Positions 1-64,000 of a DNA stretch of 64,000 nucleotides are shown here, in pieces. The DNA is taken from NCBI RefSeq assembly GCF_006352025.1, contig NZ_CP040936.1, forward strand, positions 1,798,001 through 1,862,000. The letters are read 5' to 3'. Below the pieces are notes generated by a model, which made no database searches, had not been told where the DNA came from, and saw nothing but the letters and a program-made list of their open reading frames with translations. The DNA is from Hymenobacter sp. DG01. GTDB lineage: Bacteria; Bacteroidota; Bacteroidia; Cytophagales; Hymenobacteraceae. Positions within the stretch are counted from its first letter, which is position 1, and every line of letters begins with the position of its first letter. A program made the position numbers and the translations under genes.

Positions 1-1
1 T

Positions 2-781
2 CCCGCGGCTGCCAATAAGCGCCTCTTCGACCGCACGGTGGATGAGCTGAACTTCCGGACCATGGAAACCGTGTACGATAAGTCCTTTGCCCGGGGCAAA
101 TTTCCGGTGTCGCTGCGCACGGCCAAAGCTCGCCGGGAGTTCGATAACTTTCCCGGTCGCGACGACCTGAAAAAGCTATTTCATAACTATAACGGCATTT
201 CCGACCGCTTCAAGAACCGCTTCGGCAAGGGACGTACGGATCTGGTGGAGTTTGAGAAGCAGCTGAATACCATTCTGGTTGACCGCAACTTTGAGTTCTT
301 TATCCGGGTGCTTCCCCGCGACGAGCGCATTGCCCTGATCCGGAGTCTGCAGCGAGCCATTAAGCAGGGTGCCGCCCAGTTTAACGCCTCCCAGGACCCC
401 GCCCCGGAGGAGCTGGCCGCCGACGGAGCCGCCGTGCCGCCCGCCGATATTGACCCGGCCACCGCATCTTCGGCCAATACGACCCCGGAGGCCGTTGCCG
501 CCGAAGACCCGCAGCCCGAGCCGGAAGGGGCGCTGACTTCTCCGGCCGTGGCCTACGCCGGACCTCGCTCCCTCGACACGGCCCCGCGCCACGACTGGAT
601 GGACTACCTGAACCTGCTGCTTTCGGGTAGCTCCCTGCTGCTGCTGCTCTACCTGGTTACCAGCGTCCTGCCCGAGCTGCGCAGCCGCCTCGATGCCCTC
701 ACCGAAGACCAGGAACCCCCTACCCCCCGTACCCGTCGGCCGGCTCCTCTCCCTGAGGACCGCTACGAGGATGAAAATTAA
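2..781 (+). CDS. Hypothetical protein with C-terminal membrane segment (5' end outside window)
   Basis: The reading frame is open from base 2, so the true start lies before the window; the first in-window start codon is a GTG at 38 but the frame upstream of it also looks coding (…NKRLFDRTV). The visible part has a charged, probably helical N-terminal region rich in Arg, Lys and Phe, then an Ala/Pro/Glu-rich low-complexity linker of about 60 residues. A single hydrophobic stretch (LNLLLSGSSLLLLLYLVTSV) follows near the C-terminus and would anchor it in the membrane. The last 30 residues are Pro/Arg/Asp-rich. I do not recognise the family. It lies upstream of dcd in the same direction with a 90-base gap, so co-transcription is possible. 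Confidence 0.7.
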   Translation, partial: PAAANKRLFDRTVDELNFRTMETVYDKSFARGKFPVSLRTAKARREFDNFPGRDDLKKLFHNYNGISDRFKNRFGKGRTDLVEFEKQLNTILVDRNFEFFIRVLPRDERIALIRSLQRAIKQGAAQFNASQDPAPEELAADGAAVPPADIDPATASSANTTPEAVAAEDPQPEPEGALTSPAVAYAGPRSLDTAPRHDWMDYLNLLLSGSSLLLLLYLVTSVLPELRSRLDALTEDQEPPTPRTRRPAPLPEDRYEDEN

Positions 782-844
782 AGATTGAGACATCTGGCTG
801 GCCCAGTGCCGCTGGCAGGCCTGGCCTGTGCCCGTTTCTCACTT

Positions 845-866
845 TTTAATTCTTAATTTTTAATTG
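845..866. repeat. AT-rich TTAATTCTTAATT-type spacer repeat
   Basis: Short run of overlapping TTAATT/CTTAATT units directly before dcd. The same units, in a longer inverted-repeat form, fill the etfB-etfA spacer at 19748-19847. Function unknown. Confidence 0.5.
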
Positions 867-871
867 AAAGC

Positions 872-1408
872 ATGATCCTTACCGACCAGCAGATTCTCGC
901 CGAAATTGAGCGGGGCAACATTGTAATTGAGCCCTACGACCGGAGCTGCCTCGGCACCAACTCCTACGATGTGCACCTGGGCCGCTACCTGGCTACCTAC
1001 CGCGACGCCGTGCTGGATGCCCGCAAGCACAACGAAATCGACGTTTTTGAAATCCCCGAGGAAGGCTACGTGCTGCAGCCCGGCACCTTGTACCTAGGTG
1101 TAACCGAGGAGTACACCGAGAGCCACGCCCACGTACCCTTCCTGGAAGGCAAAAGCAGCGTCGGCCGCTTGGGCATTGATATTCACGCCACGGCCGGCAA
1201 AGGCGACATCGGTTTCTGCAACACCTGGACCCTGGAAATCAGCGTTTCGATGCCTGTGCGGGTGTACCACCTCATGCCCGTAGGCCAGCTAATTTACTTC
1301 GCCGTGCAGGGCGATGTAGAAACCTTCTACAACCGCAAGGCCAACGCCAAGTACAACGACCGCACGGTGAAGCCCGTGGAGTCGATGATGTGGAAAAACA
1401 AGTTCTAA
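872..1408 (+). CDS. dcd: dCTP deaminase
   Basis: A 178-residue protein of the trimeric dUTPase/dCTP deaminase fold that converts dCTP to dUTP (possibly on to dUMP) in the cytoplasm, feeding thymidylate synthesis. The nucleotide-binding motif GKSSVGRLG is at residues 93-101, and the Glu expected to act as general base follows in NTWTLEIS (about residue 122). The N-terminal MILTDQQI and the GTNSYDVHLG segment are typical of Dcd. Length is normal for the family. Whether it is mono- or bifunctional (Dcd-Dut) cannot be settled by eye. Confidence 0.93.
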   Translation: MILTDQQILAEIERGNIVIEPYDRSCLGTNSYDVHLGRYLATYRDAVLDARKHNEIDVFEIPEEGYVLQPGTLYLGVTEEYTESHAHVPFLEGKSSVGRLGIDIHATAGKGDIGFCNTWTLEISVSMPVRVYHLMPVGQLIYFAVQGDVETFYNRKANAKYNDRTVKPVESMMWKNKF

Positions 1409-1598
1409 AAGCCCGCTTCCGGCCCGCTGCACTGCTACCTGACTAGTTGGGTAGTAATGCGGCGGGCCGCATGCTTTTTCCGGGGTAATTAAACTACCTG
1501 GCATAGTTTTTCGTTAAGAACAGACATTCGGTGGGTTTTGCAGTACCATGAACCCGCTGGTTTTCTGTGACTTCGACCTGTCTTAAGCATCCTTTCCG

Positions 1599-2114
1599 AT
1601 GAAAAAGAAACTTGCCGCTGCGGCTGCCTTATTCGTTGCTTCTCTCGGGGCGCATGCCCAGCAGAAGCCCGCCCAGGCCCCGCAGAAGAAACCGACCCCG
1701 GCCGCTGCTCGCCTCAACCCGGTGCAGGCCCACGCCCGCAAGCTCTCGGAGCAAATGGCCCGCGACCTGCGCCTGAATGGCTATCAGAAGAACCGTCTGC
1801 AGGCCATCAACGAAGATAAGCAGGCTAAAATCGTGGCTATCAACCAGAAAAATGCCGGCAACGATAAGCTGATAAAGCAACAGTGCGACGCCGTGTGTAA
1901 GGAGCGCGACAAAGAGCTGCAGGCCGTGCTCAGCACCGACCAGTACAGCGACTATTATGGCTCGCGGCCTACGTACAACGCGTTCAGCATGAACTATAAC
2001 AAGGCAGCCGACGCCATTTTTGTAAACTCGGTGCAGAACCCGCTGCCGGCTAGCAGCAATGGTACCACCATCGGGCCGGCCCGCTCCGCGGCCCCTACCC
2101 CCGGCACCAAGTAG
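1599..2114 (+). CDS. Small exported protein, possibly Spy/LTXXQ-like
   Basis: This 171-residue protein starts with a clear signal peptide (MKKKLAAAAALFVASLGAHAQ, Ala-rich with an AHA-Q cleavage context). The mature part begins with a Pro/Gln/Lys-rich segment, then a probably helical central region (RDLRLNGYQKNRLQAINEDK…) with a ‘LSTDQYSDYY’ motif. This recalls periplasmic helical-hairpin proteins with LTxxQ-like repeats (Spy/CpxP), which act as chaperones or stress sensors; that assignment is a resemblance only. Two Cys (QQCDAVCKE) sit close together. A strong bidirectional terminator follows at once. Confidence 0.75.
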   Translation: MKKKLAAAAALFVASLGAHAQQKPAQAPQKKPTPAAARLNPVQAHARKLSEQMARDLRLNGYQKNRLQAINEDKQAKIVAINQKNAGNDKLIKQQCDAVCKERDKELQAVLSTDQYSDYYGSRPTYNAFSMNYNKAADAIFVNSVQNPLPASSNGTTIGPARSAAPTPGTK

Positions 2115-2142
2115 CAACCTTCCCCGGTAGCTAAAGTCTATA

Positions 2143-2179
2143 AAAAAAGCCGCGCCCGATATCCGGGCGCGGCTTTTTT
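2143..2179. terminator. Bidirectional intrinsic terminator
   Basis: Perfect 16-base inverted repeat (arms 2143-2158 and 2164-2179) with a 5-base loop ATATC, A6 at one end and T6 at the other. It lies between the converging 1599-2114 gene and gldC and can end transcription from both sides. Confidence 0.93.
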
Positions 2180-2198
2180 GTAAGTTAAGCAGAAGGTA

Positions 2199-2537
2199 CT
2201 AGCGCTGTTTGCGCTCCTCTTCCTCAATGTGGTCCATCAGCTGGCGGCACAGGTCGCGCATTTTGGTGGCCATTACCGAATCGTTGGTGGCCGTTACGAT
2301 GCTTTCGGCCATGGCGCCTATGGTGTCCACATAGAAGCGCTTCATTTCATCAACGGGCATTTCCTTGGTCCAGAGGTCAATCTTCATGGTGCCACGCTCG
2401 TCCCGGTCCCAGAGGGCAATGTTGATGGCCTTGGCAAAGTGAATATCGGGGCCCGCATCGGTGGCCGACCAGCTGATGGCCTCGGGTACTTTCTGGTCGT
2501 CGAGGGCAATGCTGAAGCGGATTTCAGACTTCTTCAT
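2199..2537 (-). CDS. gldC: Gliding motility protein GldC
   Basis: The 112-residue sequence matches the GldC family in length and pattern: MKKSEIRF at the start, the ISWSATDAG segment, LWDRDERGTMKIDLWTKEMPVDEMKRF, and a charged C-terminus. GldC is a small cytoplasmic protein linked to gliding motility in Bacteroidota; its biochemical role is not well defined. It lies downstream of dnaN on the same strand. The 216-base spacer between them is bounded by an inverted-repeat pair, the first base of which touches the gldC start codon, so no separate classical promoter is obvious. Confidence 0.9.
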   Translation of the reverse strand: MKKSEIRFSIALDDQKVPEAISWSATDAGPDIHFAKAINIALWDRDERGTMKIDLWTKEMPVDEMKRFYVDTIGAMAESIVTATNDSVMATKMRDLCRQLMDHIEEEERKQR

Positions 2538-2576
2538 ATCACGGATTTAGACGGAATTTTCGAATTTCACGGATTC
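2538..2576. repeat. Dispersed repeat ATCACGGATTTAGACGG (copy C1)
   Basis: About 39 bases of the pattern ATCACGGATTTAGACGG…TTTCACGGATTCG. It starts at the base next to the gldC ATG. A near-identical copy in the opposite orientation lies at 2715-2754, and a third copy at 45368-45406. Confidence 0.8.
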
Positions 2577-2714
2577 GGGCAGCCCTCCGTTCCGGGCCGC
2601 ACGCCGCGCATTTTCCGCTCGGGGCGGAATTGGCTGGCCCGTTGCCGGAGCCAGTGTCACGGTTTCCAACCAACTAAGGCTGAAAGAAGAAAGACGGATT
2701 TTTCGGTCACAGAA

Positions 2715-2754
2715 CGAATCCGTGAAATCCGAAAAATCCGTCTAAATCCGTGAT
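2715..2754. repeat. Dispersed repeat, inverted copy (C2)
   Basis: Reverse complement of C1 with only two or three differences. It ends at the first base of the dnaN stop codon triplet, so the dnaN-gldC spacer is bounded exactly by the two arms and holds about 138 bases between them. Confidence 0.8.
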
Positions 2755-3878
2755 TAAACGTAGTTGTTCAGCATTACGGGCATCACCAGCATCAGGATGC
2801 TCTCGTTGTCATCGGGGGTAGTGGGCATGAGCAGGCCGGCGCGGTTAGGCGTGCTCAGCTCCAGGGTGATTTCCTCGGAGTCGATGTTCGACAGCATTTC
2901 GGTCAGGAACTTAGCGTTAAAGCCGATTTCCATGTCCTCGCCGTCGTACTGGCAGGCCAGCTTTTCGTTGGCTTCATTGCTGAAGTCCAGGTCCTCGGCC
3001 GATACCGTCAGCTCGGAGCCAGCCAGGCGCAGGCGCACCTGGTGAGTGGTTTTGTTGGAGTAGATGCTGATGCGCTTTACCGAGTTCAGAATCTCCTGGC
3101 GGCTGATAATGAGCCTGTTGGGGTTGCTTACCGGAATTACGTTCTCGTAATCGGGGTAGCGCTCATCAATCAGGCGGCACACGAGGCGCATCTGGTTGAA
3201 ACTGAAGAAGGCGTTGGAATTGTTGAACTCCACGCGCACGGTAGTAGCCTCGGAGGGCAGAGCACCTTTCAGCAGATTAAAGGCCTTGCGCGGAATGATG
3301 ATGTTGGCGGTCTGACCAGCGCCCACATCGGAGCGGCGGTAGCGCAGCAGGCGGTGCCCATCGGTAGCCACGAAGGTTACCTGGTTATCAGCCAGCTGCA
3401 CCAGAATACCCGTCATGGCGGGACGCAGTTCATCGGTGCTTACCGCGAAGATGGTTTTGTTGATAGCCCGCGACAGGGACGACGACGGAATTTCCACGGG
3501 AGCCGAGCCCTTCACTACCGGCACGCGGGGGAAGTCGGTGGCGTTTTCGCCAGCCAGCTTGTAGCGGCCATTGGAGCTGGCAATTTCAATGGTGTAGGTT
3601 TCCTCGTCCAGGGTGAAGGTCACGGGCTGGTCGGGCAGGTTCTTGAGGGTATCGAGCAGAATGCGGGCCGGCGCGGCAATGCGGCCGCTTTCGCGAGCCT
3701 CCACGGGCAGCTCCGTCATCATACTGGTTTCCAGATCGGAGGCCGTAATCGTCAGCTTGCCGTCCTCGATTTCAAAGAGAAAATTCTCCAGAATCGGCAC
3801 CACGGGGTTGTTCGTGACCACGCCATTAATGCTCTGGAGCTGCTTGAGCAGGGCGGAAGACGAGACGATAAACTTCAT
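2754..3878 (-). CDS. dnaN: DNA polymerase III beta subunit (sliding clamp)
   Basis: The ring-shaped clamp that tethers replicative polymerase to DNA. The 374-residue form starting MKFIVSSSALLKQL has normal length and the three repeated clamp domains. Typical stretches are visible: EIEDGKLTITASDLETSM, VATDGHRLLRYRR, LVCRLIDERYPDYENVIP and the C-terminal MLVMPVMLNNYV. An in-frame ATG 27 codons upstream (3959) was rejected because the extra residues are unlike the family and a consensus -7 box (3916-3923) lies inside that extension. dnaA is not in the window, so dnaN is not in a dnaA-dnaN arrangement here; gldC follows on the same strand. Confidence 0.97.
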   Translation of the reverse strand: MKFIVSSSALLKQLQSINGVVTNNPVVPILENFLFEIEDGKLTITASDLETSMMTELPVEARESGRIAAPARILLDTLKNLPDQPVTFTLDEETYTIEIASSNGRYKLAGENATDFPRVPVVKGSAPVEIPSSSLSRAINKTIFAVSTDELRPAMTGILVQLADNQVTFVATDGHRLLRYRRSDVGAGQTANIIIPRKAFNLLKGALPSEATTVRVEFNNSNAFFSFNQMRLVCRLIDERYPDYENVIPVSNPNRLIISRQEILNSVKRISIYSNKTTHQVRLRLAGSELTVSAEDLDFSNEANEKLACQYDGEDMEIGFNAKFLTEMLSNIDSEEITLELSTPNRAGLLMPTTPDDNESILMLVMPVMLNNYV

Positions 3879-3915
3879 ACAAGGGGCGGGTTTCGGTCGG
3901 TTTTTTCTAAGAGGA

Positions 3916-3923
3916 CAAAGATA
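3916..3923 (-). promoter_or_regulatory. Candidate dnaN promoter, -7 box TATCTTTG
   Basis: Perfect match on the minus strand to the Bacteroidota -7 element TAnnTTTG, 38 bases before the chosen dnaN ATG. No clear -33 TTG is seen at the usual distance. It supports the start at 3878. Confidence 0.55.
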
Positions 3924-4124
3924 GGGAACGGCAGTGGGTTTGGAAACCGCTTTATGCAATCCGAAGCGGGCCTTCCCATTTTTCGCCTGGTTTTTTCGGG
4001 TGGCGAGCAGCCAGGCGGCAGCGCCTGAGACCGTCTGCAGTCAAGCTCAACTATTGTCTTCTATCGGCAAAAAGACTAATTAGCCTCTTTCTATATTACC
4101 TGTCTTCCTGCAAACGCTCCGTCC

Positions 4125-4571
4125 ATGCCCCCTTCCGCACTTCATCACTTAGTGTACCAAAGTGTATCTACCATGCTCCTGACGGAGGAAGACCTTGAGA
4201 AGCTCCTGAAGCAGTCCCGCGCCTGGAACGAGTCGCACGGCTTAACTGGCCTGTTGCTTTACTCCGAGGGTCATATTATGCAGGTGCTGGAAGGCCATGA
4301 GGAAGACGTACGCTACATTTTCGGGCGTATTGAACACGACCAACGTCATTTTGGCGTAACTAAGCTGTCGGATGGGCCTATTCAGTCCCGGAATTTTACG
4401 CAGTGGTCTATGGGCTTCACCGTGCTGGACCCAACTGCTTTTCAGCAGCTCTCCGGCTACCAGAACCCCAACAGCCCTACCTCCTTCCTGGCTACCTACT
4501 CTGAAAACGGAAATATTTCTCTGCACGAACTGCTCGCGTCCTTCGCCGACCAGGACAAAATGGTTTTGTAG
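4125..4571 (+). CDS. BLUF-domain blue-light sensor protein
   Basis: A 148-residue protein made almost entirely of one BLUF (blue light using FAD) domain. The residues that form the flavin photocycle are present: Tyr11 (LVYQS), Asn35 (RAWNESHGLTGLLLY), Gln53 (IMQVLEG), and the WSMGF motif with Trp94/Met96. The HDQRHFGV segment after the domain core is also typical. There is no output domain, so it should act by protein-protein contact, as short BLUF proteins do. It is transcribed toward the kaiCBB-kinase operon and its end is 60 bases from the kinase stop codon. A functional link to that cluster is inferred from position only. Confidence 0.93.
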   Translation: MPPSALHHLVYQSVSTMLLTEEDLEKLLKQSRAWNESHGLTGLLLYSEGHIMQVLEGHEEDVRYIFGRIEHDQRHFGVTKLSDGPIQSRNFTQWSMGFTVLDPTAFQQLSGYQNPNSPTSFLATYSENGNISLHELLASFADQDKMVL

Positions 4572-4631
4572 GCCGGCGCGGGCATGGTGCCGCCCGGGCT
4601 GCGCCCTGCTCTCCGCCGCAACGGTTGGCGT

Positions 4632-6341
4632 CTAGCGCCTGAAGTACACGGAAAAGGTGGTGCCCTCTCCTACCTGGCTCTGCACCTCAATGCGGCCGCC
4701 GGCGTTATCCACCATTTTCTTGACCATATACAGGCCAATGCCGCTCCCCTCCACATGGTCGTGAAACCGCTGGAACATGGAAAACATCTTGTGGGTGGCT
4801 TCCGGCTTCAGCCCCAACCCGTTGTCCTGCACCTCCAGCAGCACGTACTTCTCCAGCTGGCTGGTCCGGATGTGCACTCGCGCCGCCCGCTCCGGCGAGC
4901 GGTACTTGAAGGCATTGCTGAGCAGATTGTAGATAATGCTGCGCAGGTTTTTTTCAGCAAACGAAATGGTGGGGCAGCTGCCCACGGTTACTTCCAGCAC
5001 GCCGCCGGCCTCCTGTACCAGGGGGGCCAGATCCAGGCTGACCTCCCGAATAAGGGTAGCCAGATCCACCGTGGCTATGGGCTGGTCGTTTTCCTTCTGC
5101 AGCTTGGTAACTTCGGTCAGGTGCTCAATGGTGCGCTTGAAGCGGTCCACGGAATCCTGCATCATATTCAGCAGCAGCTCCACCTGCTCTCCACAGGGCG
5201 TGTCCAGCTCCGGTAGCAGCGCGTGCAGTAGCCCCTCAATGTTGTTGATAGGGGCCTTCAGGTCGTGGGAGGCAGTGTAGATAAAGTTATCCAGGTCGGC
5301 GTTGACACGGGTAAGACGCTCGTTGTTTTCCTGCAGCTCCCGCTGGGCGCGGTCAATGCGCTCCTGGGCCAGGCGGTGCTCGTGGATGTCGGTGTAGGTG
5401 CCAATCCACTGAATGATTTCGCCCTGCTCGTTGCGGGAGGGTAGGGCCCGGCCCAGCATCCAGCGGTAGTGGCCCTGGTGGTTTTTAATCCGGCACTCTA
5501 CCTCCAGCGCCGTTCCCATCGTAAGGCTGTTGCGCCAGCGCGCCATGGCAGTGGGCAAGTCCTCGGGGTGAATGTTGGCTTTGATGTTGCTGCCCGAAGG
5601 GGTCAGGTTATCCTGGCCGGTGTAGTAAAACCACTGGCGGTTCAGAAAAGTATTATGCCCGCCGGGACTGGCCGTCCAGGCAATCTGCGGAATACCCTCT
5701 AGCATACGGTTGGCTTCGGCCGCGGCCTGCGCAATGGCTGCCTGGGCCTGCTGCTGGCGCAACAGCTCCTGCTGCTGGTGTTCCAGCAGGCTGTTCTGCT
5801 CCTGCACGCGCGCCCGGATATCCTCAATTTCCCGCTGGGCCGAGAGGTCGGTGATGATAATGGCCAGCACTGGCATACCATCAAAATCCAGCACGTTCAT
5901 CGAGACGGAAAACGGTTGCAGCAGGCCCGATTTTGTTTGCAGGGGTATTTCACCGCGGCTTTTGCTTTCCCAGCCTTTCTCCAGCAGCCCGTGCCAGTAC
6001 GTGCGAAACGCCAGGGGCACAAAGCTCTGGAAGGAGCTGCCAATGACTTCTTCCAGGGCCAGCCCCAGCAGCCCGGCCAGCGAAGCATTGCCGTAAAGCA
6101 CCGTAGCATCCCGGCTCAGCAGCAGGGCGCCTTCGTTCATTTGCTCAATGAGGGTGCGGTAGCCCTGGTCGGCGCTTTGCAGTGTAAAGATGCGGGGACC
6201 TTCGGCACTTTGCACGGCCAGCGCGTCAACGGCGCCGGTACGAATGGCCGTAATCAGCTCCTCTGCTTCCAGCAGCTGCTGGCGCAATTCCTCATTTTCG
6301 CGGAGCAAGCCGGCGGCACAGGGCTGGTCTTTATCACTCAT
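4632..6341 (-). CDS. PAS-PAS sensor histidine kinase of the kai operon
   Basis: A 569-residue soluble kinase with no membrane segments. Order: short N-terminal coiled coil (RENEELRQQLLEAEEL), a first PAS domain (about 60-175), a coiled-coil linker (LEHQQQELLRQQQAQAA), a second PAS domain of PAS_3 type with PAC (about 205-330), HisKA with phospho-acceptor His359 (TASHDLKAPINN), and HATPase with N box (NLLSNAFKYRS), G1 (DNGLGL), F (MFSMFQRF) and G2 (GSGIGLYMVKKM). Its start overlaps the kaiB stop by 4 bases (ATGA), so it is the last gene of the kai operon. Unlike cyanobacterial SasA it has no KaiB-like sensor domain. No cognate response regulator is adjacent. Confidence 0.93.
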   Translation of the reverse strand: MSDKDQPCAAGLLRENEELRQQLLEAEELITAIRTGAVDALAVQSAEGPRIFTLQSADQGYRTLIEQMNEGALLLSRDATVLYGNASLAGLLGLALEEVIGSSFQSFVPLAFRTYWHGLLEKGWESKSRGEIPLQTKSGLLQPFSVSMNVLDFDGMPVLAIIITDLSAQREIEDIRARVQEQNSLLEHQQQELLRQQQAQAAIAQAAAEANRMLEGIPQIAWTASPGGHNTFLNRQWFYYTGQDNLTPSGSNIKANIHPEDLPTAMARWRNSLTMGTALEVECRIKNHQGHYRWMLGRALPSRNEQGEIIQWIGTYTDIHEHRLAQERIDRAQRELQENNERLTRVNADLDNFIYTASHDLKAPINNIEGLLHALLPELDTPCGEQVELLLNMMQDSVDRFKRTIEHLTEVTKLQKENDQPIATVDLATLIREVSLDLAPLVQEAGGVLEVTVGSCPTISFAEKNLRSIIYNLLSNAFKYRSPERAARVHIRTSQLEKYVLLEVQDNGLGLKPEATHKMFSMFQRFHDHVEGSGIGLYMVKKMVDNAGGRIEVQSQVGEGTTFSVYFRR

Positions 6342-6664
6342 GGGCGGACGCGGTCTGGGCCCTGCGGTGGCGACAGGCCCAGGGCCAGCAGCACCTTATC
6401 ATGTTCCGAAAGATCCCCGATCAGGCGGCGGGCCGGGAGGGGCGTTTTTTTAATCAGGGTTGGAGCCGCCACAATCTGCTCCTGCTTGGCCAGCTCTGGC
6501 TGTTGATAGATGTCAATGATCAGCAATTCGTAGCGGTTTTTCAAATGCTGCTCACAGATGGCCTTAATGTTGCGCACAGCCCGCGTAGAGTTGGGAGTAG
6601 CGCCGGTAATATAAAGATGCAGCACATAGTCGGCGGCACCTTCAGGTTGTTCCTCTGATTCCAT
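6338..6664 (-). CDS. kaiB: KaiB-family protein (second copy in operon)
   Basis: A 108-residue KaiB-like protein. Visible family signatures: YVLHLYITGATPNSTRAV at the start of the fold, CEQHLKNRYELLIIDIYQQPELAKQEQIVAAPTLIK, and the C-terminal RRLIGDLSEHDKVLLALGL. In cyanobacteria KaiB binds the CI ring of phosphorylated KaiC and switches fold; here there is no KaiA, so the output is unknown. It is separated by only 9 bases from the upstream kaiB and overlaps the downstream kinase by 4 bases. It differs clearly from the first copy in the C-terminal GLD motif (LALGL), which suggests distinct roles. Confidence 0.93.
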   Translation of the reverse strand: MESEEQPEGAADYVLHLYITGATPNSTRAVRNIKAICEQHLKNRYELLIIDIYQQPELAKQEQIVAAPTLIKKTPLPARRLIGDLSEHDKVLLALGLSPPQGPDRVRP

Positions 6665-6673
6665 CCGTGGGGT

Positions 6674-6991
6674 TTACTTGCTCTCAACCGCCCGGATGTC
6701 TAATCCAACCAGTACGCGCTCCTGGTTCGACAGGTCGCCAATTATTTTACGAATCGGGGCGGGTACCTTGCGCACCAGCGTCGGGATGGCCAGGATCTGG
6801 TCGCCGGCCGCCAGCTGCGGATGCACCAGCAAATCAATTACTTCCAGCTTGTAGCGACCCTTCAGGTGCTGCTCGCAGTACGACTTCAGATTCGCCAGGG
6901 CCGTAACCGACTTAGCCGTCTGGCCGGCCACGTAGAGGCGCAGTTCCCATATTTCATCTTCGGCGGCGGTAGTTGCAAGCGGGGTCTCCAT
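6674..6991 (-). CDS. kaiB: KaiB-family protein (first copy in operon)
   Basis: A 105-residue KaiB homologue closer to the cyanobacterial pattern than its neighbour: [59 protein letters not shown] and the well-kept [19 protein letters not shown]. It lies 41 bases after kaiC and 9 bases before the second kaiB, all on one strand, which marks a single transcript. It is expected to bind the KaiC ring and relay its state. Confidence 0.94.
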
Positions 6992-7032
6992 ACTCTGGGA
7001 ACGGTGTAAGTGGGGAAGAAGGTAGTGGAGCC

Positions 7033-8742
7033 CTATTCGGGAGACGAGGAACCTGCCATGTTTTGCCGGTTGTAGCGCAGGGCCTGCTGGCGCATCAGCT
7101 CATCGTGGTTGATTTGCCGCAGCTCCTCTTCCACTGACTCAAATTCCGTGCGCAAGTTGGTGATGGTGGCTTCCAGCACCCGGCGCTTGCGCTCCAGCTC
7201 CCGGTCTTTGCGCTCCAGCTCCTGTTGGTTAGCCAGGGCCTCGGCCTGCTCCTTTATCTGCTGGGTCAGGCGGCTGGCCCCCGTAACGATGCCCGTGGGG
7301 CCGATTACTACATCCAGCAGGCGAATGCCCTGGTCGGTAACGAGAAACTCGCGGACTTGGTTGGAATGCGCCATGCCGCGGGCCTTCAGAATGCTGATGC
7401 CACGGTTCCGCTCCCCTACCCCCTCCAGGTCGCGTACACTCAGCCAGGTATCCACCAGAGAAGACACACCTTCCTCGGTCATTTCCTGCTGAATATTGCG
7501 CCCACTGATAAGGGAAGTGAACAGAGCCGTGATGTTGTTGACCTTCAGGAAGTCGATGAGGCGGGTGAGCATGCTGCGCACCTCGGCAATATTGCCCACC
7601 GTAATCAGGTTGCTGATGGGGTCAATGACTACTGCTTCCGGCTGCCAGTCTTTAATAAACTTGTGCAGTGTGACGAGGTGCTTTTCGAGGCCGTTGAGGG
7701 TAGGCCGCGAGGCTTCAATATGCAGCAGGCCCTGCTGCTGGTACTTGTCCAGATCAATGCCCACGGAGCGCATGTTGCGCACGAGCTGCTGCGGCGATTC
7801 TTCGAAGGCAAAGAACAGGCAGCGTTTTCCTAAGCGGCAGGTTTCCGCGGCAAAAGCTGCCGCCAGCGTGGTTTTGGCGGTGCCAGCCGTACCGGTAACC
7901 AGAATACTGCTGCCCTTAAAGAAGCCACGGCGCCCGAACATTTCATCGAGGGCCGGAATGCCCGAAGACACGATTTCGTCGGACACCTCGTGGGCCAGCT
8001 TGAGGCTGGTAACGGGCAGTACCGAAATGCCTTCCTCGGTGATGAGGTAGGGGTATTCGTTGGTGCCGTGGGTACTGCCACGGTATTTTACAATACGCAG
8101 GCGGCGGGTGGTAATCTGCTCAATCACGCGGTTATCGAGCAGGATAACGCAGTCGGACACGTACTCTTCCAGGCCCTGGCGGGTAAGAGAGCCCTCGCCC
8201 CGCTCGGCCGTAATGATGGTGGTTACGCCTTTATCCTTCAGCCAGCGAAACAGCCGCCGGATTTCAGAGCGAAGAATGGCCTGGTTCGGGAAGCCCGAGA
8301 ATAAAGCCTCAATGGTATCGAGCACTACCCGCTTGGCCCCGATGGAGTCAATGGCGTAGCCCAGCCGGATGAACAAGCCTTCCAGGTCGTACTCGCCGGT
8401 TTCCTCGATTTCGGAGCGGTCTACGTGTACGTGGTCGAGGCGGAGCTTACCCTGGTCCTGTAAAGCTTGGAGGTCGAAGCCCAGGGAGGTAACGTTGGCG
8501 GCCAGCTCATCGGCGGTTTCCTCGAAGGCCATCAGCACGCCCGGCTCGTTGTAGTCCAGAATGCCGCGCACCAGAAACTCCACGCCCATCAGGGTTTTGC
8601 CACAGCCGGCGCTACCACACACCAGGGTGGGCCGGCCCAGCGGCAAGCCTCCTTCGGTTATCTCATCCAGGCCATCAATGCCCGTAGGAGTTTTAGGCAG
8701 CTGAGGCCCGAGAGGAGCGGAATAAGTGGCGGCGTCTTGCAT
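7033..8742 (-). CDS. kaiC: KaiC-family double ATPase
   Basis: A 569-residue RecA-type double-domain ATPase. CI: Walker A GSAGCGKT (43-50), catalytic Glu pair FEE (74-75), Walker B VVLDT, and [16 protein letters not shown]: Walker A GTAGTAKT (284-291), FEES (314-315), VVIDP, and LKARGMAHS. The CII segment aligned without gaps to the autophosphorylation loop of Synechococcus KaiC reads GVSSLVDT, placing Ser427 and Ser428 at the S431/T432 sites, so autokinase activity is plausible. From about residue 490 the cyanobacterial A-loop tail is replaced by a long charged coiled coil (about 490-555). No kaiA is present. It is the first gene of the operon, with a TATCTTTG -7 box 20 bases before the ATG. 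Confidence 0.95.
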
Positions 8743-8761
8743 ATAACACTAGCGTTTCCAA

Positions 8762-8769
8762 CAAAGATA
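8762..8769 (-). promoter_or_regulatory. Candidate kai operon promoter, -7 box TATCTTTG
   Basis: Perfect TAnnTTTG on the minus strand, ending 20 bases before the kaiC start codon; the leader would be about 15 bases. The box is identical to that of dnaN. No clear -33 TTG is seen. Confidence 0.55.
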
Positions 8770-8960
8770 CCCGAATAGGCCAGACTTAGCCCGCGTCTTC
8801 TGGTACCGCGCAGCACGCCCGTGGATTTGTAGCTTGTCCTATCCCCTGCCCTAGCCTAAACCCCCTAGGGTAAGTGTGTGTGGCTCCGCCCGAAAGCACG
8901 TTTCAACAGAATACCCGAGCGACTGAGCAAGGCAGGCCAATAGCATTACCTATCTGATAA

Positions 8961-9065
8961 GAACGGTCATTCCGAGCGGAGTCGAGGAAGCTCGCGTGCT
9001 GACGTTGCCATGCTAACCCAACGTCAGCACGCGAGCTTCCTCGACTCCGCTCGGAATGACCGTTC
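8961..9065. repeat. Large perfect hairpin, GTCATTCCGAGC family (copy A1)
   Basis: Perfect 46-base inverted repeat (arms 8961-9006 and 9020-9065) with a 13-base spacer, beginning GAACGGTCATTCCGAGCGG. It sits in the 344-base gap between the kai operon promoter and the end of gldG. Related hairpins starting GTCATTCC occur at 11645, 44334 and 45449, and more distant ones at 42051 and 54698. The rest of the gap has no ORF worth calling. Confidence 0.9.
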
Positions 9066-9086
9066 TATTTTTTACTATTCGCTAAT

Positions 9087-10805
9087 CTAAAAAGAAGCGT
9101 ACCGCCGCTTCCGACGCCAGGCCCGCACCAACCCGAATAGGCCCAGCAGCACCAGCGGCGCCGCCAGGTTCAGCAGCTGCCACTGGCGGCGCTCGGCAAT
9201 GGCGCGCAGTTTGTCTAGGGGGCGCAGGGTAATCTGCTTGCCGCGCACGGCAATCAGGCCCGACTCATCCAGCATGTAGTCCACGGCATTCAGGACCAGC
9301 TCGCGGTTGGCAAACTCGGTGTTGGCGAGGCGGTCAAAGCCCAGGCGGAAGGGCCGCCCGGTTTTGGGGTCCACGTCGTTGCGCACAAAGTCGCCATCGG
9401 AAATAACCAGCACCTTGGCCGGACGGGCCTGGGGCGAGGTTGCGGGCTGGAAGCGGGTAGTACCCGGCTCGGCACGGTTGGCAAACAAGGACCGGAACTG
9501 CCCTTCCAGCAGGTAGCCCACCGGCTTAAACTGCGAGGTGTACAGCTTGGGGTTGGGCTCCAAGCGGGCGTCGTTGAGGTTGACGGGCACGGGGGCAGGT
9601 AGCACCCGGGAGTAGCGCGAGGTAAACAGCAGCGGCGTTTTGCGGATGCCCACGGCCTTCACTGTATCCATGCTGCTTACGAACTTGGTGTACACCGCAT
9701 CGAGGTTGCGCGTGACGGGGTGCTGACTGAAGTTGTTGATGAGGGGGTAGAACTGCCAGGGCATGGGCTCTACCTTGGGCTTGTCGCCGAGGCTACCCGT
9801 GACCAGCGGAATAACGCCAGAGTTGAGGTCCAGGAGCAGATCGGGGTTCACGCGTACCCCGTATTTGAACAGCATATCCTCCAGGCCCAACTGCAACGGA
9901 AACGAGAGCATGCCGCCCCGGTTGGCGCTGTCGAGGTTGACGCGCATGGCATCCACGAAGAACAGCGCGTTGCCGCCCTGGGTAATAAACTGATCGAGCT
10001 TGAACTTCTCGGGCTCCGAGTAAGCCGTAGCAGGCTTGGCCACGATGATGGCGCTGAGCGTTTTCAGGTCCTGAGGGCGGGCCTGGTTCAGATTTACCCG
10101 AAATACATCGTAGAACTGCTGCAGAGAGCCAATCAGGTCGCCGGCTTCCTGGTTCGACAGCTCGCCGTGGCCTTCCAGCACTCCAATGCGCTTGCGCTGG
10201 CCGGGGTTCAGCTTGCGGATGGCACTGGCCAGCTCATACTCCAGGCCTTCAATGCTTTGATTGAGGCGCACATCGGAGGGGGCAGCTTGGTTGCCGCGCA
10301 GCAGCAGCACCTGCTGCTCTTTGCCCCCAGCCGCTATTGTCGCCCACGGGAAGATGATCTTTTCGACCCGCTTGCCGTTTTCGTTGGCCCCGAGGTTGGT
10401 GGGGCGCAGGCCTTTCTTAAGCAACGTGGCGTAATACTCGTTGCGGGCCTTTTCGGTGCCGGCGGCCGAGGGGTCCACGAACACGTAGTGAAGATTAGCC
10501 CCGCCGTACACCTGCATTTCATTCAGGGTTTCGCGTACCGACTGCTGCAGGCGCCGGAATGCCGGCGGGAAGTCGCCCTCCAAGTACACCGTCACGGTTA
10601 CGGGCTGCTTCAGGTTTTCCAGCAACTGCTTGGTGGCCCCGGCCATGGTGTAGCGCTTTTCCTCTGTCAGATCGAGCCGGAAGAAAAACAGCCCGCCCAG
10701 AAAGTTGAGCAGCAGCAGCCCGAGCACAGCCACCCCAAAGCGCGTTAGGTCGCGGCGTTTGCGAGTGGTTACCGGGGTAGTAGGTTCGGAAGCAGGTGAA
10801 GCCAT
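9087..10805 (-). CDS. gldG: Gliding motility ABC transporter auxiliary protein GldG
   Basis: A 572-residue protein with an N-terminal membrane helix (FGVAVLGLLLLNFLGGLFFFRL), the GldG hallmark LTEEKRYTM directly after it, a large periplasmic region with KPVTVTVYLEGDFP-like and IGVLEGHGELSN segments, and a C-terminal helix (LLNLAAPLVLLGLFGLVRAW) followed by a basic tail. GldG works with GldA and GldF as an ABC-type complex associated with gliding in Bacteroidota. It is the last gene of gldA-gldF-gldG; the gap to gldF is 74 bases. Confidence 0.94.
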   Translation of the reverse strand: MASPASEPTTPVTTRKRRDLTRFGVAVLGLLLLNFLGGLFFFRLDLTEEKRYTMAGATKQLLENLKQPVTVTVYLEGDFPPAFRRLQQSVRETLNEMQVYGGANLHYVFVDPSAAGTEKARNEYYATLLKKGLRPTNLGANENGKRVEKIIFPWATIAAGGKEQQVLLLRGNQAAPSDVRLNQSIEGLEYELASAIRKLNPGQRKRIGVLEGHGELSNQEAGDLIGSLQQFYDVFRVNLNQARPQDLKTLSAIIVAKPATAYSEPEKFKLDQFITQGGNALFFVDAMRVNLDSANRGGMLSFPLQLGLEDMLFKYGVRVNPDLLLDLNSGVIPLVTGSLGDKPKVEPMPWQFYPLINNFSQHPVTRNLDAVYTKFVSSMDTVKAVGIRKTPLLFTSRYSRVLPAPVPVNLNDARLEPNPKLYTSQFKPVGYLLEGQFRSLFANRAEPGTTRFQPATSPQARPAKVLVISDGDFVRNDVDPKTGRPFRLGFDRLANTEFANRELVLNAVDYMLDESGLIAVRGKQITLRPLDKLRAIAERRQWQLLNLAAPLVLLGLFGLVRAWRRKRRYASF

Positions 10806-10879
10806 AAAGTGGCGAATTGCAAATCAGATAGTTAGGATTCAGCGTCACTATTTGGCGCTGAATAAGGGGTAGGAAAAGA

Positions 10880-11605
10880 CTACCAGTTGCGGCTTTGCAG
10901 CACCAAGCGAGTACCCAGCAACAACCCTACAATCAGACTACCGAAGTACAGCAGGTCGCGGGAGTCGATGAGGCCCTTGCTGATGTCGCGGTAGTGGGCC
11001 GCAATGCCTAGCTGCCCGATGTAGTACGCCGGGGCCCCACCAAACACCGAGGCCAGCGAATCGAAGCCGGAGTACACCAGAAAGCAGCCCACTACAGCCA
11101 CCAGAAAGGCAATAATCTGGTCGCGGGTGAGGGCTGAAGCAAAGACGCCAATGGCCGCAAATACAGCTGCCAGCAAGGTCAGGCCCAGGTAGGAGCCCAC
11201 GGTAGCCGCCGAGTCGATGTTGCCTTGAGGGTTACCCAGCTGGTACACTGAGTAGTAGTAGAGCAATGTGGGTAGCAGGGCCAGCAGGGCCAGCAGCAGG
11301 CAGGCCAGGTACTTGCCGCCGATAATCTGCCCGTCGGTGAGCGGGCGGGTGAGCAGCAGCTCCATAGTGCCCGCCTTCTTCTCCTCGGCGAAGGTGCGCA
11401 TGGTGAGGGCCGGAATCAGAAACAGGAAAATCCAGGGCGCCATGTTGAACAGCGTCTGCAGATCGGCATACCCGTAGTCCAGCACCGAGCTATCCGGGAA
11501 TACCCACACAAATAGCCCGGTAGCCACCAAAAACACCCCAATGACCACGTAGGCCACTGGCGAGTTAAGGAAGGAGTTAAATTCTTTGCGAAGAATAGTC
11601 AGCAT
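10880..11605 (-). CDS. gldF: Gliding motility ABC transporter permease GldF
   Basis: A 241-residue ABC-2 type membrane protein with about six hydrophobic segments. It starts MLTILRKEFNSFLNSPVAYVVIGVF and has the conserved TMRTFAEEKKAGTMELLLTRPLTDGQIIGGKYLA stretch of GldF/NosY-like permeases. It forms the membrane part of the GldAFG complex. It lies 87 bases after gldA; the spacer carries a small hairpin repeat (11645-11671). Confidence 0.95.
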   Translation of the reverse strand: MLTILRKEFNSFLNSPVAYVVIGVFLVATGLFVWVFPDSSVLDYGYADLQTLFNMAPWIFLFLIPALTMRTFAEEKKAGTMELLLTRPLTDGQIIGGKYLACLLLALLALLPTLLYYYSVYQLGNPQGNIDSAATVGSYLGLTLLAAVFAAIGVFASALTRDQIIAFLVAVVGCFLVYSGFDSLASVFGGAPAYYIGQLGIAAHYRDISKGLIDSRDLLYFGSLIVGLLLGTRLVLQSRNW

Positions 11606-11644
11606 TCGGGTCCTATGGTGATACGCTGGTTAAACAACTCGTTG

Positions 11645-11671
11645 GTCATTCCGAGCTTGTCGAAGAATGAC
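11645..11671. repeat. Short GTCATTC hairpin (copy A2)
   Basis: Arms GTCATTC (11645-11651) and GAATGAC (11665-11671) around CGAGCTTGTCGAA, in the gldA-gldF spacer. It appears to be a shortened member of the 8961-9065 family. Confidence 0.6.
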
Positions 11672-11692
11672 GGCCTGTTAATTGAGGCTAGC

Positions 11693-12601
11693 TTATTTTG
11701 TCAGTGACTGGAATACTTGCTCCAAGCTCTGTTCTTCCTGCCGCAAGCCCAGCAACACCCAGCCTTGCTGAGCCGCCAGGCGGGAAATGGCGCCGCGCTG
11801 GTCGGTGCCGCCTTTCGCCTGGATGCGGTAGATGTTGCCTGCTTCGGCCTCTACCCTATTGATGCCCGGCAAAGCCTGCAGCGGTGCTACCTCAATAGGT
11901 TCCTCAAACTCAGCGCGGATGATGGTTTCGCCAGCGGCGCGGGCGCCCAGTTCCGCTACCGGCGAGTCGGCCACCAACTGGCCGCGGTTGATGATGACGG
12001 CACGGCTGCAGAGGGCAGCGACTTCGGGTAGGATGTGGGTGCTGAAGATGACCGTTTTGTCCTGACCTAGTTCCCGAATCAGGTTGCGGATTTCGCCAAT
12101 CTGGTTGGGGTCGAGGCCAGTGGTAGGCTCGTCGAGAATAAGAACGCCGGGGTCGTGGATGAGAGCCTGGGCCAGTCCCACCCGCTGACGGTACCCTTTG
12201 GAGAGGGCCCCAATTTGCTTGTTCTGCTCGCGCCCCAGGCCTACCCGCTCTACCATCTGCTGCACCCGCTGCCGACGCTGGCTACCCTTCAGCCCGTGCA
12301 CGGAGCCAATGAATTCGAGGTACTCATGCACGTACATATCCAGGTAAAGTGGGTTGTGCTCGGGCAGGTAGCCTACCCGGCGGCGCACTTCCAGGGGGGC
12401 CGTCTGCACATCGAAGCCATCCACCACCACCGTGCCCGCCGAGGGGGGCAGGTAGCCGGTGGCAATTTTCATGGTCGTGGATTTTCCTGCTCCGTTCGGC
12501 CCCAGAAAGCCCAGGATTTCGCCCTTGCCCGCTGTGAAGCTGATATTGTTCACGGCCGCCTGGGTGCCGAAGGTTTTGGTAAGCTGCTGAACTTCTACCA
12601 T
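11693..12601 (-). CDS. gldA: Gliding motility ABC transporter ATP-binding protein GldA
   Basis: A 302-residue ABC ATPase: Walker A GPNGAGKST, Q-loop region VGYLPEHNPLY, signature LSKGYRQRVGLAQ, Walker B VLILDEPTTGLDP and switch His in STHIL. The extra C-terminal part (about 215-302) is typical for this drug/gliding exporter subfamily. It is the first gene of gldA-gldF-gldG and, with GldF and GldG, is associated with gliding motility. Separation from unrelated ABC-2 exporters rests on the gldF-gldG context. Confidence 0.94.
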   Translation of the reverse strand: MVEVQQLTKTFGTQAAVNNISFTAGKGEILGFLGPNGAGKSTTMKIATGYLPPSAGTVVVDGFDVQTAPLEVRRRVGYLPEHNPLYLDMYVHEYLEFIGSVHGLKGSQRRQRVQQMVERVGLGREQNKQIGALSKGYRQRVGLAQALIHDPGVLILDEPTTGLDPNQIGEIRNLIRELGQDKTVIFSTHILPEVAALCSRAVIINRGQLVADSPVAELGARAAGETIIRAEFEEPIEVAPLQALPGINRVEAEAGNIYRIQAKGGTDQRGAISRLAAQQGWVLLGLRQEEQSLEQVFQSLTK

Positions 12602-12603
12602 AG

Positions 12604-12645
12604 TTGAGTTGCCAGTTGCCAGTTTTCAGTTGCCAGTTTGTGTTA
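12604..12645. repeat. TTGCCAGTT short tandem repeats
   Basis: Four near-copies of GTTGCCAGTTTTC-like units between gldA and the downstream four-helix gene. The complementary pattern CAACTGGCAACTC recurs at 13091-13126 and 17212-17248, so it is a dispersed spacer motif. Confidence 0.55.
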
Positions 12646-12653
12646 AGCAAGAT

Positions 12654-13025
12654 TTACTGGGTACTCGGCGGTAGTTCTTGAAAGTAATTAATGAATCCGC
12701 TGAGCATCCGCCGACACTCCACCAGCAGGGCTACGGCATCATCAAAGGCGGCCTGAGAAAGATATTGTTGGTCCAAAGAAATGTAAAGCTGCGTTTCCAA
12801 CTCATATAAGGAGCCGCGAGCTATGAAGAACAACTGTAGCGAATCACGAGCATGGTTACGACCACATCCTTCTGCCAAGTTGGAGGGAACAGAAACCGCG
12901 CACCGCCGCATCTGGCTGGCTAACCCAAAGACTTCTTCCCAAGGAAAGCCGCGCGTGAGCTGATAAACCAGATTCGCTAACGCTCGGGCTTTCTGCCAAA
13001 CACCGAGCTGCTTATAATCCTTCAT
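12654..13025 (-). CDS. Four-helix bundle protein (23S rRNA intervening-sequence/S23 family)
   Basis: A 123-residue all-helical protein with the S23/IVP family pattern: MKDYKQLGVWQKARALANLVYQLTRGFPWEE, FGLASQMRRCAVSVPSNLAEG, and a C-terminal ELETQLYISLDQQYLSQ segment. Members were first found inside 23S rRNA intervening sequences but are also widespread as free-standing genes, as here, where no rRNA is nearby. The biochemical role is not known. It is flanked on both sides by short CAACTGGCAACTC repeats, an arrangement that may mark a mobile or hypervariable locus. Confidence 0.88.
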   Translation of the reverse strand: MKDYKQLGVWQKARALANLVYQLTRGFPWEEVFGLASQMRRCAVSVPSNLAEGCGRNHARDSLQLFFIARGSLYELETQLYISLDQQYLSQAAFDDAVALLVECRRMLSGFINYFQELPPSTQ

Positions 13026-13090
13026 TTGTGCGTTGTCAGTAACCCAGATTCAAGGCAAATGATTCTTAACGCAACAGCCATACACTCTCT

Positions 13091-13126
13091 GCTCCTGACA
13101 ACTCACAACTGGTAACTGGCAACTCA
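13091..13126. repeat. CAACTGGCAACTC short tandem repeats
   Basis: Tandem units GACAACTCACAACTGG / TAACTGGCAACTC between the SDR gene and the four-helix-bundle gene. Same family as 12604-12645 (opposite strand) and 17212-17248. Confidence 0.5.
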
Positions 13127-13816
13127 CTTCGGTTGAGTAGGCCGCATCTGCAGCTCCGAAATCATGACGGTTTGCGGGGCTTCCAGGGCATGGATAATGG
13201 CGGCGGCAACGTCTTGGGGTTGCATCTTGTGGGGGTTGGGCTCCTGTCCGGGGGTAGCCCCGTTGAAGTTGGTTTCCACCGAACCCGGCATCAGGCAGGT
13301 TACCCGCACGCCATCGGGGCGCACTTCCTTAAACAGGGCGTCGGAGAAGCCCCGCACCGCATATTTAGTAGCGCAGTACCCCGCCAGATTGGCCGAGCCG
13401 GCCGTGCCCGCCAGAGAAGCCACGTTGATGATGTGGCCCTCGCGCTGCTTTTTCATCTGGGGCAACACCGCTTTGGTGCAATAGAACAGACCGTGCACGT
13501 TGGTATCAAACATAGCGTGCCATTCTTTGGATGAAAAGCCATCTACGGGACCAAAATTGCCAATACCAGCATTGTTGACCAGTACATGAATTTCCTGCCC
13601 CAACTCGCGCTGCGTGTTCATGAAGGCTTCCTGCACGGCAATTTCGTTGCGGATGTCGCACTCGAAAAACTGAAACCGCTCGTGCCGCAGGCTTTCCGGC
13701 GCGGTGCGGCCCCAACCCGCCACCACGGCTCCGCGCGCCAGCAGCGCCTCGGCCGTAGCCAGCCCAATTCCTTTGCTGACACCTGTGATAATGGCTACCT
13801 TGCCGCTTAGGTCCAT
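13124..13816 (-). CDS. Short-chain dehydrogenase/reductase
   Basis: A 230-residue classical SDR. The NAD(P) motif ITGVSKGIGLA follows MDLSGKVAI; NNAGIGNFG and the catalytic Ser-Tyr-Lys set (NVASLAGTAGSANLAGYCATKYAVRGF) are all present, and PGSVETNF matches the family C-terminal part. An ORF with the same stop extends 112 codons further upstream but that part is antisense to the next gene and unlike SDRs, so the start at 13816 is chosen. Substrate cannot be told. It is divergent from the GIN-domain lipoprotein gene, with start codons only about 10 bases apart. Confidence 0.92.
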   Translation of the reverse strand: MDLSGKVAIITGVSKGIGLATAEALLARGAVVAGWGRTAPESLRHERFQFFECDIRNEIAVQEAFMNTQRELGQEIHVLVNNAGIGNFGPVDGFSSKEWHAMFDTNVHGLFYCTKAVLPQMKKQREGHIINVASLAGTAGSANLAGYCATKYAVRGFSDALFKEVRPDGVRVTCLMPGSVETNFNGATPGQEPNPHKMQPQDVAAAIIHALEAPQTVMISELQMRPTQPK

Positions 13817-13826
13817 AGCTGTTGTG

Positions 13827-14606
13827 ATGTCTTGGTTTGAAAGTTGGGTGCAAGTTAGCGCCCCCTGGCGGCTTTTACGTGCCGTGGCGGCCGGAGTGGC
13901 GGTAAGCCTCACATTATCTGCCTGCCAGAAGGAAAATGAGGCCGGGTGTTTCACCAGCACGGGCAACATCGTGACGGAGCGGCGCGCCCTACCCCCTTTT
14001 CGCATCTTAACCACCAACGACAATGTGCGCGTAACCCTGGTGCAGGACTCGGAAACGTACGCCGAGGTGCGGGCCGGCAAAAACCTGCAGGACGACATTC
14101 GGCTCGACGTGCAGGACGGCCACCTGATTATCCGCAACACCAGCCGCTGCAACTGGGTGCGCCGCTACAATACTCCCCGCGAAGTAACCCTGCACACCCC
14201 CCGCCTCACCGACATATTTCTACGCGGGCAGGCCGATATTCAAACGCAGGGCTCTTTCAAGGCCGACACCCTTTTCGCTCACCTCATCGGCTCCGGCGAC
14301 TACCACCTGACACTGGACAGCCGCTACCTGGGGATGAGTCAGTATGAGCTAGGCGACATTTACCTCAGCGGCACCACCCAGGAGCTGCACCACACCATTG
14401 GCGGCAATGGCAGCTTATATGCTCAGGACCTGATACTCCAGGACCTCTACCTTCAAACCAACGCTGATAGCAACGGGATAAGTCACTGTGCTCCTACCCG
14501 CCTGCTTACCGGCAACCACGCCGGGGCTGGCACGGTGTACTACCGCGGCACACCCGAAGCCCTAACCTTACGCATAACGGGCAAAGGCAAACTGACCCGC
14601 GAATAA
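13827..14606 (+). CDS. Lipoprotein with head GIN domain (DUF2807-like)
   Basis: A protein of about 259 residues with a lipoprotein signal (RLLRAVAAGVAVSLTLSAC; lipobox LSAC), so it should be anchored by a lipidated Cys. The rest has the repeating beta pattern of the putative autotransporter adhesin ‘head GIN’ family: GNIVTERRALPPFRIL, NVRVTLVQDSETYAEVRAGKNLQDDI, LTDIFLRGQADIQ, HLIGSGDYHLTL and GNGSLYAQDL. Cell-surface or periplasmic function is not defined. The start is uncertain: ATG 13827 nearly abuts the divergent SDR start, and an in-frame GTG about seven codons later also gives a good signal peptide. Confidence 0.85.
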   Translation: MSWFESWVQVSAPWRLLRAVAAGVAVSLTLSACQKENEAGCFTSTGNIVTERRALPPFRILTTNDNVRVTLVQDSETYAEVRAGKNLQDDIRLDVQDGHLIIRNTSRCNWVRRYNTPREVTLHTPRLTDIFLRGQADIQTQGSFKADTLFAHLIGSGDYHLTLDSRYLGMSQYELGDIYLSGTTQELHHTIGGNGSLYAQDLILQDLYLQTNADSNGISHCAPTRLLTGNHAGAGTVYYRGTPEALTLRITGKGKLTRE

Positions 14607-14619
14607 GCCTGATAGCCTT

Positions 14620-15330
14620 TTACAAGTCGCCTAGCTGGGGCCGGATCAGCAGCTCCTCTACCACGGCCTGCGGTGAGAGGCTGTAGGTCGCGAAAATGGC
14701 TTCGGCTACATCCTCGGCTTTGATGAACCGCTCGGCAGGCAGGTCCACGCCTTCCCAGCTGGCGGTGAGGGTAGCGCCCGGCAGCACGGCTGTCACCCGG
14801 ATGCCGGAGGTTTTGAGCTCTTCCCGCAGATTACGGGTCATACCCAGCAGGGCGTGCTTGGCAATACCGTAGGAGCCTCCGTTGGGGTAGGCGGTCAGGC
14901 TGGCCGTGGAGCAGATGTTGAAGATGTGGCCCTGGCCTTGTGCCAAGAGGCCAGGTAGCAGAGCGAGAGTCACATCGTAAGCACTCAGCAGGTTAACGTC
15001 CAGCATCTTGCGCAGCTGACTACCGTCCTGGGGCTCATCTTGCAGGCGGCCCGGAATAAAGGAACCGGTGTTGTTGATGAGCACGCCTACCTCGCCCAGG
15101 CTTTGTACAAACTCCGTAAAGCGGATGGTTTCTTCGCGCTGGCTCAGGTCGGCGGGTAGCGTGTGCAGCACGGCGCCCGGAACCTGCTCCGCAGCAGCGG
15201 CTTGCAGCTCCTGCAGGTCGGCGGCGGAGCGGGCACAGGTAACGACGGGGTAGCCAGCCTGCAGAAAGCGTAACACCAGGGCCCGACCAATTCCTTTGGT
15301 GCCGCCTGTAACAACGATATTTTTTTGCAT
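14620..15330 (-). CDS. Short-chain dehydrogenase/reductase
   Basis: A 236-residue classical SDR: VVTGGTKGIGRA cofactor motif at the N-terminus, INNTGSF in place of NNAG, and Ser-Tyr-Lys in ICSTASLTAYPNGGSYGIAKHALLG. PGATLTASWEG ends the substrate loop. It resembles 3-oxoacyl-ACP reductase-like enzymes, but the substrate cannot be told. It is the second SDR within 2 kb and converges with the GIN-domain gene. Confidence 0.92.
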   Translation of the reverse strand: MQKNIVVTGGTKGIGRALVLRFLQAGYPVVTCARSAADLQELQAAAAEQVPGAVLHTLPADLSQREETIRFTEFVQSLGEVGVLINNTGSFIPGRLQDEPQDGSQLRKMLDVNLLSAYDVTLALLPGLLAQGQGHIFNICSTASLTAYPNGGSYGIAKHALLGMTRNLREELKTSGIRVTAVLPGATLTASWEGVDLPAERFIKAEDVAEAIFATYSLSPQAVVEELLIRPQLGDL

Positions 15331-15432
15331 TCCTTTGATTCCTGAAACGGTTTTTACGTAAGCAACTCAGCTCGGCATTCCGCCGGCGGCCTACTGCCGC
15401 AAGTTTCCGCTTTTCTTTTCTTTTTCCTCTTT

Positions 15433-16164
15433 ATGGTTAAATCCTTCGGTGAATTCCTGCTCTTCCTGCAGAGCATGCTCACGCGGAAAGAACGGGCCGT
15501 GGTATTATGGCAACGCACACTGGATGAGTGCGTTATCATCGGCATCAACTCCATCTTCATCGTCGCCATCGTATCGGCCTTTATTGGGGCCGTAACCTGC
15601 GTTCAGATTGCGTACAACCTTACGAACCCCCTGATTCCCAAAAGCACCATCGGCTACATGGTGCGCGAAATGACCATTCTGGAGTTGGCCCCCACCATTA
15701 CTAGCATTGTGCTGGCTGGTAAGGTAGGCTCCAGCATTGCGGGTGGGCTGGGCACCATGCGCATCACGGAGCAAGTATCGGCACTGGAAGTAATGGGCAT
15801 CAACTCGGCCTCCTACTTGGTGCTACCCCGCATTCTGGCCTCTATGCTGATGTTTCCGCTGCTGGTGATTTTGGCCATGGCGCTTTCCATCATTGGGGGC
15901 TACCTGGCCGGCTCCCTTACGGGCGCGCTGTCGGCCCAGGAGTATATCGAGGGCATCCGCACCGATTTTATTCCCTATAACATCGTCTTCGCCCTGATTA
16001 AGTCGGTGGTATTTGCCTTCCTGGTGTCGGCCATTTCGTCGTTTAAAGGGTTTTATACCCAGGGCGGCGCTCTAGAGGTAGGCGCGGCCAGCACCACGGC
16101 CGTGAATAACTCCATCATCGCCATTCTGGTGGCCGACTTCGCGCTGGCGGCTCTCCTTCTCTAA
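15433..16164 (+). CDS. mlaE: MlaE-family ABC lipid transport permease
   Basis: A 243-residue integral membrane protein with about five or six helices and the MlaE signature: the IGAVTCVQIAYNL helix, EMTILELAPTITSIVLAGKVGSSIAGGLGTMRITEQVSALEVMGINS, and the C-terminal VGAASTTAVNNSIIAILVADFALAALLL. It forms the inner-membrane channel of the Mla/Mce-type phospholipid transporter that maintains outer-membrane lipid asymmetry. mlaF follows 66 bases downstream on the same strand. The Mce-domain partner (mlaD) is not adjacent. Confidence 0.95.
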   Translation: MVKSFGEFLLFLQSMLTRKERAVVLWQRTLDECVIIGINSIFIVAIVSAFIGAVTCVQIAYNLTNPLIPKSTIGYMVREMTILELAPTITSIVLAGKVGSSIAGGLGTMRITEQVSALEVMGINSASYLVLPRILASMLMFPLLVILAMALSIIGGYLAGSLTGALSAQEYIEGIRTDFIPYNIVFALIKSVVFAFLVSAISSFKGFYTQGGALEVGAASTTAVNNSIIAILVADFALAALLL

Positions 16165-16230
16165 TTCCAGACGCCGGAAGCTTGGTCCTACGGTTTAGGA
16201 TCAGGCGTCCGGCTCTCAGCTTTTACACAG

Positions 16231-17040
16231 ATGATTGAAGTTCATAACGTTCAAAAATCTTTTGATGGCAACCAGGTGCTCAAGGGTATTACCTGCCGCT
16301 TCGAGACGGGTAAGTGCAACTTGTTACTAGGGGGTTCGGGCACGGGTAAATCGGTGCTGCTGCAGTGCATTGTGGGCCTGATGAAGCCCGACCTGGGCAG
16401 CATCACTTTCGATGGCACCGTCTTCACCAACAACAAGGTGAATATCCGCCAGGAAATCCGGCGCAAAATCGGGATGCTCTTCCAGGGCTCGGCTCTGTTC
16501 GACTCGATGACGGTGCACGAAAACGTGGAGTTTCCGCTGAAAATGCTGACTCCCGACATGACCCGCGAAGAGCGCCGCGACCGGGTGGAGTTCTGCCTGA
16601 AGCGTGTAGGACTAGAAAATGCGGGCACAAAAATGCCTTCCGAAATTTCCGGGGGCATGAAAAAGCGCGTGGGCATTGCCCGCGCCATTGCGCCCAACTG
16701 CACCTACCTGTTCTGCGACGAACCCAACTCCGGCCTCGACCCGCTCACCAGCATAAAAATTGACGAGCTGATCTACGAAATCACGCACGAGTACGGCATT
16801 ACCACCGTGGTAGTAACCCACGATATGAACTCCGTAATTGAAATCGGTGACCATATCATCTTCCTCTACAAGGGCCAGAAACTGTGGGACGGTAACAAGG
16901 ATGAAATCCTGAATGCCCAGGTGCCCGAGCTCAAGGAGTTCATCTTCAGCAGCAGCCTCGTGCGCGCCGCCAAGAAAGTGGACGACGAAACTGAAGGCGG
17001 CCTAGCCGCTGCTACTACCGACGAAGCCATAAACATCTAA
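16231..17040 (+). CDS. mlaF: MlaF-family ABC transporter ATPase
   Basis: A 269-residue ABC ATPase: Walker A GGSGTGKS, signature ISGGMKKRVGIARA, Walker B YLFCDEPNSGLDP and switch His VVTHDM. The SGGMKKR form of the signature is typical of MlaF. It powers lipid transport through MlaE, encoded just upstream, and lies at the cytoplasmic face. A dispersed repeat (about 17066-17205) follows its stop codon. Confidence 0.95.
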   Translation: MIEVHNVQKSFDGNQVLKGITCRFETGKCNLLLGGSGTGKSVLLQCIVGLMKPDLGSITFDGTVFTNNKVNIRQEIRRKIGMLFQGSALFDSMTVHENVEFPLKMLTPDMTREERRDRVEFCLKRVGLENAGTKMPSEISGGMKKRVGIARAIAPNCTYLFCDEPNSGLDPLTSIKIDELIYEITHEYGITTVVVTHDMNSVIEIGDHIIFLYKGQKLWDGNKDEILNAQVPELKEFIFSSSLVRAAKKVDDETEGGLAAATTDEAINI

Positions 17041-17065
17041 GTGATTAACAGCCATCTACCATAGT

Positions 17066-17205
17066 GAGGAGGCAAGATAACGCCGTCTTCCTCTCTTATG
17101 TAACAAGGTTACTAACGTGACAAGCCCCTACCTCCACGCTGGAAGTAAGGGCTTGTCGCATTTTAGGGGGGTAGCACTCTGGTCAGGACATCGTCGTTAC
17201 CCTCT
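17066..17205. repeat. Diverged copy of the 160-base inverted-repeat element (B3)
   Basis: The core hairpin GACAAGCCCCTAC (17119-17131) / GTAAGGGCTTGTC (17145-17157), followed by TTAGGGGGGTAGCA and TCAGGA, matches the elements at 33267-33428 and 46093-46250. The outer arms are degenerate here. Confidence 0.7.
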
Positions 17206-17211
17206 GATAAC

Positions 17212-17248
17212 TGACAACTCGCAACTGACAACTCGCAACCGACAACTC
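17212..17248. repeat. CAACTGACAACTCGCAAC short tandem repeats
   Basis: Four units of (A)CAACTCGCAACTG-like sequence immediately before the stop codon of the DinB-like gene; same family as 12604-12645 and 13091-13126. Confidence 0.55.
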
Positions 17249-17253
17249 ATTTT

Positions 17254-17796
17254 CTACCACTGCTCCCGTTTGCGCAGCTCCGTGATGTGGGCCAAGTGGT
17301 GGCGGCCGTGCCAGGCGTAGAGTACCAGGGCCTGGTCGAGGGTGAACTTACGCTTGGTTTCGGGGTGGAAGAAGGTGCGCTGCCACTGCTCATCGGTCAG
17401 GTTGCGCAGCAGTTTCACCCACCGGATATGCAGAGCCTCCAGCAAAGCCAACGACACGGCCACGGGCGTCGCTTCAATATCGGGCAGTTCGGCCCAGGCG
17501 GCCTCGTCGTAGGGCCGAATCGTGGGGTTATCCTCCGTCAGGGCCAAACGAAAGCGGGTGTAGCTATTCATGTGCGAGTCGGGCAGGTGGTGGAGTACCT
17601 GGCGCACCGTCCAGCCTTCGGGGCGGTAAGGCGTGTTCAGCTGCTCGGGGCTCAAGCCCAGCACCGACGACCTTACCAGATCAGGGAGGGTAGCAATCTG
17701 GGCCATGTAGGCGGTGCGGGCGCCGCGGTCCAGGGGTTCATCGGGCAGTACGGGGTGACCAATGGGGTAGCTCAGGTCGGGGGCAGCAGTGTTCAT
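17254..17796 (-). CDS. DinB/YfiT-like putative metal-dependent hydrolase (bacillithiol transferase family)
   Basis: A 180-residue four-helix DinB-superfamily protein. The three metal-binding His positions are visible: VLHHLPDSH and the C-terminal YAWHGRHHLAHI. The N-terminal YPIGHPVLPDEPL and the GWTVRQVLHHLPDSHMNSYTRFRLALTED stretch match the YfiT/BstA group, which conjugates thiols such as bacillithiol to electrophiles. The exact substrate is not evident. It stands alone, convergent with mlaF across repeat DNA. Confidence 0.88.
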   Translation of the reverse strand: MNTAAPDLSYPIGHPVLPDEPLDRGARTAYMAQIATLPDLVRSSVLGLSPEQLNTPYRPEGWTVRQVLHHLPDSHMNSYTRFRLALTEDNPTIRPYDEAAWAELPDIEATPVAVSLALLEALHIRWVKLLRNLTDEQWQRTFFHPETKRKFTLDQALVLYAWHGRHHLAHITELRKREQW

Positions 17797-17937
17797 CGTC
17801 AGGAGAAAGGAGATAATAAAGAAGGTGCAAGGTACGCCTACCCCTCTATTTCCGGTGAAGGCATAAAGAGTTGGCGACGGAAAACAAAAATGGCTTCCTG
17901 GTGCAGGAAGCCATTTTCTGAAAGTGCGGAGGTAGTA

Positions 17938-18561
17938 TTACCCGTTGCGCTTATTGAGTTCGTCGCGGATTTTGGCGGCCTTCTCGTAGTCTTCACGTTC
18001 GAGGGCCTGGGCCAGCATTTTGGTCAGCTCATCCAGAGAAACCTGTCCGCTGGGTTCGCGCGGCTCGGCCGGCTTGGGCGTCGGCTGGTCGTTGTCCTCG
18101 TCTTCGTCATCATCGGTATCGTCATCGTCCTCATCGGCGTTTTCGTCGAGGTCCGAAAGAATGATACCGGCTTCGCTCAGCACGCTTTCCACCGTAAAGA
18201 TGGGCACTCCAAAACGCAGGCCGATGGCAATGGCATCAGAAGGACGAGCGTCGAGCTCGAAGGTGCTGGCGCCATCCGAACACACGATTTTGGAGTAGAA
18301 CACGCCTTCCTTCAGATCCGAAATCAGGACTTCCAGCACGGCTACGTGCATCTGCTCGGCGAAGGACTTGAACAGGTCGTGGGTAAGCGGCCGGTTCGGG
18401 CTGATTTTCTCTATCTGGATGGCGATACTCTGCGCCTCAAACATACCAATGATGATTGGTAAGCGCCGGTTGCCGGTCTTTTCGCCCAGAATCAGGGCAA
18501 AGGAGCCCGACTGCGACTGGCTGGACGAGAGGCCCAGAATTTCGAGCGGTATCTTTTTCAA
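17938..18561 (-). CDS. Bifunctional nuclease (BFN/DUF151) protein with UVR motif
   Basis: About 207 residues. The N-terminal BFN domain (about 1-135) shows LPIIIGMFEAQSIAIQIEK, RPLTHDLF and LDARPSDAIAIGLRFGVPIF. An acidic, Asp-rich linker follows, then a UvrB/UvrC-type UVR motif (LTKMLAQALEREDYEKAAKIRDELNK) at the C-terminus, a common architecture in Bacteroidota. BFN domains have reported nuclease activity; the cellular role is unclear. I chose the TTG at 18561 (reading MKKIPLEI) because homologues start there. An in-frame ATG at 18615 would add 18 residues, and those codons overlap a CTAAGGGACTTAGGGTC repeat seen again at 18693-18761. Confidence 0.88.
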   Translation of the reverse strand: MKKIPLEILGLSSSQSQSGSFALILGEKTGNRRLPIIIGMFEAQSIAIQIEKISPNRPLTHDLFKSFAEQMHVAVLEVLISDLKEGVFYSKIVCSDGASTFELDARPSDAIAIGLRFGVPIFTVESVLSEAGIILSDLDENADEDDDDTDDDEDEDNDQPTPKPAEPREPSGQVSLDELTKMLAQALEREDYEKAAKIRDELNKRNG

Positions 18562-18692
18562 AGGAACTAAGGGACTTAGGGTCTTACGATCGGGAGAGGT
18601 AGCACCTGACCGCATGAATGGGTTAGGAAGGCAAGGGAACTGGATGCAAAAGAAACCAATGCCCGCGTATCCGTCTGCATACGGCCAAAAAA

Positions 18693-18761
18693 GACTTAGG
18701 GTCTCAGGAAATTTTCGTCGGCCGCAGCCGAGTCATTTCCTGAGACCCTAACTCCTAAGTC
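18693..18761. repeat. Inverted repeat GACTTAGGGTCTCAGG after etfA
   Basis: Arms GACTTAGGGTCTCAGGAAAT (18693-18712) and ATTTCCTGAGACCC…CTAAGTC (18735-18761) form a long hairpin that ends at the base before the etfA stop triplet. It could serve as a transcript end or stabiliser. A single-arm relative lies upstream of the BFN gene near 18562-18590. Confidence 0.7.
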
Positions 18762-19739
18762 CTAGCTGAGTTCTTTAACGGCCTGGGTCAGTTTGGGCAA
18801 CACATCAAATACGTCGCCTACGATGCCGTAATCGGCAGCCTTGAAGAACGGCGCCTCGGGGTCTTTGTTAATGACCACAATTACCTTCGACGAGTTCACG
18901 CCGGCCAGGTGCTGAATAGCGCCCGAAATACCGCAGGCAATGTAGAGGTTCGGCGAAACAGTGATGCCCGTCTGGCCTACGTGCTCGTGGTGAGGGCGCC
19001 AGTCTACGTCCGACACCGGCTTAGAGCAGGCCGTAGCCGCGCCCAGGGCCTGGGCCAGGTCCTCGATGAGGTTCCAGTTTTCGGGGCCTTTCATGCCGCG
19101 GCCACCCGATACTACCTTATCAGCCTCAGGCAGCAGAATGCCGCCAGCCTGATCCTGCATTACTACCTGCTTGGGAGCATCGGCAAAGTCAGCGTCAGTT
19201 AGCTGGGCCGAGAAGGATACCACCTCAGCGGTTTTGCCAGCCTCGTGCAGGGCCTCGATGGAGTTCTTTTTAACGGCAATGATTTTCCGCTCGCCGTCCA
19301 GCTTCACATCGGCAAACGCCTTGCCCGAGAAAGCACCGCGCTTTACCGTGAACGAACCGCCCTCGGTTTTGGGCAGCTCTACTACGTTGGTAGCCAAGCT
19401 AGCCTGCAGGCGCACCGACAGGCGCGAGCCTACGGCGGCGCCAATGTTGGAGTTAGCCAGCACAATTACTTTGGCGTCTTCCTGCTGGGCCGCGGTGGCA
19501 ATCAGCTTGGTGTAGGCACCGTTCACGAAATCTTTCAGGCGGGGCTCCTTGTCGTAGAGCACTTTGGCAACGCCCTGTTCACCCAGCTTGGCCAGGTTGG
19601 CTTCGGTAGCCTCGCCCACAGCCACGGCCGTAGCCGTGGTGCCGAGCAGCTGGGCTACCTGGCTGCCGTAGGAAGCCACTTCCAGCGAGGATTTCTTTAC
19701 CTCGCCACCGTCACATTCAACAACTATCAGTACAGACAT
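18762..19739 (-). CDS. etfA: Electron transfer flavoprotein alpha subunit
   Basis: A 325-residue ETF alpha subunit. The C-terminal FAD-binding domain is unmistakable: VSGGRGMKGPENWNLIEDLAQALGAATACSKPVSD, WRPHHEHVGQTGITVSPNLYIACGISGAIQHLAGV and INKDPEAPFFKAADYGIVGD. With EtfB it carries electrons from acyl-CoA and other dehydrogenases to ETF:quinone oxidoreductase. etfB lies 112 bases upstream on the same strand and the spacer is filled by an AT-rich inverted repeat. Confidence 0.97.
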   Translation of the reverse strand: MSVLIVVECDGGEVKKSSLEVASYGSQVAQLLGTTATAVAVGEATEANLAKLGEQGVAKVLYDKEPRLKDFVNGAYTKLIATAAQQEDAKVIVLANSNIGAAVGSRLSVRLQASLATNVVELPKTEGGSFTVKRGAFSGKAFADVKLDGERKIIAVKKNSIEALHEAGKTAEVVSFSAQLTDADFADAPKQVVMQDQAGGILLPEADKVVSGGRGMKGPENWNLIEDLAQALGAATACSKPVSDVDWRPHHEHVGQTGITVSPNLYIACGISGAIQHLAGVNSSKVIVVINKDPEAPFFKAADYGIVGDVFDVLPKLTQAVKELS

Positions 19740-19747
19740 GATTTTTT

Positions 19748-19847
19748 CAATTAAGAATTAAGAATTAACAATTAAAAATGGAGCATTGGAACTGCTACTC
19801 TCGCTGTTGAGAGCAATTATTCATTCTTAATTGTTAATTCTTAATTG
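19748..19847. repeat. AT-rich inverted repeat in the etfB-etfA spacer
   Basis: Arms built of CAATTAAGAATTAA units (19748-19780) and CATTCTTAATTGTTAATTC (19822-19847) enclose about 41 bases. The local composition is sharply AT-rich against GC-rich genes. Related units lie before dcd (845-866). Confidence 0.75.
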
Positions 19848-19851
19848 ATAT

Positions 19852-20589
19852 TTAGATGACCTTGGCTTCGTTGCGGAGCAGCTTGATCAGCTCGCCGGCG
19901 TTTTCGGCCGGAATGAGCTTCACGCCTTGCTTGGCGGGGGGCAGGGCGTAGGAAGCAACCTCCGTACGGGCACCTTCGCCGGTGGGCTCAACTACTTTCA
20001 GGGGCTTGGTGCGGGCCGTCATGATGCCGCGCATGTTCGGGATGCGGGGCTCGCACATCGGCTGCTGGCACGAAGCCACGAAAGGCGCATTCACCTCCAC
20101 GATTTCCTTGCCACCCTCAATTTCACGCTCCAGGGTAGCGGTGTTGCCGCTCATATCCAGTTTCATAGCGGGAGCCACCGTCGGGATGCCGAGCAGCTCG
20201 CCTACCATGCCGTGCACCTGAAAGCCGTTGTAGTCGATGCTCTCCTTGCCCATCAGAATTACATCGTAGCTACCTTCTTTGGCAATGGCGGCAATCTGCT
20301 GCGCCACGAAGAAAGCGTCCTTCGGAAAGGCGTTAACCCGGATGGCATCATCGGCACCAATGGCCAAAGCCTTGCGGATGTTAGGCTCGGTATCAGCCTC
20401 GCCTACGTTCAATACCGTTACGGTGCCGCCCTGGGCTTCCTTTAATTCGATGGCGCGAGTGAGTGCATACTCATCCCACGGATTAATCACGAACTGCACA
20501 CCAGCCTTGTTAAACTCCTTATTATCAGGAGTAAAGGTGATTTTGGTGGTCGTGTCGGGCACGTTACTTATGCAAACGAGAAACTTCAT
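19852..20589 (-). CDS. etfB: Electron transfer flavoprotein beta subunit
   Basis: A 245-residue ETF beta subunit: MKFLVCISNVPDTTTKI start, FVINPWDEYALTRAIELKE, AIGADDAIRV, LMGKESIDYNGFQVHGMVGELLGIP (the AMP-binding and recognition-loop region) and CQQPMCEPRIPNMRGIMTARTKPL. It partners EtfA, encoded downstream. A near-consensus -7 box TATCTTCG lies on the minus strand at 20639-20646, about 50 bases before the start. Confidence 0.97.
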   Translation of the reverse strand: MKFLVCISNVPDTTTKITFTPDNKEFNKAGVQFVINPWDEYALTRAIELKEAQGGTVTVLNVGEADTEPNIRKALAIGADDAIRVNAFPKDAFFVAQQIAAIAKEGSYDVILMGKESIDYNGFQVHGMVGELLGIPTVAPAMKLDMSGNTATLEREIEGGKEIVEVNAPFVASCQQPMCEPRIPNMRGIMTARTKPLKVVEPTGEGARTEVASYALPPAKQGVKLIPAENAGELIKLLRNEAKVI

Positions 20590-20663
20590 CTACGGCTATT
20601 TATATGAGAAGAACACGGGGAAAGTCCCAAATTTGGGGCGAAGATACTTAAATCTGCCGCCCC

Positions 20664-21005
20664 ATGGAAACGACACCAAGCCGCTTACAGCAACTCCTGG
20701 CCTTCTACCAGGATGATCCGACGGATCCGTTCACGATTTACGCTTTAGCCACCGAATACCGGACCACGGAGCCTCTGCGGGCCATGGAATATTACCAGAA
20801 GCTGCTCAATGAGCATCCGGAGTACGTGGGTACGTACTACCACGCCGGCAAGATGCTGCAGCAGCTTGAAAAGCCCGAAGAAGCCGAAAAGGTTTACCGC
20901 ACCGGCCTGACCGTAGCCCGCCGGGCCGGCCAGATGCATGCCGCCAGCGAGATTCAGCAGGCCCTCAACCAGTTACTCGGCCTCGACTACGAGGATGAAG
21001 AATAA
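20664..21005 (+). CDS. Small TPR-repeat protein
   Basis: A 113-residue helical protein with tandem TPR-like units: DPFTIYALATEYRTTEPLRAMEYYQKLLNEHPEY and GTYYHAGKMLQQLEKPEEAEKVYRTGLTVARRAG, followed by a helix and an acidic tail (DYEDEE). It has no signal peptide, so a cytoplasmic scaffold role is likely. It is divergent from etfB with a 74-base spacer that would hold both promoters. Confidence 0.85.
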   Translation: METTPSRLQQLLAFYQDDPTDPFTIYALATEYRTTEPLRAMEYYQKLLNEHPEYVGTYYHAGKMLQQLEKPEEAEKVYRTGLTVARRAGQMHAASEIQQALNQLLGLDYEDEE

Positions 21006-21110
21006 GATGGGGGTAGTACGATAAAAGTACTACCCCTTCTTTTCGGTCTAACCTCGGCTAAGTAATTAATCACCCGCCTAGCACTTCTTACTCTTGCGTC
21101 ACTTTCGGTT

Positions 21111-21788
21111 ATGAAAATATTGCTGGTAGAAGATGAGCCAAAGGTGTCGGCTTTTATCCGGCGGGGGCTGGAGGAGGAAGGCTTTGAGGTGGAAGTAGCC
21201 TACGATGGGCGTTTTGGCCGACAACTCGCCCTGGCCCACGCCTACGACCTGATTATTCTGGACGTCATCCTACCCTATTTCAGCGGCCTGGAGGTGCTGG
21301 AGGCCCTGCGGGCTCAGGACCAGGAAACGCCGGTACTCATGCTCACGGCCCTGGGCACCACCCAGGATAAGCTCCAGGGCTTTGGCGGCGGGGCCGATGA
21401 CTACCTCGTCAAGCCCTTCGATTTCCCGGAGCTGGTAGCGCGGGTACGGGCCCTCACCCGCCGCCGGGGCCAACAGGCCAAAGGGGCCGTGCTTACGTTC
21501 GAAGATTTGACCCTGGATACCGCCGCCAAAATCGTAACCCGTGCCGGGCAGCCCGTAAAGCTTACGGCCCGGGAGTTTGGCCTGTTGGAGTTGCTGATGC
21601 GCCACCCCGGTCGCGTACTGAGCCGTGCTGAGCTGGCCGCCGACGTCTGGGAAGATTCCTTTGATGCTGGCTCTAACGTGGTGGACGTGTACATCAACTA
21701 CCTGCGCAACAAAGTGGATAAGGCCTTCCCGCAGAAACTGATTCATACTGTGGTGGGTATGGGCTACGTGCTACGGGTACAAGAGTGA
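21111..21788 (+). CDS. OmpR-family response regulator, likely metal-responsive (CusR/CzcR-like)
   Basis: A 225-residue regulator. Receiver domain 1-115: acidic pocket VEDEP, phospho-acceptor Asp in LIILDVILP (about residue 51), Thr in LMLTAL and Lys in YLVKPF. Winged-helix DNA-binding domain about 125-223: LTAREFGLLELLMRHPGRVLSRAELAADVW and VDVYINYLRNKVDK…TVVGMGYVLR. The sensor kinase follows, then the czc efflux genes, whose upstream region carries 11-base-spaced TCTAAT repeats that could be its binding sites. A TACTCTTG box (21089-21096) precedes the gene and matches the -7 box of czcC. Confidence 0.95.
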   Translation: MKILLVEDEPKVSAFIRRGLEEEGFEVEVAYDGRFGRQLALAHAYDLIILDVILPYFSGLEVLEALRAQDQETPVLMLTALGTTQDKLQGFGGGADDYLVKPFDFPELVARVRALTRRRGQQAKGAVLTFEDLTLDTAAKIVTRAGQPVKLTAREFGLLELLMRHPGRVLSRAELAADVWEDSFDAGSNVVDVYINYLRNKVDKAFPQKLIHTVVGMGYVLRVQE

Positions 21789-21876
21789 AATTATGAGAAG
21801 TGAAGGAGTGAGCCTAAATTCTTCTTCGCCTAAAAGCCTTTCATCATTTCACTCATCACCTAATAATATTACCCGC

Positions 21877-23226
21877 ATGACCATCCGCAACCGTCTGACG
21901 TGGCTTTTTCTGGGGCTGGTAGCCGTGATTCTGCTGGCGGCCATGACGACGGTGTACATTCTGCAGACCGACTACACCCACGAGGAATTCCGGCAGCGCC
22001 TGCACGACCGGGCTGAGGTGACAGGCTACGTGTTTCTGGAGCAGGACGAGCTGCGGGCCGAAGCGTTCCGCGACTTCCAGCGCCGCTACATGCGCACCCT
22101 CACCGAGGAAGTGCTGCAGATATATGACAGCAATCTGCAGCCCCGCTTTATTGAGCAGGACGTGCGGGTCAGGATTTCCGACCACATTCTAGCCCGGATT
22201 CTCACAGAAAAGGAGGTGTACTTCGAGATTGGGTCGCGCCAGGCGGTAGGCATTTTCTACAGCGACAACCAGGGCAAGTTCATCATCGTGGCCGCTGCCC
22301 AAAACCGTTCGGGAGCGGCCCGCCTGGAGTATCTGGGCCTGATCCTGGTCTGCATTTTTGTGGGAAGTCTGGTACTGATTTACGTGGCCGGACGTGTATT
22401 TGCCGGCAAAGCCCTGGCGCCCATTGCCGCCGTGAACGACCAGGTGGACCGCATTACGGCCCAGGACCTGCACCTGCGCGTGAACGAAGGCATCAGCCAC
22501 GAACAGGATGAAATAACCCGCCTGGCCCGCACCTTCAACCGCATGCTGGAGCGCCTGGAAGATGGCTTTGAGACCCAACGCACCTTCGTTAGCAATGCCT
22601 CTCATGAGCTGCGCACCCCCCTCACGGCTACCATCGGCGAGCTGCAGGTGCTGCTGAACCGGGAGCGAGAGCCAGCGGCCTACCGCGAGGGGGTGGCCTC
22701 GGTGCTGCACGAGCTCCAGCAGCTTAAGCTCTTGATCAATAACCTCCTGGAGCTTACCCAAACCAACCATGGTGCCACCGACGACATCCGGCTGGACGAG
22801 CTGCTGTGGGAAGCCCGCGAGGCCGTAGCGCCTGCCCAGCGGCCCCGGCTGCACATTACGTTAGGTAACCTGCCCGAGGATGCGGAGCAACTGGAAATCC
22901 GGGGCAACCGCCAGCTGCTCGGCCGGGCGCTGACCAATCTGCTGGACAATGCCCTGAAGTACTCCGGCCCCGAGCAAAACGTAGAGGTACGCCTAGATTA
23001 CGCCCAGGGTCGCCGCTACATCCGGGTGCAGGACCACGGCATTGGCATCAGCGACAAAGCACTACCCCAGATTTTTCAACCTTTCTTCCGCGCCGATAAT
23101 GCCCGCGACGTGGTAGGCCACGGCGTTGGGCTGCCTCTGGCCCGCAAGATTATTCAGCTGCACGGCGGAGAGCTGCGCATAACATCCCGGTTGGGAGAAG
23201 GCACGCTGGCTGAGATTGTTCTATAA
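21877..23226 (+). CDS. Membrane sensor histidine kinase paired with the upstream regulator
   Basis: A 449-residue kinase: first membrane helix (WLFLGLVAVILLAAMTTVYIL), a periplasmic sensor part of about 130 residues, second helix (YLGLILVCIFVGSLVLIYVAGRVFAG), HAMP (APIAAVNDQVDRITAQDLHLRV), HisKA with SNASHELRTPLTATIG and an HATPase domain with N (NLLDNALKYS), G1 (DHGIGI), F and G2 (GVGLPLARKI) boxes. An ORF in frame begins 28 codons earlier (21793), but MTIRNRLTWLF is the expected start. It should sense periplasmic metal or its effects and phosphorylate the regulator encoded 88 bases upstream. Confidence 0.93.
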   Translation: MTIRNRLTWLFLGLVAVILLAAMTTVYILQTDYTHEEFRQRLHDRAEVTGYVFLEQDELRAEAFRDFQRRYMRTLTEEVLQIYDSNLQPRFIEQDVRVRISDHILARILTEKEVYFEIGSRQAVGIFYSDNQGKFIIVAAAQNRSGAARLEYLGLILVCIFVGSLVLIYVAGRVFAGKALAPIAAVNDQVDRITAQDLHLRVNEGISHEQDEITRLARTFNRMLERLEDGFETQRTFVSNASHELRTPLTATIGELQVLLNREREPAAYREGVASVLHELQQLKLLINNLLELTQTNHGATDDIRLDELLWEAREAVAPAQRPRLHITLGNLPEDAEQLEIRGNRQLLGRALTNLLDNALKYSGPEQNVEVRLDYAQGRRYIRVQDHGIGISDKALPQIFQPFFRADNARDVVGHGVGLPLARKIIQLHGGELRITSRLGEGTLAEIVL

Positions 23227-23321
23227 GCTGGCTGCTCATAACGAAGGTTTAGGCCGCTGACGGGGGTAGGACTCCGGCCAGGATTGGTTCGCCGCCAGGA
23301 TTTTCCTTAGAAAACTCATTT

Positions 23322-23378
23322 TCTAATGCGTTTCTAATGGGGCTCTAACCGGGCTCTAATAGGAATGGTGTAGGCTTG
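23322..23378 (+). promoter_or_regulatory. Promoter with four 11-base-spaced TCTAAT boxes (array 1)
   Basis: TCTAAT/TCTAAC hexamers start at 23322, 23333, 23344 and 23355, an exact 11-base period, one helical turn. Eleven bases after the start-of-last-box end comes TAGGCTTG (23371-23378), similar to a TAnnTTTG -7 box. The geometry is identical to array 2. Direct repeats one turn apart are the typical operator form of OmpR-family regulators, so the upstream two-component system is the likely controller (inference). What the transcript encodes is unclear: the only ORF before array 2 is a weak one (ATG 23480 to 23665). Confidence 0.7.
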
Positions 23379-23638
23379 CCGAACAGCTCAATTTCTTACC
23401 GGCAGTGACGGCGGCTTCAGCGCGGACCGCCTACCCCCGGTATTGGCTCCAACCCAAACCTTCCCTTAACCCTTCTGCCATGCTCCCTCCTACCCCCGTT
23501 GCTTGCCATTGGATGCGCCTGGCTATGGCTACCTCCCTGCGCGAGCTACAGTTGCCGGCGACATCCGCCCCAGGCCCACACTCCGGGCAGACTGTGGACA
23601 GAAGGCCCCGGAAAGCCTTTTTAGAGAAATATTTCTGC

Positions 23639-23695
23639 TCTAATCCGTTTCTAATCTACCTCTAATTCAGGCCTAATATGGGGGGCGTACTCTTG
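23639..23695 (+). promoter_or_regulatory. Promoter of the czc operon with four 11-base-spaced TCTAAT boxes (array 2)
   Basis: Hexamers TCTAAT start at 23639, 23650 and 23661 and CCTAAT at 23672, again an exact 11-base period. TACTCTTG (23688-23695) follows at the same distance as in array 1 and is the presumed -7 box, 24 bases before the czcC ATG. This places four regulator sites where the -33 region would be, as expected for activation by an OmpR-type regulator. Confidence 0.75.
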
Positions 23696-23718
23696 CATAT
23701 CCTTACCCCTCACCGGAT

Positions 23719-25005
23719 ATGCAACGTCCTTTTTTCCTGCTGCTGGCCGCCTGGCTGCTCAGCTTTTCTGCCCATACCGCTTCGGCCGCCCCACTGGGTG
23801 CCGATACGGTACGCCTGACGCTTTCGGAAGCCGAACAGCGCTTCGTCAGCAACAACCTGAGCCTGCTGGCTCAGCGCTACAACGTATCGGCGGCCGAGGC
23901 GCAGATTACCCAGGCGCGCCTCTGGGACAACCCTACCATTTCGCTGGAGCAGAACACCTACAACCAGTACACGCGCAAGGTGCTGGATGTAACCAAAACC
24001 GGCAACTCCATTGTGCAGGTAGAGCAGCTGTTTGCCCTGGCTGGCCGCCGCAAAGCGGCTACCAACGCGGCACGGCAAAATGCGCTGGTAGAGCAATTTA
24101 CCTTCGAGGACATGCTGCGCACGCTGCGCTACCAGCTTCGCACCACGTTTTATGACCTCTACTTCAAGCAGCAGAGCGTGAGCGTGTACGACATGGAAGT
24201 AGCCAGCTTCCAGCGCACCGTGAACTCATACCAGGGTCAGTACCAGCGAGGTAACATTGCTCTGAAGGAGGTAGTCCGGCTGAAAGCGTTTCTGTTTCAG
24301 CTGCGCAACGAGCGCCAGGCCTTGCTCAGCGACATTGCCGCTCAGCAGACCGATCTGCGCACGCTCATGCGCGACACCACTGGCACCTACTACCTCCCCA
24401 CCGCCGACCCTAACCGCCTCCGTGCCCTGAGCCTGAGCGGCCGCACCGAGCAGCAGCTAATTGACTCTGCACAGACCAACCGCGCCGACCTGAAAGCCCG
24501 CCAGGCCGCCGTGCAGGCCCAGGCCCAGAACCTGCGTCTGCAACGGGCCCTGGCTACCCCCGACCTGGCCGTGGGCTACACCTACGACCGCGCCGGCAAC
24601 TACATCCAGAACTACAACGCCGTCACGCTGGGTATTGCCGTGCCCATCTTCAACCGCAACCAGGGCAACATTCGCACGGCCCAGAACCAGGTGGAAGTCA
24701 GCAAGGCGCTGCTGGGCCAGCAGCAGCTGCAGGTGCAGAACGACGTGCAGGAAGCGTGGCGCCTGGCGGGCCAGACGGATGCTCTCTACCAAAGCTCCGA
24801 CCGCGGCACTTCCGACTTCGACCGGCTGATGCAGGGCATTGACGAGAGCTACGCCAAGCGCAACCTCACGGTGGTAGAGTTCCTGGATTTCTACGAGAGC
24901 TACAAAAACAACTTGGTGCAGCTGAACAGCCTACGCGCCAGCCGCCTGCGTGCCTTCGAGCAGCTGAATTACGCCGTGGGTCGCCCGGTATTCAACGCCG
25001 AATAG
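23719..25005 (+). CDS. czcC: TolC-family outer membrane factor of a metal efflux pump (CzcC-like)
   Basis: A 428-residue outer-membrane efflux protein. A signal peptide (FFLLLAAWLLSFSAHTASA) is followed by the two long alpha-helical repeats of the family: LTLSEAEQRFVSNNLSLLAQRYNVSAAEAQITQARLWDNP and the second-half LRLQRALATPDLAVGYTYDR…VTLGIAVPIFNRNQGNI. The trimer forms the outer-membrane duct of a CzcCBA pump. It is the first gene of the operon, directly behind the TCTAAT array, with czcB 123 bases downstream. Confidence 0.92.
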   Translation: MQRPFFLLLAAWLLSFSAHTASAAPLGADTVRLTLSEAEQRFVSNNLSLLAQRYNVSAAEAQITQARLWDNPTISLEQNTYNQYTRKVLDVTKTGNSIVQVEQLFALAGRRKAATNAARQNALVEQFTFEDMLRTLRYQLRTTFYDLYFKQQSVSVYDMEVASFQRTVNSYQGQYQRGNIALKEVVRLKAFLFQLRNERQALLSDIAAQQTDLRTLMRDTTGTYYLPTADPNRLRALSLSGRTEQQLIDSAQTNRADLKARQAAVQAQAQNLRLQRALATPDLAVGYTYDRAGNYIQNYNAVTLGIAVPIFNRNQGNIRTAQNQVEVSKALLGQQQLQVQNDVQEAWRLAGQTDALYQSSDRGTSDFDRLMQGIDESYAKRNLTVVEFLDFYESYKNNLVQLNSLRASRLRAFEQLNYAVGRPVFNAE

Positions 25006-25128
25006 CCCACCTGCTACCCCTGCTGCCGGTCTGAAGTCTTCGGCAACCCTAAAGCCTGCTGCCTTACCCAACATAACAGCCTCGGCCCGCTGCCTGGGCA
25101 TCCGCCAATCCTTACGCACTCAACCAAT

Positions 25129-26223
25129 ATGAACCGCATTGCCGCTTTCCTACCCCTGGCCCTGAGCGCAACCCTGCTGGGCTGCTCGAAATCAGAAGAC
25201 GCCGCTGAACCCCAGAAAGCCAAGGCCGGCTTTTCACTTTCCGATCAGATGCTGCGGGAGCTGAAAATCGACACGGTGCGCAACGAGCCCGTGCGCAATG
25301 AGCTGACGCTTTCGGGCCAGATTGCCACCAACGGCGACAAAACCGTGAAGGTGTACCCGCTGGTGGGCGGCGTGGTGGAGCAGCTTACGGTAGAGCTCGG
25401 CGACCATGTTACCAAAGGCCAGGTGCTGGCCGTGATACGAAGCGGGGAAATTGCCGACCTGCAAAACCAGAACAGTACCGCTGGCACCGACCTCGACATT
25501 GCCCGCAAGAACCTGCAGGTGCTGGAGGAGCAGTACGCCGCGGGTCTGGCCTCGGAGCGCGACGTGACCCTGGCCCGCAAAGAGCTACAAAAGGCCGCCG
25601 GCAACGTGGGCAAAACCCGCAAGCAGATGAACGTGTACGGCGTATCGGCTGATGGCACCTACACGTTGCGCGCCCCCATTTCAGGCTTTATCACGGAGAA
25701 AAACGTGACTGACCACATGCAGTTCAACGCTGATAATGTGGGTAACCTGTTTACCGTGTCGAACCTCGAAGATGTATGGATTATGGCCAACGTGTTCGAG
25801 TCGGATATCAGCAAAGTAAAGGAAGGCTACGCCGCCGACGTAACGACCCTCTCCTACCCCGACAAGCACTTCCAAGGCCGCATCGACAAGATTTTCAATG
25901 TACTCGACCCCGAAAGCCGGGTAATGAAAGTGCGGGTGCGCCTGCCCAACCCGGGCTACCAGCTGAAGCCCGAGATGTACGCCCAAATCAAAATCCAGAA
26001 CACCGAAGACCAGAAGATGCTGGCCGTGCCCGCCAAAAGCGTGGTGTTTGCCAAAGACCGGCACTTTGTGATGGTTTTCCGCGACCGTCAGCACATTGAA
26101 ACCCGCGAGGTGCAGGTGGCCAAAACCGTCGGCGATGTGAGCTACGTGGCCTCGGGCCTGCGCGACGGGGAGCGTATCATCTCCCGAAACCAACTGCTGG
26201 TGTACGACGAGCTGAACGATTAG
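25129..26223 (+). CDS. czcB: RND efflux periplasmic adaptor (CzcB-like), lipoprotein
   Basis: A 364-residue membrane fusion protein with a lipoprotein signal (LALSATLLGC). The lipoyl/barrel-sandwich halves are visible (KVYPLVGGVVEQLTVELGDHVTKGQVLAVI and YTLRAPISGFITEKNVTDHMQF), separated by an alpha hairpin, then the beta-barrel and membrane-proximal parts (VWIMANVFESDISKVKEG, LPNPGYQLKPEMYAQIKI, VVFAKDRHFVMVFRDRQHIETREVQVAK). It bridges CzcA and CzcC. The spacer to czcA contains an inverted repeat of AGCTGATGGC type. Confidence 0.93.
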   Translation: MNRIAAFLPLALSATLLGCSKSEDAAEPQKAKAGFSLSDQMLRELKIDTVRNEPVRNELTLSGQIATNGDKTVKVYPLVGGVVEQLTVELGDHVTKGQVLAVIRSGEIADLQNQNSTAGTDLDIARKNLQVLEEQYAAGLASERDVTLARKELQKAAGNVGKTRKQMNVYGVSADGTYTLRAPISGFITEKNVTDHMQFNADNVGNLFTVSNLEDVWIMANVFESDISKVKEGYAADVTTLSYPDKHFQGRIDKIFNVLDPESRVMKVRVRLPNPGYQLKPEMYAQIKIQNTEDQKMLAVPAKSVVFAKDRHFVMVFRDRQHIETREVQVAKTVGDVSYVASGLRDGERIISRNQLLVYDELND

Positions 26224-26237
26224 ATTTTTGGCTTCTG

Positions 26238-26365
26238 GCTGATGGCTGCCAGCTATTAGCTCTTTCCGCTTCTTCCTACCGAATAACCGGGCTGATTTTT
26301 CAGCCGATTGGCTGCGCTTTGCCTTCTGAAAAAGCTCCCAGCTAATAGCCATCAGCTAACAGCTC
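26238..26365. repeat. AGCTGATGGCTATTAGCT-type inverted repeat between czcB and czcA
   Basis: Left arm around GGCTGATGGCTGCCAGCTAT (26238-26262) and right arm AGCTCCCAGCTAATAGCC (26333-26357) are imperfect inverted copies, with further AGCT units. It could fold into a hairpin within the czc transcript. Confidence 0.6.
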
Positions 26366-26371
26366 AAGAAA

Positions 26372-29300
26372 ATGAATAAATTCATCCAGGGCATTATTGC
26401 CTTTTCGCTCAAGAATCGGGGCTTTGTGTTCCTGATGACGCTGGTCGTGATTGTGGCCGGGGTCATGAGCTACCGGAACACCCCCATTGAAGCCTTCCCC
26501 GACGTCACGAACACCGAAATTACCATCATCACGCAGTGGCCCGGCCGCTCGGCCGAGGAGATTGAGAAGTTCGTGACGGCTCCCATTGAAATTGCCCTGA
26601 ACCCGGTACAAAAGAAAACCAGCATCCGGAGCACGACCCTCTTCGGGCTGTCGGTGGTGAAGGTGATTTTCGATGATGGCGTGGACGATGCTTTTGCCCG
26701 CGTGCAGGTCAATAACCTGCTTGACCAGGCCGACCTACCCGAAGGCGCCGACCCCGACGTGCAGCCGCCTTACGGCCCCACCGGCGAGATTTTCCGCTAC
26801 ACCCTCAAGAGCAAGAACAAAACCACCCGCGAGCTGAAAACCCTGCAGGATTGGGTGGTAGAGCGCAACCTGAAGGCGGTGCCTGGCGTGGCCGACGTCA
26901 ACTCCTTCGGGGGCGAGGTAAAGGACTACGAAATATCGGTGAACCCCGGTAAGCTTCAGGCCCTGAGCCTTACCCCCCTGGACCTCTACAATGCCATTCA
27001 GCGCAGCAACATCAACGTGGGCGGCGACGTGATAAACGAGGGCCAGCAGAACTACGTGGTGCGCGGCATTGGCCTGCTCAATAACATCGGCGACATCAAT
27101 AATACGGTCATCAAGAACGTGAACGGCGCCCCGATTCTGGTGAAGGACGTGGCCGTGGTGCACGAGTCGGCGTTGCCGCGTTTGGGCAAGGTAGGCCGGG
27201 GCCTGAACGACGACGTGCTGGAAGGCATTGTGGTAATGCGCAAAGGCGAAAACCCCTCGGAAGTTATTGCTCGCCTCCAGGAGAAAGTGGCCCTGCTCAA
27301 CGATAAGATTCTGCCGTCCGATGTGAAGATCCAGAGCTTCTACGACCGGCAGCAGCTCATTGATTTCTCCACCGAAACCGTAATTCACAACCTGCTGGAA
27401 GGCATTATTCTGGTGACGGTTATCGTGTTCGTGTTCATGGCCGACTGGCGCACTACGGTTATCGTATCGGTAATTATTCCGCTGGCCCTGCTCTTTGCCT
27501 TCATCTGTCTGCGCCTAAAAGGCATGTCGGCCAACCTGCTGAGCATGGGGGCCATTGACTTCGGCATCATCATCGACGGCGCGGTGGTGATGGTGGAAGG
27601 GCTATTCGTGGCCCTCGACCATAAGGCCCACCGAATGGGCATGGAGCGGTTCAACAAGCTCGCCAAGCTGGGCCTGATCAAGAAAACCGGCCGCGACATG
27701 GGCAAGGCCATTTTCTTCTCCAAAGCCATCATCATCACGGCCCTGCTACCCATTTTCTCCTTTGAAAAGGTAGAGGGCAAGGTGTTCTCGCCCCTGGCCT
27801 GGACGCTGGGCTTTGCTCTGCTGGGCGCGCTCATCTTCACGCTCACGCTGGTACCGGTGCTCACGAGCATTCTGCTGAAAAAGAACGTGGTGGAGAAGGA
27901 TAACTTCTTCGTGCGCGGCATTAACCGTGGCTCCGAGCGGTTCTTTTCCTTTACCTACGCCCGTAAAACAGCCAGTCTGTTGTTTGCCACCGTCACGGTA
28001 GTGCTGGGGCTGGGCTGCTTCCACTTCCTGGGCTCCGAGTTCTTGCCCGAGTTGAACGAAGGCTCCATTTACGTACGGGCCCAGCTGCCGCTGAGCATTT
28101 CCCTGGATGAAAGCAACAAGCTCTGCAACGAAATGCGCCGGGTGTTTCTCTCATTTCCGCAGGTAGGCGACGTGGTAAGCCAAACCGGCCGCCCCAACGA
28201 CGGCACCGACCCGACGGGCTTCTACAACAACGAGTTTCTGGTGCAACTCAAGCACACGCCCGAAGTGCAGGCCGAGATGAAGCACAAAGACAAGCGCGAG
28301 GCCCTGATTGAGCACATGAAGGAAAAGCTGGCCCGCTTCCCCGGCGTGAACTTCAACTTCTCTCAGCCCATCACCGACAACGTGGAGGAAGCCGCTTCAG
28401 GCGTGAAAGGCTCCATTGCCGTGAAAATCTATGGCACCGACTTGAGGCTGATGGAAGAAAAGGCCCGGCAGGTGTACGGCGTACTCCGTCACATCAAGGG
28501 CATCGACGACCTGGGCGTGCTACGCAACATTGGCCAGCCCGAGCTGCACGTAGAGCTGGATGAGCAGCGCATGGCCAGCTACGGCGTAAGCAAGGCCGAC
28601 GCCAATGCGGTGCTGGAAATGGCTGTGGGCGGCAAACAGGCCTCCCAGATGTACGAGGGCGAGCGAAAATTCCCTATTCGGGTGCGCTACCAGGAGCAGT
28701 TCCGCCAAACCCCGGAGCGCATTGCGGCCCTGATGGTGCCCACCCAAAGCGGCAAAACCATTCCGCTCTCCGAAATTGCTACCATCGGCACCGTGAACGG
28801 CCCCAGCCTCATCTACCGCGACGATAACCAGCGCTTTGCCGCTGTGAAGTTTAGCATTCGGGGCCGCGACATGGGTAGCACCATCGAAGAAGCCCAGAAA
28901 AAGGTGGAGCAAGTGGTTAGCCTACCCAAAGGCTACAGCATGAAGTGGACCGGCGACTTTGAAAACCAGCGCCGCGCCACCGAGCGCCTCGCCCAGGTAG
29001 TGCCCGTGTCCCTGGCCCTGATTTTCTTTATCCTGTTCATTCTGTTCGGCAACCTGAAAGATGCGGGCCTGGTGCTACTGAACGTGCCCTTCGCCATTAT
29101 CGGCGGTATTGCGGCCTTGCTCATCACCCACACCAACTTCAGCATCTCGGCCGGTATTGGGTTTATCGCCTTGTTTGGCATCTGTATTCAGAACGGGGTA
29201 ATTCTGATTTCGGTGTTCAAGCAGAACATGGCCCGCAAGCTCAGCCTCGACCGGAGCATCCACGAGGGCGTCACCAGCCGCGTCCGCCCCGTGGTGATGA

Positions 29301-29536
29301 CGGCCCTGATGGCAACCATCGGGCTGCTGCCCGCTGCCCTCAGCACCGGCATCGGCTCCGAAACCTCCAAGCCCCTGGCTATTGTGGTGATTGGCGGCCT
29401 GATTACCGGAACCCTGCTGACCCTATTCATCTTCCCACTCATTTTCGAAAAAGCCTACCGCGCCGAGCATTCCAAATATGCCGACGACTTTACGCTCCAC
29501 CCCGAGCGGCACCAGCCACCTGTGCTGGTGCATTAA
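26372..29536 (+). CDS. czcA: Heavy-metal RND efflux transporter (CzcA family)
   Basis: A 1054-residue inner-membrane RND pump with 12 membrane helices and two large periplasmic loops. The fourth-helix motif reads DFGIIIDGAVVMVE, the form found in divalent-cation (Co/Zn/Cd/Ni) exporters of the CzcA type, with both Asp and the Glu; CusA-type Cu/Ag pumps differ here. Other matches: RNTPIEAFPDVTNTEITIITQWPG and FGNLKDAGLVLLNVPFAIIGG. Proton-driven export of divalent metal is the expected role; the precise metal is not determinable. It is the last gene of czcCBA and full length. Confidence 0.95.
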   Translation: MNKFIQGIIAFSLKNRGFVFLMTLVVIVAGVMSYRNTPIEAFPDVTNTEITIITQWPGRSAEEIEKFVTAPIEIALNPVQKKTSIRSTTLFGLSVVKVIFDDGVDDAFARVQVNNLLDQADLPEGADPDVQPPYGPTGEIFRYTLKSKNKTTRELKTLQDWVVERNLKAVPGVADVNSFGGEVKDYEISVNPGKLQALSLTPLDLYNAIQRSNINVGGDVINEGQQNYVVRGIGLLNNIGDINNTVIKNVNGAPILVKDVAVVHESALPRLGKVGRGLNDDVLEGIVVMRKGENPSEVIARLQEKVALLNDKILPSDVKIQSFYDRQQLIDFSTETVIHNLLEGIILVTVIVFVFMADWRTTVIVSVIIPLALLFAFICLRLKGMSANLLSMGAIDFGIIIDGAVVMVEGLFVALDHKAHRMGMERFNKLAKLGLIKKTGRDMGKAIFFSKAIIITALLPIFSFEKVEGKVFSPLAWTLGFALLGALIFTLTLVPVLTSILLKKNVVEKDNFFVRGINRGSERFFSFTYARKTASLLFATVTVVLGLGCFHFLGSEFLPELNEGSIYVRAQLPLSISLDESNKLCNEMRRVFLSFPQVGDVVSQTGRPNDGTDPTGFYNNEFLVQLKHTPEVQAEMKHKDKREALIEHMKEKLARFPGVNFNFSQPITDNVEEAASGVKGSIAVKIYGTDLRLMEEKARQVYGVLRHIKGIDDLGVLRNIGQPELHVELDEQRMASYGVSKADANAVLEMAVGGKQASQMYEGERKFPIRVRYQEQFRQTPERIAALMVPTQSGKTIPLSEIATIGTVNGPSLIYRDDNQRFAAVKFSIRGRDMGSTIEEAQKKVEQVVSLPKGYSMKWTGDFENQRRATERLAQVVPVSLALIFFILFILFGNLKDAGLVLLNVPFAIIGGIAALLITHTNFSISAGIGFIALFGICIQNGVILISVFKQNMARKLSLDRSIHEGVTSRVRPVVMTALMATIGLLPAALSTGIGSETSKPLAIVVIGGLITGTLLTLFIFPLIFEKAYRAEHSKYADDFTLHPERHQPPVLVH

Positions 29537-29716
29537 GGGGTAATTGGTTTAGTGGATAAACAAGAGTCGGCTTTTGGCCGGCTCTTGTTTGTTTCGGGGG
29601 TAGGAGTTTTTTCTACGCTAGGTAGGCCCTACCCCCTGCCGTGCAACCAAGCCGATTTCTGGCGCATCTGTGCAGAAAAGTTTGCAACTAGCAGCCCAAT
29701 CCTTGCTTCTTATTTC

Positions 29717-32188
29717 ATGACGAAAGCTTTTCTGCTGAGCCTCGGCCTGCTGGGTGCTATGCCCGCCCTGGCCCAGTCGCCTGTCGCCCGCCCCGATTCC
29801 GCCGCTACCCTCCCCTACCGCGAAACCGCCCGCAAAGTCAACGCCCTGGTGCACACCAAGCTGGATGTGCGCTTCGACTACTCCAAGCGTCAGCTGCTGG
29901 GCCGCGAGTGGGTGACATTGCAGCCCGTGGCCTACGCTACTGATTCCCTGCGCCTCGATGCGAAAGGCATGGATATCAAGTCGGTGACGATGGTAAACGG
30001 CAACGATACCAAAACGCTGAAGTTCGACTACAACCAGGAGCAGATGTTAGTGCACCTGGATAAGCTTTACACGCCCGGCCAGCAGTACACCGTGTACATT
30101 GAGTACGTGGCCAAGCCCGATGAACTGAAAACCAAGGGCAGCCAAGCCATTACCGACGCCAAAGGACTGTACTTCATCAACCCCGACAGCACCGAGGCCG
30201 GCAAGCCTCGCCAAATCTGGACCCAGGGCGAGACGGAAGCCTCCTCGGCGTGGTTCCCCACCATCGACAAGCCAAACCAGAAAACCACCGCTGAAATCAG
30301 TATGACGGTGCCTGCCCGCTACGTCACGCTCAGCAACGGGGCCCTGACCAGCCAGAAAAACAACCCCGACGGCACCCGCACCGACACCTGGAAGCAGGAG
30401 CTGCCTCACTCGCCCTACCTCTTCATGATGGCCGTGGGCGACTTCAAGATTACCAAGGATACCTGGCGGGGCAAGGAAGTAAGCTATTACCTCGAGCCCA
30501 AGTACGCGCCCTTCGCCAAGCAGATTTTTGGCAATACGCCCGAAATGCTGGAGTTTTTCTCCCAGCGTCTGGGGGTAGATTACGCCTGGAATAAGTACGC
30601 GCAGGTAGTGGTGCGCGACTACGTGAGCGGGGCCATGGAAAACACCTCGGCAACTCTGCACGGGGAATTTCTGCAGAAAGATGCCCGCGGCTTGCTGGAT
30701 GCCGAGTACGCCAACGGCGAGTCGGTTATTGCCCACGAGTTGTTCCACCAATGGTTCGGCGACCTGGTAACGGCGGAAAGCTGGAGCAACCTGACGGTAA
30801 ATGAGTCATTTGCCGACTTTTCAGAAGCCTTGTGGGCCGAGTACAAGTACGGCCAGGACGCCGGCGACGCCCACGCCTACATGAACATGCGCAACTATCT
30901 GCGCAGCCCCGCCGATGCCCAGAAGCACCTCGTGCGCTTCCACTACGCCGACAAGGAAGACATGTTTGATTTGGTGAGCTACCAGAAGGGCGGCCAGATC
31001 CTGAACATGCTGCGCAACTACCTCACCGATGATGTATTCTTTGCCGGCCTGAAAAAGTACCTCACCGACAACAAGTTCGGCAACGGCGAAGCCCACCAGC
31101 TGCGCTTAGCCCTGGAAGCTGTATCGGGCCAGGATCTGAACTGGTTTTTCAACCAGTGGTACTTCAGCGCCGGCCATCCAGTAGTTACCATCGACTACGC
31201 TTACGATGCCGGCCGCAAGGAGCAGACGGTTACTATCAAGCAAACTCAGCCCGGCCAGGTATTCCAGCTGCCCATGGCCGTGGATGTGTACGTGAACGGC
31301 AAAGCTCAGCGCCATCAAGTAGTGATGCGCCAGGCAACTCAAACGTTCCGCTTCCCGGCCGCCAGCAAGCCTAACCTGGTGAACGTGGATGCTGATAAGG
31401 TGCTGTTGTGGCAAAAAACCGACAACAAGCCCTTCGCCGAGTACGCTTACCAGTACAAAAACGCCCCGCGTTTCGTGGATCGTCGGGAGGCTGTAGCGGC
31501 CGCTGCCCAACTGCCCCCCACCGACGCTGCCGCCCGCCAGCTTCTGCTCACGGCCCTCAGCGACAAGTACGCCGGCCTGCGCCTCTCGGCTCTCTCTGGT
31601 TTGAAGCTCGACGACAAAGCTGTGCAGAAAGCCGCTGCACCTGCCATCCGCAAGCAGCTGGCCCAGGAAAAGAACACCAACAACCAGGCGGCTATGCTGC
31701 TGGCCCTGGGTGAGCTGGGCGACAAAAAGGATACGAAAGCCTTCACGCAGGCACTCAACAGCCAGTCGTACGCAGTGCAGGGCGCGGCCCTGCAGGGCCT
31801 GGCTTCGGTGCAGCCCAAGCAGGCCCTGGCGAAAGCGCAGGCCCTCCAGAAAGACGCGAATGGGACCGTTGCCGCTGCCGTAGCCGCCGTGTACGCTGAG
31901 TACGGCGACGCCAGCACCTGGGCCTACGTACGCGACCAGTTCGATGCGGCCGGTCCCCAGGGCAAGTTTCAGATGCTGGAAAGCCTGGTAGGCTTCATGT
32001 CGCGCCTGAACGATGCTACCGTGCTGAATGAAGGTGTTGAACGCCTGCAGAAGCTGGCCGTGCAGTACAAGAAGTACGGGGTAGATGAGCCCATCCTGGC
32101 TATGCTGGACAAGGTGCAGCAGAACAAACCCGCTGACCAAAAAGCCAAAGTGCAGGCCGCTATGCAGGCCATCAGGCAGGCTCAGTAA
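29717..32188 (+). CDS. M1-family metallopeptidase (aminopeptidase N-like)
   Basis: About 823 residues with a signal peptide (MTKAFLLSLGLLGAMPALAQ), so it is exported. The exopeptidase motif reads GAMEN (SGAMENTSAT) and the zinc site HELFHQW (about 340-346) with the downstream Glu in NESFADF. The C-terminal 250 residues form HEAT-like helical repeats (LTALSDKYAGLRLSALSGLK, LLALGELGDKKDTKAF) typical of M1 enzymes. An in-frame start 55 codons earlier (29552) is rejected because the signal peptide would be internal. There is no type IX secretion C-terminal domain. It should trim peptides in the periplasm. Confidence 0.94.
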   Translation: MTKAFLLSLGLLGAMPALAQSPVARPDSAATLPYRETARKVNALVHTKLDVRFDYSKRQLLGREWVTLQPVAYATDSLRLDAKGMDIKSVTMVNGNDTKTLKFDYNQEQMLVHLDKLYTPGQQYTVYIEYVAKPDELKTKGSQAITDAKGLYFINPDSTEAGKPRQIWTQGETEASSAWFPTIDKPNQKTTAEISMTVPARYVTLSNGALTSQKNNPDGTRTDTWKQELPHSPYLFMMAVGDFKITKDTWRGKEVSYYLEPKYAPFAKQIFGNTPEMLEFFSQRLGVDYAWNKYAQVVVRDYVSGAMENTSATLHGEFLQKDARGLLDAEYANGESVIAHELFHQWFGDLVTAESWSNLTVNESFADFSEALWAEYKYGQDAGDAHAYMNMRNYLRSPADAQKHLVRFHYADKEDMFDLVSYQKGGQILNMLRNYLTDDVFFAGLKKYLTDNKFGNGEAHQLRLALEAVSGQDLNWFFNQWYFSAGHPVVTIDYAYDAGRKEQTVTIKQTQPGQVFQLPMAVDVYVNGKAQRHQVVMRQATQTFRFPAASKPNLVNVDADKVLLWQKTDNKPFAEYAYQYKNAPRFVDRREAVAAAAQLPPTDAAARQLLLTALSDKYAGLRLSALSGLKLDDKAVQKAAAPAIRKQLAQEKNTNNQAAMLLALGELGDKKDTKAFTQALNSQSYAVQGAALQGLASVQPKQALAKAQALQKDANGTVAAAVAAVYAEYGDASTWAYVRDQFDAAGPQGKFQMLESLVGFMSRLNDATVLNEGVERLQKLAVQYKKYGVDEPILAMLDKVQQNKPADQKAKVQAAMQAIRQAQ

Positions 32189-32213
32189 GCCCCTGATTTT
32201 TCTTGATTTTTTT

Positions 32214-32244
32214 AAAAAGGCCGGAACAATATTCCGGCCTTTTT
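32214..32244 (+). terminator. Intrinsic terminator after the M1 peptidase gene
   Basis: Perfect 13-base stem (32214-32226 / 32232-32244; AAAAAGGCCGGAA) with a 5-base loop and a T5 run, 25 bases after the stop codon. Confidence 0.92.
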
Positions 32245-32379
32245 ATTAACCAATTTTCTCAGAATAGTGCTTCTAGGAGGCTGTTTTCAGAGCAGCGGGT
32301 TATCACGTAAATAACCCAACAGAGTTACATCATCTTTGTAAAATCGAACTATTATGGCGTGGCTGGCGTCGGAGTAAGC

Positions 32380-33231
32380 ATGCGAATGACCACTCTGCTG
32401 ACCGCTGGCACGCTGCTGCTTGCCGGCCCGGCCTGCACCCTGGCCCAAACCACTGACCCCAACCTCGGCAATGAGGAGTCGCCGTTTGTGCGCCTCATCC
32501 GCCCCGACCGGCCGGGTCAGACCATCACCACCAACATGCTCTATCCGGGCCAGTTTCAGTTAGAAACCGGCCTTACCCGCTATGACGGGGGTAGCAGCGT
32601 AGGCTACGCCGGGCGCACGGCCTGGGGTAGTACCTTGCGGGTAGGTTTTTTCAACCACATTGAGCTGCGCGCCACCCAGAACTATCTGCTTACGCCTGCT
32701 ACCCGCCCGCTCACGGCCGAAGGGGCTCCTACCCCATTTGCCGGCCCGGCGGGCTTCGCGCCGCTGAACGTAGGGGCGAAGTTTCTGGCCTCCACGGTGC
32801 AGAACGCCCGCTCCCAGGTGGTAGTGCTCTTCGATATGAACCTGCGCAACGGCGATGCCTCCTTCCAGAACAAGCAGTTCGAGCCCGGCGCCCGCCTGTT
32901 GGTGTCGCAGCAGCTAGGGCAGCGGTTTGGGCTGGAAGGCAACCTGGGCTTCCGGCAGCAGGGCTTTAAGGCCGAAGGCACCAAGCAGGGCCAGTACCTG
33001 ACGACCCTGGCCCTCAACGGCCCGATTTCCGCCAACAACCACCTGGGCTTCTTTGCCGAGACGTACGCCACCTGGCAGCGCCAACAAGGCTGGCGGCCGG
33101 GCCTCACCTCGGGTCTGTTCTTCCGCCCTACCCCCGGTTTGCGCCTGGACGTGACGGCGGCCCACGGCCTGACGCCCGCAGCGGGCGGCTTCAATGTAGG
33201 GGCCGGCCTGAGCATGCGCCTAGGCAAATAG
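32380..33231 (+). CDS. Outer-membrane transporter-like protein (MetA/phenol-degradation family)
   Basis: A 283-residue protein with a signal peptide (TLLTAGTLLLAGPACTLAQ) and an alternating beta-strand pattern expected of an outer-membrane barrel: RPDRPGQTITTNMLYPGQFQLETGLTRYDG, WGSTLRVGFFNHIELRATQNY, FAPLNVGAKFLAST and GLRLDVTAAHGLTPAAGGFNVGAGLSMRLGK. This matches the ‘transporter/putative MetA-pathway of phenol degradation’ family, whose substrates are mostly unknown. The ATG at 32380 is chosen over the GTG at 32359 because it gives a clean signal peptide. The Cys in the signal region (GPAC) could be an alternative lipobox. Confidence 0.8.
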   Translation: MRMTTLLTAGTLLLAGPACTLAQTTDPNLGNEESPFVRLIRPDRPGQTITTNMLYPGQFQLETGLTRYDGGSSVGYAGRTAWGSTLRVGFFNHIELRATQNYLLTPATRPLTAEGAPTPFAGPAGFAPLNVGAKFLASTVQNARSQVVVLFDMNLRNGDASFQNKQFEPGARLLVSQQLGQRFGLEGNLGFRQQGFKAEGTKQGQYLTTLALNGPISANNHLGFFAETYATWQRQQGWRPGLTSGLFFRPTPGLRLDVTAAHGLTPAAGGFNVGAGLSMRLGK

Positions 33232-33266
33232 TGAAACTGTGAATGAGTGATTGAGTAAAGGCGCGT

Positions 33267-33428
33267 TGTCATGGCGAGGAGGCACGACGAAGCCATCCTT
33301 CCTGACCAATGTGCTACCTCTTAACATGTGACAAGCCCTTACCTCCGTGCTGGAAATAAGGGCTTGTTCCTTTATCAGGCTTATCACAGGTAAAGAGGAA
33401 GGATGGCGGCGCTTCACTCGCCATGACA
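33267..33428. repeat. 160-base inverted-repeat element TGTCATGGCGAGG (B1)
   Basis: Outer arms TGTCATGGCGAGG… / …CTCGCCATGACA enclose a second inverted pair (AGCCATCCTTCCT / AGGAAGGATGGC) and a central hairpin GACAAGCCCTTACCTCCG / GGAAATAAGGGCTTGTT. It fills the spacer between two converging genes. A near-identical element lies in the opposite orientation at 46093-46250, and a decayed copy at about 17066-17205. It has no convincing ORF. Confidence 0.85.
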
Positions 33429-33446
33429 CTTCACTTATTCCCTTAT

Positions 33447-34781
33447 TTACTGCTTCACCGATTCCGGAGCGATGCGCGTGGGGGTTTGCTGGCCGCTGAT
33501 GATGCCGGCGGCGCTGCGGCCGATGGCCGAGATGACGTTGGTCATATTTACTAGGTTCAGGCTTTCCACTTCATCGTCCACGCTGTGGTAGCGTTTATCG
33601 TCCGGAATCTGGTCGGTGCTGATGGTGTGGGCCGGCACGCCCAGGCGGGCCAGGGTGGCGTTGTCGGAGCGGTAGAACAGGTTTTGCTCGGGATAGGGGT
33701 CGGGCTCGAAACGGAAGGTAGTGCCCTTGGCGCCTTCCTGCAGCAGCTTGCCAAAATCCGACTTATCGAAGCCCGTGATAAAGGCGGAGTTGGGACCGAA
33801 CTTCGCCTCTTTGCCAATCATTTCAATGTTAAACATGGCCACCACCTGCTTGGGGTCCAGCTGCTGGGAGAAGTAGCGCGCCCCAAAGCCCCCGATTTCC
33901 TCGGCTACGAAGGCCACGAATACGAGGGAGCGGGCGTTGTCATTTTTCTGCTTGAAGTACTCGGCCAAGGCTACTACGGCCGAGGTGCCGCTGGCGTCAT
34001 CGTCGGCACCGTTGGCAATGGAGTCGCCCTGCACGGCCGGCAGAATCCCGATGTGGTCGTAATGGCCGCTGAAGACTACCTGCTCAGGGGCGCGGGCAGC
34101 ATCTTTGCCCGGTAGCATTCCCACAATGTTGCGCAGCTCCACCGTCCGGATGGTGGTGGTGGCCGCCACCCGGAACTTCAGGGGCGCGGGCGGGGCAGCG
34201 CCCAGCACAAACAGGGTGGTAAACGGCGCGGGCTTTTCGGGGCGCAGGCCGCCGCGCTGCAGGTAGCCGGCCAGGCGCTTGAAGGCTGCGGCCTGGGCCG
34301 GATCAACGAATACAATGGTGTTTTCGCGGGGCTCCAGCAGGGGCCGGGCTTCGCGCAGAAGGTTACCATCGGCCCCAACGGTTACGATGCGGGCTGCGGG
34401 CTCATCGTCCTCGGTCCAGTTCAGGTGAGGCTGCCCCGACACCAGCAGCATCTTGTCGGGGCTGAGGTTGGTGCCGTTAATGGATACGAAGGCAGCGGCC
34501 GTACGTATTTCGTAGGTCGGGAAGCTCTGCTCGAAGCCTTTCAGGCCCGGCAGGGGCTGCAACCCGGTGCGCTGAAACTCGGCCGCCAGAAACTGGGCCG
34601 CTTTTTGCCCACCGGGTTTGCCGGAGGCCCGGCCCTGCATATCATCGGCGGCCAGCGTGCGTACAACCCGCTCTACCGTGCCAGCCGACACGGTAGCCTT
34701 GACAACTTGAGCTGTTTTTTTCTGCCCGACCGCCGTATGCGCGCAATAGAATAAAAGGGAGAGTAAGAAGAAATTTCTCAT
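33447..34781 (-). CDS. Exported M28-family metallopeptidase
   Basis: A 444-residue protein with a signal peptide (NFFLLSLLFYCAHTAVG). The co-catalytic zinc peptidase core is at about 225-425: His-Asp in SGHYDHIG, bridging Asp in IANGADDDASGTSAVV, the Glu pair in VAFVAEEIGGFGARYF, an acidic ligand in FNIEMIGKE (Glu where Asp is more usual) and His in DKRYHSVDDEVE. A PA-like insert precedes the core. It should act as an aminopeptidase or related enzyme outside the cytoplasm. It stands alone between a repeat element and the divergent META gene. Confidence 0.92.
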   Translation of the reverse strand: MRNFFLLSLLFYCAHTAVGQKKTAQVVKATVSAGTVERVVRTLAADDMQGRASGKPGGQKAAQFLAAEFQRTGLQPLPGLKGFEQSFPTYEIRTAAAFVSINGTNLSPDKMLLVSGQPHLNWTEDDEPAARIVTVGADGNLLREARPLLEPRENTIVFVDPAQAAAFKRLAGYLQRGGLRPEKPAPFTTLFVLGAAPPAPLKFRVAATTTIRTVELRNIVGMLPGKDAARAPEQVVFSGHYDHIGILPAVQGDSIANGADDDASGTSAVVALAEYFKQKNDNARSLVFVAFVAEEIGGFGARYFSQQLDPKQVVAMFNIEMIGKEAKFGPNSAFITGFDKSDFGKLLQEGAKGTTFRFEPDPYPEQNLFYRSDNATLARLGVPAHTISTDQIPDDKRYHSVDDEVESLNLVNMTNVISAIGRSAAGIISGQQTPTRIAPESVKQ

Positions 34782-34879
34782 GGCCCAAAATAGCCATTTT
34801 GTTTCATCCTGAAGCTATTGTTTCATTCTGAAGCCGCCCACGGCTTTACTTTTCTGAGTTGTTTATGTCTGACTGCCCA

Positions 34880-35356
34880 ATGCGCAAGCCGGCCGTTCTT
34901 TCTTCCATCCTCCTGAGCTGCCTGCTGCTTGCGGGAGCCTGCCAGCCACAGCGGGCTACCACCTCCGCGCCGGCCATCAGCAACAGCACACCAGCCGCTA
35001 CCCCGGCAGCGCCTTTACGGGGCACGCACTGGGCGCTGCGCCTGCTCAACGGGCAGCCCCTCACCCCCACTCCGGCCCAGGAAGTGTACATGCAGTTGGG
35101 AGCCGCCGAGCAACAGGCCCAAGGACAGGCCGGCTGCAACCGTTTTCGGGGTACTTTCGAGCTGCCCGCCGAGGGCCAGCTGCGGTTTGGCGCCCTGCTG
35201 TCCACCCGCATGGCCTGCCCGGACCTGCCCACCGAAACCCGATTTATGGCCGCTCTGACCGCCACACGCTTCTACCGTATCAGCGGCGACACCCTGTACC
35301 TGCACGGCGAGGGAGCCTCTGACACCCTGGCTACCCTACTGGCCCAAAAACAATAA
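34880..35356 (+). CDS. META-domain lipoprotein
   Basis: A 158-residue lipoprotein: signal MRKPAVLSSILLSCLLLAGAC with lipobox LAGAC, a Ser/Thr/Ala/Pro linker, then a META (HslJ-like) domain with GTHWALRLLNGQPL, AGCNRFRGTFEL, LLSTRMACPDLPTETRFMAAL and TRFYRISGDTLYLHGEG. META domains occur in heat-shock or envelope proteins of unclear function. An alternative ATG lies five codons upstream (34865); the chosen one gives the best signal peptide. A terminator-like hairpin follows. Confidence 0.88.
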   Translation: MRKPAVLSSILLSCLLLAGACQPQRATTSAPAISNSTPAATPAAPLRGTHWALRLLNGQPLTPTPAQEVYMQLGAAEQQAQGQAGCNRFRGTFELPAEGQLRFGALLSTRMACPDLPTETRFMAALTATRFYRISGDTLYLHGEGASDTLATLLAQKQ

Positions 35357-35360
35357 AATG

Positions 35361-35402
35361 CCCAACGGGCTACCCCGGCGGTTGCCAGAGTAGCCCGTTG
35401 GG
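35361..35402. terminator. Hairpin between converging META and hypothetical genes
   Basis: Perfect 12-base stem CCCAACGGGCTA / TAGCCCGTTGGG (35361-35372, 35391-35402) with an 18-base loop. The T run is poor, so termination is likely but not certain. Confidence 0.65.
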
Positions 35403-35426
35403 AAGTCTTGGGGCAAGGAAGCCCGT

Positions 35427-36176
35427 CTATTTGTCGGCGGCGGCGAGAACTGCGGTCCACTCTGCATCGGTTTTCGCGGAGGATGATTTGGGAGCAGCTT
35501 TCAGGGCGCCGGCCAGGTCGGGGGCCGCAGCCTGCAGGGCCTTGAGCGTCAGCTTTACGGGCACTACGGTACCATCGGGGCGCCGCAGGTAGTAGGCTGA
35601 CTTGTCCTCGATTTCATCGAAACGCCGGTCAGTGCTGTAGGCCCCCTGGAAATCGGCTTTGCGCAGGGCCTTGGCGTAGCGTTTCAGCAGCGCGTATTTG
35701 CCCTCATGCAGCACCTCCACGTAGTCCGTGCGCTGGGTTGGCACGGGAGCTTCGGTAAAGCGCCGGAACAGGCGCTTGCGGGTGCCAGTGGCCGTAAGGG
35801 CCGGCTCCTCCAGCTCGAAGCTGGCCAGCAGCCGGTCGTCCAGCTGCAGGGAGTCGTTGGGCCGGTTAACGGGGCGCATGAGCAGGCGCTGATTGAGCAC
35901 GTCGTACTTGAGCGGCACGGGGGCCAGGGGCACATTGTTGGTCATGCGCAGGCGAGCCGGCAGCCAGCGGTTGTCGGCGTAGGGCGAGCCTTTGGTGGCT
36001 TCTACCGAGCCCCGCGGAACCACCGTGGGGGAGCCGTTTACCAGGGCATTGAGGTTGGCCTGGGCGGCGGCGCCAACCTGCTCAATCTGCGGCTGCTGGG
36101 CATAGGCCGTTTCAACTGCGGCCACAGGCAAAGCCAGCGCCAGTAGTACTGCGGAAAAACGAAAGGACATGGGCAC
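35427..36176 (-). CDS. Exported hypothetical protein
   Basis: A 249-residue protein with a signal peptide (FRFSAVLLALALPVAAVETAYAQ). The mature part has a well-defined central stretch (GSPYADNRWLPARLRMTNNVPLAPVPLKYDVLNQRLLMRPV) that looks conserved, then basic-rich segments (RRFTEAPVPTQRTDYVEVLHEGKYALLKRYAKAL) and a C-terminal helix. I do not recognise the family. It is monocistronic and lies downstream of pyc on the same strand, separated by no obvious terminator (58 bases from the pyc stop). Confidence 0.75.
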   Translation of the reverse strand: MPMSFRFSAVLLALALPVAAVETAYAQQPQIEQVGAAAQANLNALVNGSPTVVPRGSVEATKGSPYADNRWLPARLRMTNNVPLAPVPLKYDVLNQRLLMRPVNRPNDSLQLDDRLLASFELEEPALTATGTRKRLFRRFTEAPVPTQRTDYVEVLHEGKYALLKRYAKALRKADFQGAYSTDRRFDEIEDKSAYYLRRPDGTVVPVKLTLKALQAAAPDLAGALKAAPKSSSAKTDAEWTAVLAAADK

Positions 36177-36234
36177 AAGGAAAAGAGGGAGAGTTCTTTT
36201 CTCTAAACTACTGGTTTCCGGCTGAATTTCGAAC

Positions 36235-39200
36235 CTACCCCAGGGTCAGCACCAAATCGTCGGCATTCACGAGGGTGCCTTCAGGCAGGTTCACGGCCTG
36301 TACGGTGGTGTCGTCTTGGGCCGTGATGGTGGTTTCCATCTTCATGGCTTCGATGATGAACAGGGGCGAGTTCTTGCGCACCTGCTGCCCCGACTCGACC
36401 AGTACTTTGGAAAGCAGGCCTTGCAACGGCGCTCCAATCTGTTTCTGGTTGGCCTTGTCGATTTTCGGGTTCTGCACCTTCTTGACTTCCACCGAGTTGT
36501 CGCGGATTTCCAGGTTGCGACCCTGGCCGTTGAGGGTAAAGAACAGGGTGCGGCAGCCGTCTTCGTTTACCGGGCCCACGCTCTGCAACCCCACGATAAT
36601 GCTTTTGCCGCGGGCAATGTTGATGATGGTTTCCTCGCCCAGCTGCAGGCCGTAGTAGAACACCGGGGTAGGCACCACCGACACGTCGCCGTACTGCTGC
36701 TGGTGCTGCCAGTACTGCTCGAACACTTTGGGGTAGAGCAGCCAGGAAAGCACGTCGGTGAACTTGCCGCGCTGCCCGAACTTCTCCTCGAACCGCTGCC
36801 ACTCCTGGTCGAAGTTGATGGGGGCCAGGTGCTCGTTGGGCCGGTCGGTGAAGGGCTGCTCGTCTTTCAGAATGGCCTTCTGCACCTCTTGGGGCCAGCC
36901 GCCTTCGGGCTGCCCGATGTCGCCGCGGAACAGTTCCCGCACCGATTCGGGGAAGTTCAGGGTCGGGCCTTTCTCCAGCACGTCGGCCGCAGTCAGGTTA
37001 TTGGACACCAGGAACAGGGCCATGTCGCCGACTACTTTCGAGGAGGGAGTTACCTTCACAATGTCGCCGAACAGCTGGTTTACATCGGCGAAGGTGTGCT
37101 TAATGGTTTCAAACTTATCCAGCAAACCCAGGGCCGCCGCTTGGGGCCGCAGGTTGGAGTACTGCCCACCCGGAATTTCGTGCTGGAATACCTCCGAAGT
37201 ACCCGCCTTCAGGCCCGACTCGAAGGGGTAGTAATGCTCCCGCACCGTGTCCCAGTAGTTGCTGAATTCGTTGAGCGACTCTTGCTCAAACTCGCGGTGG
37301 CGCTCCTGCCCGCGCAGCATTTCCACCACGGAGTTGAAGTTGGGCTGGGACGTAAGGCCCGAGAGGCTACCCAGCGCCACATCAATCACATCGACGCCAG
37401 CTTCCACGGCTTTCAGGTAGGTAGCGGGCTGTAAACTGCTGGTGTCGTGGGTGTGCAGGTGAATGGGCAGGCTGATGGTGTCGCGCAGGGCCGTAATCAG
37501 CTCGGTGGCGGCGTAGGGCTTTAACAAGCCGGCCATGTCCTTGATACACAGGATGTGGGCGCCCGCGTCCTCGATTTGTTTGGCCAGGCGCAGGTAGTAG
37601 TCCAGGTTGTATTTCTGGTTGCGCTTGGGGTCCAGAATGTCGCCGGTGTAGCAGATGGCGGCTTCGGCCAGGCGGTCCGTCTTGTTGCGCACGAAGCCGA
37701 TGCAGGCTTCCATACCGGGCATCCAGTTCAGGGAGTCGAAGATGCGGAACACGTCGATGCCGGTTTCGGCGGCCTGCTGCACGAAGCGTTCGGTGAGGTT
37801 GTCGGGGTAGGCTTTGTAGCCCACGCCGTTGGCCCCGCGGATCAGCATCTGGAGCAAGATGTTGGGCACGGCGGCGCGCAGCTTGGCCAGCCGCTCCCAG
37901 GGGTCTTCGTGCAGGAAGCGCAGGGCCACGTCGAAGGTAGCGCCGCCCCAGCACTCCAGGGAAAAGGTTTGCGGATGCTGGCGGGCGTAGCGCTCGGCCA
38001 CTTTCAGCATGTCGTAGGTGCGCATGCGGGTAGCCAACAGGCTCTGGTGGGCGTCGCGCAGGGTCGTATCGGTGTAGTGAATCTGCCTCTCCTGGCGCAA
38101 CCACTGAGCAAAGTCGTCGGGGCCGAGCTCGGTAAGCTTTTGCTTGGTGCCAGGCGGGGGCGCTAAAGTCAGGTCGGCCTCGGGCAGCAGGGGCTTGCGC
38201 AGCTCGCGCTTGGGGTCCACATGGCCCTTCACGTCGGGGTTGCCGTTCACGATGACGTTACCCAGGAAGCTCAGGACCTTAGTGGCGCGGTCCTGGCGGG
38301 TTTTGAATTTGAACAGCTCGGGGTGGTCTTTGATGAAGTCCACGTTGGCCTCGCCGGCCATGAAAATGGGGTGCGCAATGATGTTCTGCAGAAACTGGAT
38401 GTTGGTGCTCACCCCACGCACCCGGAACTCGTCCAGCGTCCGGGCCATCTTGGTGGCCGCGCCTTCCAGGGTAGGCGCCTGGGCCGACACCTTCACCAGC
38501 AGGGAATCAAAGAAAGGCGAGATGCGCACCCCGGTGTACACCGAGCCTTGGTCCAGGCGAATCCCGAAGCCGCCAGCGGAGCGGTAGGCCGTGATGGTGC
38601 CGTAGTCGGGCTTGAAGTCCTGCTCGGGGTCTTCGGTGGTGATGCGGCACTGAATGGCTACCCCCACTTTCGGCGGCTTCACATCAGGCCCCAGCCCTAT
38701 TTCGGGGTCGGTGAGGCGGCGGCCATCCGCCACATGAAGCTGGGTTTTAATCAGGTCCACGCCGGTAATCATTTCCGTAACGGTGTGCTCTACCTGAATG
38801 CGCGGGTTCACCTCGATAAAGTAAATCCGGTCGTGCTCGGGGTTCACCAGAAATTCCACGGTGCCCACGTTGTTGTAGTTCACGGCCCGGCCTAGGCGCA
38901 GCGCGTACTCATATAAGAGGTGGCGCATGTGGTCGGGCAGGTTGAGCGAGGGCGCTACCTCCACTACCTTCTGGTAGCGCCGCTGCACCGAGCAGTCCCG
39001 CTCATACAGGTGGGTGAGGCCGCCGTAGTTGTCGGCCACGAGCTGCACCTCAATGTGCTTGGGCCGCTCCACGAACTTCTCCAGAAAAACGGTATCGTCG
39101 CCGAAGGCTTTTAGGGCCTCGTTGCGGGCCTCGAAGAATCCTTTCTCCAACTGCTCATCATCCCGAATCACACGCATACCCCTACCCCCGCCGCCAGCCG

Positions 39201-39684
39201 CAGCCTTCAGCATCACGGGGTAGCCAATGCGGTGGGCTTCTTCGCGGGCCACCTCAAAGTCGGTAAGGTCCTGCAGGCTGCTTTCAATAATGGGCACCTG
39301 GCACTCCACAGCCACTTTCTTGGCGGCCACCTTGTCGCCGAGGGCTTCCATGACTTCCGGCCGCGGCCCCACGAAGATGATACCTTCCTCGCGGCAGCGC
39401 CGGGCCAGCGTGGCGTTTTCCGAAAGGAAGCCATAGCCGGGGTGAATGGCATCGACGCCGTTTTCCTTTGCTGCCCGAATCAGCCCTTCAATGTCGAGGT
39501 AGGGCTTCAGCGGCTCATCGTCGCGCCCGATCTGGTAGGCCTCATCGGCTTTGTAGCGGTGCAGGGAGTACCGGTCTTCGTAGGTGTACACGGCCACCGT
39601 GGTAATGCCCAACTCAGTAGCGGCGCGCATAACGCGAATGGCAATTTCGCCCCGGTTGGCGACCAGCAGTTTACGGATATTCAT
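36235..39684 (-). CDS. pyc: Pyruvate carboxylase
   Basis: A 1149-residue single-chain biotin enzyme that carboxylates pyruvate to oxaloacetate for anaplerosis. Order: biotin carboxylase (about 1-450; KLLVANRGEIAIRVMRA, KAAAGGGGRGMRV, YFIEVNPRIQVEHTVTE), carboxyltransferase (about 540-820; TDTTLRDAHQSLLATRMRTYDML, ECWGGATFDVALRFLHEDPWERL), PYC/OADA-like allosteric region, and the biotinyl domain at the C-terminus with FIIEAMKMETTI. Full length. The upstream region (39685-39840) has an AT-rich inverted repeat AGCGAATTTTT / AAAATTTCGCT (39754-39785), which may carry the promoter. Confidence 0.97.
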   Translation of the reverse strand: MNIRKLLVANRGEIAIRVMRAATELGITTVAVYTYEDRYSLHRYKADEAYQIGRDDEPLKPYLDIEGLIRAAKENGVDAIHPGYGFLSENATLARRCREEGIIFVGPRPEVMEALGDKVAAKKVAVECQVPIIESSLQDLTDFEVAREEAHRIGYPVMLKAAAGGGGRGMRVIRDDEQLEKGFFEARNEALKAFGDDTVFLEKFVERPKHIEVQLVADNYGGLTHLYERDCSVQRRYQKVVEVAPSLNLPDHMRHLLYEYALRLGRAVNYNNVGTVEFLVNPEHDRIYFIEVNPRIQVEHTVTEMITGVDLIKTQLHVADGRRLTDPEIGLGPDVKPPKVGVAIQCRITTEDPEQDFKPDYGTITAYRSAGGFGIRLDQGSVYTGVRISPFFDSLLVKVSAQAPTLEGAATKMARTLDEFRVRGVSTNIQFLQNIIAHPIFMAGEANVDFIKDHPELFKFKTRQDRATKVLSFLGNVIVNGNPDVKGHVDPKRELRKPLLPEADLTLAPPPGTKQKLTELGPDDFAQWLRQERQIHYTDTTLRDAHQSLLATRMRTYDMLKVAERYARQHPQTFSLECWGGATFDVALRFLHEDPWERLAKLRAAVPNILLQMLIRGANGVGYKAYPDNLTERFVQQAAETGIDVFRIFDSLNWMPGMEACIGFVRNKTDRLAEAAICYTGDILDPKRNQKYNLDYYLRLAKQIEDAGAHILCIKDMAGLLKPYAATELITALRDTISLPIHLHTHDTSSLQPATYLKAVEAGVDVIDVALGSLSGLTSQPNFNSVVEMLRGQERHREFEQESLNEFSNYWDTVREHYYPFESGLKAGTSEVFQHEIPGGQYSNLRPQAAALGLLDKFETIKHTFADVNQLFGDIVKVTPSSKVVGDMALFLVSNNLTAADVLEKGPTLNFPESVRELFRGDIGQPEGGWPQEVQKAILKDEQPFTDRPNEHLAPINFDQEWQRFEEKFGQRGKFTDVLSWLLYPKVFEQYWQHQQQYGDVSVVPTPVFYYGLQLGEETIINIARGKSIIVGLQSVGPVNEDGCRTLFFTLNGQGRNLEIRDNSVEVKKVQNPKIDKANQKQIGAPLQGLLSKVLVESGQQVRKNSPLFIIEAMKMETTITAQDDTTVQAVNLPEGTLVNADDLVLTLG

Positions 39685-39885
39685 CGTGGAAAGCGGTGTA
39701 GGGAGTAGAAGTGGAAGGCGTGGTGCAAGCTACGGAACGAAGCCCAGAACAGTTAGCGAATTTTTGCTAATTGATAAAATTTCGCTGCTATATACTCCTT
39801 AGGCTGCTGCCATAAGAAAGGAAAATATTCCTAAACCTTCATGCCACAGTTCAGTTCTGCTACCATATCTACCGCCTACCCACAT

Positions 39886-40599
39886 ATGGAATTCGCGAAC
39901 AAGAACATCCTCCTCGTTGGGGCCTCGTCCGGCATTGGTCTGGCCACGGCTCAACTTCTACATAAGCTGAACGCAAACCTGTTCACAGCCTCCCGCCACC
40001 TCTCCCCGGAGCTGGCTGAGCTGAACACTACTTTTCTGGAGCTGGACGTGACGCAACCCCTGGGCTCCGCTCTGGATGGCTTGCCTGAAGTATTGCACGG
40101 GGTTGTGTACTGCCCTGGCTCCATCAAGCTGCGCCCCTTCGAGCGGATTCCGACGGAAGATTTTCGGGCCGACTTTGAGCTGAACGTACTGGGCGCGGTG
40201 CAAATCCTGCAAGCCAGCATGAAGCGGCTGAAAAAGGCTAATGGTGCCTCCGTAGTGCTATTTAGCACGGTAGCCGCCGATACAGGTATGGCCTTTCACG
40301 CCAGCATTGCCACGGCCAAGGCGGCCGTGGAGGGCCTCACCCGCGCCTTGGCCGCCGAGTACGCCGCCAGCGGCATCCGGGTCAATTGCGTAGCGCCTTC
40401 CCTGACCAACACGCCCCTGGCCGCCGCCCTGCTCAGCACGCCCGAGAAGGTAGAAGCCGGAGCCAAGCGCCACCCCTTGCAGCGCATCGGCGAGCCCCAG
40501 GATTTGGCTTACATGACTTCCTTTCTGCTCTCCGACCACAGCGCTTTCATCACCGGGCAGGTGCACGCCGTAGATGGCGGTATGGGCCGACTGAAGTAG
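39886..40599 (+). CDS. SDR-fold protein lacking the catalytic Tyr, adjacent to photolyase
   Basis: A 237-residue protein with a normal N-terminal cofactor motif (NILLVGASSGIGLA) and family C-terminal features (RVNCVAPSLTNTPLA, ITGQVHAVDGGMG). The usual NNAG is replaced by YCPGS. The catalytic Ser is present (VVLFSTVAADTG), but the position four residues before the active-site Lys (…HASIATAK) is Ile rather than Tyr, so standard SDR chemistry is doubtful. The ATG at 39886 is preferred to 39841 because SDRs start just before the beta strand. It lies 100 bases before the photolyase gene on the same strand; I recall this pairing in other Bacteroidota. Confidence 0.87.
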   Translation: MEFANKNILLVGASSGIGLATAQLLHKLNANLFTASRHLSPELAELNTTFLELDVTQPLGSALDGLPEVLHGVVYCPGSIKLRPFERIPTEDFRADFELNVLGAVQILQASMKRLKKANGASVVLFSTVAADTGMAFHASIATAKAAVEGLTRALAAEYAASGIRVNCVAPSLTNTPLAAALLSTPEKVEAGAKRHPLQRIGEPQDLAYMTSFLLSDHSAFITGQVHAVDGGMGRLK

Positions 40600-40699
40600 C
40601 TTTTGGGTAGTGCCCGGAATATTATTTCTACCGGAGGCTCCTACCCCCGGCCGGGGCCCCAACCCTCTGGTTTAATTGCTAGCTCTGACGCTTTACTCT

Positions 40700-42022
40700 A
40701 TGCCCATCACCCTGTTCTGGCACCGGCGCGACCTACGCCAGCACGACAACGCCGGCCTCGCGGCGGCCCTGCAAAGCGGCCACCCGGTAGTGCCCCTGTT
40801 CATTTATGACCGCGAAATTCTGGATCTGCTACCCTCCCGCCGCGACGCAAGGGTGACGTTTATTTATGATGAAGTGGAGCGCCTGGCTCGCCAGACCGAG
40901 CAGCAAGGCGGTACATTTCTGGCGTTTTTCGGTCGGCCCCTGGAGGTTTTCGAGCAACTCCTGAGTCAGCACGAGGTAGCGGCCATCTACACCAATGAGG
41001 ACTACGAGCCCTACGCCACCGAGCGGGACACGGCCGTAGCCGAGTTGGCCGCCCGCCACGGGGTAGCGTTTCACGCCCTTAAGGACCAAGTCATCTTTGC
41101 CAAGAACGAGCTACTGGGCAAATCCGGAAAGCCGGCGCGGGTGTTTGGGGCCTACCGCAAGGCCTGGCTGGAAAAGCTGCGCGACGAGGACCTACAGCCC
41201 TACCCCTCCGCTGACCTTTATACTGGCCCTAACCTGGCCCAGCTGCCCCAGGCCCCGCCGCGCCCGACCCTGAGCGAGATGGGATTCCAGGAGTTTCGGC
41301 AGGAAGTACCTGCCAACGAGCTGCCGCCCGAGGAGCTGGTGCGCAACTACCACCTTACCCGCGACTCGCCGGGCCGAGTGGACAGCAGCACCCGTCGCTC
41401 GGTGCACCTGCGCTTTGGCACTCTGAGCGTGCGAGAGCTCATGCGCCAGGCCCGGGACCTAAACCCGAAGCTGCTGGCCGAGCTCATCTGGCGCGACTAC
41501 TTCATGATGCTGCTCTGGCACTACCCCGCCACGGCCACCGAAAGCTTTGAGCCGCGCCTGCGCCAGGTGCCCTATCGCAACAACGAAGCGGAGTTTCAGG
41601 CCTGGTGCGAGGGCCGCACGGGTTACCCCCTGGTAGATGCCGGCATGCGCGAGCTAAACCAAACCGGCTACATGCCCAATCGGGCGCGCATTGCCGCGGC
41701 GGGCTTTCTGGTGAAGCACCTGCTCATCGACTGGCGCTGGGGCGACCGGTACTTCGCCGACAAGCTGCTGGATTATGACATGGCCCAGAACGTGGGCAAC
41801 TGGCAGTGGATGGCCGGCACTGGGGTAGTAGCGGCCCCCTGGTTCCGGGTATACAGCCCTCAGAGCCAACAGGAACAGTACGACCCTACCTTCGCCTACG
41901 TGTGGCAATGGGTACCCGAGTTTGGCACCTGCGACTACCCAAAGCCCATTGTCGACCATAAGTTTGCCCGGGAGCGTGCCATCGAAACGCTGCGCACCGC
42001 CTATCGGGCGGGGGGAGAGTAA
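40700..42022 (+). CDS. phr: Deoxyribodipyrimidine photolyase/cryptochrome
   Basis: A 440-residue flavoprotein that uses blue light to repair cyclobutane pyrimidine dimers. The N-terminal antenna-binding domain starts ITLFWHRRDLRQHDNAGL. The FAD domain shows TRRSVHLRFGTLSVREL, AELIWRDYFMMLLWHYP, GRTGYPLVDAGMRELNQTGYMPNRARIAAAGFLVKHLLIDWRWG and NVGNWQWMAGTGVVAAPWFRVYSP, including the electron-transfer Trp context. It resembles class I CPD photolyase; a cryptochrome role cannot be excluded. The start at 40700 gives the canonical N-terminus. Confidence 0.95.
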   Translation: MPITLFWHRRDLRQHDNAGLAAALQSGHPVVPLFIYDREILDLLPSRRDARVTFIYDEVERLARQTEQQGGTFLAFFGRPLEVFEQLLSQHEVAAIYTNEDYEPYATERDTAVAELAARHGVAFHALKDQVIFAKNELLGKSGKPARVFGAYRKAWLEKLRDEDLQPYPSADLYTGPNLAQLPQAPPRPTLSEMGFQEFRQEVPANELPPEELVRNYHLTRDSPGRVDSSTRRSVHLRFGTLSVRELMRQARDLNPKLLAELIWRDYFMMLLWHYPATATESFEPRLRQVPYRNNEAEFQAWCEGRTGYPLVDAGMRELNQTGYMPNRARIAAAGFLVKHLLIDWRWGDRYFADKLLDYDMAQNVGNWQWMAGTGVVAAPWFRVYSPQSQQEQYDPTFAYVWQWVPEFGTCDYPKPIVDHKFARERAIETLRTAYRAGGE

Positions 42023-42050
42023 GTCCGGCTTTCCGGCAACTTAACTACCT

Positions 42051-42150
42051 GTCATCCTGAGGCAGTAGCCGAAGCCGAAGGACCTCTCCCGCGTCATTGC
42101 AGTAGTAACTCAACAAAACTGTAGAGGCACTTCGCGCTCCTCAGGATGAC
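42051..42150. repeat. GTCATCCTGAGG inverted repeat (copy A3)
   Basis: Arms GTCATCCTGAGG (42051-42062) and CCTCAGGATGAC (42139-42150) enclose 76 bases including GAAGGACCTCTCCCGCG. The arms resemble, but differ from, the GTCATTCCGAG family. Confidence 0.75.
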
Positions 42151-42228
42151 CGTTTTTATATTCTGATATCCCGCTTCTTATTCCTAACTGCTGAGCAACT
42201 TCCTACCCCCTCTAGCGGTTATAAAGTC

Positions 42229-42864
42229 ATGGAAAAGGACCGCATCAAACAAGCCTACCTCGATTACGTGTTGCGTAAGGGTACGCCCCCGGCGTCGGTG
42301 TTCAAGCTGACCAAAAAGCTGGGCCTGCCGGAGCAGGAATTCTACCGCTACTACGCCAACTTCGACGTGCTCGACCGGGAGCTGTGGGCCGATTTTGGTC
42401 GGGAGGCCTACGACATTGCCTCCAAAGAACCCGTGTGGGCGGAGTATGGCGCCCGCGAGAAGCTGCTGGGCTTTTACTACACCTTGCTCGAAGTGCTGAA
42501 GCGCAACCGCAGCTTTGCCCTGCAGGCCCTGCGCCGCTCCCTGCACCGCATGCCCGGCCTCACCCCGCGCGTACTCGATGGGTTGCGCCAGGAGTTTGAG
42601 GAGTTCGTGACAAATATCCTGCGGGAAGGACGGCAAAGCGGGGAAATTGCTACCCGTCCGCTTATCGAAAACACCTACCCCCGCTTTTTCTGGCAGCAAC
42701 TGCTGTTCGTACTGGGCTTCTTCGCCCGCGACGAGTCCGTGAATTTTGAGCGCACGGATGCCGCCATTGAGAAGGCCGTTACGCTGAGCTTCGATCTGGT
42801 AGGCCGCAACACCTTCGACTCAGCCACCGATTTTGTGCGCTTTCTGGTGCAGAATCGTCGCTAG
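42229..42864 (+). CDS. TetR-like transcriptional regulator
   Basis: A 211-residue helical protein with an N-terminal helix-turn-helix region of TetR type (KDRIKQAYLDYVLRKG…SVFKLTKKLGLPEQEFYRYYANFDVLDREL). The ligand-binding part contains ALRRSLHRMPGLTPRVLDGLRQEFEEFVTNILREGRQSGEIATRP. The N-terminus is slightly atypical, with a one-residue-rich loop (TPPAS), but the tyrosine-rich YRYYANF recognition helix end is characteristic. It lies 134 bases upstream of an ABC1-family kinase gene, probably as a functional pair. Confidence 0.85.
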   Translation: MEKDRIKQAYLDYVLRKGTPPASVFKLTKKLGLPEQEFYRYYANFDVLDRELWADFGREAYDIASKEPVWAEYGAREKLLGFYYTLLEVLKRNRSFALQALRRSLHRMPGLTPRVLDGLRQEFEEFVTNILREGRQSGEIATRPLIENTYPRFFWQQLLFVLGFFARDESVNFERTDAAIEKAVTLSFDLVGRNTFDSATDFVRFLVQNRR

Positions 42865-42998
42865 CTACGGGCCAGCCCATGATACGGCTAGCCACGTTTT
42901 CTATTCCTTATTTCATCGGGCTGCCGAAGGATCTTCCTTGACAAGAGTCTTTTCCGGCCTGAATTTCTGCCTACTAGCTACCCACTGGCCGCTTTCCT

Positions 42999-44312
42999 AT
43001 GGCTGATTCCGCCGAGAATACCCCGCTCAATTCCCTTCCCACCACCAAAGTCGCCCGGGCGGCCCGCTTCGCCAAAACCGGCCTCAACGTGGGCGCCAAC
43101 TACGTGAAGCACTACGCCAAGCGCGCTGTAGGGGCCGATAGCTCCACCGCCGACCTACACCAGGCCAACGCGACGGAACTCTACGGCGCTCTAAGTGAGA
43201 TGAAAGGCTCGGTGCTGAAAGTGGCCCAGATGCTGGCCATGGAAAAGAACATTCTGCCCACGGCCTACGCCGAGCAGTTTGCCCAGGCCCAGTACCAGAC
43301 GCCACCGCTGTCGGGGCCACTGGTGGTGAAGGCGTTTCGGGATGCCTTCGGGAAGTCGCCGTTTGAGGTCTTTGATACGTTTGACCTCAACGCCCGACAG
43401 GCGGCCAGCATCGGGCAGGTGCATCGGGCCGAAAAACACGGCCGCACCCTGGCCGTGAAGGTGCAGTACCCCGGCGTGGCCGACAGTATCCGCTCCGATA
43501 TCCGGCTGGTGAAGCCCATTGCCCTGCGCGTGCTGGGCCTCGATGAAGCCACCGTGCGCCCTTACATGCAGGAAGTGGAAACCCGGCTGATTGAGGAAAC
43601 CGACTATGCCCTGGAGCTGCGGCGCGGCCAGCAGATTGCGGCCGCCTGCGCCAGCCTGGCTAATCTGCAGTTCCCTGCCTACTACCTCGAGCTGTCCGCC
43701 CAACGCATCCTAACGATGGACTGGCTGCCCGGCCAGCACCTCAAGGAGTTTCTGGCCACCAACCCCAGCCAGGAGGTGCGCAACCAACTGGGCCAGGCCC
43801 TCTGGGACTTCTACATGTTCCAGCTGAACACCCTGCGCCAGGTGCATGCCGACCCCCACCCCGGCAACTTTCTGCTGCGGGCTGATAACGGCGGTACGGT
43901 AGGCGTGCTGGATTTTGGCTGCGTAAAGGAAATTCCGGCCGACGTGCACGGCCTGTTCACTGCCCTGCTCGCCCCCGAAACCCTGGCCGACGAAGCCCGC
44001 CTAACCACTTTGCTGACCCAGGCGGGGGTAGTAAAACCCCAGGATCCGGAAGCGCAGCGCACGTTTTACGTACGCACCATGCAGGCCTCCCTGGAGCTGG
44101 TAGGCCGTCCGTTCCGCCAGCCTACCTTCGACTTCGGCGACCCGGCGTATCTGCAGAGCCTCTACGCCCTCGGCGACGACCTCATGCAGCAGCCCGAGCT
44201 ACGCCAGCAGCGCGAGCCTCGCGGCTCCGAGCACTTCATTTACCTTAACCGCACTTACGTGGGACTCTACGCTTTGCTGACTGAGCTGCAGGCTTTCGTG
44301 CGGACCGCTTAG
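42999..44312 (+). CDS. ABC1/UbiB-family atypical kinase
   Basis: A 437-residue protein of the AarF/UbiB/ADCK family. Family motifs: the KxGQ-like helix EMKGSVLKVAQMLAMEKNILP, the Ala-rich loop AASIGQVHRAEKHGRTLAVKVQYPGV, ETDYALELRRGQ, the catalytic HADPHPGNFLL, and the metal-binding LDFGCVKEI. UbiB proteins support quinone biosynthesis or lipid handling; Bacteroidota use menaquinone, so the target here is unclear. It is followed by a GTCATTCC hairpin and a long palindrome. Confidence 0.92.
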   Translation: MADSAENTPLNSLPTTKVARAARFAKTGLNVGANYVKHYAKRAVGADSSTADLHQANATELYGALSEMKGSVLKVAQMLAMEKNILPTAYAEQFAQAQYQTPPLSGPLVVKAFRDAFGKSPFEVFDTFDLNARQAASIGQVHRAEKHGRTLAVKVQYPGVADSIRSDIRLVKPIALRVLGLDEATVRPYMQEVETRLIEETDYALELRRGQQIAAACASLANLQFPAYYLELSAQRILTMDWLPGQHLKEFLATNPSQEVRNQLGQALWDFYMFQLNTLRQVHADPHPGNFLLRADNGGTVGVLDFGCVKEIPADVHGLFTALLAPETLADEARLTTLLTQAGVVKPQDPEAQRTFYVRTMQASLELVGRPFRQPTFDFGDPAYLQSLYALGDDLMQQPELRQQREPRGSEHFIYLNRTYVGLYALLTELQAFVRTA

Positions 44313-44331
44313 CATGGATGAGCACCTTTTA

Positions 44332-44379
44332 TTGTCATTCCGAGCATTCTGCGTATCAAGCAGAGACGAGGAATGACAA
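44332..44379. repeat. TTGTCATTCC hairpin (copy A4)
   Basis: Arms TTGTCATTCC (44332-44341) and GGAATGACAA (44370-44379) around GAGCATTCTGCG…GACGA. Member of the family at 8961-9065. Confidence 0.75.
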
Positions 44380-44426
44380 ACAGCCTAACGCTCGAACTCC
44401 AAAACCAAACGGCTCCGCAGTAGTTT

Positions 44427-44476
44427 AAGCAGTCCGGCGGCACTCATGTAGTTACATGAGTGCCGCCGGACTGCTT
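44427..44476. terminator. Long palindrome acting as probable terminator
   Basis: Near-complete palindrome of 50 bases (arms 44427-44450 and 44453-44476; AAGCAGTCCGGCGGCACTCA) with a two-base centre and a CTTCTTTT run behind it. It would end the ABC1 transcript and stands 30 bases before the dienelactone hydrolase ATG. Confidence 0.75.
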
Positions 44477-44506
44477 CTTTTACCACATTTCTCCTCACCC
44501 ACATCC

Positions 44507-45367
44507 ATGAAAAAACTCTGGACTCTTTGTGCCGCGCTGCTGAGCGTGGTGTCCATGGCTTCGGCCCAAACCCTGAGCTGCTGTGCCAAACCAGCGGCTG
44601 GCCCGAACGCCACCGAGGTATTCGCCATGCTGGCTTCTAATGAAGACTTTTCGGGCGGCCACGACGCGCCCCTACCCTTCTCCTACCAGGGAACCGGCGA
44701 AATGGTGGAGTTTAAAACCACCGACGGCCAAAGCAGCAAAGCCTTTGAAATCAAGAGCAACATCCGCTCCGATAAGTATCTGCTGGTAATACATGAGTGG
44801 TGGGGCCTCAACGACTACATCAAGCAGGAAGCGGCCCGCTTCGCCAAGGAACTGCCTGGCGTCAACGTCATTGCCCTCGACCTCTACGATGGACAGGTAG
44901 CTACCGACGCCGATCAGGCCGGCAAGCTCATGCAAGGCGTGAAAACCGAGCGGGCTCAGGCCATCATCAAAGGAGCCCTGCTCTACGCCGGTCCGAAAGC
45001 GCAGGTAGCCAGCATCGGCTGGTGCTTCGGTGGGGGCTGGAGCATCCAGACGGCCCTGCTGGCCGGCCCCAAAGCCAAGGGCTGCGTGGCCTACTACGGC
45101 ATGCCCGAAAAGGATGTCGCCAAGCTCAAAACCCTGAACACCGACGTGCTTTTCGTCTTTGCCAAGCAGGACAAGTGGATCAACCAGGAGGTAGTAACTC
45201 AGTTCGAGAAAGACATGGCCGCCGCCAAGAAAGGCCTGACGGTGAAGGCCTACGACGCCGACCACGCCTTCGCCAACCCCTCGAACCCCAAGTACAACAA
45301 GCCCTTCGCCGAAGACGCTCACGCCGCCTCCGTCGCCTACCTCAAGAAAAACCTCAAACTCAAATAA
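44507..45367 (+). CDS. Exported dienelactone hydrolase family protein
   Basis: A 286-residue alpha/beta hydrolase with a signal peptide (KLWTLCAALLSVVSMASAQ). The DLH triad is visible: nucleophile Cys in SIGWCFGGGWS, Asp in FAKQDKWIN and His in YDADHAFANPSNPKY. VIHEWWGLNDYIKQEAARFAKELPGVNVIALDLYDGQVA is typical of the family. A Cys pair (SCCAKP) follows the signal peptide. The substrate is unknown; the export signal argues against a chlorocatechol pathway. The ATG at 44507 is chosen because the upstream in-frame start lies inside the palindrome. Confidence 0.92.
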   Translation: MKKLWTLCAALLSVVSMASAQTLSCCAKPAAGPNATEVFAMLASNEDFSGGHDAPLPFSYQGTGEMVEFKTTDGQSSKAFEIKSNIRSDKYLLVIHEWWGLNDYIKQEAARFAKELPGVNVIALDLYDGQVATDADQAGKLMQGVKTERAQAIIKGALLYAGPKAQVASIGWCFGGGWSIQTALLAGPKAKGCVAYYGMPEKDVAKLKTLNTDVLFVFAKQDKWINQEVVTQFEKDMAAAKKGLTVKAYDADHAFANPSNPKYNKPFAEDAHAASVAYLKKNLKLK

Positions 45368-45406
45368 ATCACGGATTTAGACAGATTTGTCGGATTTCAC
45401 GGATTG
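45368..45406. repeat. Dispersed repeat ATCACGGATTTAGACAG (C3)
   Basis: Third copy of the repeat that flanks the dnaN-gldC spacer (2538-2576, 2715-2754), here directly behind the dienelactone hydrolase stop codon. Confidence 0.75.
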
Positions 45407-45417
45407 TGTCTAGTGTA

Positions 45418-45447
45418 AAAAAGGCGGCCTGTTTGGGCCGCCTTTTT
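45418..45447 (+). terminator. Intrinsic terminator
   Basis: Perfect 12-base stem AAAAAGGCGGCC / GGCCGCCTTTTT (45418-45429, 45436-45447), loop TGTTTG, T5 tail. It ends the dienelactone hydrolase transcript. Confidence 0.92.
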
Positions 45448-45448
45448 G

Positions 45449-45522
45449 TCATTCCGAGTGAAGCGAGGAATCTGGATCCGCCTGAAGCGGGTAACTCAGA
45501 TTCCTCGCTTCACTCGGAATGA
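45449..45522. repeat. Perfect 26-base inverted repeat TCATTCCGAGTGAAGCG (copy A5)
   Basis: Arms 45449-45474 and 45497-45522 match perfectly around a 22-base loop. It abuts the preceding terminator (T run runs into GTCATTCC) and belongs to the 8961-9065 family. Confidence 0.88.
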
Positions 45523-45592
45523 TAGGGGTAGCAGAGTAGCTAAACCCAGCCAAATCTGTATCTTTTGGCTGCTCCATTTTCCTGCCTGTCCT

Positions 45593-46078
45593 ATGGAAGT
45601 TCCTACCCCTTCTCCCGTCCAAAACCTGCTTGATGAGTACGGCGAAAGCCACCAGAACCCCACCAACAAGCTGGTGCATTGGGTGTGCGTGCCCCTGATT
45701 ATGTTCTCGATTCTGGGCTTGCTCTGGTCGATTCCGGTGCCGGCGGACCTGCGCGCCATCAGCCCGTGGCTGAACTGGGCCACGGTGGTGATGGTGCTGG
45801 CCGTGGCCTACTACCTGCGCCTTTCGGGCCGGTTGGCTTTGGGCATGGTGCTGGTGTGGGTATTGATGGCGGCCCTGTTGCGGGTGGTTGATGCGGTGGC
45901 CGTGCTACCTCTCTGGGCCGTGTGCCTGCTGGTGTTCGTGCTGGCCTGGATTGGGCAGTTCTGGGGACACAAAGTGGAGGGCAAAAAGCCTTCCTTCCTG
46001 AAAGACCTGCAGTTTCTGCTCATCGGCCCGCTCTGGCTGCTGCACTTCATCTACCGCCGCCTGGGCTGGCGCTATTAA
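45593..46078 (+). CDS. Mpo1-like (DUF962) membrane protein
   Basis: A 161-residue polytopic membrane protein with four hydrophobic segments. It begins with the family motif LLDEYGESHQNPTNKLVHWVCVPLIMFS, in which the two conserved His coordinate metal in the yeast Mpo1 fatty-acid alpha-oxidation dioxygenase; a second conserved stretch is WIGQFWGHKVEGKKPSFLKDLQFLLIGPLWLL. The bacterial role is inferred only by homology. The long upstream ORF extension (to 45446) reads through a repeat and is rejected. A TATCTTTTG box at about 45559 may be its promoter. Confidence 0.88.
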   Translation: MEVPTPSPVQNLLDEYGESHQNPTNKLVHWVCVPLIMFSILGLLWSIPVPADLRAISPWLNWATVVMVLAVAYYLRLSGRLALGMVLVWVLMAALLRVVDAVAVLPLWAVCLLVFVLAWIGQFWGHKVEGKKPSFLKDLQFLLIGPLWLLHFIYRRLGWRY

Positions 46079-46092
46079 GTAACTTAGTGAAG

Positions 46093-46250
46093 TGTCATGG
46101 CGAGGATAGCGAAGCCATCCTTCCTCTCTACCTGTGATAAGCCTGCTAAACAGACAAGCCCTTACTTCCAGCACGGAGGTAAGGGCTTGTCACATCATAA
46201 GGGGTAGCAATTTGCTCAGGAAGGATGGCTTCGGTGCCCTCGCCATGACA
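46093..46250. repeat. 160-base inverted-repeat element (B2), opposite orientation to B1
   Basis: Outer arms extend to 20 bases (46086-46105 / 46238-46257; GTGAAGTGTCATGGCGAGG type). Inside are GAAGCCATCCTTCCT / AGGAAGGATGGCTTC and the core hairpin GACAAGCCCTTAC (46153-46165) / GTAAGGGCTTGTC (46179-46191). It is close in sequence to the reverse complement of 33267-33428. Confidence 0.85.
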
Positions 46251-46272
46251 CTTCACTACTTCACTCATGCAC

Positions 46273-47031
46273 TTATTCTACCAGCCGGGCCTGCAGTTGC
46301 TGCAGGGCCTGGGGTAACTGCTGCATATCTTCCAGCACGAAGTATAGCTCCTGAAATTTATCTTTCTCGAAGGCCGTGTCCAGCACGCCGTCCAGGGTGA
46401 ACGGGAGGCGGGTAGGCTGCTCGCCCAGGCTGAATTTCACTTCGCCGTGCGAGGACAGCAACCCAGCCCCGTAGATGCGCAGGCCATCGGGCTGCTGCAC
46501 CAGCCCGAACTCGGCCGTGAACCAGTACAGCCGCGTGAACAGCTCCAAAGTGCCGGGCCAGCGGTTAGCGTGGTGCTGAGCCGCCTCGCCCAGTTGCTGC
46601 AGAAACTCCGCAAATCCGGGGTTTGTCAGCAGCGGCACGTGCCCGAATACATCATGAAACATGTCGGGCTCCTCCAGGTAATCGAGCTGCTCCAGCTTGC
46701 GCAGCCAGGTAGTGGCCGGAAACTTGCGCTGGGCCAGAAGCCCAAAAAACTCCGCGTCGTCCACGAGGCCGGGCACTACTACCAGCTCCCAACCCGTCAG
46801 CTCCCGCAGGCGCGGGTTCACCTCCCGAAAATCCGGGATTCTGTCGCGGGTAAAGCCCACCTATCCTACCCCTTCCAGAAAGGCATCGGCGGCCCGACCA
46901 GGTAGTAAGGCCAGCTGTCGGTCGAAGAGCAGCTGCCATACGTGCTGGTCGGCGGCGGTGTAGCGGCTATAGTCCTGGGTCAGGAGGGGCAGGGCGGCGG
47001 AAGCAACGGGAGCAATCAGAGAAGTCATCAT
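46273..47031 (-). pseudogene. phhA: Phenylalanine 4-monooxygenase, interrupted by an in-frame TAG
   Basis: The frame from ATG 47031 reads 56 codons (…YSRYTAADQHVWQLLFDRQLALLPGRAADAFLEGVG), meets TAG at 46861-46863, and continues in the same frame with VGFTRDRIPDFREVNPRL to the natural end at 46273. The intact neighbour aligns straight through this point without a gap (AFGQGLAAVGFHRN), so one base change explains the stop. All iron ligands are present: FHDVFGH and Glu in WFTAEFGL. If read through it would be an aromatic amino acid hydroxylase of about 250 residues making Tyr from Phe. It could be a true nonsense mutation, a sequencing error, or a split gene restarting at the GTG (46860). It has its own Tyr-rich leader and attenuator. 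Confidence 0.85.
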
Positions 47032-47052
47032 CTGAAACGAGAAATTGGGGTG

Positions 47053-47096
47053 AAAAAGAAAAAGCCTGCCTCCGCACGAAGCGGAAGCAGGCTTTT
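47053..47096 (-). terminator. Attenuator terminator upstream of the first hydroxylase gene
   Basis: On the minus strand a 16-base stem (47096-47081 with 47075-47060; one G-U pair) with loop TTCGT is followed by TTTTTCTTTTTC. It stands 24 bases after the leader-ORF stop codon and 22 bases before the ATG at 47031. It therefore lies inside the 5' leader, not after a gene. Confidence 0.85.
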
Positions 47097-47120
47097 GAAA
47101 AGTGTCGGTAGGAAAAGTTG

Positions 47121-47204
47121 CTATCCTCGCTGACACGCCGTGGCCGCTCCGCTCCGGTGGGGAGCGTAATAAGCGTAGGCGTAATAGCGCGAGGTCAACA
47201 GCAT
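47121..47204 (-). CDS. Tyr-rich leader peptide (attenuator)
   Basis: A 27-codon ORF beginning MLLTSRYYAYAYYAP, in which codons 7, 8, 10, 12 and 13 are Tyr, ending in TAG 24 bases before an intrinsic terminator. Its ATG lies six bases after a consensus promoter box, so the message would start almost at the AUG. Codons 17-20 read GGAGCGGAGC, whose GCGGAGC part can pair with GCTTCCGC in the 5' arm of the terminator (47088-47081). Stalling at the Tyr codons would free that segment and prevent termination, the classic attenuation logic, for an enzyme that makes tyrosine. The ORF and signals are seen in the sequence; the mechanism is inference. Confidence 0.72.
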   Translation of the reverse strand: MLLTSRYYAYAYYAPHRSGAATACQRG

Positions 47205-47209
47205 GGGAG

Positions 47210-47239
47210 CAAATGTAAGACAGGAAACGAAACCAGCAA
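47210..47239 (-). promoter_or_regulatory. Consensus Bacteroidota promoter for leader and first hydroxylase gene
   Basis: TTG (47239-47237), exactly 19 bases, then TACATTTG (47217-47210), a full match to TTG-N19-TAnnTTTG. Expected transcription start is about 47205, at or next to the leader AUG. Confidence 0.8.
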
Positions 47240-47416
47240 GATTAAGCTGAGCCGTAGTTCGCGGTTCACTCTTGCTGGCACTTTGCCACCAAGACATTTA
47301 CTCGAACAACATCAGGCAGATTCGATAGCGGAACATAGTATCGCACAAAACCAGGCCCAATCAAACCAAAGTGGCTTATACAAACTACTGTATGTTATTA
47401 AGTGATGTTGATAATG

Positions 47417-47632
47417 CTAGCGCCTACGCAGCCTCTTAAGTATTCCCCAAAGCCCAAAACTGAGGAGAATGAAGAGGAGGGACAAAAAAACAGGCCATCC
47501 TATTACGAAGAGGATGAATAGCCAACCTAACAGGTGCTCTACGACAACGGGCAAATGAAAGCCTGAGGTTAGCCATGCTATCAGTAGAACTGAAAAAAGC
47601 AGCACTAAAACAACACGCAACAGGAAAGGCAT
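47417..47632 (-). CDS. Small two-helix membrane protein
   Basis: A 71-residue ORF with two strongly hydrophobic segments (LLRVVLVLLFSVLLIAWL and LLGWLFILFVIGWPVFLSLLFILLSFGLWG) and a basic end (LKRLRRR), a pattern of a genuine small inner-membrane protein. Composition is less GC-rich than the neighbours. It lies between the two hydroxylase genes on the same strand. I do not recognise a family; it could also be a chance ORF. Confidence 0.5.
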   Translation of the reverse strand: MPFLLRVVLVLLFSVLLIAWLTSGFHLPVVVEHLLGWLFILFVIGWPVFLSLLFILLSFGLWGILKRLRRR

Positions 47633-47714
47633 GCCCCAAGGTAGAAGCCCAAATCGATTTTGTGTGACCTACTCGAAAATCATTCAAGCCCCTACCCCTC
47701 CTGTTTTCCTGAAC

Positions 47715-48449
47715 CTACTCCACGGGCTGCAGCTGCCAGCCAGAGGAGAACAGAGCGGCTAGGTCGGCAACGCTTTCCGTGAGCTGGTCCCAGCTGTTGA
47801 GCACAAAGTACTGCTCCTGCAAATGGGCTTCGCTGTAGGGCGTGTGTAGCACCGTGGCCAGGTCGAAGGGGTGACGGCGGGTAACGTCGCTGATGCAATG
47901 GTGGATTTCGCCGGAGGAGGAGAGCAGCCCGGCGCCGTACATGCGAGTTTCGCCGCGCTCCTCTACCAGACCAAACTGCACCGTGAAGCCATACAGCCGT
48001 TCCAGCCGCTGCAGCGCCACGGCATCGTGGAGGTGACGGGCGGCCACCTGGCCCAGGAAGTGCAGAAAATCGGCAAAGGCCTGGTCCATCAGCAACGGTA
48101 CGTGCCCGAAAACGCCGTGGAACAAGTCGGGCTCTTCAATGAAGTCGAATTGCTCCATGGACCGGATCCAGACGGTAGCTGGAAACTTGCGCTGGGCCAG
48201 CAGCCCGAAGAAGTCAGCATCATTCAGCGCACCCTGCACGGGTTCCAGCTGCCAGCCGGTAGCTTTCTGCAGGCGCTGGTTTACTTCCTCGAAGTTGGGA
48301 ATAGCATTGCGGTGAAAGCCTACCGCTGCCAGCCCCTGCCCGAAGGCCGAGCAGGCGCGCTTATGCAGCAGGGCCGTTTGCCGATCGAACAATACCTTCC
48401 AAACCAACTGGTCCTGGGCGGTGTACTGGTCGTAGTGTTGCTGTACCAT
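47715..48449 (-). CDS. phhA: Aromatic amino acid hydroxylase (phenylalanine 4-monooxygenase family), iron-ligand Glu replaced by Gln
   Basis: A 244-residue, complete pterin-dependent hydroxylase of the bacterial type, which would convert Phe to Tyr. Family stretches: YTAQDQLVWKVLFDRQTALL, FFGLLAQRKFPATVWIRSMEQFDFIEEPDLFHGVFGHVPLLMDQAFADFL and YGAGLLSSSGEIHH. The two His iron ligands (FHGVFGH) are kept, although Asp is replaced by Gly between them. The third ligand, Glu in the usual VEFGL, is Gln here (FTVQFGLV; codon CAG). Activity may thus be reduced or changed. It is paralogous to the interrupted gene downstream and has a separate promoter, leader ORF and terminator. Confidence 0.92.
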   Translation of the reverse strand: MVQQHYDQYTAQDQLVWKVLFDRQTALLHKRACSAFGQGLAAVGFHRNAIPNFEEVNQRLQKATGWQLEPVQGALNDADFFGLLAQRKFPATVWIRSMEQFDFIEEPDLFHGVFGHVPLLMDQAFADFLHFLGQVAARHLHDAVALQRLERLYGFTVQFGLVEERGETRMYGAGLLSSSGEIHHCISDVTRRHPFDLATVLHTPYSEAHLQEQYFVLNSWDQLTESVADLAALFSSGWQLQPVE

Positions 48450-48473
48450 GAGAATGTGCCGGTTATAGGGCAG

Positions 48474-48510
48474 AAAAAAAGCCCGGCTCCTGTTTCGGAG
48501 TCGGGCTTTT
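48474..48510 (-). terminator. Attenuator terminator upstream of the second hydroxylase gene
   Basis: On the minus strand a 14-base stem (48510-48497 with 48490-48477; AAAAGCCCGACTCC, one G-U pair) is followed by T7. It lies 25 bases before the ATG at 48449 and 33 bases after the leader-ORF stop, inside the 5' leader. Its 5' arm GCCCGACT can instead pair with GGTCGGGC (48574-48567) in the leader ORF, a ready antiterminator. Confidence 0.85.
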
Positions 48511-48543
48511 GCTTGATTTTCAGAGAAGTGTCATACTGTGCTG

Positions 48544-48633
48544 CTACCTTCCATGTTCGCAAAGAGGCCCGACCTCGCCCTGCACGGGGCGAATATTCAT
48601 CAGGTTAAAGCACTTCGCGGTTAGGTTCAGCAT
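48544..48633 (-). CDS. Leader ORF of the second hydroxylase gene
   Basis: A 29-codon ORF starting MLNLTAKCFNLMNIRP and ending …CEHGR-TAG. It begins eight bases after a TATATTTG -7 box. It is not rich in Tyr or Phe (a single Phe at codon 9), unlike the other leader, so the sensed signal may be different or read by RNA structure. Codons 20-23 hold GGTCGGGC, complementary to the terminator 5' arm, in the same place as in a classical attenuator. Translation is unproven. Confidence 0.5.
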   Translation of the reverse strand: MLNLTAKCFNLMNIRPVQGEVGPLCEHGR

Positions 48634-48640
48634 GATGCTG

Positions 48641-48648
48641 CAAATATA
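48641..48648 (-). promoter_or_regulatory. -7 box TATATTTG of the second hydroxylase leader
   Basis: Perfect TAnnTTTG on the minus strand; transcription would start at about 48636, next to the leader AUG at 48633. No TTG at the ideal 19-base distance. Confidence 0.6.
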
Positions 48649-48691
48649 TAGTATTTCAGAAACAACTCGCACAGCCTGAGCCTGGTTTTTC

Positions 48692-50011
48692 TCAGGCGGC
48701 CAGTATCCAGTCGAGCAGTAGCACCCCCGCCAGCCCCACCACCGACACGATGGTTTCCATCATGGTCCAGGAGCGAAACGTGTCGCGCGCGCTCAGGTTG
48801 AAGTACTCCTTGAACAGCCAAAAGCCCGCATCATTCACGTGGGACAAAACCAGACTGCCGGCCCCAATGGACAGCACCATCAGGTTCGGGTTGACGTGGG
48901 CCTGCGCTACAGTGGGCAGCATAACCCCGGCCGCCGTGAGGCCGGCAATGGTAGCTGAGCCCAGGCACACCCGGATGACGGCCGCAATCAGCCAGCCTAG
49001 CAGCAGAGGCGGTAACCCGGTGCCCTGCAGCCCGGCCGCCAAATCGGCACTGACGCCGCTGGCTACCAGCACCTGCTTCAGGGCGCCTGCACCGGCAATG
49101 ATGAGCAGAATCAGGGCCACATCTTTAATAGAGGCCGAGTACGCCTCCATCACGGCCGGCAGCGGTTTGCCCAGGGCCGTGCCCAAACTGAAAGTGGCTA
49201 CCCCCACCGACACCAGCATAGCCACAGCCGGCTCGGCCAGGAACGCCAGGGCGGGGGTTAGGGCGTTGTTGGGGGGTAGCACGGCCTTCAAGCCCAGCAC
49301 ACCCACCAGCAACAGCACCGGCAGCAACGACGATAGGAAGCTATTCAGCTTGCCAGGCAGAGCGCTTTCCGGCAAGGATTCTACCTGAAAACTAGCCAAA
49401 GGCACCGACACGATACCTCGCAGGGTGCGGCCGTACACCGGCCCGGCCAGAATGATGGCTGGAATGGCAATGAGCAGCCCGTAGAGAAACGTGAGGCCCA
49501 GGTTGGCGTGAAACTGGGCTACCAAGGCGGTTGGCGACGGGTGCGGGGGTAGGAACCCGTGCATCACCGACAAGGAGGCCAGCATGGGCAGGCCCACGTA
49601 CACGGCCGGCAGCTGGTACTTATACACCACCGAGAAGATAAGCGGAATCATGAGCACGAAGCCCACATTATAGAACAGCGGAATACCAATGATAAAGCCC
49701 GCCACCATCATCGTCCACTGGATGTGGCGCGTGCCGAACGCGGAAATCAGGACGGCGGCAATCTGCTGGGCGGCACCGCTTTCGGCCACTAGCTTGCCCA
49801 GCATGGCCCCCAGCACAATCACCAGCAGCACCGAGCCCAGCGTATCGCCGAGGCCCTGGTAGATGGCAGCCATTAAGGGGCCCGGCGCCAACCCGAAGGC
49901 CAGCCCTACCCCTATCGTCACCAGCAAAAAGGCCAGAAATGCGTGCACTTTGGCCCAGCTGATGAGCCCAATCAGCACCAGAATGGCTACCAGAAGAATC
50001 AGGAATGTCAT
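48692..50011 (-). CDS. gntP: Gluconate:proton symporter (GntP family)
   Basis: A 439-residue membrane protein with about 12-14 helices and GntP signatures: IYQGLGDTLGSVLLVIVLGAMLGKLVAESGAAQQIA, HGFLPPHPSPTALVAQFHANLGLT and SATIAGLTAAGVMLP, with SHVNDAGFWLFKEYFNLS near the end. It imports gluconate for the kinase encoded upstream; gntK-gntP are 18 bases apart on one strand. The pathway continues in the divergent gnd-zwf-pgl genes. Confidence 0.94.
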   Translation of the reverse strand: MTFLILLVAILVLIGLISWAKVHAFLAFLLVTIGVGLAFGLAPGPLMAAIYQGLGDTLGSVLLVIVLGAMLGKLVAESGAAQQIAAVLISAFGTRHIQWTMMVAGFIIGIPLFYNVGFVLMIPLIFSVVYKYQLPAVYVGLPMLASLSVMHGFLPPHPSPTALVAQFHANLGLTFLYGLLIAIPAIILAGPVYGRTLRGIVSVPLASFQVESLPESALPGKLNSFLSSLLPVLLLVGVLGLKAVLPPNNALTPALAFLAEPAVAMLVSVGVATFSLGTALGKPLPAVMEAYSASIKDVALILLIIAGAGALKQVLVASGVSADLAAGLQGTGLPPLLLGWLIAAVIRVCLGSATIAGLTAAGVMLPTVAQAHVNPNLMVLSIGAGSLVLSHVNDAGFWLFKEYFNLSARDTFRSWTMMETIVSVVGLAGVLLLDWILAA

Positions 50012-50029
50012 GTGGCGAGTGGCTTCCGG

Positions 50030-50539
50030 TTAGCGGGCACTGCCTTTTTCCTGCTCCAGATAGGCTACTATTTGGTTGACCAGGTCCGAGGGAGTGTCGT
50101 CGATGGGCAGGCGCAGGCCGTAGGTGGGTTTTTCCAGGGCGGCAAACTGGGAGGACAGTAGCGCCGAGCCCATGTAGTGACCTTCCCGGTTGGTGAGCCG
50201 CTGCCGCACCAGTTCCTCCGAGCCATCCAGAAACACCCACGTTACGGGGCCGCCGGCCATCAGCTGCTGCCGGTAGCTTTCCTTCAGGGCCGAGCAGGCT
50301 AGCACCGCGCCACCGCTCTGGCTCCATTCCCGAATACCGGCCGATAAAGCCTTCAGCCAACCTTTCCGGTCCTCATCAGTCAGTGGGGTGCCGCCGGCCA
50401 TCTTGGCGATGTTGGCGGGAGAGTGAAAGTCATCGGCATCATGAAAAGGCACCTGCAGCCGCCGGGCCAGCAAGGAGCCCACCGTGGATTTGCCCGAGCC
50501 GGACACCCCCATTACAATAATCACCTGAGCTATAGACAT
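50030..50539 (-). CDS. gntK: Gluconokinase
   Basis: A 169-residue P-loop kinase of the thermoresistant gluconokinase type: Walker A GVSGSGKST, then LLARRLQVPFHDADDFHSPANIAKMAGGTPLTDEDRKGWL, ACSALKESYRQQL, and a C-terminal DTPSDLVNQIVAYL. It makes 6-phosphogluconate, the substrate of Gnd encoded divergently. First gene of gntK-gntP. Confidence 0.95.
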   Translation of the reverse strand: MSIAQVIIVMGVSGSGKSTVGSLLARRLQVPFHDADDFHSPANIAKMAGGTPLTDEDRKGWLKALSAGIREWSQSGGAVLACSALKESYRQQLMAGGPVTWVFLDGSEELVRQRLTNREGHYMGSALLSSQFAALEKPTYGLRLPIDDTPSDLVNQIVAYLEQEKGSAR

Positions 50540-50865
50540 AGAAGAGCTGGAAGGATTGAGGCGAAAAGCATTGCCAAGAGGCGCTTATGCGCTTACGGCA
50601 TCCCAACGGTAACAGTCGGAGCGAATGGCCCGCTCCGGAGGAATACTGGCCCAAGATAAGTTCAACTTTGAGAAAGGGGTAGGCGCAGGCAGGGTAGAAA
50701 TGCATCTACTCCTAGTCTCCCGTATCAGGCCAGAGAACAAGCCAGCCATAACCTTATGCCTCAAGTTTAAGTTGAGCTAGATGAATCCGGAACAGGTAGC
50801 CAATGGGCTGCCGGACTTTCCTGCCTTTCCTTTAGCTACGTCTTCACCCTGAAAACTACCTTCCG
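50540..50865. promoter_or_regulatory. Divergent control region between gntK and gnd
   Basis: A 326-base spacer with no convincing ORF, expected to hold promoters for gntK-gntP and gnd-zwf-pgl. A dyad CTCAAGTTTAAGTTGAG (50760-50776) and a related AGTTCAACTTTGAG stretch (about 50659-50672) could be operator halves for a sugar-acid regulator. No clear TAnnTTTG box was found, so the assignment is tentative. Confidence 0.35.
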
Positions 50866-52365
50866 ATGAGCGCAACGCCAACTACGTATTCGTTTGGCAT
50901 GATTGGCCTGGGCACCATGGGCCGCAACCTGCTGTTGAACCTGGCCAACCATGATTTTGCCGTGGCCGGCTACGACAAAGATGCCAGCAAACTCAGTCTG
51001 CTCTCGGAGGAAGGGGCGGGTCTGCCGGTACGGGGCTTCGCGGAGCTGACGGATTTCGTGCAGAGTCTGCAGACGCCCCGTTCCATTATGCTGCTGGTGC
51101 CGGCCGGTAAAATTGTGGATAGCGTAATTGAGGAGCTGCGGCCCTTGCTCACGGCCGGCGACATCATCATCGACGGGGGCAACTCCCACTTCACCGACAC
51201 CGACCGCCGCGCGGCCGCCCTGGAAGCGGCGGGGCTGCACTTTTTCGGCATGGGTATTTCCGGCGGAGAAGAAGGTGCCCGCTTCGGTCCCAGCATGATG
51301 CCCGGCGGCGACCAGCAGGCCTACGAGGTGATGAAACCCATGTTCGAGGCCATTGCCGCCCAGGTAGGCGGCGAGCCCTGCGTGACTTACATCGGCCCCG
51401 GCGCGGCGGGTCACTTCGTGAAAATGGTGCACAACGGCATCGAGTACGGCCTGATGCAGCTCATTGCTGAAACCTACGGGATACTCAAGCAAGGTCTGGG
51501 CCTCGATAACGACGCCATCAGGCGGGTATTTGCGCAGTGGAACGCCGGCCGCCTGCAATCCTTCCTGCTCGATATTACCAAGGACATCTTCGCCTTCCGG
51601 GCGCCCGGCACCGACCACCTGCTCCTCGACGATATCCGGGATGAGGCCCGCTCCAAGGGCACCGGCAAGTGGACCTCGCAGGTAGCCATGGACCTGGAAG
51701 TGCCGCTTTCTACCATCGATACGGCCGTGGCCCTGCGCAACCTCTCCAAGTACAAAGCCCTCCGCGAGAAGCTGGCGGCACAATACCCTACCCCCTCTCA
51801 GGGCCAGGAAACCGATAAGGAGGCTTTTCTGACCCAGCTGGAGGAAGCCTTCTACTTCAGCATGGTAATTACCTACGCCCAGGGCATGCACCTGCTCTCG
51901 AAGGCCTCGGCAGAGTACGGCTACAATCTGCAGCTGGCCAGCATTGCCCGCATCTGGCGCGGGGGCTGCATCATCCGCTCCGGTTTCCTGAACGACATCT
52001 ATAACGCTTACCAGCAGGCTCCCGAGCTGGAGCACTTGCTGCTCGATGAGGGGGTAGCAAAACTGGTGCAGCAGGCCGTGCCCGGTGCCCGCACCGTAGT
52101 AGCCGGAGCCATAACGGCCGGCCTGGCTGTGCCCGCCTACGCCGCCAGCCTCAGCTATTTCGACTCGTTCCGCACCGCCCGCCTACCCTCCAACCTCATC
52201 CAGGCCCAGCGCGACTATTTCGGGGCGCATACTTACGAGCTGATCGGTAAAGAAGGCCTGTTCCATACTCAATGGACGCCCGAGCACGAAGACGCCGCCA
52301 ACAAGCAGGATATCCATGTAGGCGAGGAAAATAAGCAAGAGCGCCAGGTACAGCCCAACCAGTAA
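50866..52365 (+). CDS. gnd: 6-phosphogluconate dehydrogenase (decarboxylating)
   Basis: A 499-residue enzyme of the oxidative pentose phosphate pathway converting 6-phosphogluconate to ribulose 5-phosphate. N-terminal NADP fold FGMIGLGTMGRNLLLNLANH; active-site segment DIIIDGGNSHFTDTDRR, FFGMGISGGEEGARFGPSMMPGG, YIGPGAAGHFVKMVHNGIEYGLMQLIAE; C-terminal IARIWRGGCIIRS and LIQAQRDYFGAHTYE. Full length with a charged tail. First gene of gnd-zwf-pgl; zwf starts 42 bases after it. Confidence 0.97.
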   Translation: MSATPTTYSFGMIGLGTMGRNLLLNLANHDFAVAGYDKDASKLSLLSEEGAGLPVRGFAELTDFVQSLQTPRSIMLLVPAGKIVDSVIEELRPLLTAGDIIIDGGNSHFTDTDRRAAALEAAGLHFFGMGISGGEEGARFGPSMMPGGDQQAYEVMKPMFEAIAAQVGGEPCVTYIGPGAAGHFVKMVHNGIEYGLMQLIAETYGILKQGLGLDNDAIRRVFAQWNAGRLQSFLLDITKDIFAFRAPGTDHLLLDDIRDEARSKGTGKWTSQVAMDLEVPLSTIDTAVALRNLSKYKALREKLAAQYPTPSQGQETDKEAFLTQLEEAFYFSMVITYAQGMHLLSKASAEYGYNLQLASIARIWRGGCIIRSGFLNDIYNAYQQAPELEHLLLDEGVAKLVQQAVPGARTVVAGAITAGLAVPAYAASLSYFDSFRTARLPSNLIQAQRDYFGAHTYELIGKEGLFHTQWTPEHEDAANKQDIHVGEENKQERQVQPNQ

Positions 52366-52407
52366 GCTCCGGCCTTTTGATTTATCTACTCCCCTGACCT
52401 TCTTCGC

Positions 52408-53922
52408 ATGAGCGCCAAACCACAGCTTTCCCCTACCATTTTCGTCATTTTTGGCGGCACCGGCGACCTGAACGCCCGTAAGCTGGCCCCGGCCCTTTAC
52501 CACCTGTTTCTGGATGGGTGGCTGCCCGGGCAGTTTGCCATCATCGGGACGGGCCGCACGGCGCTTTCTGATGAACAGTTCCGCACCCGGCTACTGGAGG
52601 GCATCAACCAGTTTTCGCGCACGGGCAAGGCCGATAAAAAGACCTGGGCCGCGTTTGCCGAACATGTGGTGTACCAGGCCGCCGATGTGAAGGACGCCGC
52701 TACCTACCAGCAGTTCGACAAGCGCATCAGTGCCTACCAGAAAGAATGGGGCGCGCCGGCCAACATCATTTACTACCTGGCCGTGGCGCCGGAGTTCTTC
52801 CCCATCATTGCCGAAAACATTGCCCAGAGCAAGCTGGCCACCGATGCCGACCGCACGCGCATTGTCATCGAAAAGCCATTCGGGCACGATTTGGAATCGT
52901 CGCGGGAGCTGAACCAGCTGCTGGGCCGCCATTTTACCGAGCGCCAGATTTACCGCATCGACCACTACCTGGGCAAGGAAACCGTGCAGAACATCATGGC
53001 CTTCCGGTTTGCCAACGCCCTGCTGGAGCCCCTCTGGAACCGCAACTACATTGAGCACGTGCAGATATCGGTGACGGAGCAGTTGGGGGTAGGCGAGCGG
53101 AGCGGCTACTACGACGGGGCCGGCGCCCTGCGCGACATGATTCAGAACCACCTGCTGCAGCTGCTGTGCCTGGTGGCCATGGAGCCGCCCGTCGATTTTA
53201 CCGCCGATGAGGTGCGCAACCGCAAGGTTGATGTACTGCGGGCCATGCGCCGCTTCGCCCCCGAGGATGTGCGCGAATCAGCGGTGCGGGGGCAGTACGG
53301 AGCCGGCTGGATGGAAGGCGAGCAGGTGCCCGGCTACCGCGAGGAGCCCGGCGCCAACCCCACCTCCAACGCCGAAACCTTCGCGGCCGTGAAGTTTTTC
53401 GTGGACAACTGGCGCTGGCAGGGTGTGCCGTTTTACGTGCGCACGGGCAAGCGCCTGCACCGCTCGGCTTCCGTCATCACCATTCAGTTCCGCGACGTGC
53501 CCCACCGCATTTTCCCGGCTGAAACGGCGGAAAGCTGGCAGCAGAATCGGCTCATTATCAGCATTCAGCCCGAGATGAGCATCCGGCTGCAGGTGCAGGC
53601 CAAGCGCCCCGGCCTGGATATGATGCTTAATACCGTGGACATGGTGTTCGACTACCAGGGCACCTACACCAACCAGGCGCCCGAAGCCTACGAAACCCTG
53701 CTGTTGGATACCATGCTCGGCGACCAGACCCTGTTCATGCGCGGCGACCAGGTAGAAGCCGCCTGGGACCTGATTATGCCCATTCTGAACTCTTGGCAGC
53801 ACCGCACCAGCCAGAACTTCCCCAACTATTCCGCCGATTCCTGGGGCCCAGAGGTGGCCGAGGCCCTCATTGCCCGCGACGGATTCCACTGGTTTACGCT
53901 CCCGCTCCATGGCAAGAAATAG
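52408..53922 (+). CDS. zwf: Glucose-6-phosphate 1-dehydrogenase
   Basis: A 504-residue enzyme. N-terminal cofactor motif [19 protein letters not shown]; active site [22 protein letters not shown], with the substrate Lys and His in [20 protein letters not shown] upstream and [14 protein letters not shown] downstream. It makes 6-phosphogluconolactone, the substrate of the next gene product. The pgl start codon lies inside the zwf end (14-base overlap), which indicates translational coupling. Confidence 0.97.
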
Positions 53923-54655
53923 CAGCCTCCACATCTTCCCTACCCCCGCCGAAAGCCTGGACCACCTAGCCGATTTCTTCGTGGAGCTGGCCGCCCGGGC
54001 TATACAGGCGCACGGCCGCTTTTCTGTGGCGTTGTCGGGTGGGAGCTCGCCCAAGAAGCTCTACGAGCTGCTGGCTTCTGAGGAGTACCGCGGTCGGGTA
54101 GCCTGGGAGAAGGTGTTCTTTTTCTTTGGGGATGAGCGCTACGTGCCGCCCACGGATGCCGACAGCAATTACCGCATGGCCCGCGAGGCCCTGCTGGAGC
54201 CGCTGGGCATTGCACCAGCCCAGGTGTTTGCTGTGGATACGGCCCTAACCCCGGCCGAAGCAGCCCAGCACTACACTCAAACCATCGAGCAGTTCTTTGG
54301 TCAGGCAGAAGCCCGCTTTGATCTGGTATTGCTGGGGCTGGGAGATAATTCCCACACGGCCTCCCTATTCCCGCACACGCCCGTGCTGCACGACGCCACC
54401 GTGGGCGCGCGGGAGGTGTTTGTGGAGGAAAAACAGGCCTACCGCATCACCCTCACCGCCCCGCTGCTAAATCTGGCCCAGACAACAGTATTCCTAGTTT
54501 ACGGAGCTGACAAGGCGGCGGCGGTGCAACACATCCTGACCGGGGAACGGAACATCGACGAGTACCCGGCCCAGCTCATTGCCCCCGCTTCTGGTGAGCT
54601 GCACTGGTTTCTGGACGAAGCTGCCGCCTCCCGCCTACCCCCCGGCAGCCGTTGA
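53909..54655 (+). CDS. pgl: 6-phosphogluconolactonase
   Basis: A 248-residue DevB-type lactonase: [59 protein letters not shown] and [21 protein letters not shown] are diagnostic. It opens 6-phosphogluconolactone between the Zwf and Gnd steps. The ATG at 53909 overlaps zwf; the in-frame ATG at 53870 would lie deeper inside zwf and is less likely. Confidence 0.95.
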
Positions 54656-54697
54656 ACCGGCAGCTTGTCAGAACAGCTAGCTGTTTAGGTATAGAAT

Positions 54698-54745
54698 ATA
54701 TCTGACCGTCATCTCTCGGCTTCACTCGGAATGACGGTCAGATAT
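54698..54745. repeat. ATATCTGACCGTCAT inverted repeat (copy A6)
   Basis: Arms ATATCTGACCGTCAT (54698-54712) and ATGACGGTCAGATAT (54731-54745) around CTCTCGGCTTCACTCGGA; lies between converging pgl and rpiA and may end both transcripts. The loop carries the CACTCGGAATGAC signature of the A family. Confidence 0.75.
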
Positions 54746-54761
54746 CTATTGATTACAAGCC

Positions 54762-55532
54762 TTAAGGCAGTTCTATAAACTCGGCTATACTTCGGGGAGC
54801 CTCACCGGGCTTGTACACCAGCACTTGTTCGCCTTGCGCTACCAGGGCCGTGTGAGCCAGGCCCAGAAACAGGCCGTGTGCTACTACCCCCGGTATGGCC
54901 TCTAACTGTCGGGCCAACTGCGCTGGGTCCGGTAACTGCACAAAATGACAGTCCACCAGTAGGTTCTCTTGATCAGTGCGGGCGGCCTCATTCGTATTTT
55001 GGCGGTCTGAGCGCAGGATCGGGTTTGCTTGGAGCTTCTCTAGCGTATCCAGAACCCAGGGCAGGGCAAAGGGCACCACTTCCAGGGGCAAGGGAAACCG
55101 CCCCAGCTGCGGCACTACTTTCGAGGAATCAGCCAGGATAAGCACACGGCGGGAGGCCGTCGCCAGTATTTTCTCCCGCAGCAGGGCCCCGCCCCCACCT
55201 TTTATGAGGCGCAGCTCAGCATCCAGCTCGTCGGCCCCATCCACCGTTAGGTCCAGGCGTGTACCCTTGCGGGGCTCAAACAACGGAATTCCGGCTTGTC
55301 GTGCCAGGTTTTCACTAACTAAAGAGGTAGCCACTGCCTCTACCCGCAGCTTTCCGGCGCGCACGGCCTCACCCAAAAAGAAAATGAAATACGCCGCAGT
55401 GCTGCCGCTTCCCAACCCCACTTGCATGCCATCCTGCACCCAGCGCAGCGCGGCAGCGGCTACGAGTTGTTTCTCCTGGTTTTGCTGCTGAGAGAGGACA
55501 GGGTTTTGCATATGCGTTGAGGTAAGAGCCAT
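54762..55532 (-). CDS. rpiA: Ribose-5-phosphate isomerase A
   Basis: A 256-residue isomerase: GMQVGLGSGSTAAYFIFFLGE phosphate loop, KGTRLDLTVDGADELDAELRLIKGGGGALLREKILA with the catalytic Asp/Lys region, and ADSSKVVPQLGRFPLPLEVVPFA. It interconverts ribulose 5-phosphate and ribose 5-phosphate, completing the local pentose phosphate set. The start may be 55532 or the in-frame ATG at 55511. It is convergent with pgl. Confidence 0.95.
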   Translation of the reverse strand: MALTSTHMQNPVLSQQQNQEKQLVAAAALRWVQDGMQVGLGSGSTAAYFIFFLGEAVRAGKLRVEAVATSLVSENLARQAGIPLFEPRKGTRLDLTVDGADELDAELRLIKGGGGALLREKILATASRRVLILADSSKVVPQLGRFPLPLEVVPFALPWVLDTLEKLQANPILRSDRQNTNEAARTDQENLLVDCHFVQLPDPAQLARQLEAIPGVVAHGLFLGLAHTALVAQGEQVLVYKPGEAPRSIAEFIELP

Positions 55533-55629
55533 AGTTTCGGCGTCCGCTAGCTTTTAGTACGAATGTAAACCAGCTCGCCCCACCTTACCACAAGCAAGAG
55601 GCGGGGCGAGCTAAAGCCTCAACCGAAAA

Positions 55630-55740
55630 CTACTCCGACTCCTGGCGTAGGGCGCACACCTTGCGCAGGTTGCGAATCAGGCGCTCCGACTCCTGGAAGC
55701 TCAGGGTTTGGATGCCGTCGGAGGCCGCTTCTTTGCCCCT
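55630..55740 (-). pseudogene. C-terminal remnant of a second DAHP synthase gene
   Basis: The minus strand encodes EAASDGIQTLSFQESERL then IRNLRKVCALRQESE and a stop (TAG 55632-55630). This matches the end of the intact enzyme at 58240-59253 (EAASDGAQTLNFQESARL then IRNLRKVYQLRQELE) almost residue for residue. Upstream of base 55740 the similarity stops; no start codon or remaining gene is present. It is a truncated paralogue left by duplication and deletion about 2.6 kb from the intact copy. Confidence 0.85.
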
Positions 55741-55809
55741 CCTGCCTACCCCCCGGCAGCCGGTAAACTCGTTGCTAGAAAATTCCGCGTAGGCAAATCA
55801 ACTAGGTTG

Positions 55810-56358
55810 CTACCGGACTAGTAACTCAGCAAATTCCTGATCTGATTGTGCTGCTTGTGTACTACGCCTGTGAGCCGTGTGCTTCCAGATGCGGTAGTCG
55901 ATGGAGTAGCGGCCCCCGCCTACCCCGGTAACCAGCACAAACGCCCAGAATAGCAGCTGCTGGTAGTACATTCCGATCAGCGGTTCTGGCTTATCATACC
56001 AGAAGAAGGCAATAACCAGGAACTGTACCGCGAGCTGAAATGCCGCCAGGCGGGTGCCCAAGCCCAGCGCAACCAGTAAGCCGCCCGCAAACTCGCCCCA
56101 GACCGCCAGCGCAGCCCAGAAATAAGCTGAAGGCAGGGTAAACCCCAGGCCAGCTACTTGCTGCACAAACCAATCGGGCGGACCAGCCGCGGCGCCAGCC
56201 GTGAGCTTGTCGGCTTCCGTGGCGGTGTACAGTCCAACCAGCTTAGACCACCCGGCCCCGATGGCAATAGATAGCCCTAGGTGCAGCCGAAACAGCAGCC
56301 AGGCCGCATCAGCGCCCCGAGTAGAAAGCGGGGCGGCATGGAACAGCAGCTTTTTCAT
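55810..56358 (-). CDS. DoxX-family membrane protein
   Basis: A 182-residue protein with four hydrophobic helices and the DoxX pattern: WLLFRLHLGLSIAIGAGWSKLVGL, VWGEFAGGLLVALGLGTRLAAFQLAVQFLVIAFFWY and QLLFWAFVLVTGVGGGRYSIDYRIWK. DoxX-like proteins are associated with quinone or thiosulfate oxidation and redox protection, but the function is generally unknown. Its start overlaps the stop of the upstream small exported-protein gene by 4 bases, so they are co-transcribed. Confidence 0.9.
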   Translation of the reverse strand: MKKLLFHAAPLSTRGADAAWLLFRLHLGLSIAIGAGWSKLVGLYTATEADKLTAGAAAGPPDWFVQQVAGLGFTLPSAYFWAALAVWGEFAGGLLVALGLGTRLAAFQLAVQFLVIAFFWYDKPEPLIGMYYQQLLFWAFVLVTGVGGGRYSIDYRIWKHTAHRRSTQAAQSDQEFAELLVR

Positions 56359-56765
56359 GGCTCACGAGGAGTTTCACGGGTTCCGTTAGGCTCGTAGCCC
56401 ATGCTCAGACGGGTGTCGCCGGTAACATGCAGTTTCAGGTTGGCCGTTTGGGCCGAGGGGTTGAGCAGCAGAGCCGAAGAGCCAGCCAGAAACCGTAACG
56501 TAGCCCGCTGGCAGGGCGCCAACGTAGTGCGGCCGAAGATGCCACCGCCCTGGGGCCGCTCCTTGAACTCCACGGGCACTTTGCCCACGTTGCGGGCCTC
56601 TACCTTGAAGGCCCCTGGCTGCCCGCCCCCCAGCACGAACTGCTTGCCGGGTTCAATCAATAAATCGGAGTGAAGGCCCGGCTGTCGGGCAGCCAGCAGG
56701 CCGGTTACCAGCAGCAGGCCGGCTAGCAGCAAAAGCCACGGTCCAGGATACTTTGGGGTGCGCAT
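56355..56765 (-). CDS. Small membrane-anchored or exported hypothetical protein
   Basis: A 136-residue protein with one N-terminal hydrophobic segment (PWLLLLAGLLLVTGLLAA) that could be a signal anchor. The rest is beta-rich (KQFVLGGGQPGAFKVEARNVGKVPVEFKERP, RATLRFLAGSSALLLNPSAQTANLKLHVTGDTRLSMGY), like a small immunoglobulin-like domain. No family recognised. The ATG at 56765 is preferred over the long upstream extension to 56867, which is antisense to the region before the AraC gene. It overlaps doxX by 4 bases (ATGA). Confidence 0.75.
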   Translation of the reverse strand: MRTPKYPGPWLLLLAGLLLVTGLLAARQPGLHSDLLIEPGKQFVLGGGQPGAFKVEARNVGKVPVEFKERPQGGGIFGRTTLAPCQRATLRFLAGSSALLLNPSAQTANLKLHVTGDTRLSMGYEPNGTRETPREP

Positions 56766-56886
56766 AGCAGTAGAGGTTAGGTGAAACGATGGCTCAAAGA
56801 AACCCACCGGCCACCCCTGAAGCGCCTCATTTTGCCATCTGGCACGCCCCAACTTATGGTTTGGCACCTCTCTGGCGGCAGGCCCC

Positions 56887-58152
56887 TCAAGTCTGCCGCG
56901 CTACCTCACTGGGCGTGGCGCCCCGCAGCTTCCTGAACACGCGGTTAAAGGTAGATTTTGAGTTGAAGCCTGACTCCAAAGCTATTGCCAGCAAGGTGTA
57001 GTGCCGGAACTGCGGGTCGCGCAGGCGGCGTTCGGCTTCCCGCACCCGGTACTCATTGATATAGTCGTTGAAATTCTGCCCGCACCCGGTATTAATAACC
57101 CTGGAGAGCCACGAAGGATTGGTGTGCAGCTGAGCGGCCAGCTCGCCCAAGGTCAGCTCCGGGGCCAGGTAAGGCCGGCTGGCCTCCATGTGCTGGTGCA
57201 GGCGCTCCGTCCAGCGCAGCAGTTCCGGCTCCGGCTCTTGGGAAGGCTGCTCCGTTTCAGTGGGCAGGGCAGCGTTGGCGGCACTGGAGGAGGTAGGCCC
57301 CGCATCCGGCGCGGCGGGTAGCTGCACCGGGGCAACGGGGAATATGGCGGGTGGCGCGGGCTGAAACTCCAGGGCCCGGAGCCGGTGGTTGGTGAGCAGG
57401 CCCGCAATGCTGAGGTAATAAATCAGCAGGCCGGTAAAGAGGTAATCGTACCAGGCCTGGTAATAGCTGAGCGGCGTTACTACCACATCCACGAAGTGAA
57501 ACCCCAGCGCCACGGCCGTGCCAACAAGCACGGCCACCAGCACGTTGCGCAGCCACCGAAACCGAATCTGCTCCGTATCAGAGAAGTTGTTGTTGAGGTA
57601 AAGCGAATACGCGCGGTACTCCCGCAGCGTCAGCCAGGCATAAGCGGCCACCGAAAGGTAGCCTAACAGCGCCACCCAGGCGTCAACATCAGCGGCCTGG
57701 CAGGCCAGTGCACCTTTCGTGTTGAAATGGCAAGGCAACGGCTGGCCGCGTACGCCGTGCAGCCACCCTACGTCCACGCCAAACACCAGCAGCTTCCACC
57801 CCAGATACACCCCGCCCGGCACAAAATGCCAGGCTACCTGCCGGCTAAACCGAAACCCCTGGTTGGTGAGGCTCCGAAAGTAGAAGTAGAACGCAGGCCC
57901 TACCATCAGCCAATTGCTGAAGGGGAAGTAAAACATGAAGGTGGTTGTGGCATCGTGGGCATCGTACCAGCCCGCAAAGCCCAGCATCCATTGGGCCAGC
58001 CGCACCGCCTGCAGCAGTAGCAGCAAGGCTAGCCACCCATCGGCGGCCGCTTCCTCCCGGTGCCGACGCACCAACATCACTGTGCCCACCACTATTCCCT
58101 GCAGAAAAAACGGCAGTAGCAGACTGCTATATAGGTTGAAAGTGAAGGCCAT
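56887..58152 (-). CDS. AraC-family regulator with N-terminal membrane domain
   Basis: A 421-residue protein with seven or so N-terminal hydrophobic helices (LLLPFFLQGIVVGTVMLV, LALLLLLQAVRLAQWML, LMVGPAFYFYFRSL, etc.), a low-complexity linker, and a C-terminal AraC-type DNA-binding domain (LTLGELAAQLHTNPSWLSRVINTGCGQNFNDYINEYRVREAERRL and LLAIALESGFNSKSTFNRVFRKLRGATPSEV). This architecture is common in Bacteroidota and suggests a regulator that binds DNA from the membrane. The downstream small protein-doxX pair (122 bases away, same strand) is a possible target. Confidence 0.93.
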   Translation of the reverse strand: MAFTFNLYSSLLLPFFLQGIVVGTVMLVRRHREEAAADGWLALLLLLQAVRLAQWMLGFAGWYDAHDATTTFMFYFPFSNWLMVGPAFYFYFRSLTNQGFRFSRQVAWHFVPGGVYLGWKLLVFGVDVGWLHGVRGQPLPCHFNTKGALACQAADVDAWVALLGYLSVAAYAWLTLREYRAYSLYLNNNFSDTEQIRFRWLRNVLVAVLVGTAVALGFHFVDVVVTPLSYYQAWYDYLFTGLLIYYLSIAGLLTNHRLRALEFQPAPPAIFPVAPVQLPAAPDAGPTSSSAANAALPTETEQPSQEPEPELLRWTERLHQHMEASRPYLAPELTLGELAAQLHTNPSWLSRVINTGCGQNFNDYINEYRVREAERRLRDPQFRHYTLLAIALESGFNSKSTFNRVFRKLRGATPSEVARQT

Positions 58153-58239
58153 GGCCTAAAGCTACCGGAAGAACGCGAACCGCCCCGCACTCCCCCTCGA
58201 AAGGGCAATGCGGGGCGGTTGAAAGCAGAAACCTGCTAA

Positions 58240-59253
58240 CTATTCCAGCTCCTGGCGCAACTGGTACACCTTGCGCAGGTTGCGAATCAGGCGGGCCGAT
58301 TCCTGGAAGTTCAGGGTCTGGGCGCCGTCGGAAGCGGCCTCTTCGGGTTTCTCGTGGGCTTCGTAAATGATACCGTCGGCGCCGGCCATTACGGCGGCCA
58401 GGGCCATGGAAGGCACGTAGTCGCGGATGCCGATGCCGTGCGAAGGGTCCACAATGACGGGCAGGTGGGTTTTCTCTTTTAGGATGGGTACGGCGTTCAA
58501 GTCCAGCGTATTGCGCGAGGCCGTTTCGAAGGTACGGATACCCCGCTCGCAAAGAGTCAGCTTTTCATTGCCGCCCGAAAACACGTACTCCGCCGACGAG
58601 AGCAGCTCTTCAATGGTGCCGGAGATGCCGCGCTTAATCAGCACCGGCTTATCCACCCCGCCTAGGGCGTCGAGCAAATTGAAGTTCTGGGTGTTGCGCG
58701 CCCCTACCTGGAACACGTCCACGTAGTCGTGCATTTCTTCCACTTGCGACACCTGCATGACTTCGGTCACGATTTTGATGCCCCGCGCCCGCGCCATCTG
58801 GTGGAACAGTTTCAGGCCTTCCATGCCCAGCCCCCGGAATGAGTACGGCGAGGAGCGCGGCTTAAACACGCCCCCGCGCATGATGCGCACGTCGTTGTCC
58901 AGGAGGTGCTGCATGATGCTCTCCATCTGTTGCTCGTTCTCGATGCTGCAGGGGCCGGCGGCCAGCGTGAGGCTGCCCTCTCCTACCCGCACCCCGTCGC
59001 CGAGGTCGAGCACGGTGGGGCGCACGCGCCACTTGCGCGACACCAGCTGGTAGTCGTCGGATACCTGATGAATGTCGAGGATGCCCGGCAGCTGACCAAT
59101 GGTGCGCAGGTCCACATCGGCCTTGCCGATGGCCACAAGGTAGTGGGCGCGCTGGGTTTTAACGTCCGTGACTTTGTATTTAAGAGCCTTGATGTGGGCT
59201 TCAATGGTTGCCTGCGCGGCTTCGGTAATGCTGGGGTCAAGTTGGATGATCAT
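58240..59253 (-). CDS. aroF: 3-deoxy-7-phosphoheptulonate (DAHP) synthase, AroF/Thermotoga type
   Basis: A 337-residue DAHP synthase, first enzyme of the shikimate pathway. The N-terminal 70 residues form a ferredoxin-like (ACT-type) regulatory domain (IIQLDPSITEAAQATIEAHIKAL). The barrel shows AAGPCSIENEQQMESI, MRGGVFKPRSSPYSFRGLGMEGLKLFHQMARA, VLIKRGISGTIEELLSSAEYVFSGGNEKLTLCERGIRTFE and the metal-site IVDPSHGIGIRDYVPSMALAA. It is the last gene of the trp operon in the window, which couples precursor supply to tryptophan synthesis. A fragment of a second copy lies at 55630. Confidence 0.95.
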   Translation of the reverse strand: MIIQLDPSITEAAQATIEAHIKALKYKVTDVKTQRAHYLVAIGKADVDLRTIGQLPGILDIHQVSDDYQLVSRKWRVRPTVLDLGDGVRVGEGSLTLAAGPCSIENEQQMESIMQHLLDNDVRIMRGGVFKPRSSPYSFRGLGMEGLKLFHQMARARGIKIVTEVMQVSQVEEMHDYVDVFQVGARNTQNFNLLDALGGVDKPVLIKRGISGTIEELLSSAEYVFSGGNEKLTLCERGIRTFETASRNTLDLNAVPILKEKTHLPVIVDPSHGIGIRDYVPSMALAAVMAGADGIIYEAHEKPEEAASDGAQTLNFQESARLIRNLRKVYQLRQELE

Positions 59254-59257
59254 GTTC

Positions 59258-59328
59258 TTTCGGGGGTTCCCGCAGAGAAACGCGGAGCTTTACGCAGAGG
59301 ACCGCAGAGGTCGTTCTTCTGCGGGAAA
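59258..59328. repeat. Imperfect CGCAGAG hairpin in the trpA-aroF spacer (D1)
   Basis: CCCGCAGAGAAACGCGGAG … GCAGAGGACCGCAGAGGTCG … CTGCGGG: short units of CGCAGAGG with flanking inverted CCCGCAGA / TCTGCGGG. The first of three related repeats in successive trp spacers (see 60121-60207 and 61416-61486). Confidence 0.65.
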
Positions 59329-59330
59329 TT

Positions 59331-60110
59331 CTAGTTGAGGACAGAAGAAACAAATCGGGCGGCGGCGGCCGGCGCATCGTCGGTGCCTTCCAGGGCCCGA
59401 ATCAGGGCGGAGCCAATGATGGCGCCCTCAGCGTACTCGCAGGCACGCTGGAAAGAAGCTTTGTCGCCGATGCCGAAACCGATGAGACGGGGGTTACGCA
59501 GGTTCATGGCTTCAATGCGCTCGAAATACGCTTCCTGCACCCCTTCGGCCTGGGTGTTGGCACCGCCCGTGGTTCCGGGGCCCGACACGAGGTAGAGAAA
59601 GGAGTCCGTCAGCTCATCGATGCGGCGGATGCGCTCCGGGGCGGTCTGGGGCGTGATTAGAAATACGGGCCGCAGGTTGTAGCGACGGAACATTTCCTGG
59701 TATTCGGCCACGTAGTCGTCGAGGGGTAGGTCGGGCAGAATCACGCCATCTACGCCAGCTTCGGCAGCTTCGCGGCAGAAGTTCTCCACCCCGAACTGCA
59801 TGACCGGGTTGAGGTAGCCCATGAGCAAAATGGGTGTTTCGGGTACCTCGTTGCGGATGCCTTCCAGTTGCCGAAACAGCACCCGCATGTTCATGCCGTT
59901 CTGCAAGGCCGCCGTGCTGCTGGCCTGAATGACCGGCCCATCAGCCAGCGGATCGGAAAACGGCATCCCGATTTCAATAAGGTCGGCCCCAGCCTGGGTC
60001 AGCGACTTAATGAGCGGCACCGTGTCGTGCAGGCTGGGGTAGCCGGCGGTGAAATACACGTTGAGCAGGCCTTTCTGCTTTTTATCGAAGGCGTTTTTGA
60101 TTCGGTTCAT
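59331..60110 (-). CDS. trpA: Tryptophan synthase alpha subunit
   Basis: A 259-residue TIM barrel that cleaves indole-3-glycerol phosphate to indole. Typical: GLLNVYFTAGYPSLHDTVPLIKSLTQAGADLIEIGMPFSDPLADGPVIQASS, with the catalytic Glu in EIGMPFSDP and Asp in VILPDLPLDDY. VSGPGTTGGA and IGFGIGDKASF form the phosphate site. It partners TrpB, encoded upstream 103 bases away. Confidence 0.97.
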   Translation of the reverse strand: MNRIKNAFDKKQKGLLNVYFTAGYPSLHDTVPLIKSLTQAGADLIEIGMPFSDPLADGPVIQASSTAALQNGMNMRVLFRQLEGIRNEVPETPILLMGYLNPVMQFGVENFCREAAEAGVDGVILPDLPLDDYVAEYQEMFRRYNLRPVFLITPQTAPERIRRIDELTDSFLYLVSGPGTTGGANTQAEGVQEAYFERIEAMNLRNPRLIGFGIGDKASFQRACEYAEGAIIGSALIRALEGTDDAPAAAARFVSSVLN

Positions 60111-60120
60111 GGGTAGGGTT

Positions 60121-60207
60121 CCCGCAGAGGGCGCAGAGGTTTCCGCAGAGGTTCGCGGAGGTCGTTCATCTGCGAACCTCTGCGGAAACCTCTGCGCCCT
60201 CTGCGGG
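60121..60207. repeat. Perfect 36-base inverted repeat in the trpB-trpA spacer (D2)
   Basis: Arms 60121-60156 (starting CCCGCAGAGGGCGCAGAGG) and 60172-60207 match perfectly around a 15-base loop. The arms are made of CGCAGAGG-type units. It fills almost all of the 103-base spacer and can form a very stable hairpin in the operon message. Confidence 0.9.
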
Positions 60208-60213
60208 CAATGC

Positions 60214-61410
60214 TTATAGAATAGTATCGGCGTACTTGAGGTAGGTTTCCAGGTCTTTGTCGCCGCGGCCGGAGAGGTTCACCACCACTACGTCGTCGGG
60301 GCCGGCGCCCAGCTGGCCCAAAGCGGCCAGGGCGTGGGCGGTTTCCAGAGCCGGAATAATGCCTTCCAGGCGGCTCAGCTCGGCTACCGCTCTCAGCGCG
60401 TCCTCGTCCTCAATGCTGATAAACCGGGCCCGCTTGGAATCAGCCAGGAAGGCGTGCAGGGGCCCGATGCCGGGGTAGTCGAGGCCGGCGGAAATGGAAT
60501 AGGGCTCGGTAATCTGGCCGTCCTCGTCCTGCATGAGCAGGGTGCGCGAGCCGTGAATAATGCCCGGCTTGCCCAGCACCGACGTAGCCGCCGAGTGCCC
60601 CGAGTTGACGCCGTGCCCGGCCGCTTCCACCGCTACTAGCTTCACCGACGGCTCTTCCAGGAAGTGGTAGAATGCCCCGGCCGCATTGGAGCCGCCGCCC
60701 ACGCAGGCTACCACGTAGTCGGGCAGCTCGGAGCCGGTTTTCTCCAGCAGCTGCTTGCGCATCTCCTCGCTGATAACCGCCTGCAGCCGCGCCACCAGAT
60801 CGGGGTACGGGTGCGGACCGACTACCGAACCAATGATGTAGTGGGTATCCACGGGGTTGGAAATCCAGTCACGGATGGCTTCGTTGGTGGCGTCTTTGAG
60901 GGTGCGGCTGCCGCTGAGGGCCGCCCGTACTTCGGCCCCCAGCAGGCGCATGCGGTACACGTTGGGCTTCTGGCGCTCCATGTCGATTTCGCCCATGTAC
61001 ACAATGCACTGCATACCCATGAGGGCGCACACCGTGGCCGTAGCAACGCCGTGCTGGCCCGCTCCGGTTTCGGCGATGATGCGCGTTTTGCCCAGGCGCT
61101 TGGCCAGCAGAATCTGCCCTACGGTGTTGTTTACCTTGTGGGCGCCCGTATGGCAGAGGTCCTCGCGCTTGAGGTACACCCGGGTGTTATACCTCTCCGA
61201 TAGGCGCTTGGCCTCGAACAAGGGGGTAGGCCGACCCACGTAGTCGCGGAGCAGCTGCTGGTATTCCTGCTGAAACGCGGGGTCAGCCAGGATGTCGAGG
61301 TACTGCTGGCGCAGCTCTTCCACGTTGGGGTAGAGCATTTCCGGGATGAAGGCGCCGCCGAACTGGCCGTAGTAGCCGCGCTCCGTGGGTTGTTGATAGA
61401 TCGTATTCAT
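60214..61410 (-). CDS. trpB: Tryptophan synthase beta subunit
   Basis: A 398-residue PLP enzyme joining indole and serine. Start [25 protein letters not shown] Lys in [34 protein letters not shown]; Gly-rich [12 protein letters not shown]; and [16 protein letters not shown] at the C-terminus. Length and motifs are those of TrpB1. Operon position between trpF and trpA. Confidence 0.98.
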
Positions 61411-61415
61411 GGTGG

Positions 61416-61486
61416 TTTCTCGCAGAGGTTCGCTGAGGGTGGCGCTGAGGTTCGCAGTGGATGGCCTCTGCGAGCCTCAGCGAGAA
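61416..61486. repeat. Imperfect CGCAGAGG/CGCTGAGG hairpin in the trpF-trpB spacer (D3)
   Basis: Left TTTCTCGCAGAGGTTCGC (about 61416-61433) and right CTCTGCGAGCCTCAGCGAGA (about 61465-61486) form an imperfect hairpin with the same CGCAGAGG units as D1 and D2. Confidence 0.7.
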
Positions 61487-61489
61487 AAA

Positions 61490-62122
61490 TCACTGGGTTC
61501 TCAATTCTTTGAAAAAAGTATCCAGCCGGCCGGCATCTTTCAGCCCGGGCTCAGTTTCAAACTGGCTGTTCAGGTCCAGGGCAAACAGGCCAGGGAGCCG
61601 CAGGTTTCGAAGCGTTTCCGCGTGTTCCGGGGCCAGCCCACCGGCCAGGAAATAGGGCACTGGCAAGGCGTAATTCTGCAGCAACTTCCAGTCGAAGGCG
61701 GTGCCGTTGCCGCCAGGCTGGGCGCCGGCCGTGTCGAAGAGGAAGTAGTCGACTACCCCCACGTAGGGCCGCAACCGCTCGAAGTCGAACACCTCCCTCA
61801 CCGCAAAAGCCTTGATAACTGCTACCCCCGTGGCACGCAGCAACCCACAGGTTTCGGGGGTTTCCGAGCCGTGGAGTTGCACCGCTTGGAGGTCATATTC
61901 CGCTATTCGCTCCTGAATCACGGCCGTATCTTCATCCACGAACACGCCCACTTTCTGCACACTGGCCGGCACTGCAGCGGCAGCGGCGGGCGTGAGCGTG
62001 GGCGCGGCGTAGCGCCGGGACTTGGGGTAGAAGATGAAGCCCAGAAAGTCGGGGCGCAGGGCGGCTACCGCCCGCAGGTTGTCGGGACGGGCCATGCCGC
62101 AGACTTTCAGGCGCACGCTCAT
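61490..62122 (-). CDS. trpF: Phosphoribosylanthranilate isomerase
   Basis: A 210-residue barrel: VRLKVCGMARPDNLRAVAALRPDFLGFIFYPKSRRY with the catalytic Cys in KVCGM, VGVFVDE, LQAVQLHGSETPE, and FLFDTAG (catalytic Asp) with LAGGLAPEH. Its start overlaps the trpC stop by one base, a tight operon junction. Confidence 0.96.
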   Translation of the reverse strand: MSVRLKVCGMARPDNLRAVAALRPDFLGFIFYPKSRRYAAPTLTPAAAAAVPASVQKVGVFVDEDTAVIQERIAEYDLQAVQLHGSETPETCGLLRATGVAVIKAFAVREVFDFERLRPYVGVVDYFLFDTAGAQPGGNGTAFDWKLLQNYALPVPYFLAGGLAPEHAETLRNLRLPGLFALDLNSQFETEPGLKDAGRLDTFFKELRTQ

Positions 62123-62937
62123 TAGAGTACGGTTACGGCCTCGGTGGCACGGAGCTGCTGCACCAGGGCGGCACAGGCTTTTTCGGGGCGGGAGTGGCGC
62201 ATGAACGTTTCACCGATCAGGAAGCCGCGGTAGCCTACCTGGCGCAAGGCCTCAATGTCGGCCGCTGAGGTCAGGCCGCTTTCCGTCACTTTCACAAACT
62301 CGTCGGGGATACGCTGGGCCAGCTCGCCGGAGGTATCCAGGCTCACACTGAAGTCGTGCAAGTTGCGGTTGTTCACGCCTACCAGGCTCACCGCGTCGGG
62401 GTGCAGAGTCTTGTCGAGCTCCTCGGCGTTATGGATTTCGAGCAGCACTTCCAGGCCCAGGCTTTTGGCCAGACGGCCCAGGCGCAGCACTTCCTCGCCC
62501 GAAAGCACGGCCGCAATCAGCAGCACGGCGTCGGCCCCAATGCTCTTGGCTTCCAGAATCTGGTACTCATCCACCACAAAATCCTTGCGCAGAATCGGGC
62601 AGAAATTGAAGCGCCGAGCCGTAATCAGGTCCTCGTTCCTGCCCCCGAAAAACTCCGTATCCGTCAGCACCGACAGGGCCGAGGCGCCGGCCTGCATGTA
62701 GCCTAGTGTAGTGCGCTCTACCGGGGCGTGGGGGTTGATGAAGCCCTTGCTCGGTGACTTGCGCTTGAACTCAGCAATAATGCCGCTCAGATCCTCGCGC
62801 AGCAGGTAGCGGCGCAAACTCAGGGGCTGGCTTTGCATGTACAGGCTTTTTTCCAGCAGCTTTACCGGCACCAGGCTTTGGCGGTCGGCTACTTCTTGGC
62901 GCTTGTGGGCAATGATTTGGTCGAGAATCGTAGGCAT
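62122..62937 (-). CDS. trpC: Indole-3-glycerol phosphate synthase
   Basis: A 271-residue barrel: ILDQIIAHKRQEVADRQSLVP, IIAEFKRKSPSKGFINP (catalytic Lys), ALSVLTDTEFFGG, ILRKDFVVDEYQILEAKSIGADAVLLI (Lys and Glu), LVGVNNRNLHDF and VTESGLTSAADI. Full length. Between trpD (137 bases upstream) and trpF. Confidence 0.97.
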   Translation of the reverse strand: MPTILDQIIAHKRQEVADRQSLVPVKLLEKSLYMQSQPLSLRRYLLREDLSGIIAEFKRKSPSKGFINPHAPVERTTLGYMQAGASALSVLTDTEFFGGRNEDLITARRFNFCPILRKDFVVDEYQILEAKSIGADAVLLIAAVLSGEEVLRLGRLAKSLGLEVLLEIHNAEELDKTLHPDAVSLVGVNNRNLHDFSVSLDTSGELAQRIPDEFVKVTESGLTSAADIEALRQVGYRGFLIGETFMRHSRPEKACAALVQQLRATEAVTVL

Positions 62938-63074
62938 TGGCGGGCCGCCGATGGTGTGCGGCGGGGTTTGAAGGTGAATTCCTACCTAGCGGCAAGGAAT
63001 TGGGTGAACAGTATTCAGGAGAAAAGAGAGCTACCATGTATTTCGGTGGTCTAGCGGCTACCCTTCGGCAAGAC

Positions 63075-64000
63075 TTATAAGGTAGTAGCGTGGCTGTGCG
63101 TGACGGCCACCAGCTTGCGCAGGGCCTGCCGCGCCCGGCCGGAATCCAGGGATTCCTGGGCGGCGGCCAGGGCCTCGGCAAAGTTGAAGGTGGGCTCCAG
63201 GCAGCCAATGGCCAGGGCCGCGTTGGCCGTTACCACGTCACGCTGGGCGCGGGTGGCGCGGCCCTCCAGCACCTCCAGAAACAGCTTAGCTGATTCCTGC
63301 GGGGTGCGGCCGCCCGCCAACTCTTCGGGGCGGGTGGCAGTCAGGCCCAGGTCGGCGGCCGAGAGGAGCTGCTCGCCGGCGGGGGTGGCCAGCTTAGCGG
63401 CCCCGGTCAGCGAGAGTTCATCGTAGCCATCGAGGGCGTGTACTACGGCGTAGCGGGTTTCAGTTTGCTGCAGCAGGTAGTGGTAGAGGCGCAGCAGCTC
63501 CAGGCTAAACGTGCCGGCCACCTGGTGTTTCGGACGAGCGGGGTTAATCAGGGGGCCTAAGATGTTAAAGAAGGTGCGCACGCCCAGCTCCCGCCGCACG
63601 GGGCCGGCGTAGCGCATGGCCGGGTGGAACGAGGGCGCGTGCAGAAAGCAGATATTGGCCTGCTCTAGCTGCTGCTTCAACACGTCGTTTCCTACCCCAA
63701 AATCAACCCCCAACTGCGCCAGCACATCCGAGGAGCCACACACCGACGATACCCCGATGTTGCCGTGCTTGGTCACCCGGTAGCCCGCGCCGGCCACCAC
63801 AAAGCAGGCCAGCGTACTGATGTTGAGCGTGTCTTTGCCGTCGCCACCGGTGCCCACAATATCTACCGTGTCGTGGGTGCCTAGCTCCGGGTCGCGGCTC
63901 AAACTCAGCAGAGCCTCGCGGAAGCCGGCCAGCTCCGGCACGGCAATGGGCCGCATGCGGTACACCGTCATGAAAGCCGCCATTTCCGAAGCGTTGGCCT
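63075..64000 (-). CDS. trpD: Anthranilate phosphoribosyltransferase (5' end outside window)
   Basis: Partial: the frame is open to the window edge, reading ANASEMAAFMTVYRMRP before the in-window ATG at 63983, so the true start lies outside. Core motifs: DIVGTGGDGKDTLNISTLACFVVAGAG (PRPP site), KHGNIGVSSVCGSSDVLAQLGV, and FFNILGPLINPARPKHQVAG. It transfers phosphoribose to anthranilate. First visible gene of trpDCFBA-aroF; trpE/trpG would be expected just beyond the edge. Confidence 0.96.
   Translation of the reverse strand, partial: ANASEMAAFMTVYRMRPIAVPELAGFREALLSLSRDPELGTHDTVDIVGTGGDGKDTLNISTLACFVVAGAGYRVTKHGNIGVSSVCGSSDVLAQLGVDFGVGNDVLKQQLEQANICFLHAPSFHPAMRYAGPVRRELGVRTFFNILGPLINPARPKHQVAGTFSLELLRLYHYLLQQTETRYAVVHALDGYDELSLTGAAKLATPAGEQLLSAADLGLTATRPEELAGGRTPQESAKLFLEVLEGRATRAQRDVVTANAALAIGCLEPTFNFAEALAAAQESLDSGRARQALRKLVAVTHSHATTL

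Follow-up and report, generated by a model that had tools for sequence, protein, structure and literature searches.

A putative tyrosine-codon attenuator ahead of phenylalanine hydroxylase genes in Hymenobacter and related Bacteroidota

Background

Does a short, tyrosine-rich reading frame, lying between a promoter and a terminator ahead of a phenylalanine 4-monooxygenase gene (phhA2) of Hymenobacter sp. DG01, make this gene responsive to tyrosine, or does it stand there by chance? The question is raised by one locus in a stretch of 64,000 nucleotides (contig NZ_CP040936.1, positions 1,798,001 to 1,862,000), which is referred to hereafter as the window and from whose first base all positions are counted. 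Leader-peptide attenuation is a classical mode of gene control, exemplified by the trp and phe types, and bacterial phenylalanine hydroxylase is usually described as a catabolic enzyme. We suggest, from comparative analysis of sequences, that the element is very probably a ribosome-mediated transcription attenuator that would sense tyrosyl-tRNA and control phhA, which in this lineage would serve the synthesis of tyrosine from phenylalanine.

Organisation of the leader element upstream of phhA2

The whole element lies on the minus strand, in the 5' to 3' order of promoter, leader ORF, terminator and hydroxylase ATG. The putative promoter is of the Bacteroidota type (47210–47239), with TTG (47239–47237) and TACATTTG (47217–47210) separated by 19 nt, and 5 nt further on the leader ORF begins with the ATG at 47204. 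This ORF (47121–47204, delimited from the sequence and from 35 aligned Hymenobacter leaders) has 27 codons, encodes MLLTSRYYAYAYYAPHRSGAATACQRG and ends with a stop codon at 47123–47121; five of the seven codons between 47186 and 47166 (leader codons 7, 8, 10, 12 and 13) specify tyrosine. A gap of 24 nt separates the stop codon from the stem of an intrinsic terminator (47060–47096, seen in the sequence and in the alignment), which consists of 16 base pairs (47096–47081 with 47075–47060) followed by a T tract, and another 28 nt lead to the hydroxylase ATG at 47031. The original prediction had named this very series of parts, including the TTG-N19-TACATTTG promoter close ahead of the ORF, the five tyrosine codons within codons 7–13 and the terminator 24 bases beyond the stop, and all of them could be located at the expected places.

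Three alternative pairings can be drawn within the transcript between four segments, numbered 1 to 4. Segments 1 and 2 form a putative protector hairpin (47150–47166, from pairing in the alignment) of six pairs, CGCUCC/GGAGCG, which opens with the third base of Tyr codon 13. The candidate antiterminator segment 2, GCGGAGCGGC (47143–47152), is complementary to segment 3 in the 5' arm of the terminator (47092–47081), with which it can pair if two U residues are bulged out, and segments 3 and 4 make up the terminator itself. The complementarity claimed originally between the leader and the terminator arm is present, with its leader side placed at codons 18–21 rather than 17–20. In folds of the truncated leader only, a further hairpin is predicted across the leader stop codon (47102–47136), inside the antiterminator helix.

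Short ORFs are common in this region of the window, and the simplest alternative would be a chance tyrosine-rich ORF next to an ordinary terminator. This is contradicted by the wide conservation described below, and a short ORF with at least three tyrosine codons in seven, preceded by a TAnnTTTG box and starting with ATG, occurs once in the window and in 0/100 dinucleotide shuffles of it. We consider the probability of such a coincidence to be negligible.

A scan for sigma-70-type promoters at the leader found none, and the promoter assignment rests on the -7 box of Bacteroidota, the consensus and position of which are given in the accessible parts of PMC9723704 and PMC6847099. A strict TAnnTTTG box ends 4–6 nt before the leader ATG in 26/35 Hymenobacter leaders; a relaxed version is seen in 5/35 and no recognisable box in 4/35. 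Since the box in Flavobacterium psychrophilum is placed at -12 to -5 (PMC9723704), this spacing would predict a 5' UTR of 0–2 nt, with the leader AUG at +1 to +3. By this analogy, the nearly leaderless translation proposed at the outset would hold for the 26 leaders with the strict box; the four that have no box weigh against the scheme. Such a start would be uncommon in the phylum, judging by what these sources report: leaderless mRNAs account for 5.5% of those examined in F. psychrophilum (PMC9723704), and leaders exceed 10 nt in 87% of the predicted transcripts of F. johnsoniae (PMC6847099).

Conservation of tyrosine codons and RNA pairing in Hymenobacter

A covariance model (R1) built from 35 Hymenobacter leaders gave scores of at least 98 bits in 36/120 Hymenobacter genomes, once in each, with the next matches in the family at no more than 42 bits (matches covering mainly the terminator were excluded from these counts). 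The hydroxylase domain PF00351 is present in 119/120 of the same genomes, and four of the phhA loci read in this genus (L011, L014, L059 and L065) have no recognisable tyrosine leader. Thirty-five of the 36 leaders, including that of the window, were aligned (alignment A1; the leader of G096 was left out).

Among the 34 distinct leader ORFs, the first two conserved tyrosine columns are kept in 34 and 33, and the other two in 31 each. The conserved columns use both TAT and TAC, a synonymous change, length differences between leaders come in whole codons, and the residues that separate the tyrosines vary (YYAYAYY, YYYAATYY, YYRYCSY). The tyrosine codons are kept, as the original reading of the element required. 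The alternation of TAT and TAC also bears on the idea that the transcript is a riboswitch-like structured RNA, which would bind a ligand directly and in which the ORF would be incidental. Segment 2 contains several positions at which the nucleotide never varies in Hymenobacter, as such an RNA might demand, and the alternating tyrosine columns speak against it. Further to that, no Rfam family passed its gathering threshold in the window, riboswitch and leader families included, and matches at a relaxed E-value lay far below their gathering scores; the one with the lowest E-value reached 24.6 bits against a cut-off of 140 and was discarded as chance. No T-box was found in the window at gathering or among the relaxed matches of 46950–48760, and a relaxed search of eight relatives for riboswitch and leader families gave one match, under its cut-off.

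The residues that follow the tyrosine run, A-P-x-R-S-G-A-A, are also conserved in Hymenobacter. This would be expected of nascent-peptide arrest, where free tyrosine, phenylalanine or a pterin would cause the leader peptide itself to halt the ribosome. Against this, the codons of these residues coincide with the arms of the hairpins.

Taken together, hairpin 1:2 and the terminator are paired in 92.5% of cells across the 35 leaders, with seven pairs changed on both sides, a result that none of 500 shuffles equalled (0/500). Both structures contribute: 5/16 pairs of the terminator stem show changes on both sides, as do 2/6 pairs of hairpin 1:2 (96.2% of cells paired when taken alone), one of these two being unpaired in 8/35 leaders. 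The 2:3 complementarity is kept in 95.4% of cells, compared with 39–50% when one strand is slid by 1–3 columns. No compensatory changes were found in 2:3 among the 35 leaders, and 500/500 shuffles scored as high; its support therefore consists of retained complementarity, with none from the shuffle control. The predicted pairing scheme is in this way backed by covariation for the terminator and hairpin 1:2, and by retention without compensatory changes for 2:3.

When leaders were cut before arm 4 and folded, 2:3 was predicted in 29/35 with arm 1 covered (6/35 failed the criterion applied), and hairpin 1:2 in 26/35 with arm 1 free. With the ribosome placed at six different positions in turn, energy folding of the full-length window leader always yielded the terminator, and no switching was seen. 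The choice between the structures would consequently have to be kinetic, as it is held to be in known attenuators.

We propose the following sequence of events. RNA polymerase would start at the leader AUG or 1–2 nt before it, and the ribosome would initiate at the 5' end of the RNA; to our knowledge, the phylum lacks Shine-Dalgarno sequences. With ample tyrosine, the ribosome would translate the leader up to the stop codon, hairpin 1:2 would form behind it and the terminator 3:4 would end transcription. With little charged tyrosyl-tRNA, the ribosome would stall on Tyr 12–13 and cover arm 1, upon which arm 2 could engage arm 3 ahead of the synthesis of arm 4, so that no terminator would arise and phhA would be transcribed. 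A stall at Tyr 12–13 agrees best with this scheme, since hairpin 1:2 would be masked by a ribosome at these codons alone, assuming that it covers ~16 nt on the upstream side and ~13 nt on the downstream side of the first nucleotide in the A-site codon; a stall at Tyr 7–8 would leave the hairpin free to form, and the later codons are expected to carry the most weight. The conserved tyrosine codons, the covarying 1:2 and 3:4 and the retained 2:3 agree with the earlier reading of the element as an attenuator.

Tyrosine-rich leaders of phhA in other genera

On 390 sampled genomes of the order (E ≤ 1e-4), R1 gave high scores only in Hymenobacter, with weaker full-length matches in two genomes of group g4; its restriction to the genus is explained by the rapid divergence of the leader sequence. 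Four weaker full-length matches (L125, L128, L129 and L130) were rejected, none being a tyrosine leader of phhA. Beyond Hymenobacter, reading the ORFs ahead of phhA worked better than R1. In Pontibacter (group g5), phhA is present in 42/50 genomes and a tyrosine-rich leader precedes it in 42/42 (30 + 12 read). These leaders are mostly longer than those of Hymenobacter, with 7–11 tyrosine codons in the 36 tabulated, and a terminator-like sequence, weakest in L141, precedes all 30 of the phhA genes scored for it. Most Pontibacter leaders (L134–L161, L185–L196) share an N-terminal stretch on the 5' side of the tyrosine run, for example MHKPAAIATTLSLP.

Tyrosine leaders also precede the three high-scoring phhA genes of g4 (G138, G142 and G135) and phhA in 8/8 genomes of g6, where the threshold was three tyrosine codons in 14 and two of the leaders have three only. 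Among named loci, where at least four in 14 were demanded, a tyrosine-rich leader was found before phhA in 31 of the best 80 of 575, 12 of them within the family and 19 outside it; these 80 were the best by match to a Pontibacter-led alignment and are not a random sample. Two more (L247 and L277) passed the filter, for 33/80, and were dropped as likely chance. The occurrences outside the family include Marivirga, Roseivirga, Fulvivirga, Echinicola and MAGs of Chitinophagales. The upstream search that had been proposed as a check on the prediction was productive in Hymenobacter, Pontibacter, g4, g6 and this selected set of loci alike. In four phhA loci of Algoriphagus (L209, L215, L224 and L229), 17-codon ORFs mixing tyrosine and histidine codons, such as MNPTPRTYIHHSHYYLQ in L229, are followed by terminator-like sequences, and no such ORF was seen in the two loci of Belliella that were read.

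Outside Hymenobacter the leader sequences are largely unrelated, and near the tyrosine run the 19 outside-family leaders do not visibly resemble that of Hymenobacter. What is kept is the tyrosine run. This weighs on both of the alternatives raised above: the leaders of Pontibacter, Marivirga, Fulvivirga and Roseivirga retain tyrosine runs and not the Hymenobacter sequence, which speaks against a structured, ligand-binding RNA, and the A-P-x-R-S-G-A-A residues do not recur alongside the tyrosine runs of the other genera, which speaks against an arresting peptide. We regard a riboswitch-like RNA as very improbable and give arrest by the nascent peptide just as little credence, and we retain the ribosome-mediated attenuator responding to tyrosyl-tRNA as the preferred explanation.

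Across a tree built from 101 hydroxylase proteins, leader type goes with enzyme clade. With leader labels assigned by hand, 10 changes were counted for tyrosine leaders, against a shuffled mean of 32.7, and two (shuffled mean 28.0) for a second kind of leader, type A, that is described below. Two of the Hymenobacter loci without a tyrosine leader, L059 and L065, fall inside a tyrosine-leader clade and so look like losses, L011 and L014 not being part of the tree; 17 other Bacteroidota rows were labelled as having no tyrosine leader.

Tyrosine-leader phhA in genomes lacking TyrA

TyrA (PF02153) was found above its cut-off in 164/204 genomes of the family. The 40 genomes counted as lacking it comprise 33 with no match (20 listed and 13 deduced by absence) and 7 with a match below the cut-off, taken as the seven weakest. 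Tyrosine-leader phhA genes are present in 37/40 genomes lacking TyrA, compared with 52/164 of those that have it (Fisher p = 7.7e-13, in a test that ignores shared ancestry). These 37 are spread over g1 (8, two of them 81% complete), g4 (2), g5 (23) and g6 (4). The other three (G126, which is 78% complete, and both of g3) have no phhA at all, and as the g3 genomes are complete, their lack of both TyrA and PhhA argues against any rule that one or the other must be present. The 52 genomes in which TyrA and the tyrosine leader occur together also count against the proposal. In Pontibacter, TyrA is present in all eight genomes that have no phhA.

This association points to a role of the tyrosine-leader phhA in tyrosine synthesis. 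Together with the score of an intact relative (L031) above the TIGR01267 cut-off, it suggests that the controlled gene makes tyrosine, the same amino acid that the leader would sense. Such a role has been put forward from fitness data in Echinicola vietnamensis, where, according to the available text of PMC7311316, phenylalanine hydroxylase and a prephenate or arogenate dehydrogenase were proposed as redundant routes to tyrosine.

The genome from which the window is taken has a TyrA of its own, in a row of genes for prephenate dehydratase, an aminotransferase, TyrA and a DAHP synthase with chorismate mutase (Pfam assignments). Upstream of this pheA-tyrA operon (L197, G000:C1:3696000-3704000) stand two tandem leaders with phenylalanine and tyrosine codons, MRQHTGRFFFSYYFYYATT and MLTPAFFYYGYYRFFFTKKPGPVCRS, each followed by what appears by eye to be a terminator-like sequence. 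A similar leader, MPAPAFFYYGYYYFFPKKRGRICRS, was seen before like genes in G098 (L131).

The interrupted phhA2 and its paralogue phhA1

The gene downstream of the tyrosine leader (phhA2, 46273–47031, minus strand; from its frame and profile matches) contains an in-frame TAG at 46863–46861, which falls at position 35 of the 228 residues matched. The frame is otherwise open to 46273, and PF00351 is matched by the part that follows the stop. Among the 35 Hymenobacter phhA2 copies compared, over their aligned part, an internal stop is found in the window copy only (the comparison took in the 35/36 loci above a 55% identity cut, L016 being below it); the stops flagged in G096 and in three further copies are at the gene ends. 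The intact relatives L031 and L036 score above the TIGR01267 cut-off, and a Pontibacter copy (L142) is above that of NF008877 and below that of TIGR01267. The hydroxylase originally named as the controlled gene is in place, with its ATG at 47031, in an interrupted form that the original prediction did not mention.

Owing to this nonsense codon, what the switch controls today may be a product that is truncated or non-functional, and in the window genome alone the element could be a decaying remnant without present function, an explanation that is compatible with a working attenuator in the relatives. The unique stop and the presence of TyrA in the same genome both favour it. On the other hand, the leader is undamaged along with its hairpins and terminator, all of which resemble those of the relatives, and the TAG may be a sequencing error. 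We view decay in this one genome as a serious possibility, if a somewhat improbable one, and continue to read the leader itself as an attenuator.

An intact paralogue, phhA1 (47715–48449, minus strand), lies in tandem upstream of phhA2; its product is above the NF008877 cut-off and below that of TIGR01267. Between phhA1 and the phhA2 leader we noted a hydrophobic ORF of 71 codons (47417–47632, minus strand). phhA1 has a leader of a different kind, type A (48474–48648, minus strand; from sequence and alignment), with a TATATTTG box, a 29-codon ORF (MLNLTAKCFNLMNIRPVQGEVGPLCEHGR, 48633–48544) that has no tyrosine codon, and a terminator with a T tract (48510–48474). Leaders of this type precede many Hymenobacter phhA genes, and in general consist of a TATATTTG-like box, an ORF of 28–30 codons, a hairpin, a GUCGGGC motif complementary to the 5' arm of the terminator, and the terminator; the hairpin and the GUCGGGC motif are both present in 36/55 of the leaders collected. 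In an alignment of 54 sequences (a 24-codon version, L044, was excluded from the count), 63/63 gap runs within the ORF are multiples of three, and gaps beyond it are of many lengths. We had taken this leader for a riboswitch on first reading and dropped the idea on account of the in-frame gaps, which make it more likely that the ORF is translated.

Elements that resemble type A in appearance were also seen in g4 and g6. In several Hymenobacter genomes another group of phhA genes (L075, L076, L080, L083, L086, L089 and L091) lies behind the end of what looks by eye like a DAHP synthase gene, with a type A-like leader in between.

Relation to known systems

A wider picture can be sketched, for which we find the case almost evenly balanced and just short of persuasive. 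Cytophagales and their relatives may have attenuators for aromatic amino acids that are organised as a regulon and whose leader AUGs stand at the 5' end of the RNA. Stalling at tyrosine codons would turn phenylalanine hydroxylase into a regulated tyrosine synthase that replaces TyrA, and type A would be a second translated leader, lacking a tyrosine run, which senses another signal by an undescribed rule. The attenuator proposed here gives a testable reason to view bacterial phenylalanine hydroxylase as an enzyme of tyrosine synthesis in one set of environmental bacteria. Tyrosine on its own would join the amino acids that are known to be sensed via leader peptides, and tyrosine-leader phhA could serve as a genomic marker for tyrosine prototrophy where TyrA is absent.

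In the open-licence literature searched (among the top-ranked titles and beginnings of abstracts listed), no tyrosine leader or attenuator of phhA is described. Leader-peptide attenuation as such has been proposed in Bacteroidota before: attenuators of this class are placed ahead of amino acid operons in F. psychrophilum, with a conserved 5' element at pheA (PMC9723704). These share with the present element the phylum and the choice of amino acid biosynthesis operons as targets, and differ from it in that a tyrosine leader and phhA are not named in the accessible part of that report. For tyrA operons of other bacterial groups, putative attenuators are attributed to the Merino database in PMC1173090; they too are aimed at genes of the tyrosine pathway, and as far as the text at hand goes, their targets are tyrA operons and no tyrosine leader is placed before phhA. 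The tandem leaders of the pheA-tyrA operon in the DG01 genome are alike in being leader ORFs with aromatic codons, behind each of which lies a terminator-like sequence, and unlike in mixing phenylalanine with tyrosine codons and in forming two units in series.

Control of a phenylalanine hydroxylase is known from the phh operon of Pseudomonas aeruginosa, which is described in PMC1173090 as being transcribed from a sigma-54 promoter activated by PhhR, in a catabolic setting. The gene controlled is of the same kind, but the means is an activator protein and not attenuation. A close parallel in design is with the leader attenuators of the trp, his and phe types, reported from Proteobacteria and Actinobacteria, with a histidine leader proposed in Firmicutes (PMC2965389). 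Like these, the element ahead of phhA2 has a short ORF carrying the cognate codons, a putative protector hairpin, a candidate antiterminator and a terminator, all placed before a gene concerned with that amino acid. Unlike them, it would rely on tyrosine codons alone, act on a phenylalanine hydroxylase, operate in Bacteroidota and begin its leader peptide at an AUG that lies at the predicted 5' end of the transcript or within 2 nt of it.
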